A stretch of DNA of 35,808 nucleotides from Williamsia sp. 1138 (GTDB taxonomy: Bacteria > Actinomycetota > Actinomycetes > Mycobacteriales > Mycobacteriaceae), in the NCBI RefSeq assembly GCF_002095435.2, contig NZ_MJEJ02000015.1:1-35808 (forward strand), read 5' to 3'. The translations under genes were made by a program, and so were the position numbers. Position 1 is the first letter of the stretch; every line of letters begins with the position of its first letter. This document shows, piece by piece, positions 1-35,808 of the stretch. The notes below the pieces were generated by a model. The model made no database searches and was not told the DNA's origin. It was given only the letters and a program-made list of their open reading frames with translations.

Positions 1-1
1 G

Positions 2-61
2 GACGCGCTCATCCACTACGCCCGCAAGGGCGCCATCATCAACTCCACCTACATGGTCTGA
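2..61 (+). CDS. C-terminal tail of an upstream gene (partial), possibly the small NitB/Sll0783-like protein
   Basis: Only the last 19 codons are present, reading DALIHYARKGAIINSTYMV and ending in TGA at 59-61. The stop overlaps the likely ribosome-binding site (GAGGA, 60-64) of the next gene, so the two are probably co-transcribed. The fragment is too short to name from sequence. In Nit1C-type nitrilase clusters a small conserved protein (Sll0783/MSMEG_0572 family) often precedes the nitrilase, so that identity is possible from context only. Confidence 0.5.
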   Translation, partial: DALIHYARKGAIINSTYMV

Positions 62-71
62 GGATCACGAC

Positions 72-971
72 ATGACAACTCTGGCAGCGGTTTCAGCCAA
101 CTTCACCCGAGATCTCGATCAGAACTACGCACTCATCGAAGCGCTTGTAGACGAAGCCGGGGAGCGCGGCGTCGACTTCCTGGCACTGCCCGAAGCCGCC
201 ATCGGCGGGTACCTCTCGTCGCTCGGCAACCACGGGGACACCGTCAAGACCACCAACCGCTCACTACCGCCGGCGATCTCGGTCGACGGCCCCGAACTCA
301 AGCGGGTGCAGAGCATCGTCGGTGACATCGTCACCGCCATCGGTTTTTGCGAACTCGCCGAAGACGGCGAGACCCGTTACAACGCAGCAGCATTGCTCGA
401 CGGCAACCAGATCTACGGAACATACCGGAAGGTGCACCAACCGCTCGGCGAGCACATGTCGTATTCAGCCGGGTCGGCCTACCCGGTCTTCGAGACGCCG
501 GTGGGCCGCATCGGTCTGCAGATCTGCTACGACAAGGCGTTTCCCGAGGCTGCACGCCTGATGGCACTCGATGGCGCCGAGATCATCGCGAGCCTGTCGG
601 CGTGGCCTGCCGCGCGCACCGCGACCGCCGAGAACCTGCAGGAAGACCGCTGGACGTACCGGTTCAACCAGTTCGACATCGCACGGGCTCTCGACAACCA
701 GGTGTTCTGGGTGGCCGCCAACCAGTCCGGTACCTTCGGGTCACTGAAATATGTTGGTAATGCCAAGGTTGTCGATCCGGGTGGCAACATCCTGGCCACC
801 ACACTGCTCGGCAGCGGCATGGCTGTCGCCGAGGTCGACATCGCCGCAAAGTTCTCCGAGATGCGCGGCGGCATGTTCCATCTGCGGGATCGGCGCCCCG
901 ACGTCTACGGGAAGGTCACCGAACTCGACGAGGCCGGCACTGCGACCTGGCGGGGGTTGGCCCATGCCTGA
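72..971 (+). CDS. Carbon-nitrogen hydrolase (nitrilase/amidase superfamily)
   Basis: A 299-residue cytosolic hydrolase of the nitrilase superfamily, which cleaves non-peptide C-N bonds in amides, carbamoyl compounds or nitriles. The catalytic triad is visible: Glu41 in LPEAAIGGY, Lys120 in YRKVHQP and Cys152 in LQICYDKAFPE. The auxiliary Glu127 is also in place. The CYD context around the cysteine is more amidase-like than the CWE context of true nitrilases, so an amide or carbamoyl substrate is at least as likely as a nitrile. Length is normal for the superfamily. The ATG at 72 follows GAGGA by about 7 bases. Its stop overlaps the start of the FAD oxidoreductase by 8 bases, so the two are translationally coupled. 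The fold is certain; the substrate is unknown. Confidence 0.9.
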   Translation: MTTLAAVSANFTRDLDQNYALIEALVDEAGERGVDFLALPEAAIGGYLSSLGNHGDTVKTTNRSLPPAISVDGPELKRVQSIVGDIVTAIGFCELAEDGETRYNAAALLDGNQIYGTYRKVHQPLGEHMSYSAGSAYPVFETPVGRIGLQICYDKAFPEAARLMALDGAEIIASLSAWPAARTATAENLQEDRWTYRFNQFDIARALDNQVFWVAANQSGTFGSLKYVGNAKVVDPGGNILATTLLGSGMAVAEVDIAAKFSEMRGGMFHLRDRRPDVYGKVTELDEAGTATWRGLAHA

Positions 972-2265
972 GCACACACACGTCCCCGTCGCGATCATCG
1001 GGGGAGGGCAGGCCGGTCTCTCGGTCAGCTGGTACCTCGGTCGCCAGGACATCGCGCACCTCGTCATCGAAGCCAAGACGGCCGTCCACGCCTGGACCGA
1101 TACCCGCTGGGACAACTTCACACTCGTCACCCCGAACTGGCACTGCCGTCTTCCCGGATACAGCTACGCCGGTGACGATCCCGACGGCTTCATGAAGCGA
1201 GACGAAGTGGTCGCCTGGCTCGAGGGCTGGCTCGACACCTTCGAACCGCCATTGCGGGAACACACCCGCGTGACCAGGCTGCGCCAGGGCGCCGGTGGCG
1301 GCTTCGAGTTGACCCTGCAGTCGGGCAGCAATGAAGAGATTCTCACCGCCGATGACGTGGTGATCGCGACCGGCGGGTACCCGCTGCCTGTGATCCCTAC
1401 CTTTGCGCGCACCCTCGATCCGGCTGTGACACAGATACATTCCGAGGAATACAAGAACGCCGACCAACTGCCGGACGGCGCCGTCATGGTGGTGGGCACC
1501 GGGCAATCCGGTGCACAGATCGCCGAAGACCTCCACCTCGCGGGTCGCACTGTCCACCTGGCGATGGGCAAGGCCCCCCGGGTCGGTCGCTTTTACCGTG
1601 GCCGCGACTGCATGACCTGGCTCGCCGACATGGGGCTCTACGACGTCGGGGTGCAGGAGTACCCCGGTGGCCAGGCCGCGCGGGAGAAGACCAACCACTA
1701 TGTGACCGGCCGTGATGGTGGTCGCGACATCGATCTGCGCGAGTTCGCGACGCAGGGGATGCATCTCTACGGCCTGCTCGAGGACGGCCGCGACAGTCGT
1801 CTCGAGTTCGCCCCGACTCTGCGTGAGTCGCTTGACTCGGCGGATGCGACGTACAACTCGATCTGCGGCGACATCGATCGTCACATCGAGCGCGAGGGTA
1901 TCGACGCGCCGCCGGCCACTCGCTATGAGCCGGTGTGGGAGCCGTCCGAGGAGCCGACCTCGCTGGACCTGGCGGCAGCCGGGGTCACCAGCATCGTCTG
2001 GGCAATCGGATATCGCCCCGACTACCGGTGGATCGAGGCCAGTGTCTTCGACGGCGGCGGGCGTCCCATGCAGACCAGGGGAGTCACCTCGGTGCCGGGC
2101 CTGGCTTTCATCGGGTTGCCGTGGATGTACACCTGGGGGTCGGGCCGGTTCCACGGAATCGACCGTGACGCAGCCCATATCGCTGCATCGATCATCGATC
2201 GGGTGGCCCCGGGTTCGGCCGGTCGCGAGGCGACCGATGGTGCCACGCTCGCGACCACTCCCTGA
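964..2265 (+). CDS. FAD/NAD(P)-dependent oxidoreductase, MSMEG_0569-like
   Basis: A 433-residue flavoprotein monooxygenase-type enzyme. An N-terminal FAD dinucleotide motif GGGQAG lies at residues 13-18. A second nucleotide-binding motif, GTGQSG, begins at residue 178 and suits NAD(P)H. The stretch TRWDNFTLVTPNWHCRLPGY after the first Rossmann unit is what I associate with the MSMEG_0569 flavoprotein family of Nit1C-type clusters; that is recalled, not searched. The open frame extends upstream, but the ATG at 964 is preferred because it places the FAD motif at the N terminus and overlaps the hydrolase stop. GTG of the ligase gene begins two bases after its stop. It probably oxidises an intermediate made or used by the neighbouring hydrolase and ligase; the reaction is unknown. 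Confidence 0.85.
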   Translation: MPEHTHVPVAIIGGGQAGLSVSWYLGRQDIAHLVIEAKTAVHAWTDTRWDNFTLVTPNWHCRLPGYSYAGDDPDGFMKRDEVVAWLEGWLDTFEPPLREHTRVTRLRQGAGGGFELTLQSGSNEEILTADDVVIATGGYPLPVIPTFARTLDPAVTQIHSEEYKNADQLPDGAVMVVGTGQSGAQIAEDLHLAGRTVHLAMGKAPRVGRFYRGRDCMTWLADMGLYDVGVQEYPGGQAAREKTNHYVTGRDGGRDIDLREFATQGMHLYGLLEDGRDSRLEFAPTLRESLDSADATYNSICGDIDRHIEREGIDAPPATRYEPVWEPSEEPTSLDLAAAGVTSIVWAIGYRPDYRWIEASVFDGGGRPMQTRGVTSVPGLAFIGLPWMYTWGSGRFHGIDRDAAHIAASIIDRVAPGSAGREATDGATLATTP

Positions 2266-2267
2266 CC

Positions 2268-3704
2268 GTGGCCGAGTATTCGTTCTCTCGGCTGATCACC
2301 GCCCGGGCACGGGTCGACCCGGATGCCGTGGTCGTCGTCGCCGACGATCAGGTGTTGACCGCGGCCGATCTCGACCGGCAGAGCAACCGCCTCGCCCGGA
2401 GCTATCTCGAACTGGGGGTCCGCCGGGACGACCTGGTGGCGGTGGCTCTGCCCAATTCTGCGGAGTTCGTCATCGTGTGCGCGGCGATCTGGAAGGCGGG
2501 CGCCACTCCGATGCCGACATCGCCCATGCTGGACGACTCCGAGCGCGGCAAGATCGAAGAGCTCGCCCGCCCGGTACTGAGTGTCGGTGCACGACCGGTT
2601 CATCCGCAGATCTGCTGGGTCGAGACAGGTTTCGACCCGGACCCCACGTTGTCGGACGCCGAACTCCCCGACAGCTGGGCGTCCTGCTGGAAGGCGCCGA
2701 CGTCGTCGGGCAGTACGGGTGTTCCCGCGGTGATCCGGGCGGCCGCGCCTGCGCTGCTCGACCCCGAACGGCCGGTGGCAGCGTTCCTGCCATCGGAGGC
2801 GGTGCAGCTGGTGAGTGGGCCGATCTGGCACTCCGCATCGTTCACCTACGCCCTTCGTGGGCTGCTCACCGGACACCGGCTGATCATCCTGCCGGGATTC
2901 GACGAACGACGGGTTCTGGCCTCGATAGCCCGCCACCGGGTGAGCTGGACGCTGCTCTCACCCACGATGATTCATCGGCTGCTCCGCCTTCCGGCGCCCG
3001 AACGTCTGGCCGCTGATGTCAGTTCGCTCGAGACGGTCCTGCACCTGGGATCGCCGTGTCCGCCCGCGGACAAGCGAGGTCTGATCGACTGGCTCGGCCC
3101 GCACCGCGTGGTCGAGGTGTACGCAGGCGGCGAATCCAACGGACTCACCATGATTCGCGGAGACGAGTGGCTGGAACGTCCGGGTAGCGTCGGACAGCCG
3201 ATCGGCGGCACCGAACTACGCGTCGTGCGCGGTGATGGATCTGTAGCGGACGCGGGCGAGGTGGGAGAGGTCTGGATGCGGCGAGGGCCGCGGCCCACGT
3301 ATTCGTACCTGGGCCGCCCGTCGCGCCGGACGACCGATGGCTGGGATTCGCTCGGTGACGCGGGTTTTCTCGATGCGCAGGGCCATCTCACGATCATCGA
3401 CCGCGTCGCCGACCGGATCGTCAGCGCAGGCGTCCACATTTATCCGGCCGAGGTGGAGCGGGTGCTCGAAGAACATCCGCTGGTGCGTGGGGCAATCGCT
3501 TTCGGCGTCCCTGACGAGCAGCTCGGATGTGTGGTCGAGGCGGTCGTGGACGTCGCAGGCGTCGCGGTCGAGGCCGACTCACTCCGCGCCTTCGCCGCGC
3601 GACGCCTGGACGAACTGCGAGTACCCAGACGCATCCGGCTGCAGGACAAGCCGGTGCGATCCGACGCCGGGAAGGTCCGTCGACCTCGTAACCTTGCTGG
3701 ATGA
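2268..3704 (+). CDS. AMP-forming acyl-CoA synthetase / acid ligase
   Basis: A 478-residue ANL-superfamily adenylating enzyme, expected to activate a carboxylic acid as acyl-AMP and pass it to CoA or another acceptor. The P-loop reads TSSGSTGVPAVI, where the usual GxPKG lysine is alanine. Later motifs are present: VYAGGESNG (A5-like), GDAGFLDAQGHLTIIDR (A7/A8) and the C-terminal catalytic lysine in DAGKVRR. It is shorter than the usual 500-550 residues. Start is GTG at 2268, two bases after the previous stop, and the end overlaps the next gene in ATGA, so it belongs to the same operon. The altered P-loop may slow adenylation or mark a subfamily. The substrate cannot be read from the sequence. 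Confidence 0.88.
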   Translation: MAEYSFSRLITARARVDPDAVVVVADDQVLTAADLDRQSNRLARSYLELGVRRDDLVAVALPNSAEFVIVCAAIWKAGATPMPTSPMLDDSERGKIEELARPVLSVGARPVHPQICWVETGFDPDPTLSDAELPDSWASCWKAPTSSGSTGVPAVIRAAAPALLDPERPVAAFLPSEAVQLVSGPIWHSASFTYALRGLLTGHRLIILPGFDERRVLASIARHRVSWTLLSPTMIHRLLRLPAPERLAADVSSLETVLHLGSPCPPADKRGLIDWLGPHRVVEVYAGGESNGLTMIRGDEWLERPGSVGQPIGGTELRVVRGDGSVADAGEVGEVWMRRGPRPTYSYLGRPSRRTTDGWDSLGDAGFLDAQGHLTIIDRVADRIVSAGVHIYPAEVERVLEEHPLVRGAIAFGVPDEQLGCVVEAVVDVAGVAVEADSLRAFAARRLDELRVPRRIRLQDKPVRSDAGKVRRPRNLAG

Positions 3705-4624
3705 GCATGAAAGTACGCATCGGGGTCGGACTGATACCGACCGAGGGGCCACCGCAGGGTGCCGGGCTCGCTGAGCTGATCGACGACCTCGAATCACTCG
3801 GAATCGATTCGGTGTGGCTCTCCGATCAGGTGTCGTCGCCGGATCATGTCGATCCGCTGATCGGTCTCGCTTACGCAGCGGGCCGGACCGAGAAACTCAA
3901 GTTGGGCACCGGAGTCCTGGTGTTGCCCGGGCGCAATCCCGCACTGGTCGCAGCGCAACTCGCCGGGCTGGCCGCACTCGCACCCGGCCGCATATTGCCC
4001 GCGTTCGGGGTGCAGCCTGCGACGCGCGGCGATCGCACGATGTACCCGGCGCCGGCGGGGCGGCGAGGTGAACTGTTCGAAGAAGCGATCACAGTGGTCC
4101 GGGCGCTGCTGACCGAACCGGTTGTCACCCATCATGGTGAGTTCTTCCACCTGCAGGAGGCCACGGTCGGACCGCTACCCGGCAAGCCGCTCGACTTGTG
4201 GCTCGGGGGCAGGTTGCCGGTGAGCATGGACCGGATCGGGCGTCTGGGTGACGGCTGGCTCGGCAGCTTCATCACCCCCGCCGAGGCTCAGCGGTGCCGC
4301 GAGCAGATCGAGGCGGCCGCCGCGCGGGCAGGGCGGGAGGTCGAGGCCGATCACTACGGCACCAACATCATCGTCGCGCCGGACGGCACCGACGAGGCGG
4401 CCATCGACGCCCTCGTTGCCAGAGCGGCAGGCAGACGCAAGGACCTTCTCGACCCCGGCGTGCTCATCTGTCGTGGTTGGGAGCAGGCGCGCACCCAGGT
4501 CCGCGCTTTCGTCGATGTCGGGCTCACCAAGTTCGTGGTGCGTCCGATTGCGCCGGTACCTTCTCGTCGCGAGTTTCTCGAACAATTCGCCCAGGAATTG
4601 CTTCCGCTGGAAGATCGTCGATGA
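3701..4624 (+). CDS. LLM-class (F420-dependent type) oxidoreductase, MSMEG_3544-like
   Basis: A 307-residue luciferase-like TIM-barrel protein. Typical features are the N-terminal KVRIGVGL strand, ESLGIDSVWLSDQV, LKLGTGVLVLPGRNP and WLGGRLPVSMDRIGRLGDGW, the last being a cofactor-phosphate-binding region. The pattern recalls the actinobacterial 'probable F420-dependent oxidoreductase, MSMEG_3544 family' (TIGR03854), by memory. It starts at ATG 3701, overlapping the ligase stop as ATGA; a second ATG at 3707 is possible. It is the last gene of the overlapping operon. LLM proteins use F420 or FMN for hydride transfer or oxygen-dependent reactions; which applies here is unknown. Confidence 0.85.
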   Translation: MSMKVRIGVGLIPTEGPPQGAGLAELIDDLESLGIDSVWLSDQVSSPDHVDPLIGLAYAAGRTEKLKLGTGVLVLPGRNPALVAAQLAGLAALAPGRILPAFGVQPATRGDRTMYPAPAGRRGELFEEAITVVRALLTEPVVTHHGEFFHLQEATVGPLPGKPLDLWLGGRLPVSMDRIGRLGDGWLGSFITPAEAQRCREQIEAAAARAGREVEADHYGTNIIVAPDGTDEAAIDALVARAAGRRKDLLDPGVLICRGWEQARTQVRAFVDVGLTKFVVRPIAPVPSRREFLEQFAQELLPLEDRR

Positions 4625-4698
4625 TTTGAATTGATTCGCATTAGACTTCGGGCAAATATTCAGATGTGACGTCGGCGCACGCGAGAGGCTGCGACACG

Positions 4699-5697
4699 AT
4701 GCTGGTGCTACCCATTGTGGTTCTCGGGTATGGGGCGGTCGCGCGCGCCTATATCGGCCAGATCATTTCTCATCGCGCTGAATATCGTTCGCGATTCGGC
4801 GTCGATCTCACGGTGGCCGCGGTGCGAACTCATCGAGCGCAGACCGAGATCACCGGTGATGCGATCCCGCAGCGGTCACAGTGGAGCGCACCGACCGCAT
4901 TGGACGAGTTGATCACCAGGGTCGAGGCACGGGTTGTGGTGCAGGCGGTGCCGTCGGACGATGCCGGTGCGGTCGACGCGGTCGCGGACGGTGTCTGTGC
5001 CCTCCGGAGCGGCGCCCATCTGGTGACCGCCACCAAGACGACCCTGCTGCACGGCTGGCGCGCCCTGGATGCGGCGTCTCGCGAAACCGGCCGCGCGGTG
5101 AAACTCTCCGGGACCGCCGGCGCGATGCTGCCCGCCGCCGATGTGGCCCGGTCGCTCAGCAACGGCATCCATGTGACATCGGTGAGCGGATGTGTCAACG
5201 GAACCGCCACTTTCGTCCTCGATCGACTCTCGGACGGTGACTCGTTGGGTGATGCGGTGGAGGCGGCCAGGCGCGCCGGGATCGCGGAAGGTGACCCTTC
5301 CGCCGATCTCTCGGGGCGAGACGTGGCGACGAAGATCCAGATCTTGACCGGTGTGCTCTGGTCGCGGGATCCGGGTGCGGCCGAGACGATTCTCGAGCCG
5401 ATCACCCCCGCCATCAGGTCGGCCGCGGTGCGGGCGAAAGGTCGTGGTCAGCGGCTGCGCCAAGTGGCGGTCGCCGACCTCGACATCCCGGATCTGGTGA
5501 CGGTGTCGATCCGGGCAGTGACCCGAGAGAGCCCGCTCGGAGCGCTCAACGGACCCGAGAAAGCCGTGATCTTCGATTGCGGCGAGTTCGGTCCGGTGAC
5601 CGTCACCGGTGGTCAGAGCAGTCCGACCGGTGCCGCGATGGCGATGATCAAGGACACGTTGTCCCTCGCTCTCGAGACGGCCCCGGGTCTGCACTGA
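4699..5697 (+). CDS. Homoserine dehydrogenase-like protein without ACT domain
   Basis: About 332 residues. An N-terminal Rossmann strand (VVLGYGAVARAY) is followed by the homoserine dehydrogenase catalytic domain. Diagnostic parts are TATKTTLLHG (the VTANK-like region), SGCVNGTATFVLDRLSDG, and AGIAEGDPSADLSGRDVATK containing the Asp and Lys used in catalysis. It lacks the C-terminal ACT domain of the usual 430-residue Hom protein. A specialised or paralogous reductase is therefore as likely as the threonine-pathway enzyme. ATG 4699 is chosen because AGAGG lies 10 bases upstream; the frame also allows GTG 4666. It follows the operon after 74 bases of AT-rich sequence and may have its own promoter. 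Confidence 0.78.
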   Translation: MLVLPIVVLGYGAVARAYIGQIISHRAEYRSRFGVDLTVAAVRTHRAQTEITGDAIPQRSQWSAPTALDELITRVEARVVVQAVPSDDAGAVDAVADGVCALRSGAHLVTATKTTLLHGWRALDAASRETGRAVKLSGTAGAMLPAADVARSLSNGIHVTSVSGCVNGTATFVLDRLSDGDSLGDAVEAARRAGIAEGDPSADLSGRDVATKIQILTGVLWSRDPGAAETILEPITPAIRSAAVRAKGRGQRLRQVAVADLDIPDLVTVSIRAVTRESPLGALNGPEKAVIFDCGEFGPVTVTGGQSSPTGAAMAMIKDTLSLALETAPGLH

Positions 5698-5757
5698 GCG
5701 AAACCGCCGCCCGGCTCATGACCGTCATCGAGAACAGTGCGTAGTCCGAATTGTCCG

Positions 5758-5763
5758 TAATGT
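5758..5763 (+). promoter_or_regulatory. Putative -10 box for a leaderless ponA2-like transcript
   Basis: TAATGT matches the actinobacterial TANNNT -10 pattern and is followed by exactly 7 bases before the GTG at 5771. That geometry places transcription start on or next to the start codon. No ribosome-binding site precedes the GTG, which agrees with a leaderless mRNA. No good -35 box was seen. Confidence 0.4.
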
Positions 5764-5770
5764 GGACTCC

Positions 5771-8227
5771 GTGTCGAAGTCCAGGTCTCTGTCGATGTTG
5801 CTCGGGTGCTGCCTGCTGGCCGGCATTCTCGTAGCCGGTTTGCTGTTCCCTCTGGTCGGAGGAGTGGGTTTCGTGTCGAGCCGCGCCGCGAGCGCAGTCG
5901 ACAACGTCGAATCGGAATTGGTCGGCGGGCAGGTCCCGGAGGTCAGCACGATGACCGACGTCAATGGAGATCCGATCGCATTTCTGTACGACCAGAGGCG
6001 CTTCCAGGTCGGGTACAACGACATCTCTCCGGAGATGATCCGCGCAATCATCTCCGTCGAAGATCGACGGTTCCTCGAACACGACGGGGTGGACTGGCGG
6101 GGGACGATTCGCGCGCTGGTGACCAATCAGGCGTCCGGAGAAGTACAGCAGGGCGCGTCGACTCTTGATCAGCAGTACGTCAAGAACTATCAACTGCTCG
6201 TCCTTGCGCGCACCGACGCCGAACGCCGCGCAGCCACGGAGACGACTGCCGCCCGCAAACTGCGAGAGATCCGGATGGCCCGGACCCTCGAGCAGACGCT
6301 GACCGCCCAGGCCATGAGTGAGAAGAACCTCGACGCGGAGTCGGCGAAGCAAGAGGCCAAGAAGGCCATCGTCACCCGATACCTGAACCTGGTGCCGTTC
6401 GGTAACGGCGCCTACGGCATCGAAGCCGCTGCCGGTACCTACTTCGGCAAGCCCGCCAAGGACCTCACGGTCCCCGAAGCGGCAATGCTCGCCGGCATGG
6501 TGCAGTCCAGCTCTGCGCTGAACCCCTACACGAACCCCGAGGGAGTGCTGGAGCGGCGTAATGTCGTGCTCGACACGATGATCGCGAATTTCCCCGAGCG
6601 CGCCGGTGAATACGTCGCCGCCAAGGACAGCCCGCTCGGTGTGCTGCCGTCACCGCGTTCGCTGGACCAGGGCTGTATCTCCGCCGGCGACGCGGGTTTC
6701 TTCTGTGACTACGCCCTGCAGTTCCTGGCGGAGAACGGGATCAGTCGAGACCAGATCGCACGCGGCGGGTACCTGATCCGCACCACCCTCGATCCGCAGG
6801 TCCAGGAAGCCACCCACAACGCGGTCCGTACGTACGCATCACCGGACCTGACCGGTGTCGCCAACGTGATGAACGTGATTCGGCCCGGCACCGAATCGCA
6901 CGACATCCTCGCGATGACGTCGAGCCGCGACTACGGACTCAACCGCGACATCGGGCAGACGATGCAGCCGCAGCCCTATTCGATGGTCGGCAACGGCGCC
7001 GGGTCGGTGTTCAAGATCTTCACCGTCGCCGCCGCGATGGAGCGCGGCCTCGGGGCGGGCTCGTCGCTGCAGGTGCCGTCGACATTCCAGGCCAGGGGGA
7101 TGGGCAGCAGCGGTGGGGTGAACGGATGCCCGGCGAACACGTACTGCGTGCGCAACGACGGCAACTATCCGGGCAGCATGTCCGTCACAAATGCCCTGGC
7201 CCAGTCGCCCAACACGGCGTTCGTGAAGTTGTTGCAGGACGTGGGGGTCGGACCGACGGTGGACATGGCGGTCAGGTTGGGACTGCGGTCGTACACCAAC
7301 CCCGGGACGTCGGGATTCGGTGAGCAGAGCCTCGCCGACTACATCAAAGAGAACAATCTCGGGTCGTTCACACTCGGCCCCACCGCGGTCGACGCCCTGG
7401 AATTGTCCAACGTGGCAGCGACATTGGCCTCGGGTGGGGTCTGGTGTCCGCCGAATCCGATTGCGTCGATCACCCAGCCGAAACGGGACAGCAACGGCAA
7501 CCGGGTGCTCGAGGCCGATGGCAGGCCCGGCGTGGTGGACGTGGCGCTGGAACGACCTGCCTGCGAGCGGGTGGTGGAGCCGGGCCTGGCCAACACCCTT
7601 GCAAATGCGATGAGTGAAGACGATCGAGGTGCGGGCACGGCTGCCGGTGCTGCCGGCTCGACGGGGTGGAGCCTGCCGATGTCGGGCAAGACCGGCACCA
7701 CCGAGGCCAACCGGTCGTCGGCGTTCCTCGGGTTCACCAACAACCTTGCCGGTGCGACCTACGTGTACAACGATTCGCCGACGATCTCCGAGCTGTGTTC
7801 GGGACCGCTGCGCCAGTGTGGGTACGGAAACCTCTACGGCGGTAACGAACCGGCGCGCACGTGGTTCAGCGCCATGCTGCCGATCGCTGACAAGTTCGGC
7901 CCGACGGCACTCCCTCCGCGTGATCCCGCCTACGTGGCCGGGGTCGGCGGCAAGGCGGTCCCGTCGGTGGTCGGGCTGTCTGCAGGTGAGGCGACGGCGC
8001 GGCTCGAAGCCGAGGGTTTCCGGGTGAATCAGGTGAGTGTCGGTAGCGGCCAGGCATCGGGGACGGTCGTCTCGTCCACTCCGAACGGTTCGGCAATACC
8101 GGGCAGTACGGTCACGATTTCTGTCAGCAACGGGCAGGCACCGCTACCGCCGCGACGTCCTGCGCCGCCGCCCGCGACGATCACCGTCCCGGGTGTCGGG
8201 CCGATCGTGATCCCGCTACCGGGGTGA
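5771..8227 (+). CDS. ponA2: Bifunctional class A penicillin-binding protein with PASTA domain (PonA2-like)
   Basis: About 818 residues; builds peptidoglycan at the outer membrane face. A single N-terminal membrane anchor lies near residues 8-30. The glycosyltransferase (GT51) domain shows catalytic Glu97 in SVEDRRFLEHDG, GASTLDQQ and the RKLREIRMA helix. The transpeptidase domain carries all three motifs: S412-V-F-K415, S479-P-N481 and K640-T-G642. A PASTA domain starts near VPSVVGLSAGEA, and the C terminus is a proline-rich tail ending in PGVGPIVIPLPG. Length and order match mycobacterial PonA2 (about 810 residues). GTG 5771 is favoured by the leaderless promoter geometry; GTG 5762 is an in-frame alternative. 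The usual whiB4 neighbour of mycobacterial ponA2 is absent, so this may be a relocated copy. Confidence 0.93.
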   Translation: MSKSRSLSMLLGCCLLAGILVAGLLFPLVGGVGFVSSRAASAVDNVESELVGGQVPEVSTMTDVNGDPIAFLYDQRRFQVGYNDISPEMIRAIISVEDRRFLEHDGVDWRGTIRALVTNQASGEVQQGASTLDQQYVKNYQLLVLARTDAERRAATETTAARKLREIRMARTLEQTLTAQAMSEKNLDAESAKQEAKKAIVTRYLNLVPFGNGAYGIEAAAGTYFGKPAKDLTVPEAAMLAGMVQSSSALNPYTNPEGVLERRNVVLDTMIANFPERAGEYVAAKDSPLGVLPSPRSLDQGCISAGDAGFFCDYALQFLAENGISRDQIARGGYLIRTTLDPQVQEATHNAVRTYASPDLTGVANVMNVIRPGTESHDILAMTSSRDYGLNRDIGQTMQPQPYSMVGNGAGSVFKIFTVAAAMERGLGAGSSLQVPSTFQARGMGSSGGVNGCPANTYCVRNDGNYPGSMSVTNALAQSPNTAFVKLLQDVGVGPTVDMAVRLGLRSYTNPGTSGFGEQSLADYIKENNLGSFTLGPTAVDALELSNVAATLASGGVWCPPNPIASITQPKRDSNGNRVLEADGRPGVVDVALERPACERVVEPGLANTLANAMSEDDRGAGTAAGAAGSTGWSLPMSGKTGTTEANRSSAFLGFTNNLAGATYVYNDSPTISELCSGPLRQCGYGNLYGGNEPARTWFSAMLPIADKFGPTALPPRDPAYVAGVGGKAVPSVVGLSAGEATARLEAEGFRVNQVSVGSGQASGTVVSSTPNGSAIPGSTVTISVSNGQAPLPPRRPAPPPATITVPGVGPIVIPLPG

Positions 8228-8291
8228 TTCCGGCGCGGCTGGCATAGGCTCAGACCATCGGGCATCGACCACTTGCCGTCAGGAGGAGCTC

Positions 8292-8942
8292 GTGAAGTCT
8301 GCTGAGCCGGATCCGCAATCGCTGCTCGAACGTGCGTTCACCGATGCGGTGGAACGCGCCGACGACAGCGATCAGACCCGCACGCGGCTTCTCGATGCGG
8401 CGTACGAGCAGTTCTGCCGGATGGGTATCCAACGTTCGTCGATGGAGGACGTGGCGAAACGTGCCGGGATGTCCCGGATCACGGTCTACCGGCGCTTCGC
8501 CACCAAGGACGCCTTGGTCGAACAGGTGATCCTCAGAGAGTTCCGTCGCTACTTCGACCGGTTCCTGAGGGAGATCCGAGATGCCGAGTCGGCCGCCGAC
8601 CGGGTGGTGCTGGGGTTCGTGAGTTCCTTGCGTGCCTTCCGTGGCAATCCGCTCATCGGCGGTCTGATGTACGCGGAACCAACCTTGCTCGCGGGTTCCA
8701 TGATCGGTGACGAAGGCCGAATGCTCGGTGCCGTCTCACAGTTCGTCGCCGGTCAGCTCAGGCGTGAGCAGCAGGCGGGCACCGTCGCAGCCACCCTCGA
8801 CACCGACCTCGTCGGCGAGATGATGGTGCGTGTCGCGGCGTCGTTCCTGACCATCCCCAGCCGGGCTGTCGATCTCGACGACGACCATGTGCTCGAATCC
8901 GTGGCCAGGCAATTCTTGGTTCCGATGCTCACGCCGAACTGA
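8292..8942 (+). CDS. TetR/AcrR family transcriptional regulator
   Basis: A 216-residue one-component regulator. The N-terminal helix-turn-helix is typical: RLLDAAYEQF, then MEDVAKRAGMSRITVYRRF and KDALVEQVI at about residues 35-80. The variable C-terminal half binds the ligand and dimerises. Start is GTG 8292 with a strong AGGAGG five bases upstream. It lies 64 bases after the PBP gene on the same strand. No clear palindrome was found in that gap, so its target and any autoregulation are unknown. A lipoprotein gene converges on its 3' end with only five bases between. Confidence 0.92.
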   Translation: MKSAEPDPQSLLERAFTDAVERADDSDQTRTRLLDAAYEQFCRMGIQRSSMEDVAKRAGMSRITVYRRFATKDALVEQVILREFRRYFDRFLREIRDAESAADRVVLGFVSSLRAFRGNPLIGGLMYAEPTLLAGSMIGDEGRMLGAVSQFVAGQLRREQQAGTVAATLDTDLVGEMMVRVAASFLTIPSRAVDLDDDHVLESVARQFLVPMLTPN

Positions 8943-8947
8943 TCCGT

Positions 8948-9424
8948 TCATGAGCAGGTGTTGAACGACCCTCCGGACGCGAGGACGAGGCGACGATATG
9001 CCTGTACGCCGTAGCAGTCGCCGAGATCTGTGGCGGTCAACTGGGTCGGACCGCCGCTCGTCGGGTCACCCGCAGGTGCGCACACATTCCCGGTGCCCGT
9101 GGCGGTTTCGCCGCCCCACGACGTCCATGTGATGTCTGAGATCGTGTTGCCGCACAGTGAGTTCAACGACACCAGCTCCGGCCGCTCGGTGCCGTAGCCG
9201 ATGGCGTACTGGTTGTCGGCCCTGCCGAGCACGACCGGGCCGCTGACGGGCGGGGTCGTCGTGGTGAATGTTGGGATCGCGGCGGTGTCATCCGTCGTCG
9301 CGGCGGCACTGCGTGACCAGGAGAACTCGCCGGGATCGTCGTTCCCGCCGCCGCACCCGGACACAGAAGTCGCGACCGCCGCAGCCACCGAGACCGACAA
9401 GACCGCTCGTCGCACGAATCGCAT
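8948..9424 (-). CDS. Small putative lipoprotein, unknown function
   Basis: 158 residues. Arginines at 4-6 and a hydrophobic stretch lead to the lipobox VSGC near residue 24, so it is predicted to be a lipid-anchored exported protein. A Thr/Ser/Pro-rich linker follows, then a small domain. Four mature-region cysteines (in SLCGNT, NVCAP, GDCYG and NTCS) could form two disulfides. I do not recognise the domain. It is downstream of, and on the same strand as, the TetR gene at 9489-10079, with 64 bases between, so co-transcription is possible. Confidence 0.8.
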   Translation of the reverse strand: MRFVRRAVLSVSVAAAVATSVSGCGGGNDDPGEFSWSRSAAATTDDTAAIPTFTTTTPPVSGPVVLGRADNQYAIGYGTERPELVSLNSLCGNTISDITWTSWGGETATGTGNVCAPAGDPTSGGPTQLTATDLGDCYGVQAYRRLVLASGGSFNTCS

Positions 9425-9488
9425 GACGAACTCTATCCACGAAGCCGGTGGCCACGGCCTGCGTCGGCGGCAAGTTCACATCAACGAA

Positions 9489-10079
9489 CTACACGGGATC
9501 GGCCTGCGCACGAAGCCCCGCGACGAGGACCTCGACCAGACGGCGCGCGTCGTAGCCGGGGTTGTCGGCGCCGATGCAGAGGTTGCCGACGCCCCGCATC
9601 AGTTGGATCGCCTCGAGGTCGGAACGGATCTCGCCCGCCGCGACGCACGCGTCGAGCAAGGTGGCGCACACGGGTACCAGTCTGTCGAGGAAGTAGGCGT
9701 GCAGTGTCTCGAAGCCGGCGTCCGGCGACTGCATGGCCTCGGCGAGGCCGTGCTTGGTGACCAGGAAGTCGACAAAGAGGCCGATCCACGCCCGTAGCGC
9801 GGCATGAGGGGTGGCGCTGCCGGCCAAGAGGACCGGTCCCGCCTCCGCGCAGGCGTCGACCTGGTGGCGGTAGACGGCGACGATGAGGTCGGCGCGGGTC
9901 GGGAAATGCCGGTAGATCGTTCCGACGCCCACTCCTGCCCTGGTGGCGATGTCTCGCACGGGGGCGTCGACCCCTGACTCGACGAACGCCGCGGCGGCCG
10001 CGTCCAGCAGCGACGCTTGATTGCGGCGCGCATCGGCTCGCCGGCGCGGCGCCGGTGGCGCGGACTCGTCGTCTGCCAT
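9489..10079 (-). CDS. TetR family repressor divergent from aldo/keto reductase
   Basis: 196 residues. The N-terminal DNA-binding domain shows SLLDAAAAAFVESGV and VRDIATRAGVGVGTIYRHFPTRADLI, a textbook TetR helix-turn-helix. The C-terminal ligand domain is of the type often seen next to oxidoreductases. The gene is transcribed away from the aldo/keto reductase, and the shared 148-bp gap holds two identical-armed palindromes. It probably represses both itself and the reductase until an inducer (perhaps the reductase substrate) binds. Regulation is inferred from layout. Confidence 0.92.
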   Translation of the reverse strand: MADDESAPPAPRRRADARRNQASLLDAAAAAFVESGVDAPVRDIATRAGVGVGTIYRHFPTRADLIVAVYRHQVDACAEAGPVLLAGSATPHAALRAWIGLFVDFLVTKHGLAEAMQSPDAGFETLHAYFLDRLVPVCATLLDACVAAGEIRSDLEAIQLMRGVGNLCIGADNPGYDARRLVEVLVAGLRAQADPV

Positions 10080-10111
10080 CTCGAAGCCCCTGATCCCTCA
10101 CACTTGGCAAA

Positions 10112-10126
10112 CGGAACACTGTTCCG
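10112..10126. promoter_or_regulatory. Putative TetR operator 1
   Basis: CGGAACACTGTTCCG is a perfect 7-1-7 palindrome in the gap between the TetR gene and the aldo/keto reductase. Its arms, CGGAAC-N3-GTTCCG, are identical to those of the second site 27 bp away centre to centre. Confidence 0.75.
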
Positions 10127-10138
10127 TATGTTGTTTAT

Positions 10139-10153
10139 CGGAACCTTGTTCCG
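10139..10153. promoter_or_regulatory. Putative TetR operator 2
   Basis: CGGAACCTTGTTCCG has the same CGGAAC-N3-GTTCCG arms as operator 1. It fits inside an 18-bp spacer between a possible -35 (TTGTTT, 10131-10136) and -10 (TTATTC, 10155-10160) for the reductase, so a bound repressor would block that promoter. Confidence 0.75.
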
Positions 10154-10227
10154 CTTATTCAGGATGCCAGACCAAGCACGTCGGAACCAACCATTGGGGC
10201 ATCCGATCATCTGTCAGGAGGACCACC

Positions 10228-11247
10228 ATGAAATTTCGAACTCTGGGACGTACGGGCGTTCAGGTCAGCACTCTTGCGCTCGGCGCCATGAACTTCGGCG
10301 CCATCGGCCGCACCACGCAGGACGATGCGACTGCGATCGTCGATGCCGCTCTCGAGGCGGGGATCAACGTCATCGACACCGCCGACATGTACAGCCAGGG
10401 CGAGTCCGAGGTGATGGTCGGCAAGGCCATTGCCGGCCGCCGTGATGATGTCGTGCTCGCCACCAAGGTGTTCAACCCGATGGGTGACGAGCGCAATCAC
10501 CGGGGCAGTTCGCGACGGTGGATCATTGCGGAACTGGAGAACAGCCTGCGACGGCTGGCCGTCGACCACGTGGATCTCTACCAAATCCATCGCTGGGATC
10601 CGAACACGAGTGACGAGGAGACCCTGTCGGCGCTCACCGATCTGCAGCGGGCGGGAAAGGTCCGCTACTTCGGTTCCTCGACCTACCCGGCTCATCGCAT
10701 CGTGGAGGGCCAGTGGGCAGCCCGTGAACACCGCCTGAGCAGGTATGTGACCGAGCAACCGCCTTACTCGATCCTGCAGCGTGGCATCGAATCCCATGTC
10801 TTGCCGGTGACCGAGCAGTACGGACTGGGCGTATTGGTGTGGAGTCCGTTGGCGTCCGGCTGGCTCTCGGGTGCTATCCGCGAAGGACGCGAGATCACCA
10901 CCAGCCGTTCAGGATTGATGCCGCAGCGCTTCGACACCGCCCTTGCGTCCAACCGTGCGAAGATGGACGCCGTCGAGAAGCTCGTTGCCGTCGCCGATGG
11001 CGCCGGGCTCACCTTGATCCAGCTCGCACTCGGATTCGTCACCGCGCACCCGGGCGTCACCAGCGCCATCATCGGACCGCGAACCGTCGATCACCTGCAC
11101 TCACAACTCGCCGCCGCAGACACGGTGCTCCCCGGCGATGTTCTCGATGCGATCGACGAGATCGTGGCTCCGGGAGTTGATCTCGCGCCGGATGAAAAGT
11201 TCGACACACCGCCGTCGCTTCTCGACTCGACGCTCCGTCGACGCTGA
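10228..11247 (+). CDS. Aldo/keto reductase
   Basis: 339 residues; an NADPH-dependent TIM-barrel reductase of carbonyl compounds. The family's catalytic tetrad can be followed: Asp and Tyr in DTADMYSQGESE, Lys in LATKVF and His in YQIHRWDP. The C-terminal cofactor region includes TSAIIGPRTVDHL. The N terminus MKFRTLGRTGVQVSTLALG is standard. ATG 10228 follows a strong CAGGAGG; the frame is open far upstream, but that part is the TetR gene's complement. Expression is probably controlled by the divergent TetR through the two operators. The natural substrate is unknown. Confidence 0.93.
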   Translation: MKFRTLGRTGVQVSTLALGAMNFGAIGRTTQDDATAIVDAALEAGINVIDTADMYSQGESEVMVGKAIAGRRDDVVLATKVFNPMGDERNHRGSSRRWIIAELENSLRRLAVDHVDLYQIHRWDPNTSDEETLSALTDLQRAGKVRYFGSSTYPAHRIVEGQWAAREHRLSRYVTEQPPYSILQRGIESHVLPVTEQYGLGVLVWSPLASGWLSGAIREGREITTSRSGLMPQRFDTALASNRAKMDAVEKLVAVADGAGLTLIQLALGFVTAHPGVTSAIIGPRTVDHLHSQLAAADTVLPGDVLDAIDEIVAPGVDLAPDEKFDTPPSLLDSTLRRR

Positions 11248-11323
11248 CCCCCGGCTGCGACTCGAACGGGGCGATCGTCGGGGGCGGGAGCAGCACGATC
11301 CTGCTGTGAGCGTGGGCCGCCTT

Positions 11324-11329
11324 TAGGAT
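11324..11329 (+). promoter_or_regulatory. Putative -10 box for a leaderless esterase transcript
   Basis: TAGGAT (TANNNT) is followed by 7 bases and the ATG at 11337. No ribosome-binding site precedes either ATG 11328 or ATG 11337, so a leaderless mRNA starting at 11337 is likely. Confidence 0.35.
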
Positions 11330-11336
11330 GGGCACC

Positions 11337-12452
11337 ATGGTTATGGCTGATCGACCCGAGGTGCAGACCGCATCGGCGCCGGTGACCGCGCTCACCGTGT
11401 TCGGTCTGGCGGAAAGCATGTTGAACGGGCTCGCGAGGGTGCCGTTCCGTCGACCGTGGCATGGACCCGCAGGCCTGTTGGACAACATCGGGCAGTCGGT
11501 GACCCGCCAGACCATTCGTTCCTTCATGGGCTATTCGATGGGACTCCCGATCGAAGAGTTCCGGTCGATGGAGCGCATTCTCGACGATGTCTGCCGGGTG
11601 GTGATGCCGCCCTTCATCGGGTTGACCGACGATGTGGAGATCACCGACGACACCATCGGAGGTGTGCAAGGGATCTGGTGCCGGGCGAAGGCAAGCTCCG
11701 ACGCCCACGTCGACGACTGTGACGACAAGCAGACCATCGGCGCGACGATCCTGTACCTGCACGGCGGCGGATACATCGGGACGTCGCCGATCATGTATTC
11801 CGCATTCGCGGCCAAACTGGTCAAGATCACCGGCTATGAGGTTTTCATCGCCGATTACCGGATGGCTCCGGAGTTCCCGTTTCCCGCGGGCGTCCACGAT
11901 GCCGCCGACGTCTACCGGGGCCTTCTCGAGCGCGAGGTCGACGCGGACCACCTCGTGATCGCCGGTGACTCGGGTGGCGGCGGTCTCGCGACGTCGCTGA
12001 TCAAGTACCTGCACGATCACGAACTGCCCAAGCCCGCTGCGGTGGCGCTGTTCTCGCCGGAGGTCGACCTCGATTTCAATCATCCGTCGATCACTGCGAA
12101 CGCGCAGTCCGACATCCTGCCCTGGAGCCTTCCGGCTGCCCCTTATCTGGCGGGGGTCCAGCCCAATGATGAACGGGTGTCCGCGGTGCACTCGATGGCA
12201 GATCCGGAATGGTTCCCGCCCACCTTCGTGTGCTGGGGTGCCGACGAGATGTTCCGCGACGGTATCCGGGAATTCGCCGAAAATCTCGCCAAGGCCGGAG
12301 TGCCGGTGCATGCCATGGAAGAGGCGGGAATGTTTCATGTCTTTCCGATCCTCATGCCGTGGGCCGAGTCGTCCAAGCGGGTCTTCCGCGAGTTACACGA
12401 CCTCGCCGGACGCCATGTGACGCCCGATCCGGATGCAGAGCCGACCCACTGA
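11337..12452 (+). CDS. Alpha/beta hydrolase, hormone-sensitive-lipase type esterase
   Basis: About 371 residues. The oxyanion-hole motif HGGGY begins near residue 142. The nucleophile motif GDSGGGG contains Ser212. An acid residue in WGADEMFRD and a histidine in MFHVFPI complete the triad. Together these place it in the HSL/bacterial esterase family, acting on short or medium acyl esters. An extra N-terminal region of about 100 residues precedes the catalytic domain. ATG 11337 fits the upstream -10 box; ATG 11328 is in frame and possible. Single-gene unit; substrate unknown. Confidence 0.9.
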   Translation: MVMADRPEVQTASAPVTALTVFGLAESMLNGLARVPFRRPWHGPAGLLDNIGQSVTRQTIRSFMGYSMGLPIEEFRSMERILDDVCRVVMPPFIGLTDDVEITDDTIGGVQGIWCRAKASSDAHVDDCDDKQTIGATILYLHGGGYIGTSPIMYSAFAAKLVKITGYEVFIADYRMAPEFPFPAGVHDAADVYRGLLEREVDADHLVIAGDSGGGGLATSLIKYLHDHELPKPAAVALFSPEVDLDFNHPSITANAQSDILPWSLPAAPYLAGVQPNDERVSAVHSMADPEWFPPTFVCWGADEMFRDGIREFAENLAKAGVPVHAMEEAGMFHVFPILMPWAESSKRVFRELHDLAGRHVTPDPDAEPTH

Positions 12453-12621
12453 CGCACATTCCGATCTCGGAACCGCCGGAGCGTCACGGTCGGGAGCCGG
12501 GGTAGGTGCCCCACCCTCAGATCGACACAACCGGAGCGTATTTCGCAATCACACGTTCGTCACCATAAGTTCGGTGATTATTTTGGTGGGTGACGTGAAT
12601 TCCGGTATTCATTGCGTTGCC

Positions 12622-12637
12622 AACCCTGCCCAGGGTT
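12622..12637. promoter_or_regulatory. 16-bp inverted repeat, candidate operator
   Basis: AACCCTGCCCAGGGTT has perfect 7-bp arms around a 2-bp centre. It lies 36 bases before the membrane-protein start and directly upstream of TAAATATCTC, a possible -10 region. The position suits a regulator site; the cognate regulator is unknown. The other 200 bases of this gap (12453-12673) show no gene. Confidence 0.4.
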
Positions 12638-12673
12638 AAATATCTCTACCACTGGACAGAACTAGAGGACTCA

Positions 12674-13282
12674 ATGAACGCCAAATCAATGTTGCTCGGT
12701 TTTGCCCCCTGGATTGTCTTCTCGGTCGTCGCCGAGCGCTTCGGCGCCGACCACGTTGCAGTTGCAGCAATTCTTGCGTTCGTGATCGCGCTGGTTCTCA
12801 CCGTGTACGAGACCATGCGCAGCGGCTGGAAGATCCTGGACGTCGCCGGCGTGGTGACATTCGGGATCATCGCTGCGATCGGCCTTGTCGGCGACCACAC
12901 GGTCGACGAGAACCTGGTCAACTTCGGTCGTGGTGGATCGACATTCGTTCTTGCGGCGATCATGGCCATTTCGGCATTCACGATTCCGTTCACGGAGCAG
13001 TACGCCCGTGAAAGCGTCGACAAAAGCCTGTGGGACTCACCGATTTTCCGCGCGAAGAACAAGCAGATCAGCCTGATGTGGGCCGGTGTCATCTTCGCAA
13101 TCGCCGTCTCCCACATCATCGCCGGTGCTCTGACTTCCTCGCAGGATCTCGCCGGATCACACCCGGCCAACATCGTGCTGAACTGGGTGGTGCCCATCGC
13201 GCTGATCGTGTTCGCCATCAAGCGCACCCGCGCCATCGCCGACTCGCGGCCGGCAGGCGCGGGCACCCAGCCCGCTCAGTAG
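12674..13282 (+). CDS. Multi-pass integral membrane protein, unknown function
   Basis: 202 residues with about six hydrophobic segments: LLGFAPWIVFSVV, VAVAAILAFVIALVLTVYE, VAGVVTFGIIAAIGLVG, FVLAAIMAISAFTIPF, ISLMWAGVIFAIAVSHIIAG and IVLNWVVPIALIVFAI. The fourth and fifth are joined by a charged loop (EQYARESVDKSLWDS). The C-terminal tail is short and polar. ATG 12674 is preferred over the upstream ORF start because AGAGGA lies 8-9 bases before it. I do not recognise a named family. It is followed by a strong hairpin, so it is probably a single-gene transcript. Confidence 0.8.
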   Translation: MNAKSMLLGFAPWIVFSVVAERFGADHVAVAAILAFVIALVLTVYETMRSGWKILDVAGVVTFGIIAAIGLVGDHTVDENLVNFGRGGSTFVLAAIMAISAFTIPFTEQYARESVDKSLWDSPIFRAKNKQISLMWAGVIFAIAVSHIIAGALTSSQDLAGSHPANIVLNWVVPIALIVFAIKRTRAIADSRPAGAGTQPAQ

Positions 13283-13300
13283 TCACCCCGCTGTGAACAG

Positions 13301-13338
13301 GCGTAGGAACATCCGTCACCTGGCGGATGTTCCTACGC
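13301..13338. terminator. Perfect 15-bp stem hairpin, likely terminator
   Basis: The left arm GCGTAGGAACATCCG (13301-13315) pairs perfectly with 13324-13338 across an 8-base loop. It starts 18 bases after the membrane-protein stop. There is no U-run, as is common for actinobacterial terminators. A cis-regulatory or operator role for the next gene cannot be excluded. Confidence 0.6.
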
Positions 13339-13385
13339 ATCTTGGGGCACGGACTGAAGTCATCTCCAACAACCCATTCGACGAA

Positions 13386-13395
13386 GGAACGTTCC
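13386..13395. promoter_or_regulatory. Palindrome overlapping the ribosome-binding site of the carotenoid oxygenase
   Basis: GGAACGTTCC is a perfect 10-bp palindrome one base before ATG 13397 and shares its first bases with the GAAGGA ribosome-binding site (13384-13389). A protein or RNA fold on it would affect translation or transcription start. Function is speculative. Confidence 0.3.
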
Positions 13396-13396
13396 G

Positions 13397-14794
13397 ATGA
13401 CCGTCACCACCGACCCCCATCGACCCGCCCCGATCGATCCCGGCAATGTTCATCTGACCGGGGTGTTCGCCCCGCAACGCGACGAGACGGATGCGATGGA
13501 TCTGCCGGTCACCGGCGAAATCCCCTCCGATCTGAGCGGCAGCTATCTGCGCAACGGCCCGAACCCACGATTCGACCCCATCGGGTCGTTCGTGTTCCCG
13601 CTCGACGGCGACGGCATGGTGCACAGGGTCACGCTGGAGGGAGGCCGCGCCTCCTACAGCAACCGGTTCGTCCGGACCCCCATGGTGGAGTTGGAAGAAC
13701 AACGCGGCGAGGCGATCTGGTCGGGCATCACCGACGGCTACACCCCACCGGCGAGCGTCGTCGGAGAAGAACTCGCCGGAACCACCCGGGCCCTGCCCGA
13801 CATCAACATCGTCAGGCACGCCGGTCGGCTGATGGCGATGGCCGAGTCGGACAAGCCCTACCTGCTCGACCCGCGCACGCTGGCGACACTGGGCACAGAG
13901 GACTGCGACGGGGCGATGCGGGTGGGCAGCACCGCGCATCCGAAAATCGATCCACGCACCGGCGAGATGGTGTTGTTCAACTACGTTCTCGAGGCGCCCT
14001 ACCTCACCTGGTCGGTCGTCGCGGCTGACGGTACGTCGTTGCGAGCGCCGACCGCCATCGATGGCCTCGACGCACCGGTGATGATCCACGACATGGCGCT
14101 GACCGAGAAATATGTCGTGCTGTTCGTCTGCCCGCTGATCTTCGACATCGCCGCCGTCATGGCCGGGGGATCGCTGTTGTCGTGGCGGCCCGACGACGGC
14201 ACCCGGATCGCTCTGATCCCGCGCGACGGTTCTGCCGTTCGATGGGTCCACACGGAACCGTTCTGGGTGTGGCACTTCGCCAATGCCTTCGACAATGCGG
14301 ATGGAACGGTCACGGTCGACTACGTCGAGTGGACCTTCCCCGGCGGGTTCGCCGCGACATCGGTCCCTAACGAGTCGGGATTGATACGCGCCGCCATCGA
14401 CCCGGCCACGGGGACCATCACTCGCAACCGGGTCAGCGAGCGCAGGGACATCGACTTTCCTCGGGTCGACGACCGGTTGCTCACCCGTGACCACCAACGG
14501 GTCGCCACGGTCGGCAAGTCCGACTCCGACACCGGTTTCCAAGAGAGCCTGTGGTTCCACGATGTCGCGAAGAGCGCTGAGGTGTCGTGGAGCCCGGGTG
14601 TTGCGATCGGTGAACCGATCTACATCCCCGGCGCCGACCACGATTATTGGGGTGCCATCGGAACCGACCCCGAGGACCTGCGGTCGCGGTTCTATCTGCT
14701 GACGGCAGACAGCCCGGAAGATGGACCCATCGCAACCATCGATCTGCCGATCCGGGTGCCCGCGGGGTTGCACGGGGCCTGGCTCGACAAGTGA
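13397..14794 (+). CDS. Carotenoid cleavage oxygenase (RPE65/lignostilbene dioxygenase family)
   Basis: 465 residues; a non-haem iron dioxygenase that splits C=C bonds of carotenoids, stilbenes or related phenylpropenes. The four iron-binding histidines are in their family contexts: His181 (STAHPKIDP), His231 ([11 protein letters not shown]), His293 (VWHFANAFD) and His459 (AGLHGAW). The N-terminal [14 protein letters not shown] is also diagnostic. Length is normal, with the C terminus ending just after the last histidine. ATG 13397 has GAAGGA upstream. The palindrome at 13386 and the hairpin at 13301 may contribute to control. Carotenoid versus stilbene substrate cannot be told from sequence. 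Confidence 0.93.
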
Positions 14795-14845
14795 GCACCG
14801 CCGTCTTCTGACGGCGTCGTCGTCGCGGCAGGGGTGGCTCACCAC

Positions 14846-14851
14846 TAAAGT
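14846..14851 (+). promoter_or_regulatory. Putative -10 box for leaderless cinA
   Basis: TAAAGT fits TANNNT and lies 7 bases before ATG 14859, which has no ribosome-binding site. Same spacing as at 5758 and 11324. Confidence 0.4.
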
Positions 14852-14858
14852 CGATGCA

Positions 14859-16130
14859 ATGGCAGTGCGTGCGGGTGTGGTGGTCACGGGAACCGAAGTT
14901 CTCAGCGGTCGGGTGACCGATCAGAACGGCCCGTGGGTCGCTCGGCAACTCCTCGAGATGGGTGTCGACGTCGCGCACATCACCGTGTGCGGCGATCGGC
15001 CGGCCGACCTGACCGCCCAGTTGCAGTTCCTGGCCGATCAGCGGGTGGATCTCATCGTCACGACGGGAGGCCTGGGCCCGACTGCCGACGACCTCACCGT
15101 CGCCACCGTGGCTGCTCTCTGCGGACGGGAACTGCAGCTCGACGCTGAACTCGAGCAGCATATCGACGCGATCGTGCAGCGATGGCGCAGCCGAATGAGT
15201 ACCGCGGTCGATTCCGAGCCTCTGAACGCCGGCATCCGTAAGCAGGCCCTGGTTCCTGACGGCGCCCAATCGATTGCGCCCACGGGCACCGCACCGGGCG
15301 TCGCGATACCGGCTGCCGGCCCCCTGCCTGCGATCCTGATCCTGCCGGGGCCGCCTCGAGAGCTTCAGGAGATGTGGCCGGCAGCTCTCGAATCCGCCCC
15401 GGTCGCCGCGGCATTGGCGGCACGGTCGGAGGTTCGGCAGTCGACCATCCGCGCCTACGGTCTCTCCGAGGCCGATCTGGCCGCCACATTGCGAACCGCA
15501 GAGGTCGAGGTCCCCGGATTCGACGATCTCGAGATCACGACCTGCCTGCGCCTCGGCGAACTCGAGATGGTGACCCGCTATCCCGATTCTGCCGACGCGG
15601 CGTACGCGAAGCTCTCGACACAGGTCGCCGAAACCCATGGCAGGCAGATCTTCTCGACGGACGGGTCGACCATCGACGACATCGTGGCAACGCGACTGTC
15701 CGGTCATCTGATCGCCACCGCCGAATCGTGCACCGGCGGCATGATCGCGGCGCGTCTGACCGACCGGGCCGGATCGTCGGCCTACGTCACCGGTGGTGTG
15801 GTGTCGTACTCCAACGAGGTAAAATCCGACCTACTCGGCGTCCCCGCAGAGATGATCTCCGAACACGGTGCAGTCAGCGAGCAGGTCGCAGCCTCGATGG
15901 CCGAGGGGGTGCGAAGGCGAGTCGGCGTCGACATCGCGGTGTCCACCACCGGCGTCGCGGGACCCGGTGGCGGCACCGAGCTCAAACCGGTCGGCACCGT
16001 CTGCTTCGGGATCGCGATGGCAGATCGTCCAACCGTCACGCGCACCCTGCGGCTACCCGGCGACCGCGCCAGTGTGCGAGCACTGTCGACCACGGCTGCG
16101 ATGCACATGCTGGCGGCCGCGTTAGCCTAG
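14859..16130 (+). CDS. cinA: CinA: competence/damage-inducible protein, ADP-ribose/NMN deamidase type
   Basis: 423 residues with both CinA domains. The N-terminal MoaB/MoCF-like domain (about 1-170) shows [14 protein letters not shown] and [13 protein letters not shown]. The C-terminal nicotinamide-nucleotide amidase domain (about 265-420) shows [28 protein letters not shown] and [13 protein letters not shown]. The full-length family acts in pyridine-nucleotide recycling, converting NMN to nicotinate mononucleotide. ATG 14859 gives [13 protein letters not shown], the normal N terminus; the frame is open further upstream only through the carotenoid oxygenase gene. Its 3' end overlaps the convergent esterase by 9 bases. 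Confidence 0.95.
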
Positions 16131-17027
16131 GCGGTCCGACAGCCAGGATCGGATGTCTTCCCGGGCGGTGGCGGCGATCGCGGTGGGGTGGTTCGTGAAC
16201 CCATGCGGCGACGCCGGGTAGATGCGCAGGTCGATGTCCACTCCTGCCGCCGCGAGCCGTGAGGCCATGGCCATGTTGTCCTCGAGCAGGATGTCTTCTA
16301 CCCCCACCACCAGCACGAGCGGCGGCAGATCACGCAGGTCCCCATAGATCGGGGAGACGTCGGGAAGCGTGCGGTCAGCCACGTGACCGGCGTATGCCTC
16401 GAGAAAGTACTCGTCGCTGATCAGGCGTCCTGCGGGTGTCCGGCCACTCAGGTCGTAGGTGCCGAACTGCAGCGCTGCGCCGGCGAAGCTGCGTACACCT
16501 TTGTCTCGAAGCCGTAGCAGGGTGGTCATCGCCAGGGTGGCCCCCGCCGAGAACCCGCCGATTGTCAGCAATGAGGTGCCGAAGAGCCGCGCGGCGTTGT
16601 CGGTCAGCCACAGCGCCGCGGTCTCGCAATCGTCCGGCGCTGCGGGCCAAGGGTTTTCGGGTGCCAGTCGGTAGTCGATACTGACCACCGCCACCCCGAG
16701 TGCATCGGCCAGCTCCCGGTTTCGGACATCGCCGCGCGCCGCGGAATCCATGTAGAAACCACCGCCGTGGATGTCGAGGTGCACGCCTCGCGTCGGCGCA
16801 ACAGTAGGTCGGATGATGCGCACCGGTACGCTCCGCCCGCCGGCATCAACAGTCCGCTCGACCGCCGAGTCGTCGGTGGTGGTGCTGCCCCGCAGCGCCC
16901 GAGCCTCTCGCAGTTCGTCGGCATCAGCAGGGCCACGGCCCGAGGGTCTGGCGGCATAGAAGGCCACGGCCTCGTCGATGTGTTCGGCAGGAACTGTTCG
17001 CACGAGGTTGGTCGATCCGAACTGCAT
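16122..17027 (-). CDS. Alpha/beta hydrolase-3 family esterase
   Basis: 301 residues. The oxyanion motif HGGGF, the [12 protein letters not shown] segment and the nucleophile elbow GFSAGA place it in the HSL-like esterase family. The acid is probably in [12 protein letters not shown] and the base histidine in [11 protein letters not shown]. It most likely hydrolyses short-chain esters or lactones in the cytosol. ATG 17027 gives [13 protein letters not shown], with a possible AGGAG just upstream on its strand. It converges on cinA with overlapping stop regions. The 187 bases upstream, to the next gene, hold no recognisable operator. Confidence 0.9.
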
Positions 17028-17214
17028 GAAACTCCTTGTCTCGAGTCAGCGTCCACCACAATCGGCTCCGTGAGGGACGCCCGAGGGGAATGTGCCCTCG
17101 CCTGCTGGATAAGGGGACGAATCTGGTGGATTGAACACGATAATCGCCTACCGATGACTTTCGAGCACTGCCGCGGTCTGCATCTGCAGGTACCAGCCAA
17201 TCGGGAGGAACCAG

Positions 17215-17784
17215 ATGATCGACTTCAGAGCCGCATCCGATGCAGTGGCCGATCTCATCACGCAGGTGGACGACGAGGATCTCGCGCGCGCGACGCCTTG
17301 CGAGAGCTACACCGTGTCCGATCTGCTGATGCACATCGATGAGGGTGCGACCGGATTCACCGCGGCCGCGGGCGGTGAGACCTCGAGCCCCGCGGTGCGG
17401 GCGATCGACGACGATGCGTCGCGCAACCAGATTGCCGATCACGTCCGTGACCTGGCCAAAGCGTGGGCGGAGCCCCGGGCCTGGGACGGCGATTCGGACT
17501 TGGCCGGCCTCGAGTTGCCGAACGAGACGTGGGGGAAGATCGCGATGACAGAGGTGATCGTGCATGGCTGGGACCTTGCCGTCGCGACCAATCGAGGTTT
17601 CGTCCCGCCGGAATCCGTGGTGCTCGCCTGCCACGAGCACGTCGAAGGATTTCTGACCGAGGCGCCGCTGCCCGAACTCTGGGGCGAGCCGGTCGCAGCA
17701 GACGAGACATTGCCCCTGCTGGACCGGACCGTCGCCATCGCCGGACGCGATCCGCGATCGTGGCACCTCGCCCCGCCCGCATGA
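17215..17784 (+). CDS. TIGR03086-type DinB-like metal-binding protein (maleylpyruvate isomerase N-terminal fold)
   Basis: 189 residues. The N-terminal four-helix bundle has CESYTVSDLLMHIDEG, the place where the first metal histidine usually sits, and EVIVHGWDLAVATNRG, which supplies the others. These motifs are typical of the actinobacterial TIGR03083/TIGR03086 families, related to mycothiol-dependent maleylpyruvate isomerase. Members are thought to bind a divalent metal and possibly mycothiol, but most have no known reaction. ATG 17215 follows GGGAGGAA, a good ribosome-binding site. Its stop touches the 3' end of the convergent membrane-protein gene. Confidence 0.85.
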   Translation: MIDFRAASDAVADLITQVDDEDLARATPCESYTVSDLLMHIDEGATGFTAAAGGETSSPAVRAIDDDASRNQIADHVRDLAKAWAEPRAWDGDSDLAGLELPNETWGKIAMTEVIVHGWDLAVATNRGFVPPESVVLACHEHVEGFLTEAPLPELWGEPVAADETLPLLDRTVAIAGRDPRSWHLAPPA

Positions 17785-18276
17785 TCACGAAGGAGCAGGC
17801 AGGCTTGGAGCAAAGTGGCGAGCCCAGAACTCGCGGATGGCGACGGCAAGAAGGACAGCGCCCATCGTCGTCATCGTGCCCAGTTGCCAACTGTCGATGA
17901 CACCCGGGGTGACGACGATCAGTATGCCCAGTGCCGCCAGGGGCGCCACGATCGTGACGATTCCAGGAGCCGCTCGGCGAACTGCTAGTGCCTCTGTCAC
18001 TGCTGCAATAAGGACAACGGCAAACGCCATCGCGGAGAACACCTCCGGCTCCGTCCACCACTCGTACGGAGTCGGACCGGAGAAGTTGGCGATGCCGACC
18101 GGTCTGTCCATCACCCCGGTGTAGGCCGTCCACCCAAACGAACGACGAGAGGACACTCCGTCGCCGTCGAGTCCGAGCCATGTGATGCCACCGGCGAACG
18201 CCGTTGCGACGATGAATATCCACCACGCGATATGGCCGGTGATCTATGCCGAGCGAAACAGTCGGATCTGGGTCAT
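17785..18276 (-). pseudogene. Four-helix membrane protein gene interrupted by an early amber codon
   Basis: The reading frame starts at ATG 18276, which overlaps the TGA of the upstream gene as ATGA, and reads MTQIRLFRSA. Codon 11 is TAG (18244-18246). The same frame then continues without interruption as ITGHIAWWIFIVATAFAGG and three more membrane segments (AMAFAVVLIAAVTEALAV, GIVTIVAPLAALGILIVV, TMGAVLLAVAIREFW) to the stop at 17785. A GTG at 18156 could restart translation but would lose the first helix, and no ATG, GTG or TTG lies between. The intact protein would be 163 residues. A recent nonsense mutation, a sequencing error or a restart product are all possible. No family recognised. 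Confidence 0.7.
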
Positions 18277-19793
18277 GGATTGGTGCCATTCGCTTTCAAT
18301 GATGAGTTCACGTCGTACTCGATGGGCCATTGCATATGCGCGGCGCCGAGGGTGTGCAAGTCACCTGCGGCGGTCACCCAGATCGTTCCGGTCCTGTCGG
18401 CCGCAAGTCTGGGGGACGACGAGGGCACCGGCGCGCTGCGGACGGGCCCGAGGGTGGCGGCGTCAAGCAGCGTGAGCAACCAGAACTGGCCGCGGCTGCG
18501 GTCATAGTCGGTCGGCCCGTCCAGTGGCCACCATCGGACGCTGCCGCCAGGCGGGTGGCCAAGGACCCAGATGTGTTCGCCGACGGAACCTGCGCGAAGG
18601 AAGCGTCGGGGAAGTCGGGTTGTTGTTTCGACGGAAAGATCAGGCGCAATCTTCATCGCTGTATTGCCCTGAATGACGATAAGAGGGCGACCGTTGAGCG
18701 AGGGCTCATCGTGGTCTTCGGAGTCGGGCAGCGGCGGCCCGACTGCTACCTCGCCGGATTGGCTGATGCGGATAAGCCGGTGGTGCCGGACGTTCTCCCC
18801 ATCGCGGAACCTCGCAACGGCCACAAAGACTCGGCCGTCTGCGGTGGCCGTGACGGCTGTGCCTTCGGGAACATCGACTCGGACGGGGTCTCGGTCCGGG
18901 CTGTGGATCTGCCAGGGAAGTCGGGAAGTGCAGGCCAGGAACGCTTCTCCGAGTACGGCACCGGTGGTGGTGAGCTGGTCGTCGATCTTGCGGGCTGGTT
19001 CATCGACCGTCACGCGGTAGGTACCGTCCGGGCCACTGATCCAGCAACCGGTGGGGGTGGCCCACACCCGCCGCGACGGTCGGACGTCGCCAGGAATCAA
19101 ATACTCGGTGGCTTTTCGCGTTTCGTCGACATGAACGACCTTCGGAAGGGTGTTGTCGAGCACCCATATGTCGCCCTCGCAGGTCGACACATCGGCGGCA
19201 ACCAGTCGGGGTCGTAGCGGTGGCTCGGGCACGTCATCGATGTCGAGGTCGATCAATACGCCGATTTCGACTCGACGTACGTCCTCTCCGTTCTCCCGGT
19301 GGCGTTCATCGTCGAAGAAGCGTGGTGACTTCTCGACTTCTCGGTAGGTGCGTTGCCTGTCCGGCAAAAGCTTCCAGGAGTTCGGGTTACCGGTGGTGCG
19401 GGCGACGTCCACGCTGACGACCCGCACGCGTGTCACCCGACCCCTAACCGATCCTGACGCGTCTATACCCAAGACGCCGTGGAACCGCCCGGTCATCTCG
19501 ACGTGGCCGGTCGCCGGGCGCGTTCCCTGCCAACTGGCGGTCCACCCGTCGCCACGAAGGAGCCCAGACCAGTGCCATTGCTCGGTCTCGCGTCCACCGC
19601 CGCGCCGCAGGATCGGCGGTCGGGGAGCAGGGTCCAACCTGGCCCGAATGGTCACTACATCAGGCTCGGACGGTGCAGCTTCAGAGAAGAGAAGGGGGAA
19701 TGAGGTGACCGTCCCGACTTCAGGCGGGGGAATCGCGCCGTCTTCGATCGCCAGTTCGTCGACGAGGACGGTCATCGTGCGTGGGCGGCTCAT
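18273..19793 (-). CDS. Uncharacterised 506-residue protein, possibly a beta-propeller
   Basis: The protein has no signal peptide or membrane helix and I do not recognise a family. The C-terminal two-thirds holds spaced short blocks such as GDIWVLDN, GCWISGPDGTYRV, DGRVFVAVARF, EHIWVLGHPPGG and GTIWVTAAGDL. This is the rhythm of a beta-propeller, each blade having an aromatic-rich strand followed by a Gly/Asp turn. The N-terminal 190 residues look like a separate beta-rich domain, containing WHWSGLLRGDGWTASW. It is coupled by ATGA to the broken membrane-protein gene downstream, suggesting the pair works together, perhaps with the propeller recruited to the membrane. Function unknown. Confidence 0.75.
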   Translation of the reverse strand: MSRPRTMTVLVDELAIEDGAIPPPEVGTVTSFPLLFSEAAPSEPDVVTIRARLDPAPRPPILRRGGGRETEQWHWSGLLRGDGWTASWQGTRPATGHVEMTGRFHGVLGIDASGSVRGRVTRVRVVSVDVARTTGNPNSWKLLPDRQRTYREVEKSPRFFDDERHRENGEDVRRVEIGVLIDLDIDDVPEPPLRPRLVAADVSTCEGDIWVLDNTLPKVVHVDETRKATEYLIPGDVRPSRRVWATPTGCWISGPDGTYRVTVDEPARKIDDQLTTTGAVLGEAFLACTSRLPWQIHSPDRDPVRVDVPEGTAVTATADGRVFVAVARFRDGENVRHHRLIRISQSGEVAVGPPLPDSEDHDEPSLNGRPLIVIQGNTAMKIAPDLSVETTTRLPRRFLRAGSVGEHIWVLGHPPGGSVRWWPLDGPTDYDRSRGQFWLLTLLDAATLGPVRSAPVPSSSPRLAADRTGTIWVTAAGDLHTLGAAHMQWPIEYDVNSSLKANGTNP

Positions 19794-19941
19794 GCGCCTT
19801 TCAGCAGTGTCATGTCACCGACGCTAACACATCGTGTTCTGGCTCACTTCTGCGTGCAACTTCCGTGCGTTGGCCCGTCTCAGTTCATGTAAGGCGCGAC
19901 CGGGCAATGGGGTTCGGCGCGAGAAACAGGAGGAGAGAACA

Positions 19942-20139
19942 ATGGCTGATTTCATCGACAAGGCAAAGCACAAGGCCGAAGAGGTTGCGGGCAAGGCGAA
20001 AGAGAAGATCGGCGAGGCGACCGGCAATGACGACCTCCGGGCCGAGGGTGCCGCCGACCAGGGCAAGGGTAAGACCAAGCAGGTCGGTGACAACATCTCC
20101 GATGCGGCGTCGAACGTGAAGAGCAAGCTCACCGACTGA
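19942..20139 (+). CDS. CsbD family stress protein
   Basis: 65 residues, highly charged and helical. It carries DKAKHKAEEVAGKAKEKIGEATGN followed by RAEGAADQGKGKTKQ, the CsbD signature. In other bacteria csbD genes belong to the general stress (sigma-B type) regulon; the molecular role is not known. ATG 19942 has a strong AGGAGGAG. The frame extends upstream to 19834, but that part does not look like CsbD. A GC-rich hairpin follows, then a small membrane protein on the same strand. Confidence 0.92.
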   Translation: MADFIDKAKHKAEEVAGKAKEKIGEATGNDDLRAEGAADQGKGKTKQVGDNISDAASNVKSKLTD

Positions 20140-20174
20140 TTTCGGCTGACACACCCAGTTGTGAGGGGTGGGGT

Positions 20175-20197
20175 GGTGGCCGATGTCGGCCGCCACC
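20175..20197 (+). terminator. Imperfect GC-rich hairpin after csbD
   Basis: GGTGGCCGA (20175-20183) pairs with TCGGCC-GCCACC (20186-20197) with a small bulge and a tight loop. A pyrimidine-rich run (TCCTCTCTCTTC) follows. It may end or attenuate the csbD transcript before the membrane-protein gene. Confidence 0.35.
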
Positions 20198-20236
20198 TCC
20201 TCTCTCTTCACCCGTGAGACGAGCACCAGGAGAACC

Positions 20237-20482
20237 ATGATCCCGCTGTTGGCACGAAAATACCTGTACCGCTACCTGATCCTGGCAATCGTTCTGCCGC
20301 TGGTCGCGAAGATTTTGCTGACCGCAGGACACCGGATAGAGCGTCGAAACGACAATCCGACAGCCTTGTCGAGATTGCTGATCAAAATAGGCTCGTACAG
20401 TCGGCGTAAGGCACGCACTGTCGACGCTGATGATCACCAAGAGAAGAAGCGTCGGTCGATCGTCGGTCGTCGCAAGAAGTAG
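20237..20482 (+). CDS. Small membrane protein, unknown function
   Basis: 81 residues. One hydrophobic segment (YLILAIVLPLVAKILLTAG, about 13-31) is followed by a very basic cytosolic tail ending in KKRRSIVGRRKK. ATG 20237 has CAGGAG nearby; the ORF's earlier start at 20168 is unsupported. It follows csbD with 97 bases between, including a hairpin. Small basic single-helix proteins next to csbD may be membrane stress proteins, but nothing in the sequence proves this. Confidence 0.65.
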   Translation: MIPLLARKYLYRYLILAIVLPLVAKILLTAGHRIERRNDNPTALSRLLIKIGSYSRRKARTVDADDHQEKKRRSIVGRRKK

Positions 20483-20490
20483 TCCGCAGT

Positions 20491-21156
20491 CTACGGCCGT
20501 CGCAGGATCGCGCTGATGCGATCGACGATTTCGCCGGCCACTCCGAGGGTGGCTGAATCATCTGCAGCACAGTATCTGTCGGCGTCCGCGTCGTAGATGG
20601 CGCCGGCGATTGAGCCGTGGTCGGCATCGAAGGTGATGAGCTCGAGAGGCCAATCGTCGAGCGCAGCGGCGAAATCTTCACTCGCAGTGAGTGGAACCAC
20701 GTCATCGGACGTGCCGTGTAACAGGGTGATCGGTATCCGAGCTCCGGTCGGCAGATCGCCGGTGGGGAGGCTTTCGCCCGTCAGTGGATTGGTTGCGCCG
20801 AACGCGCCGGCCAAGGTGATGACCCGTGACACGGGGCTGGCGTAGTGGTCGGCGTCCAGGGCCACTCCGGCTGCCGCTGTCCCGCCCAGCGACCATCCGA
20901 TCAGTGCGAAGGCGCCGGAGGCTGCGGCGTGACGGAGGGATCCCAACAAGTCGCCGCGACCACGGTCGGTGGCATGCGAATCCCAGTCGGGGACGATGAC
21001 GTGGAACCCATGATGATCGGCGAGCAGTGTCGCGAACGGTCGCATAGTTGCCCGCGCGTCGGTCTGGGTGCCGTGCCACACGAGGACGGCAGGGCCTGTC
21101 GCATCTCCGTACACGTCGACTAGCCGGCCTGGTGCGTATTCGTTGGTCTTCACCAC
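20491..21156 (-). CDS. Alpha/beta hydrolase (dienelactone-hydrolase-like)
   Basis: About 221 residues from the chosen GTG. The order is strand VLVWHGTQ, HVIVPDW, then the nucleophile elbow IGWSLGG, followed by ITLLHGTSDDVVPL with the acid Asp and FDADHGS with the base His. This is a complete catalytic triad. Start is uncertain. GTG 21156 or 21153 gives VKTNEYAPGRLVDVYG, a sensible N terminus; the longer ORF to 21225 would overlap the divergent repeat-protein gene and has an unlikely Cys/Arg-rich leader. Substrate unknown. Confidence 0.85.
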   Translation of the reverse strand: MVKTNEYAPGRLVDVYGDATGPAVLVWHGTQTDARATMRPFATLLADHHGFHVIVPDWDSHATDRGRGDLLGSLRHAAASGAFALIGWSLGGTAAAGVALDADHYASPVSRVITLAGAFGATNPLTGESLPTGDLPTGARIPITLLHGTSDDVVPLTASEDFAAALDDWPLELITFDADHGSIAGAIYDADADRYCAADDSATLGVAGEIVDRISAILRRP

Positions 21157-21209
21157 TGCAGTGTGCCCAGCGGCCGAAGCGCAGACACATCTTGTTGAAC
21201 TGCGGCAGA

Positions 21210-21656
21210 ATGACCGGCGTGACAAAATCTTGCGGTACCGGCAGCACAGTCGTCGACTCGGCGGCCACGGCGGATGCGACTGCGGTGGCGGGGTCGATGG
21301 CCACGTCGTCGAGCACCGCTGTGGCGGGATCGATCGGGACTGTGGCGAGTGCAGGTGTTGCGGGTTCGGCAGGGACTGTCGCGAGCGCGGGCGTCGGGAC
21401 CTCCGTCGCGACGGTGGCCAGTGCTGTGGTCGCGGGCTCTGCGGTCACCGCGACCAGTGCCGTGGTCGCCGGAAGTGCGGGCACCGCATTCTCTTTCGGT
21501 ATCGCAGGGTGTCTCGGGGTCGTGGCGAGCGCACTGTGCCAGCGGTGCATGGCCTGCGTCGGGTGCGTTGGATGCACCGACTGCATTGGGTGTGTGGGTT
21601 GCTACAACTGCTCCGGCCTACGCGGTGCGGTCGGTCTGCGCGACGTGCATGTCTGA
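21210..21656 (+). CDS. Hexapeptide-repeat protein with a Cys-every-third-residue tract; predicted tight beta-solenoid
   Basis: 148 residues from ATG 21210. From about residue 26 the sequence has a strict period of six. Ser occupies 29, 35, 41, and so on to 95, while Val and Thr alternate at 26, 32, 38, and so on to 92, giving a 12-residue V-xx-S-xx-T-xx-S-xx unit. The register continues into a cysteine tract: Cys at 101, then 110, 113, 116 and every third residue to 134, filling both former columns. Residues 23-111 contain no charged residue. There is no signal peptide or membrane-like run. The geometry suggests a narrow solenoid with every third residue pointing inward, with Cys giving disulfides or metal sites. 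No ribosome-binding site is obvious. A DAPG-hydrolase-like gene begins 8 bases later. Function unknown. Confidence 0.75.
   Translation: MTGVTKSCGTGSTVVDSAATADATAVAGSMATSSSTAVAGSIGTVASAGVAGSAGTVASAGVGTSVATVASAVVAGSAVTATSAVVAGSAGTAFSFGIAGCLGVVASALCQRCMACVGCVGCTDCIGCVGCYNCSGLRGAVGLRDVHV
21285..21611 (+). repeat. 18-base coding repeat, then 9-base Cys-codon repeat
   Basis: Codons for residues 26-134 of the repeat protein. The first part repeats an 18-base theme (GTG GCG GGx TCG ...) with a 36-base super-period. The last part repeats TGC/TGT every 9 bases nine times (21537-21611). Codon choice differs between copies, so the period is kept at protein level rather than being a recent DNA tandem expansion. 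Confidence 0.8.
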
Positions 21657-21664
21657 GTGCGCTA

Positions 21665-22585
21665 GTGCCGCGGTATCACGTAACAGCTGCTGACCGTCGG
21701 GCTCTGCCCAAGGCGTTGCGAGGTCGGTCGAGCAGTCACCTCGGCTACGACGCGGCCGAATATACGCGCCCTTTCGCGCACTACTTTCGATCGCACACCG
21801 AGCCGATCCAACCGCACGTCCATGAGGCACTACGTCGTGGACGCGTTCCGGCCGAGTTCGGTTACGGGGTCGACGATGCCCGGGCGCGGCTGTCGGCGCC
21901 TGGCTACGGCCCGATGGAAACCGGCTGGACCCGGACGGCGAGCGGTACTGTGCTCGTCGCGTGTCTGACCGATATGCCTGGTGTCACCGCGGACATGTGG
22001 GACTGGTGGTTCGGGTGGCACCTGACGGACTCCGCGCGCTACAAACTCTGGCATCCGGCGGCGCACAGGCAAGCGTGTGTCGCCGAGGATCGCAGCGACG
22101 TCGCAGGCCTGACGGACCGTGAGAAATACATCGGCAACGTCTCCTTCGTCGATGAGTACATCGGCGCCAAGAAACTGCGACTGGCAATCCGTTTCGTCGA
22201 TCCCACTACGCTCGGATTCGCCGATAGCCCGGGCACCACGTACGTCTGCGCCCGGATCGGCGTGACCTACCTACCGGTGGCAGCCGGCTGGCTCGTCCAT
22301 CAGGTGCGGCCCACCGACCACGGCTGTGAGATGCGGTCCCGGTTCTTCATGGGTCCGGGCGAGATCCTCTCGCTCCCGGGTAGGGCGGTCTCCCTACCCG
22401 GTGCCGCACCATTGCTCACGTCTCGCGTGGGCAGGACAGTCGCGCCCCCGGTTGTCGATGTCGCGGTACGAACCACTTTCAACGATCGTCTCGCTCACGA
22501 CCTGCTTCACCACTGCGCAAGCGAGATGAACCACCTTGCAGGCTTTTTGCCTGCGTTGTACGACGAGTTCAGGTCGATGCCCTGA
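21665..22585 (+). CDS. DAPG/phloretin-hydrolase-like protein
   Basis: About 306 residues. The block MWDWWFGWHLTDSARYKLWHP with the following histidines, plus SFVDEYIGAKKLRLAIRFVD, resembles the DAPG hydrolase (PhlG)/phloretin hydrolase family, which cleaves C-C bonds of acylphloroglucinols with a bound zinc. Recognition is from memory of the family pattern. Candidate metal ligands are the His in GWHLTD, the His in LWHPAAH and the Glu in VDEYIG. GTG 21665 is the first plausible start; upstream sequence in this frame is the complement of other genes. No clear ribosome-binding site was seen. It lies 8 bases after the repeat-protein stop, so co-translation is likely. It ends one base from the convergent marR stop. 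Confidence 0.75.
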   Translation: MPRYHVTAADRRALPKALRGRSSSHLGYDAAEYTRPFAHYFRSHTEPIQPHVHEALRRGRVPAEFGYGVDDARARLSAPGYGPMETGWTRTASGTVLVACLTDMPGVTADMWDWWFGWHLTDSARYKLWHPAAHRQACVAEDRSDVAGLTDREKYIGNVSFVDEYIGAKKLRLAIRFVDPTTLGFADSPGTTYVCARIGVTYLPVAAGWLVHQVRPTDHGCEMRSRFFMGPGEILSLPGRAVSLPGAAPLLTSRVGRTVAPPVVDVAVRTTFNDRLAHDLLHHCASEMNHLAGFLPALYDEFRSMP

Positions 22586-22586
22586 C

Positions 22587-23039
22587 TCATCCGGAGTCGG
22601 ATGCGAGAAGCGCGTCGCGACACGAGGTGAGCAGCGTGAGAAGTCTCGATACGTCGGGCGCCGTGAGCTGGCCGGTCATCGTGTTCGCGACTGCAGCGAC
22701 GTCGGCCTGCGCATGTTCGAGTAGGGACGCTGCGGCGGGTGTGAGAACGGTGGCACGTTCGCGTCGTGGTCCGGGCTCCTCGGAACGTTCGATGAGTCCG
22801 CGCTTCTCCAGCCCCTGGAGCAGTACGTTCATGGATTGGCGCGAGACGAAAGCGTGCCGGGCGAGCTCAGAACTCGTACTGGCGGGCGTGTGATGCAGAG
22901 CCTGCAGGCACGCGTACTGCGGCACGGTCAGCTCTAGGTGGCGCAGCTGCTCGGCCATGCGCAGATGGAGTATCGCCTGGGTCTCCTTGATCAGAAGTCC
23001 CAACGCCTCGGAAGCTGTGTCGTCATGCGGTCTCCTCAT
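22587..23039 (-). CDS. MarR family transcriptional regulator
   Basis: 150 residues with a winged helix: LTVPQYACLQALHH, then SSELARHAFVSRQSMNVLLQGLEKRGLIERS and the wing region RRERATVLT. The start ATG 23039 is chosen because the longer ORF would translate through both operator palindromes. It is divergent from a VOC-family gene, and the 78-bp gap contains two TGTCA-N6-TGACA sites. It most likely represses itself and the VOC gene. The ligand is probably a small phenolic or oxidant, as for many MarR proteins; that part is inference. Confidence 0.92.
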   Translation of the reverse strand: MRRPHDDTASEALGLLIKETQAILHLRMAEQLRHLELTVPQYACLQALHHTPASTSSELARHAFVSRQSMNVLLQGLEKRGLIERSEEPGPRRERATVLTPAAASLLEHAQADVAAVANTMTGQLTAPDVSRLLTLLTSCRDALLASDSG

Positions 23040-23054
23040 GTCAACATTTTGACA
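23039..23054. promoter_or_regulatory. MarR operator 1
   Basis: TGTCAACATTTTGACA has arms TGTCA/TGACA with a 6-bp centre, overlapping the marR start codon. It is identical to site 2 in both arms and in 13 of 16 positions; centres are 31 bp (about three helical turns) apart. Confidence 0.78.
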
Positions 23055-23068
23055 CGAGCGGGATTTGA

Positions 23069-23086
23069 GTGTCAGTATATTGACAC
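23069..23086. promoter_or_regulatory. MarR operator 2 over the divergent promoter
   Basis: GTGTCAGTATATTGACAC is a perfect 6-6-6 inverted repeat. Its centre contains -10-like boxes on both strands: TATACT on the minus strand (23079-23074) for marR and TATATT on the plus strand (23076-23081) for the VOC gene. Binding would block both. Confidence 0.8.
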
Positions 23087-23117
23087 TGGTAACAATCAAC
23101 GGCAGCAGGAGCTCGAC

Positions 23118-23504
23118 ATGACGAACAGCATCAGCACGACCACCAGCGGACCCGATTTCGTGTCATTCCAGGTGCGCGACCTGGCGACGTCCGCAACGTT
23201 CTATGCGGACGCGATCGGCCTCGACCGACTGCCGGCGGCCAACCCCGCTGCAGTGGTGTTCTCCTCGGGCGGAACCGCTTTCGCGGTACGTGAACCGTTC
23301 CCCGGAGTGGATCTCGACGCAATCGGCCAACTCGGTGCCGGCATCGGCGTCTGGTTCGGCAGCGAGGATCCGGCCGGGTTGCACGCACGCCTCGTGGAGC
23401 GGGGAGTGCCGATCGTGCAGGAACCGTTCGACGGCCCGTTCGGGCTCCAGTTCTCGCTCCGTGACCCAGACGGCTACGTCGTCACCATTCACGCTGCAGG
23501 TTGA
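23118..23504 (+). CDS. VOC/glyoxalase-fold protein
   Basis: 128 residues forming two beta-alpha-beta-beta-beta units, the vicinal-oxygen-chelate fold of glyoxalases, dioxygenases and antibiotic-binding proteins. FVSFQVRDLATSATFYADAIGL opens the first unit, and FGLQFSLRDPDGYVVTIHAAG is the standard C-terminal end. ATG 23118 follows AGGAG. Control by the divergent MarR through two operators is likely. A role in dealing with a toxic small molecule is plausible; the chemical is unknown. Confidence 0.9.
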   Translation: MTNSISTTTSGPDFVSFQVRDLATSATFYADAIGLDRLPAANPAAVVFSSGGTAFAVREPFPGVDLDAIGQLGAGIGVWFGSEDPAGLHARLVERGVPIVQEPFDGPFGLQFSLRDPDGYVVTIHAAG

Positions 23505-23517
23505 GCGTTCGGGCCGG

Positions 23518-23922
23518 TCAGGTCGGCGTGATGGTGCCGTCTACGTACACCCAGCGCCCGTCCAACCGTTCGAAAGTGCTGCGCTCCATCAGGCTTCCCG
23601 CGGTGCCACCTTGGACGCGGTAGAACGCGGTGAATGCGACCTCGCCTGTCGAGTCGAAGGGTGAACCGCCGCGGGTTGATTCGATTTCCAGGCGATACCA
23701 ACGCATCGCGTCGTCGAGATCGAGTTCGGCCGGTCTCGTCCGCGGGTGCCAACTGTGGAGCAGGTAGTCGCGGTCGCCGGTCGCGAAGGCGGTGAAGCGC
23801 GACCGCATCAGTGCTTGGGCGGTGGGCGCCGGGCGGTCGCCCGCCACTACTGGTCTGCAGCAGTCGTCGAAGGGGAGTCCGCTGGTGCATGGGCAGCGTC
23901 GATCGGAGGTGGACACCAACAC
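23518..23922 (-). CDS. YchJ family (UPF0225) SEC-C motif protein
   Basis: 134 residues. The N-terminal SEC-C zinc motif CPCTSGLPFDDCC is followed by LMRSRFTAFATGDRDYLLHSWHP and a C-terminal NTF2-like domain. This is the full YchJ layout at normal length. The zinc motif is thought to mediate protein binding; the cellular role is not established. It lies 14 bases downstream of the AraC regulator gene on the same strand, so the two are probably one transcript. It converges on the VOC gene with 13 bases between. Confidence 0.92.
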   Translation of the reverse strand: MLVSTSDRRCPCTSGLPFDDCCRPVVAGDRPAPTAQALMRSRFTAFATGDRDYLLHSWHPRTRPAELDLDDAMRWYRLEIESTRGGSPFDSTGEVAFTAFYRVQGGTAGSLMERSTFERLDGRWVYVDGTITPT

Positions 23923-23936
23923 AGCCTATGGTGCGG

Positions 23937-24872
23937 TCATGTGGCCAGGCCGACCTTCGTGCGGTGGGTGCTGGGATTGACCCCTTTCGTGCGTTTGAAC
24001 GCCGTGCTGAAGGTGAAGGGGTCGGCGTACCCCACGGACTGTGCGACGTCCGCGATGCTCAGGTCAGGGTGATCGGTGAGCCGATCCGCGGCGATGGTCA
24101 TCCGCCACTGGGTCAGGTAGGTCAGCGGCGGTTCGCCGACGAGGTCGGTGAACCGTTTGGCGAGCGTCGCACGGGACACCCCTGCCCGCTGAGCCAGCGC
24201 GGCGACGGTCCACGGAGCGTCCACCTCGGCGTGCATCAGCTGGAGCACCGGGCCGACAACCGGGTCGTGCAAGGCTGAATACCATTGCGGCGCAGCCTGT
24301 TCTTGGTCATCGAACCAGGTGCGCAGTGAGCAGACGAGCAACCAGTCCAGCAGGCGGTCGAGAACGATCTGTTGCCCAGGCCGGTCTGCGGCGACCTCCG
24401 TCGCGAGATAGCGAGCGACCGGATCGGCGTCGGTGTCGGGTGGGATGCGGATGATCGGTGGCAGCACCTGCAACAGCCGGTCGCCTATCTCGCCGTGCAC
24501 CGGATAGGCGCCGACGACGATGGAGGTCGAAGCATCGGGGTCACCGCAGTCGGCCCACCCCAGGCGATGCCGAGCACCGCCGTTCTCGGGAATGGAGCAA
24601 TGCTCGCCGCAGGCCACGGGTTCGGCGAGGGTGTCCACCTCATCTCGGAAGGAGAACGGCTCCGGTCCACGGAGGACGACGGTGTCTCCGCCTGACACTC
24701 GCAACGGCTCGTGATCGTCACGGACGATCCAGCCCGCACCGTCGACGATCACGCACAACGTCAGCGGCGCGCCGTCGATGAAGTCGAGGTCCCACGGTGC
24801 CGAGAGGGTCGAATATCCGAAGACCGAGCCGTGTGACCGCACGCCCCGGAGAAGGTCACCGAACGCATCCAT
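23937..24872 (-). CDS. AraC family regulator with cupin sensor domain
   Basis: About 311 residues. The N-terminal cupin-like domain (about 1-180) includes LTLCVIVDGAGWIV and VSGGDTVVLRGPEPFSF. The C-terminal AraC DNA-binding domain has two helix-turn-helix units: WTVAALAQRAGVSRATLAKRF and LSIADVAQSVGYADPFTFSTAFKR. ATG 24872 gives MDAFGDLLRGVR; the frame continues upstream into the divergent promoter. It is transcribed away from the NmrA-like reductase pair, a common arrangement for a regulator and its target enzymes. No clean operator is visible in the 81-bp gap. Confidence 0.92.
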   Translation of the reverse strand: MDAFGDLLRGVRSHGSVFGYSTLSAPWDLDFIDGAPLTLCVIVDGAGWIVRDDHEPLRVSGGDTVVLRGPEPFSFRDEVDTLAEPVACGEHCSIPENGGARHRLGWADCGDPDASTSIVVGAYPVHGEIGDRLLQVLPPIIRIPPDTDADPVARYLATEVAADRPGQQIVLDRLLDWLLVCSLRTWFDDQEQAAPQWYSALHDPVVGPVLQLMHAEVDAPWTVAALAQRAGVSRATLAKRFTDLVGEPPLTYLTQWRMTIAADRLTDHPDLSIADVAQSVGYADPFTFSTAFKRTKGVNPSTHRTKVGLAT

Positions 24873-24953
24873 GACCCCCAGCCTAGACGAATCAACAGGC
24901 AAACCAGTGTCTGAACTATGGAATGCTCTGCGAACAGCCGCTTGACTGGTCTC

Positions 24954-25787
24954 ATGAACCACAACACGATCCTCGTTCTCGGTGCCACAGGCAAGACCGG
25001 ACGCCGGGTGACAGCCCGTCTCCGACTCCTCGGCGCACCGGTCCGGCCGGTATCTCGATCCAGCGCCATCCCGTTCGACTGGTCACGCCCGGACACCTGG
25101 GACGCCGCACTCGACGGTGCGTCGTCGGCCTACCTTGTCCCGCCGGCCGAGGTCGGGCCGGTCGACCACTTCATCGACAGGGCTCAGTCTGCGGGCCTTC
25201 GCCGGGTGACCTTGCTGTCCGGCAGGGCGGCCGACAGCTGGGGCGATTCCACCTTCGGGCTCGACATGCGCGCGGCAGAACGGGCAGTGCGCGCCTCGGC
25301 TCTCGACTGGACCATCGTCCGTTCGTCGAACTTCAACCAGAACTTCTCCGAAGAGGTGTTCCTCGAGCCCCTGCTGCAGGGAGAACTTGCTGCTCCACCG
25401 GGCGAAGTTCCCGAGCCCTTCGTCGACATCGAAGACGTGGCCTCGGTCGCGGCCGAGGTGCTGATGAATCCGGGACACGAAGGGAAGACGTATGAGCTGA
25501 CCGGACCACGCGGCATCACCTTCCGTGAGGTGGTGGGTTTGATCGCCGCAGCCTCGGGCCGAACGATCAACTACCGGCAGATCACCCCGAGCCAGTACGC
25601 CGACAGCCTCACCGAGCAAGGATTGTCCCGCGCCGAAGCCGACACCATCGCCGCGATGTACGAACTCATGGAGCAGGGGCTGATCTCGGAGACCACCGAT
25701 GACATCCGACGCGTATTGGGCAGGGCGCCGGGCACATTCGAAGACTACGTCGTTCGCACTACCGCAGGCGGGAGATGGCAGGCATGA
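24954..25787 (+). CDS. NmrA-like NAD(P)-binding reductase
   Basis: 277 residues. The N-terminal nucleotide-binding motif GATGKTGRRV is followed by a Rossmann fold. DWTIVRSSNFNQNFSEEVF and FVDIEDVASVAAEVL are typical of atypical SDR/NmrA quinone-reductase-like proteins. The C-terminal region ends in RRVLGRAPGTFEDYV. ATG 24954 matches the family N terminus. Its stop overlaps the start of the next paralogue as ATGA, so they form a coupled pair. The AraC gene runs divergently and probably controls them. The substrate is unknown; QorB-like quinone reduction is one possibility. Confidence 0.9.
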   Translation: MNHNTILVLGATGKTGRRVTARLRLLGAPVRPVSRSSAIPFDWSRPDTWDAALDGASSAYLVPPAEVGPVDHFIDRAQSAGLRRVTLLSGRAADSWGDSTFGLDMRAAERAVRASALDWTIVRSSNFNQNFSEEVFLEPLLQGELAAPPGEVPEPFVDIEDVASVAAEVLMNPGHEGKTYELTGPRGITFREVVGLIAAASGRTINYRQITPSQYADSLTEQGLSRAEADTIAAMYELMEQGLISETTDDIRRVLGRAPGTFEDYVVRTTAGGRWQA

Positions 25788-26638
25788 GGGTTCTGGTGCT
25801 GGGAGCTACAGGAAAGACAGGCCGACAGGTGGTGCGTGCGGTCAACTCGGTGGACGGAGTCGACGTTCGGGCGGTGTCGAGGTCTGGCGGTCCCATCGAC
25901 GACGGCACATTGGTGCGGTTCGACTGGGACGACCGGACCAGCTGGGCGCACGTGGTCGACGGTGCCGATGCGGTATATCTGGTCGACTCGCAGCAATCGG
26001 ATGCGGCGCAGTCGATGTCAGACTTCACTGCCGTGGCACAGCGCGCCGGGGTGGGCCACGCGGTGCTGTTGTCATCCCGCGACGCCGTGGTGTCCCATAG
26101 GCCGGGTGACGCCGCAGTTGTCTCTGCGGTGTAATCGTCCGGGATGACGTGGACGGTGCTCCGGCCCACGTGGTTCATGCAGGTATTCAGTGAATGGGAC
26201 CTGTTCCGCGACGGCATCATCGAGAGACATCTCGTCGGAACGTCAGGTGATGGCCTCGAGCCGTTCATCGACACCCGGGACATCGGGGATGTCGCGGCCG
26301 CAGCGCTGGTGGACGCAGAACGTCACGCGGGAAAGGACTATCAGCTTTCCGGGCCGGATCTGCTGACGTTCGCGGAGGCGGCCAGGAAGATCGGAAAGGC
26401 CGCCGGCGAAGACGTCGACTTCGAACAGATGGCTGACGACGCCTTCGTCTCGTACCTTGCCCGGCGACGCGGTGTCGCCGGCCCGTTGGCGCAGGACTTG
26501 GCGCAAGTCTTCGGATGGATCCGTGAGGGGCGCAACGCCCACGTGTCTGACGGGGTGCGGGAGGTCCTCGGGCGAGCTCCGCGAACGTTCGACGACTTCG
26601 TCGGAGAGATTGCTGCGCAGGGCATCTGGCGCCGGTGA
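25784..26638 (+). pseudogene. Second NmrA-like reductase, broken by an in-frame ochre codon
   Basis: This paralogue of the preceding gene starts at ATG 25784 in an ATGA overlap and carries GATGKTGRQV. The frame runs to a TAA at 26132-26134 and continues in the same frame as SSGMTWTVLRPTWFMQVF, FIDTRDIGDVAAAALV and RTFDDFVGEIAAQGIW to 26638. No frameshift is needed. The joined sequence SAV-stop-SSGMTWTVLRP lines up with the intact neighbour, where ASALDWTIVRS occupies this place; a single G-to-T change (GAA to TAA) would explain it. The ATG at 26144 could start a separate C-terminal fragment lacking the cofactor site. Probably non-functional, unless the stop is a sequencing error. Confidence 0.85.
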
Positions 26639-26663
26639 GTCGCGGTGGTGGTCGGGCGTGGGC

Positions 26664-27233
26664 CTACGTCGGCGTGGTCAGGGCTTCCGGCGTCCAGGTC
26701 GGCCACGAGATGGCCCCGATCGGTGAGCCGCCGACGAAACGGGCCACGATCTCTGGAGTACCTGCCGCCGAGTTGTAGACCGTGGCCTGCTCGGATCTGT
26801 CGATGGCGGTGGCGGCAAGGGGCCACAGTCGGTGATAGCGCTCGCGGATCCTCGCTTCCGGTACCGAGTGGCCCCCGGCCGCAACTCGGTGTGAGACACG
26901 CAGCACCGCCAGGGATTCGGGAACCAGTAGGACGTGCACGGCCACCACGAACCCGTTTGTCTGTGCTCGGGTGATCATGTCGAGCTTCGATGGATGAGAG
27001 AACACTGTCTCGGCGATGAAGGATCTACCCGCGTCGATGAGGGCGTCTCGCGTGGCTGCCGCCGAGCGTGCTGCTTCGTACGACCTCGCCTCGGCGTCAT
27101 CGGGCCACCTCTGGCGCGCGATGACGTCGGCGTTGACAAAGACGCTGGTCGGCAAGGCGGGGGTGAGGGTGAGTTCGACGAAGGTGGACTTACCCGAACC
27201 GTTCGGGCCGATCACCAGGTCGAGGCGCTTCAT
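26664..27233 (-). CDS. Zeta-toxin-like P-loop kinase (toxin of a TA pair)
   Basis: 189 residues. A Walker A motif GPNGSGKST lies at residues 9-17. VFVNADVIARQRW and FIAETVFSHPSK match the zeta/AAA kinase pattern, with a probable substrate-site Asp in NADVIA. HRVAAGGHSVPEARIRERY is the C-terminal sensor-like arginine region. Zeta toxins phosphorylate UDP-amino-sugars and so block cell-wall synthesis; whether this subfamily does so is unproven. The ATG overlaps the antitoxin stop by 4 bases, so the two are coupled. Non-toxic zeta-like kinases exist, so toxicity is inferred from the pairing. Confidence 0.82.
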   Translation of the reverse strand: MKRLDLVIGPNGSGKSTFVELTLTPALPTSVFVNADVIARQRWPDDAEARSYEAARSAAATRDALIDAGRSFIAETVFSHPSKLDMITRAQTNGFVVAVHVLLVPESLAVLRVSHRVAAGGHSVPEARIRERYHRLWPLAATAIDRSEQATVYNSAAGTPEIVARFVGGSPIGAISWPTWTPEALTTPT

Positions 27234-27616
27234 TCGGAGTCGAGTACGCGGGTGGTGCCGTCGGGATTGTGCTCGACGAGCCGTCCCTGATCGTCGAGAA
27301 CGACGGTCGTGATGCCGCTCGCGGCGAGTTCGGCCCGGTAATCGGTGCGGGCCAGGCCTTCGGCAATCTTGACGTCGACCTCTGCGTTGAAGAGCCGACC
27401 CTCTGCGTCGGTGAGATCGGCAGTCGGCACCGTGCCTGTCAAGGCTTGCTGCACTCGACTCAGGGCCGAGGTCTCATGGGCTGTCATGGCCTGCCCGATC
27501 CGTGCCCAGTACTCGAGTTGTTGGCGGCCGGTCCGGTTCTGTCGTCGCCCTTCAGCGATGGCTGAATCGACCAGAGTTGAGTCGAATCTGGTCACCTTGT
27601 CTGCGGACTGGGTCAT
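27230..27616 (-). CDS. ParD-like antitoxin
   Basis: 128 residues. The N-terminal half, VTRFDSTLVDSAIAEGRRQN and GRQQLEYWARIGQAM, matches what I know of the ParD-like antitoxin family, a ribbon-helix-helix-type DNA-binding region. The C-terminal half, with ITTVVLDDQGRLVEHNPDG, probably wraps the toxin. ATG 27616 is preceded by GAGGAG. The gene is first in the pair and overlaps the toxin by 4 bases. Autoregulation is likely through the twin palindromes just upstream. Pairing of this antitoxin type with a zeta-like kinase is recurrent in actinobacteria, from memory. Confidence 0.82.
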   Translation of the reverse strand: MTQSADKVTRFDSTLVDSAIAEGRRQNRTGRQQLEYWARIGQAMTAHETSALSRVQQALTGTVPTADLTDAEGRLFNAEVDVKIAEGLARTDYRAELAASGITTVVLDDQGRLVEHNPDGTTRVLDSE

Positions 27617-27630
27617 GACAGCTCCTCGCG

Positions 27631-27665
27631 TAGCACTGTGCTACCAACTGTAGCTCTCTGCTACG
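27631..27665. promoter_or_regulatory. Twin operators of the toxin-antitoxin pair
   Basis: GTAGCACTGTGCTAC (27631-27645) and GTAGCTCTCTGCTAC (27651-27665) share the arms GTAGC-N5-GCTAC. Their centres are 20 bp apart, about two helical turns, so two dimers would sit on the same face. A minus-strand -10-like TACAGT overlaps the edge of the distal site. They lie 15-49 bases upstream of the antitoxin start. Confidence 0.8.
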
Positions 27666-27679
27666 CCCCACGGCATGGC

Positions 27680-28510
27680 TCAGCGATAAGGGTCTGCTGC
27701 AGCAACGAACTCATCGAGTGTGGCCAGCGTTTCCGCTTCCGGACGCGTTGGTAGCAGGAAGGTGACGCGCTCGACGTTCGCCGCGGCGTATCCGTCGAGC
27801 TCTTCAGACTTGCGTCCCGCGCCGAAAATGGTGAAGGGGATGTCGGATCGGCCGCGGTCGGCCAACTCCGTGCGTACGCGGATCAGGTCGTCGGCGCTCG
27901 TGTGCGCCCGCGGGAGCCACGCGTCGGCGTAATTCACCAGGCGATCGATGGCCGCGGGACTCTCGCCGCCGATGTAGATCGGGGGATGCGGCTTCTGGAC
28001 CGGTTTCGGCCAGGCGAAGATCGGATCGAAGTCGATGTGTTCGCCGTGGAACTCGGCCTCGTCTTCGGTCCAGATCTGCTTCAGCGCGGCCAGCTGCTCG
28101 TTGATGAGCGCGCCCCGGGTCTTGGGGTTGGTGCCGTGATTGCTCATCTCTTCGCGGTTCCAGCCGACCCCGACCCCGAAGGCCACCCGTCCACCGGAGA
28201 GGAGGTCGAGGGTCGCAACCTCCTTCGCGGTGTGGATGAGGTCCCGCTGGGGCAGCAAGGCAATCCCGGTGCCGAGGATCAATCGCTCGGTGGCTGCTGC
28301 GGCAGCGGTGAGTGCGAGGAACGGGTCGAGAGTGCGGTAGTACACCCGCGGCAGGTCGCCGCCCCCTGGGTACGGAGACTCGCGGCTGACCGGGATATGC
28401 GAGTGTTCGGCCAGAAACAACGAATCGAAACCACGCTCCTCCAGCGCTCTGGCCAGCACATCGGGGCGAATGCCTTCATCGGTCACGAATGTAGAGACTC
28501 CGAAATCCAT
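27680..28510 (-). CDS. LLM-class F420-dependent oxidoreductase, Rv2161c-like
   Basis: About 276 residues. It has a luciferase-like TIM barrel: DFGVSTFVTDEGI, ERGFDSLFLAEHSHIP, ERLILGTGIALLPQRD, GGRVAFGVGVGWNREEMSNHG and PPIYIGGESPAAIDRLVNYADAW. The pattern agrees with TIGR03619 (Rv2161c family), from memory. The start is uncertain: ATG 28510 gives the usual N terminus and ATG 28519 is in frame. Neither has a well-spaced ribosome-binding site, and the longer ORF leader to 28699 is not protein-like. It is downstream of the small gene at 28551 on the same strand. Substrate unknown. Confidence 0.9.
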   Translation of the reverse strand: MDFGVSTFVTDEGIRPDVLARALEERGFDSLFLAEHSHIPVSRESPYPGGGDLPRVYYRTLDPFLALTAAAAATERLILGTGIALLPQRDLIHTAKEVATLDLLSGGRVAFGVGVGWNREEMSNHGTNPKTRGALINEQLAALKQIWTEDEAEFHGEHIDFDPIFAWPKPVQKPHPPIYIGGESPAAIDRLVNYADAWLPRAHTSADDLIRVRTELADRGRSDIPFTIFGAGRKSEELDGYAAANVERVTFLLPTRPEAETLATLDEFVAAADPYR

Positions 28511-28550
28511 ACTTCCCATGGAAGCACAGTGGATTGGAGCGACCTGTCGA

Positions 28551-28814
28551 TCAGTTCTGACCAGCACTTTCTCTGGTGACGGCATGCGCTTCACGGCACG
28601 CGTCCTCGGCGACTTCCAGGGCGACCACGACGCGCCCGAGGGCGACCCGGGCGTCCAGGACTCCGTGCAGAGCGGCCGAGCGTTGGGCGTGTATCGCACG
28701 TAAGCGCGCCTCGTGCAGGGACTCGAACAGCTCGCTGGTCTCCTGGAATGCGTTCATGACTGCATCCCGCTCGACGTCTTGCTTGTTGCCCCAGCACTCG
28801 GATGCGCAGTGCAT
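28551..28814 (-). CDS. Small alpha-helical protein, unknown
   Basis: 87 residues, mostly helical and rich in Ala, Glu and Arg: ETSELFESLHEARLRAIHAQ, then VLDARVALGRVVVALEVAEDA. No family recognised. Support comes from codon bias and from a consensus-like promoter 46 bases upstream on the same strand (TTGACA-N18-TAGTTT). ATG 28757 (MNAFQETSE) is an alternative start. It lies 40 bases upstream of the LLM gene and could be co-transcribed with it. Confidence 0.5.
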   Translation of the reverse strand: MHCASECWGNKQDVERDAVMNAFQETSELFESLHEARLRAIHAQRSAALHGVLDARVALGRVVVALEVAEDACREAHAVTRESAGQN

Positions 28815-28859
28815 GCTGACATATGACCCCCGACTGTCTCACCGCGTCTCGGTTGGTCG

Positions 28860-28889
28860 AAACTAGACACCTCGACCTGACAGTGTCAA
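28860..28889 (-). promoter_or_regulatory. Sigma-A-like promoter with embedded palindrome
   Basis: Reading the minus strand, TTGACA (28889-28884) and TAGTTT (28865-28860) are separated by 18 bases, a near-consensus housekeeping promoter pointing at the small gene starting at 28814. TGACAGTGTCA (28878-28888), a perfect 11-bp palindrome, overlaps the -35 box and may bind a repressor. Confidence 0.55.
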
Positions 28890-28920
28890 CTTTAGAGCAA
28901 CCCACGGGCCTCGCCGGCTA

Positions 28921-29823
28921 TCAGATCGGTGAGTGCACAGACATGGGAGCGTGCCCGCGCATCTCGAGGTAGTGCTGTGCGATGTCGTCGCTGGTGGTCA
29001 GCCAGACATCGGGTTGCGCGGCGAGATAGGCGAGAGCCTGATCGAGATACTTGTGACGGAATGGTTGGCCGATGACAAACGGGTGCAGAGCGAGGGCCAT
29101 CACGCGCCCACTGGTCGCGGAATCAGAGTGCAACTGTTCGTAAGTGTCGGTGACCATCTGGAGAAAATCGGGCCCGGTGAGGCCCTTGCCGAACAGTAGG
29201 AGATCGTTGAGTTCGACGGAGTAGGGAACGCTGATCATCCCCGAGACCGTCAATGGGAACGGCTGATCGTCGTGGGTCCAATCCAGGACGTAGCGGTAAC
29301 CGAGTCCGGCGAGGAGTTGCGGTGTTCGATGGGTTTCGGTCAAGCCCGGCCCCATCCAGCCCTGCGGTGCCCGGCCCGTAGCGGTCGAGATCGTGTCGGT
29401 GATCTCGGTCAGCACGCGTATCTCTTCTTCGACGGTGAGGTCCGTGTGCAGTGATGAGTTGGTGCGACCGTGCGCCAGCCACGCCCAGTCTCGCTCCAAC
29501 CCCGCCGACACGATCTGCGGATACTGCTCGACCACCATGGAGTTGAGCAGGACGCTGGGCCGTATCCCGTGACGATCAAGGCTCTCGATGACGCGCCAGA
29601 TCCCCACGCGGGCACCGTAATCGCGCCACCCATGGTTCAGGGCGTCGGGTCTGAGTGTCGCCGTTCCCTCCCAGATGCTGGTGGAGGGTAGACCCGGGAC
29701 GAAATGTTCGACATTCAGTCCTACGTAGACCGCGATCCTCGCGCCACCAGGCCAGGTGATCGGGTCGCGTTCGGTGATCGGGCTGTACTCGTACGGTGGC
29801 TGAGGATCGTCACTGCTCGTCAT
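28921..29823 (-). CDS. Polysaccharide deacetylase family protein, PuuE/allantoinase-like
   Basis: 300 residues with a NodB-like (beta/alpha) barrel. WAWLAHGRTNSSLHTDLTVEEE holds the histidine motif. GWMGPGLTETHRTPQLLAGLGYRYVLDWTHDDQPFP and LALHPFVIGQP are characteristic of the PuuE-type subgroup, which includes metal-independent allantoinases and related amidohydrolases, rather than secreted chitin deacetylases. No signal peptide, so it acts in the cytosol. ATG 29823 lies 6 bases after a TACCGT -10 box, indicating a leaderless mRNA. The divergent MerR regulator probably activates it. A ureide or another amide is the likely substrate. Confidence 0.87.
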   Translation of the reverse strand: MTSSDDPQPPYEYSPITERDPITWPGGARIAVYVGLNVEHFVPGLPSTSIWEGTATLRPDALNHGWRDYGARVGIWRVIESLDRHGIRPSVLLNSMVVEQYPQIVSAGLERDWAWLAHGRTNSSLHTDLTVEEEIRVLTEITDTISTATGRAPQGWMGPGLTETHRTPQLLAGLGYRYVLDWTHDDQPFPLTVSGMISVPYSVELNDLLLFGKGLTGPDFLQMVTDTYEQLHSDSATSGRVMALALHPFVIGQPFRHKYLDQALAYLAAQPDVWLTTSDDIAQHYLEMRGHAPMSVHSPI

Positions 29824-29829
29824 GTCCGA

Positions 29830-29861
29830 ACGGTAAGGGCTCACACCGGTGTCAGGTTCAA
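29830..29861 (-). promoter_or_regulatory. MerR-type promoter with operator in a 20-bp spacer
   Basis: On the minus strand, -35 TTGAAC (29861-29856) and -10 TACCGT (29835-29830) are separated by 20 bp, longer than the 17 bp optimum. The palindrome ACACCGGTGT (29843-29852) lies within the spacer. This is the classical layout of promoters activated by MerR-family proteins through DNA untwisting. The adjacent divergent gene encodes a MerR protein. Confidence 0.65.
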
Positions 29862-29884
29862 GCCGAATTGCGTATAACGGGGGT

Positions 29885-30268
29885 ATGCGCATCGGGGAAC
29901 TGGCACTGCGGACCGGAGTCAGCGAACGGTCGTTGCGCTACTACGAAGAGCAGCAGCTGCTGATCTCCGATCGAACCCCTGGCGGCCATCGCGACTATGC
30001 GGAGTGGGCCGTCGATCGGGTGATCCACATCCAAGAACTCTTCGCTGCCGGCCTGGCCAGCAAGAAGATCTCAGCGTTGCTTCCCTGTATGCGGGACGTC
30101 GATGGCGGGCCGTCCGAGACCGCCACGCCGAAGCTGATCGAACTGCTCGAAGCCGAACGCGCGCGTATCGACAAGGCGATACGCGACCTCGCGAATTCAC
30201 GTGCGGTGCTTGACGATGTCATCGACGTGGCATCGGGGGCGAACCACACTGCGCCGTCGTCGTCATGA
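29885..30268 (+). CDS. MerR family transcriptional regulator
   Basis: 127 residues. The N-terminal winged helix reads MRIGELALRTGVSERSLRYYEEQQLL with the wing GGHRDY, followed by a dimerisation coiled coil (KLIELLEAERARIDKAIRDLANSRAVLDDV shortened here to its key part AERARIDKAIRD). The effector region is short, with a single cysteine (LLPCMRD), so a metal-sensor role is not obvious. ATG 29885 follows TATAAC by 6 bases, again suggesting a leaderless mRNA. Divergent from the PuuE-like gene and probably its activator. Confidence 0.92.
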   Translation: MRIGELALRTGVSERSLRYYEEQQLLISDRTPGGHRDYAEWAVDRVIHIQELFAAGLASKKISALLPCMRDVDGGPSETATPKLIELLEAERARIDKAIRDLANSRAVLDDVIDVASGANHTAPSSS

Positions 30269-30273
30269 AGGGT

Positions 30274-30471
30274 TCAGTTATGCGGGAGTGACTCGTCCTT
30301 TACCTTCGCCTGCGCCAATCGTTTGCGCTGCCGCGCATCCCGCGCGGTTACCGATGCGTGCACGAGGGTCTTGCCGGTCCCGCTACCTACCGACTTGGAC
30401 AGACCCGCGCTCAACCGATCCCAGATGTCTGCCCCGCCGACGTCGAGAACGTAGTCATCCGCCTGACGTTG
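30274..30471 (-). pseudogene. Possible gene remnant without a start codon
   Basis: A 65-codon open stretch with protein-like composition and GC-rich third positions: DDYVLDVGGADIWDRLSAGL and VHASVTARDARQRKRLAQAK, ending PHN-stop. A TGA precedes it at 30474-30472. No ATG or GTG lies near its beginning, only a TTG after DIWDR. It could be the decayed end of a gene or chance. No family recognised. The remainder of the 266-bp gap (30269-30534) shows no other gene. Confidence 0.3.
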
Positions 30472-30534
30472 TCACCCTGTACAGATGTCAGCGGTCAAAC
30501 ATGTGCACGCCCGTCGTCGGGGTTGGACGGGCGT

Positions 30535-31572
30535 TCATTCCCTCGCGGTATGCGGCGCGGTGAACTGCGCGCGCTTCCAGTCGCCGTTGATCTCGTCGCG
30601 TTCGCGCACGGCTTCGCGGAATCCCACAGTCGCCGCGCGGTCCTGGAACTCGAACCCTTCCCGCGTGTGGCGCGAGATTCCGTCGAACACGGTGCTGATC
30701 ATGCCTGAGTTGCCAACCCCTTGGGCCAGCAACGCACTGTTGAGCGCGAGCTTGCTCATGATGAGTTGATTAATGGGAACCCGCGAAATGCGTTGCAACA
30801 GGTCCTCTGTGCGCTCGTCGAGTTCATCGGCAGGCGGTGCTTCGATGGCGAGGCCCCAGTCATACGCTTGCTTGCCGGATAGGCAATCTCCGGTGAACAA
30901 CAGTCGCTTGGCTCGCTGATCGCCGAGTCGATGTGCCCACATGCCGGCTGCGGGGATGCCCCACACTCGAGTCGGTGGATACCCGATCTTGGTGTCGTCG
31001 GCGCAGATGATCTGATCGGCGTAGAGCGCGATGTCGGTTCCGCCCGCGACCGCGAATCCATGCAACTTGGCGACCGTTGGTTTGTTGGCATGGAGCAGGC
31101 TGGCGAAACCGCGGTTGAAGCGGCTCATCATCGCATAGTCGATCATGGGATCCCATGTGCGCGAAGGGTCATGATTGCGCGCCTGCACCACCGGGTCGAT
31201 GGCGCTGCCTTCGCTGGGGTCCGGCCCGGCAGCCGGATTGCCCCCGTTCTCGGCGAAGATCGACAGGTCGTAACCACCGCAGAAACCCTTGCCTCGACCC
31301 GACACCACCATGACATGAACGCGGGGATCGAGATCAGCTCGCTCCACAACACGGGCGAGTTCGACGGGGGTGTCTGCGGTGATCGCGTTGCCCTGCTTCG
31401 GCCGATTGAATGTGATCCGCGCGATGCGACCGGTCACTTCATACGTCAGCGTACGATAGTTCTCCGCGTTGTCGGGTGGGGTTCGGCCGGCGAACAGCGA
31501 ATCCTCACCTGCGGTGAGGTCGTCTCGCCACCCGGCGGGCTGTGACCCAGAACGGGTGCTGTGCTCGGACAC
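30535..31572 (-). CDS. Crotonase / enoyl-CoA hydratase superfamily protein lacking both usual Glu residues
   Basis: 345 residues, with a roughly 40-residue N-terminal extension. The oxyanion-hole regions are clear: GRGKGFCGGYDLS and KLHGFAVAGGTDIALYADQI. In enoyl-CoA hydratases the two catalytic glutamates lie in GGGCELA and in the PEV-type motif. Here the matching positions read GGTDIA and YPPTRVWGIP, so neither is Glu. It therefore probably does another crotonase reaction, or a non-hydratase one. GTG 31572 follows GGGGG. It lies 9 bases downstream of the AidB-like gene in one operon. Confidence 0.9.
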   Translation of the reverse strand: MSEHSTRSGSQPAGWRDDLTAGEDSLFAGRTPPDNAENYRTLTYEVTGRIARITFNRPKQGNAITADTPVELARVVERADLDPRVHVMVVSGRGKGFCGGYDLSIFAENGGNPAAGPDPSEGSAIDPVVQARNHDPSRTWDPMIDYAMMSRFNRGFASLLHANKPTVAKLHGFAVAGGTDIALYADQIICADDTKIGYPPTRVWGIPAAGMWAHRLGDQRAKRLLFTGDCLSGKQAYDWGLAIEAPPADELDERTEDLLQRISRVPINQLIMSKLALNSALLAQGVGNSGMISTVFDGISRHTREGFEFQDRAATVGFREAVRERDEINGDWKRAQFTAPHTARE

Positions 31573-31581
31573 CGTTACCCC

Positions 31582-33219
31582 CTATCGGGTTTCGAGTTTG
31601 GGAGTCACTCGTTCGACGATCGCGGCGGTGTCGATGCCGGTGGGAAGCGTGCCGAACACGTCGCCGTGGTCGCGGCCGAGCCGGCTGACGGTGAACGCGT
31701 CCGCGACCGCCGGGTGGCCGTGGCGGACGAGCAATGAACCCTGCAGCACTTGCGCCATCTGGCCGACGACCCGCCGAGCCCGGTGCTGCAGGCTGTCGAC
31801 GTCGTTGAACTGGTTCTCCAAGTCGGTGATCGCGCGATCGAGGTGAGCGTCGGCTCCGGCGGCGACTTTCACCTCGTCCAGGAACGCGGTGAGCGTTTCG
31901 GGCTGTTTCGCCATCGCCCGCAGCGCGTCGAGGGCGGCCACGTTGCCCGATCCCTCCCAGATCGACATCAGTGGTGCCTCCCGATACAACCGAGGCATGC
32001 GCGACTCCTCGACATACCCGTTGCCGCCCAGGCACTCCAGCGCCTCAGCGGCATGGATAGGCGCGCGCTTGCAGACGTAGTACTTGCTCACTGCCAACGA
32101 GATGCGGCGTAGCGCGTCCGCTTCTGAGTCGCCGGCAGCGGACTTGTCGGTGAGGTCGGCGAGCCACAGGCCGACCGAGGTGGCGGCTTCTGCCTCGATC
32201 GCGAGATCCGCGATCACGTTGCGCATCAACGGTTGATCGATGAGGGTGGCACCGAATGCTGTGCGGTGGTTGGCGTGATGCGCGGCTTGTGCCACACCGT
32301 TGCGCATACTGGATGCCGAGCCGAGCGTGCAGTCGAGACGGGTCATGTTCACCATCTCGATGATGGTTCGCACGCCGCGCCCCTCGTCGCCGACCAACCA
32401 GGCCACCGTGTTGTCGTACTCGACCTCACTGCTGGCGTTGGATCGATTGCCCAGCTTGTCTTTCAGGCGTTGCAGCGCGAAGGTGTTGCGGGTTCCGTCC
32501 GGGAGGATTCGCGGAACCAGGAAGCACGACAAGCCGCCGGGTGCTTGCGCCAAGACGAGGAACACATCGCACATCGGCGCCGACGTGAACCACTTGTGAC
32601 CCGTGATCCGGTAGGTGCCATCGGAGGTGATGGTTGCAGTCGTCGTGTTGGCGCGGACGTCGGAGCCGCCCTGCTTCTCCGTCATGGACATGCCCGCCAA
32701 CAACCCCGCCTTCGATTGCGGGGTACGCAGGCCCGGGTCGTAGACGGTCGATGTCAGCCCGGGTTCGTACAGCGCCGCCAGGTCGGGGTTGGCGCGCAGC
32801 GCAGGGACCGCGCCGTAGGTCATCGATATCGGGCAGCTGTGGCCGGCGTCGACCTGACTCCACACGGCCATCTTCACGGCTCGGACAAAATGTGGGTTGG
32901 GTGTCGACTGGGTCCACGGTGTGCCGCCGAGTCCGAGCGCGACGGCTTCGGTCATCAGGCGGTGATAGGCGGGGTCGTAGTCGACCTCGTCGATCCGATT
33001 GCCGTAGCGATCGTGGGTCCTGAGCGTCGGGGGATGCGCCTCGGCGCGGTCTCCCCATTCGATGGCCTCGGCGCTGCCGGCCAGCCGCCCGACTCGATGA
33101 AGTTCGTCGAGGACGTGATCAGCGTCGGCGCGGTGTACCGCATCGAGGATCGACGGCGTGTTCGCCGCGTCGTAGCAGACCAGTTCAGGAACCTGATTTG
33201 TGACGAGATGAGTGGACAT
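31582..33219 (-). CDS. AidB-like acyl-CoA dehydrogenase
   Basis: 545 residues. The FAD-binding motif MSMTEKQGGSDVRANTT is the AidB signature. GYVEESRMPRLYREAPLMSIWEGSGN is the C-terminal helical region, and YRITGHKWFTSAPMCDVFLV forms the middle beta domain. In E. coli AidB belongs to the alkylation-damage response. Actinobacterial relatives sit in catabolic operons and probably act as isovaleryl-CoA-like or other acyl-CoA dehydrogenases. First gene of a minus-strand operon with the crotonase; divergent from paaX-like. ATG 33219 gives MSTHLVTNQVPEL, a typical AidB-family N terminus. Confidence 0.92.
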   Translation of the reverse strand: MSTHLVTNQVPELVCYDAANTPSILDAVHRADADHVLDELHRVGRLAGSAEAIEWGDRAEAHPPTLRTHDRYGNRIDEVDYDPAYHRLMTEAVALGLGGTPWTQSTPNPHFVRAVKMAVWSQVDAGHSCPISMTYGAVPALRANPDLAALYEPGLTSTVYDPGLRTPQSKAGLLAGMSMTEKQGGSDVRANTTTATITSDGTYRITGHKWFTSAPMCDVFLVLAQAPGGLSCFLVPRILPDGTRNTFALQRLKDKLGNRSNASSEVEYDNTVAWLVGDEGRGVRTIIEMVNMTRLDCTLGSASSMRNGVAQAAHHANHRTAFGATLIDQPLMRNVIADLAIEAEAATSVGLWLADLTDKSAAGDSEADALRRISLAVSKYYVCKRAPIHAAEALECLGGNGYVEESRMPRLYREAPLMSIWEGSGNVAALDALRAMAKQPETLTAFLDEVKVAAGADAHLDRAITDLENQFNDVDSLQHRARRVVGQMAQVLQGSLLVRHGHPAVADAFTVSRLGRDHGDVFGTLPTGIDTAAIVERVTPKLETR

Positions 33220-33230
33220 GCGTCGACTGT

Positions 33231-33267
33231 ATTACAAGTGCAGATAACTGCGCCACGAAAATGTAAT
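33231..33267. promoter_or_regulatory. Inverted ATTACA / TGTAAT half-sites, candidate PaaX operator
   Basis: ATTACA (33231-33236) and TGTAAT (33262-33267) face each other with 25 bp between, 31 bp repeat to repeat, in the 76-bp gap between aidB-like and paaX-like. This fits a dimer binding both promoters. It is weaker evidence than a short palindrome. Confidence 0.4.
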
Positions 33268-33283
33268 GTTCGGTGATGCGGGT

Positions 33284-33289
33284 TAGCAT
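33284..33289 (+). promoter_or_regulatory. Putative -10 box for leaderless paaX-like mRNA
   Basis: TAGCAT (TANNNT) lies 6 bases before ATG 33296, and no ribosome-binding site precedes the ATG. Confidence 0.45.
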
Positions 33290-33295
33290 CGCACG

Positions 33296-34036
33296 ATGAC
33301 TACGGGCGCTTCAGGGGTTCGGAAGCTGACTGCGCGCTCGGTGATCCTCAGTACGCTGCTCGGGTTCCATTCGGCGCAGGCCCAGGTGCGCGGTGTCCTA
33401 TCGCTGGCGACCGAACTGGGCTTGCAGGAGTCCGCTGTCCGCGTGGCCCTGACCCGGATGGTTGCGGCCGGCGACCTCGAACGTCACGACGGCATGTACC
33501 GGCTGTCTGCTCGGTTGATCGAACGACAGCGTCGTCAGGACGAAGCGCTGCACCCTGTGGCGGGGCCGTGGGACGGCCGGTGGTGCATGGCGGTCGTCAC
33601 CACAGGCGCGACGGGATCCTCGGATCGGGCCGCGGTGAGGGACTCTCTGCGCGCCGCCCGATGTGGTGAGTTGCGCGAGGGGGTGTGGGCCAGGCCTGCC
33701 AATATCGAGGTCGTGGTGAGTGCGGAGGTGCGCGCTCGGCTCACCTTGTTCTCCGCCGTGCCCGAGGGGTCGCAGACCGCATTGGTGGCGCGCTTGTTCA
33801 CGCTGGACCTATGGGCCGACAAGGCCGAGGGGCTATTGGCGGCCATGGACAACGCAACGGCGATGTCCGAGCGCTTCGAGGTCGCAGCCGCGATGGTGCG
33901 GCACACGCTCGACGATCCGCTGTTGCCGGCCGAGTTGTTGCCCGACAACTGGCCGGGGGAGCGCTTGCGCGAAGGCTACGAGAACTTCCGGAAGGAACTG
34001 ACCGCCCTCGCGGAGAGGCTTTTTGCTGCGGGCTGA
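33296..34036 (+). CDS. PaaX family transcriptional repressor
   Basis: 246 residues in three PaaX parts: an N-terminal winged helix (VLSLATELGLQESAVRVALTRMVAAGDLERHDG), a middle Cas2-like fold beginning at WDGRWCMAVVTTG, and a C-terminal helical domain (LLPDNWPGERLREGY). PaaX proteins respond to aryl- or acyl-CoA thioesters such as phenylacetyl-CoA. It is divergent from the aidB-like/crotonase operon, which it probably represses until the acyl-CoA inducer appears. Two half-sites in the gap may be its operator. No other phenylacetate genes are present, so a different acyl-CoA may be sensed. Confidence 0.9.
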   Translation: MTTGASGVRKLTARSVILSTLLGFHSAQAQVRGVLSLATELGLQESAVRVALTRMVAAGDLERHDGMYRLSARLIERQRRQDEALHPVAGPWDGRWCMAVVTTGATGSSDRAAVRDSLRAARCGELREGVWARPANIEVVVSAEVRARLTLFSAVPEGSQTALVARLFTLDLWADKAEGLLAAMDNATAMSERFEVAAAMVRHTLDDPLLPAELLPDNWPGERLREGYENFRKELTALAERLFAAG

Positions 34037-34182
34037 CGCCGCCGACGTCGCAGCTGCGAAATAGTAGTCGAGGCTGTGCCTCGCTCGATGAATACCGGAG
34101 CATCTGTGTACAACTCATTCGGTTGTGCACAGGTGGTTGCTCCGACGGTTTGGTCTGTATTGAACGTGACACGCTCGGGCAC

Positions 34183-34644
34183 ATGGGAATTCGATACTAC
34201 GCATACGCACTTCAACCCGACGATGTCGCCGCTGCCCGCCGCGATCCGTATCCGTTCATGTCCGATGATCCGTTCATGGACGCCTGGGGCCAACCAGAGT
34301 GCCCGGACTCGCTGTACCTCGACAAGGCATGGCGCGAACTCCAGCACGTGTTCGCCGGCCACGGCGGCAACAACTGTCCACGTGTCGCGTTGGAATTGGT
34401 GAAGGGAAAAGTCACTCCGGTGGGTAATGGACAACACCGGGGATTTGTCCAGGTCTTGCCACCTGAGGTGGTGGAATCAATCGCCAAGGACATCGCGCTG
34501 GTCGAGCCCGTCGATGACGCAACGATCAAGGAGGCGTTTCCCAATTCGGACGCCGACTACGTCAACGAGTTCCTGGGCCGCGCGCAGAGGTTCACGACGG
34601 GATTGGCTCGTCAGGGATTGGGTCTGGTGTACGCGATCCAGTGA
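34183..34644 (+). CDS. DUF1877/YfbM-like protein, function unknown
   Basis: 153 residues. MGIRYYAYALQPDDV and LYLDKAWRELQHVFAG, then GFVQVLPPEVVESIAKDIALV, follow the layout of DUF1877 (YfbM) proteins, cytosolic proteins of unknown role sometimes used as immunity-like partners. Recognition is by pattern only. ATG 34183 is the natural N terminus; the upstream extension of the frame to 33685 is the shadow of paaX. It stands alone between paaX and the insertion element, with no clear promoter. Confidence 0.7.
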   Translation: MGIRYYAYALQPDDVAAARRDPYPFMSDDPFMDAWGQPECPDSLYLDKAWRELQHVFAGHGGNNCPRVALELVKGKVTPVGNGQHRGFVQVLPPEVVESIAKDIALVEPVDDATIKEAFPNSDADYVNEFLGRAQRFTTGLARQGLGLVYAIQ

Positions 34645-34736
34645 GACGCCGATGCACACCGTCGAGTCATTTGCACACGTTCAACCCTCTCTGCCATCCT
34701 GGTCGTAAGACACAAGGTGTGGTAGGGGTGGTGGGG

Positions 34737-35225
34737 ATGGAGTGTGACATGGATTTGTTGGATACCCCGATCGATATCCCGATTGGACGGTCAGCGAAGG
34801 GGCGGCGGTCGTTCCCGATCGCGTTCCGGGTTGCGTTTTTGCAGCGCTGGGACCTGGCGGTGCAACGCGGCGCCAAGACTCGGTTGATGCGTGAGTACAA
34901 CCTGACTCGGGCGACCGTGCGAGAGTGGTTAGAGGCCCGCGAGTCTGGTGCGTTCAGTGACTCGATGGTCGCTGCCGCCGACAAAACGAGGGACCGCATG
35001 GACAGCCAAGACCGCGCTGAGCTGGCCCGGTTGCGCGCCAAAGTCGCCCGGTTGGAGAAGAAGAACGCCCAGTCCGAGGCGGCGTTGGAGATCATGGGAA
35101 AAGCCTTCGAGCTCTTGGACGGGATCACCAAGAGCTCGACCGAGGACGAGGGTCCGCAGATCCCACCGGCGTTGATGAGCGCCGAGCAGTACCAGGCCTG
35201 GCTCAAGCGACATCATCTTTCCTGA
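34737..35225 (+). CDS. IS3-family transposase OrfA
   Basis: 162 residues. FRVAFLQRWDLAVQRGAKTRLMREY and TRATVREWLEARESG form the helix-turn-helix that recognises the element ends. LARLRAKVARLEKKNAQSEAALEIM is a leucine-zipper coiled coil for dimerisation. ATG 34737 is preceded by GGGGTGGTGGGG. At codons 121-122 (GGA AAA) a -1 slippery heptamer allows fusion with OrfB. Produced alone, OrfA usually regulates transposition. Confidence 0.9.
   Translation: MECDMDLLDTPIDIPIGRSAKGRRSFPIAFRVAFLQRWDLAVQRGAKTRLMREYNLTRATVREWLEARESGAFSDSMVAAADKTRDRMDSQDRAELARLRAKVARLEKKNAQSEAALEIMGKAFELLDGITKSSTEDEGPQIPPALMSAEQYQAWLKRHHLS
35096..35137 (+). other. Programmed -1 ribosomal frameshift signal (slippery site plus stem-loop)
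   Basis: G-GGA-AAA (35096-35102) in the OrfA frame is a canonical X-XXY-YYZ heptamer. After a 6-base spacer, GAGCTCTTGG (35109-35118) pairs perfectly with CCAAGAGCTC (35128-35137) over a 9-base loop. A GGAG lies about 6 bases upstream. After the slip the OrfB frame is open through to the window end. Confidence 0.82.
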
Positions 35226-35230
35226 CCGAG

Positions 35231-35808
35231 TTGGTCACCGCCTTGGCCACTCACACCTGGATCGGGGTCAAAGCCGCATGCGCATTGACCGGTCTGGCTC
35301 GCTCGACCTACTACCGGATCGAGCGCGGTTACCGTCATTACAAGCCGGTCCAGGATCCGGTGCCGCACACGCAGCGGTTCCAGCCGGCTGCGCTGACCGC
35401 CACCGAAGAAGAGGTCATTGTCGAGATATTGAACCGTGAAGAATACGCGGATCTGTCTGTGCAGCAAACATATTGGCGCGCTTTCGACAAGCGTGAGATC
35501 GGTTGCTCACCACGCACGTTCTACCGGATCGCTGCGCGCTACGGCACGGTCGGTGACCGCCGCCGCGGCCACCACAGCAGCCCCGGCAACCACAGTCGAT
35601 CCAAACCAATCATTCATGCCAGCGGCCCGGGTCAGTTGTGGTCCTGGGACATCACCGACCTGCACGGCCCGACCAACGACGACCGCTACAAGCTCTACCT
35701 CGCGATCGACGTGTTCTCCCGCCACCCGGTCTGCTGGCGCATCGAGTACACCGAAAACAAGCCCGCCGCGATCGACATGTTCACCACCGCCATCGCCGAG
35801 CACGGCCC
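35231..35808 (+). CDS. IS3-family transposase OrfB (partial, DDE integrase core)
   Basis: At least 192 codons remain open to the window end. The order is an N-terminal HTH-like region (TWIGVKAACALTGLARSTYYR), CSPRTFYRIAARYG, then the rve core: GQLWSWDITDLHGP with the first catalytic Asp, and YLAIDVFSRHPVCWRIEY. The second Asp and the Glu lie beyond the window or near its edge. TTG 35231 is only a possible independent start. The frame is open upstream to the frameshift signal at 35096, so the natural product is probably an OrfAB fusion. Confidence 0.88.
   Translation, partial: MVTALATHTWIGVKAACALTGLARSTYYRIERGYRHYKPVQDPVPHTQRFQPAALTATEEEVIVEILNREEYADLSVQQTYWRAFDKREIGCSPRTFYRIAARYGTVGDRRRGHHSSPGNHSRSKPIIHASGPGQLWSWDITDLHGPTNDDRYKLYLAIDVFSRHPVCWRIEYTENKPAAIDMFTTAIAEHG

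Follow-up and report, generated by a model that had tools for sequence, protein, structure and literature searches.

Within the window, i.e. the whole stretch of 35,808 nucleotides of Williamsia sp. 1138 DNA that was analysed, an open reading frame on the forward strand at 21210..21656 encodes a protein of 148 residues that we annotate as a putative Cys-core solenoid, based on the open frame, its in-frame homologues and dN/dS values. The gene lies between a divergently transcribed alpha/beta hydrolase gene (20494..21156, reverse strand, Pfam Abhydrolase_1) and a DAPG-hydrolase-like gene (21659..22585, forward strand, PF18089, E 1.1e-56). An earlier note on this DNA had drawn attention to the frame, and translation confirms its coordinates as well as the residue patterns listed there: Ser at every sixth residue from 29 and 35 up to 95 (12/12), alternating Val and Thr from 26 to 92 (12/12) and Cys at every third residue from 110 and 113 up to 134 (9/9). 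The N-terminal part (residues 1–25, 21210..21284) is variable, with high column entropy in the family alignment and no strongly hydrophobic stretch. It is followed by an arm (residues 26–95, 21285..21494) that, from the column table and the identity at lag 12, would form about six coils of 12 residues with a predicted V-S-T-S core, by the ladder of nine Cys (residues 110–134, 21537..21611) and by a C-terminal cap (residues 135–148, 21612..21653) with the family consensus SGLRNAVGLRDVH in the alignment. Two further Cys are C101 (21510..21512), the first in a Ser column, and C8. Residues 23–111 are indeed uncharged, the nearest charges to the arm being D22 and R112, and the reported lack of a signal peptide agrees with the low N-terminal hydropathy (top 15-residue mean of 0.92 in the first 30 residues), hydropathy being the sole measure used here.

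These patterns are far from what composition would give. When residues 23–108 and 109–148 were permuted separately, none of 100,000 shuffles reached the 13 Ser in phase (best shuffle 9) or the run of nine Cys at a step of three (best shuffle 7). Tandem Repeats Finder detects a single array in the DNA, of 1.9 copies of 36 bases, which suggests that the pattern is kept mainly at the protein level. Promoter and terminator scans of 20900–21800 found nothing, and the Williamsia protein has no match in Pfam, NCBIfam or the PADLOC defence library.

The open reading frame is a gene under purifying selection. Whereas the earlier note had named a Ka/Ks near 1 as evidence against its reading, dN/dS in this frame (Nei-Gojobori) lies between 0.06 and 0.15, with values of 0.057, 0.145, 0.067, 0.084, 0.076 and 0.110 in the six Williamsia pairs. 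In addition, the four Williamsia sequences compared do not differ at any of 18 bases spanning the ATG. In many relatives the gene lies close behind or before genes on the same strand. The four frames that remain beyond this one and its wobble-matched antisense frame give dN/dS above 1 in all pairs. There is a negligible chance that the frame is no gene but repetitive GC-rich DNA or the shadow of an antisense reading frame (20702–21586, reverse strand), which is open across the gene with a repeat-like pattern of its own and whose wobble-matched frame also has low dN/dS (0.099–0.162) because the wobble sites are shared, yet the forward frame is lower in 6/6 pairs, members from different genera share invariant Cys and Ser columns, and this conservation rules the non-gene reading out.

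Family members were compared in an alignment (A2) of 82 of the 91 available sequences (63 of 72 references plus 19). The homologues keep both the frame and the period, a point on which the earlier note had made its reading depend, and eleven Ser, Thr or Cys columns are invariant in 82/82 members: S47, T68, S71, S77, C110, C116, C119, C122, C125, C128 and C131. C113 is present in 81/82, and C134 in all 76 rows having that column. Between 26 and 146, conservation within each triplet falls almost always on the column whose residue number is 2 mod 3, the exceptions being columns 98, 137 and 143, and L137, A140, L143 and V146 carry the every-third step on past the ladder. Over residues 23–148 of the 82 members, 999 of 1002 Cys fall in this register, and charged residues (Asp, Glu, Lys and Arg) occupy only 11 of 3388 in-register cells as against 672 of 6712 others. 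We read the conservation of the register, the placement of Cys and the exclusion of charge as marks of an inside and an outside.

The earlier note had described the Ser and Val/Thr columns as being taken over by Cys. The take-over does occur, but across relatives it is gradual rather than abrupt. Ser and Cys exchange at columns 89 (S68 C12), 95 (S50 C28), 101 (C69 S13) and 107 (C77 S5); column 98 is aliphatic or Cys (L26 V22 C12 I11 M9 A1), and column 104 holds Cys in 70, Val in five and Thr in five of the 82 members.

The length of the coil emerges from the residues between the conserved columns. The array differs in length among members, and the lag and mutual-information tests were carried out on 76 rows, the six of 82 without C134 being left out; L120, which was misanchored, is one of 10 rows listed as phase-slipped. 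In the arm, identity of outward residues is 0.603 at lag 12 and 0.515 at lag 24, compared with 0.381 and 0.363 at lags 6 and 18, and lag 12 is also where the APC-corrected mutual information between outward columns is highest. The same peak is seen within the Cys part (columns 99–147), where 0 of 20,000 random draws of column pairs reach it with all 76 rows and 5 of 20,000 do so when the set is reduced to the 38 rows below 80% identity. In the 17 rows that stay under 70%, lag 12 drops to fifth (57 of 20,000). Pairs in this test were drawn at random, and relatedness was handled by APC and the redundancy filters only. The top co-varying pair is 108–120, 12 residues apart, as are four of the top 25 pairs. 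Exceptions, which count against the proposal made below, are eight members in which arm and ladder have slipped by six residues and one in which they have slipped by three. The repeat and the co-variation at lag 12 thus support the 12-residue turn that the earlier note had suggested, and a two-sided beta-solenoid with 12 residues per coil and every third residue pointing inward is, on these sequence data, a fold we predict with high confidence.

A coil of the same kind is found in the beetle antifreeze proteins (TmAFP and DhbAFP; PDB 1EZG), built on the 12-residue repeat TCTxSxNCxxAx, in which residues 2, 5, 8 and 11 point inward and C2–C8 are described as disulfides in PMC8038014. The inward positions would be shared with the family, as would the Ser at position 5, so that the parallel to Tenebrio drawn in the earlier note holds for the spacing. 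The beetle proteins differ in having two Cys per coil, where the family has up to four, in being exported, a signal for which is not apparent in the family, and in their TxT ice-binding face, which is absent here, columns 37, 39, 43, 45, 49 and 51 being mostly Ala, Gly and Val. Homology is not detectable: neither the family profiles (E up to 10) nor the ladder of one member retrieved 1EZG, and Pfam AFP has no match in the 82 members. A phage protein outside the family with a much longer ladder (L145:5911-6414) matches 1EZG at E 0.0012, which indicates that a Cys step of three easily gives such matches, probably through the Cys spacing.

The hexapeptide of left-handed beta-helices is spaced as [LIV]-G-x2-[STAV]-x. 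The period of six is common to the LpxA/LpxD type and the family, but in the family the inward residues are three apart, and the distinction made by the earlier note stands; 0/82 members match the Pfam hexapeptide at E up to 1, and in NCBIfam a single member of the 82 reaches an LpxD-type model (0.064). Matches of the family in Pfam and NCBIfam are weak and look compositional, perhaps since the sequence resembles low complexity. They include Pfam Collagen (17/82 members, best 1.1e-4), a model of Scl-type collagen-like proteins (14/82, best 1e-4) and a single Bactofilin match (0.015) among the 82 members. A collagen-like identity was rejected, since Gly lies off the three-residue step in the alignment, which makes the Pfam Collagen matches compositional. 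The KMT2B CXXC zinc finger (4pzi) is CxxC-rich like the family, with profile E values of 0.52 and 0.13 that are not significant, and no Fer4 of the 4Fe-4S ferredoxins occurs among the 19 Pfam families matched by the 82 members. Among the open-licence papers listed in literature searches, none is about this family to judge by titles and the starts of abstracts. Csep1P was set aside as a relative, being alpha-helical according to PMC12904459, and the "cysteine ladder" of PMC9210967 occurs only in the title of a cited work, which concerns the LRR protein internalin InlJ.

In the two-sided geometry the cross-core partner of a residue p is p+6. The pairs 110–116, 122–128 and 125–131 are Cys-Cys in 82/82 members, 113–119 in 81/82 and 101–107 in 65/82. 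C134 is without such a partner in all 76 rows, as is C104 in 57/69, and in 77/82 members between one and three Cys are unpaired, where complete disulfide pairing of the Tenebrio type would leave none. Along the rod the Cys are stacked: a Cys at column 89, 95, 98 or 104 always has another 12 residues on (12, 28, 12 and 70 cases), and the 101–113 stack has one exception in 69. We read the Cys columns as thiol stacks that have grown from the C-terminal end and do not make up a complete disulfide set, a partial set being possible. As seven ladder Cys are invariant while upstream columns tolerate Ser, thiol chemistry beyond packing is suggested. The protein shows no apparent signal for export and is therefore likely to reside in the reducing cytosol. 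The thiols of the Cys end are probably buried and reduced.

We propose that the protein is a cytosolic rod, a two-sided beta-solenoid of 12 residues per coil, whose N-terminal coils would have a Val-Ser-Thr-Ser core and a bland surface of Ala, Gly, Val and Ile. In the last two to four coils the core would be almost only Cys, closed by the conserved SGLRxxxGLRxVH cap, and this end would form a thiol-lined cavity able to take up soft metal as thiolate clusters, with Cu(I) or Zn(II) the first candidates and Fe-S the second. The uncharged arm could serve as a folding template or as a surface for docking or self-packing. A metal-thiolate core is the function that we consider most likely, and metal binding by the Cys is a reasonable working idea, though short of probable; the proposal taken whole, from cytosolic solenoid to bound soft metal, is put forward tentatively. 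Against the metal reading, no metal-handling gene was found by Pfam among 20 representative neighbours, three of which were without a match. The best functional analogy, we find, is with the Csp3 proteins, which according to PMC5171941 store Cu(I) in the cytosol and have their Cys directed toward the core. The family would resemble them in location and in having many Cys toward the core, but Csp3 is a four-helix bundle, whereas the family has a period of three and no Pfam match to such a family.

Solenoid layers lie about 4.8 Å apart. It is conceivable, though doubtful, that the four stacked Cys columns make an internal thiolate channel in a one-dimensional protein tube, holding linear or clustered Cu(I), Zn or Fe-S. 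If the thiolate-channel reading is true, a solenoid core going from Val, Ser and Thr to stacked Cys might represent a new kind of bacterial protein, a suggestion that we offer as speculative.

The same fold could instead use its Cys as a stack of cross-core disulfides by which the rod is locked at its C-terminal end, possibly just when the cell is under oxidative stress. The four cross-core pairs that are Cys-Cys in 81 or 82 of 82 members fit disulfides equally well, and the inward spacing is that of the beetle proteins with their C2–C8 bonds (PMC8038014). This is nevertheless unlikely given the unpaired C134 and C104, the full pairing of only 5/82 members and a probable location in the reducing cytosol. 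About as unlikely is a self-assembling structural rod, in which the uncharged Ala/Gly surface would pack side by side or end to end to give fibres or sheets and the Cys would fill the core of the cap. Columns 36–97 are without Asp, Glu, Lys or Arg in 42/82 members and hold one charge in 31/82, Ser, Val and Cys exchange within the same columns, and the varying array length would suit such a rod, but seven invariant Cys are more than packing seems to need.

A thiol redox element, i.e. an oxidant sensor or a sulfane-sulfur carrier serving neighbouring oxidoreductases, would find its support in the genomic neighbourhood. Neighbours were counted in 88 loci, each differing from the others in the last 110 residues, after removal of 10 duplicate loci and L112. 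One orthologous SDR adjoins the family gene in 27 of these, with the gene behind the SDR in 15 and before it in 12; a succinate dehydrogenase operon includes the gene in 14, with an acyl-CoA dehydrogenase following in 13 of these, WhiB is nearby in six, and in two Gordonia the gene follows SelO. With start sites chosen by the analyst, 12 loci with the SDR in front were measured, and in 7 of them start and stop overlap; behind sdhB, 4 of 7 measured loci have a gap of 4–5 bases, so that the gene is probably translated in operons there. The redox reading is nonetheless rather improbable, because genomic contexts differ between lineages and the SDR and the family gene do not co-occur. Among 98 Mycobacterium-type genomes (the genus of M. 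rhodesiae), the SDR is absent from 12 of the 46 with the family gene and present in 38 of the 52 without it; the gene is thus found in 34 of the 72 genomes that have the SDR and in 12 of the 26 that lack it. Of the 46 genomes with the gene, 20 have it next to the SDR and 5 next to sdhB. A functional link to the neighbours as a requirement was rejected, the presence of the SDR not predicting the family gene. On a quick tree with 40 of 79 inner branches open, i.e. poorly resolved, five context labels are clustered and require 17 changes, or five when the label "other" is left out.

In Williamsia itself the flanking genes are likewise separable from the family gene. A homologue of the divergent hydrolase is present in 9/9 genomes, with the family gene beside it in four, and it is 74–90% identical in the three relatives that have the adjoining gene and 54–59% in the five that do not. 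The DAPG-hydrolase-like gene stands between the family gene and a MarR-type gene in the window and in two other loci (L026 and L028). No match to it was detected near the family gene in Williamsia soli (L027, 19 kb; L215), and a partnership with it as a requirement was also rejected, the family gene persisting in the 19 kb where this neighbour is not found. We take the family gene to be a portable unit that is no fixed partner of any one enzyme.

A RiPP-type precursor peptide with a modified Cys-rich end is very improbable: although the protein is short, repetitive and Cys-rich, and a thiocillin model finds a single one of the 82 members (E 0.0051), no maturase was found with Pfam among the 20 representative neighbours, and the ladder continues the register of the arm.

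The family gene is present in four of nine Williamsia genomes, our own and three at 97, 94 and 90% identity, the other five being without it; the copy of Williamsia soli (L044) is 94% identical, and its last 110 residues equal those of the family frame of L027. The 46 matches among the 98 Mycobacterium-type genomes were scored at E ≤1e-10, and a family of this frequency is unnamed, with only the weak Pfam and NCBIfam matches given above. A search at the family level matched 22 of 301 genomes at E ≤0.001, our own counted, of which three (G012, G044 and G226) proved spurious once the frames were read. At the phylum level 22 of 396 genomes matched and eight were accepted on reading the frames; 14 were dropped, 13 that look like low-complexity or unrelated frames together with L140, a borderline case with a short step-three Cys run within a long frame and no arm, which was left out of the family. 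Two accepted members (L128 and L129) are from another class. The search of named records, from which the best 80 of at least 120 confirmed loci were kept, named Gordonia, Aldersonia, Mycolicibacterium, Mycobacterium, Pseudonocardia and Actinomycetospora among the matches listed. Pseudonocardia and Actinomycetospora are without mycolic acids, and with members there and in another class the family reaches beyond the mycolic-acid bacteria (mycolata). One member of mycobacterial appearance is on a contig (L091) labelled as a Bifidobacterium breve MAG, which is likely to be an error of binning.

Searching plasmid and phage records with the Williamsia protein (tblastn, low-complexity filter on) found none, a weak negative with this filter, while viral contigs gave five matches, confined to the ladder or shorter. 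Phage Cys-ladder proteins (L145, L146, L148 and L149) have CxxC runs with Cys at about every third residue, as in the family, but in those read the Cys are separated by numerous polar or charged residues, and both the Val/Ser/Thr arm and the GLR cap are missing. The profile phrog_15341 is matched by five phage ladder proteins, their likeness to the family being in the ladder only. Matches to this profile also come from 18 of 19 members of the A1 set at E ≤0.01 (best 8.7e-08) and from the Williamsia protein at 2.6e-4 over residues 101–135 only, although a pattern of Cys at every third residue can match by composition; comparison of the phage ladder profile with that of the family gave 96.8% over 25 columns. 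The step shared with the phage proteins may be convergence. On a 103-kb viral contig (L146:5689-6774), three genes in tandem encode proteins that have Cys at roughly every third residue; their N-termini are related, and the genes appear to be paralogues.

Because given core columns hold Ser or aliphatic residues in some members and Cys in others, natural relatives form a graded set, and their comparison can show where packing gives way to disulfide or metal chemistry in a beta-solenoid. Should the Cys core contain metal, the protein would amount to a thiolate array that is genetically encoded and whose fold differs from those of Csp and metallothionein. A natural test of the two-sided model is provided by eight members of one clade (L068, L071, L072, L074, L076, L096, L111 and L117), in which the arm and the ladder have slipped by half a coil, i.e. 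six residues, relative to each other; in L113 the slip is of three residues.
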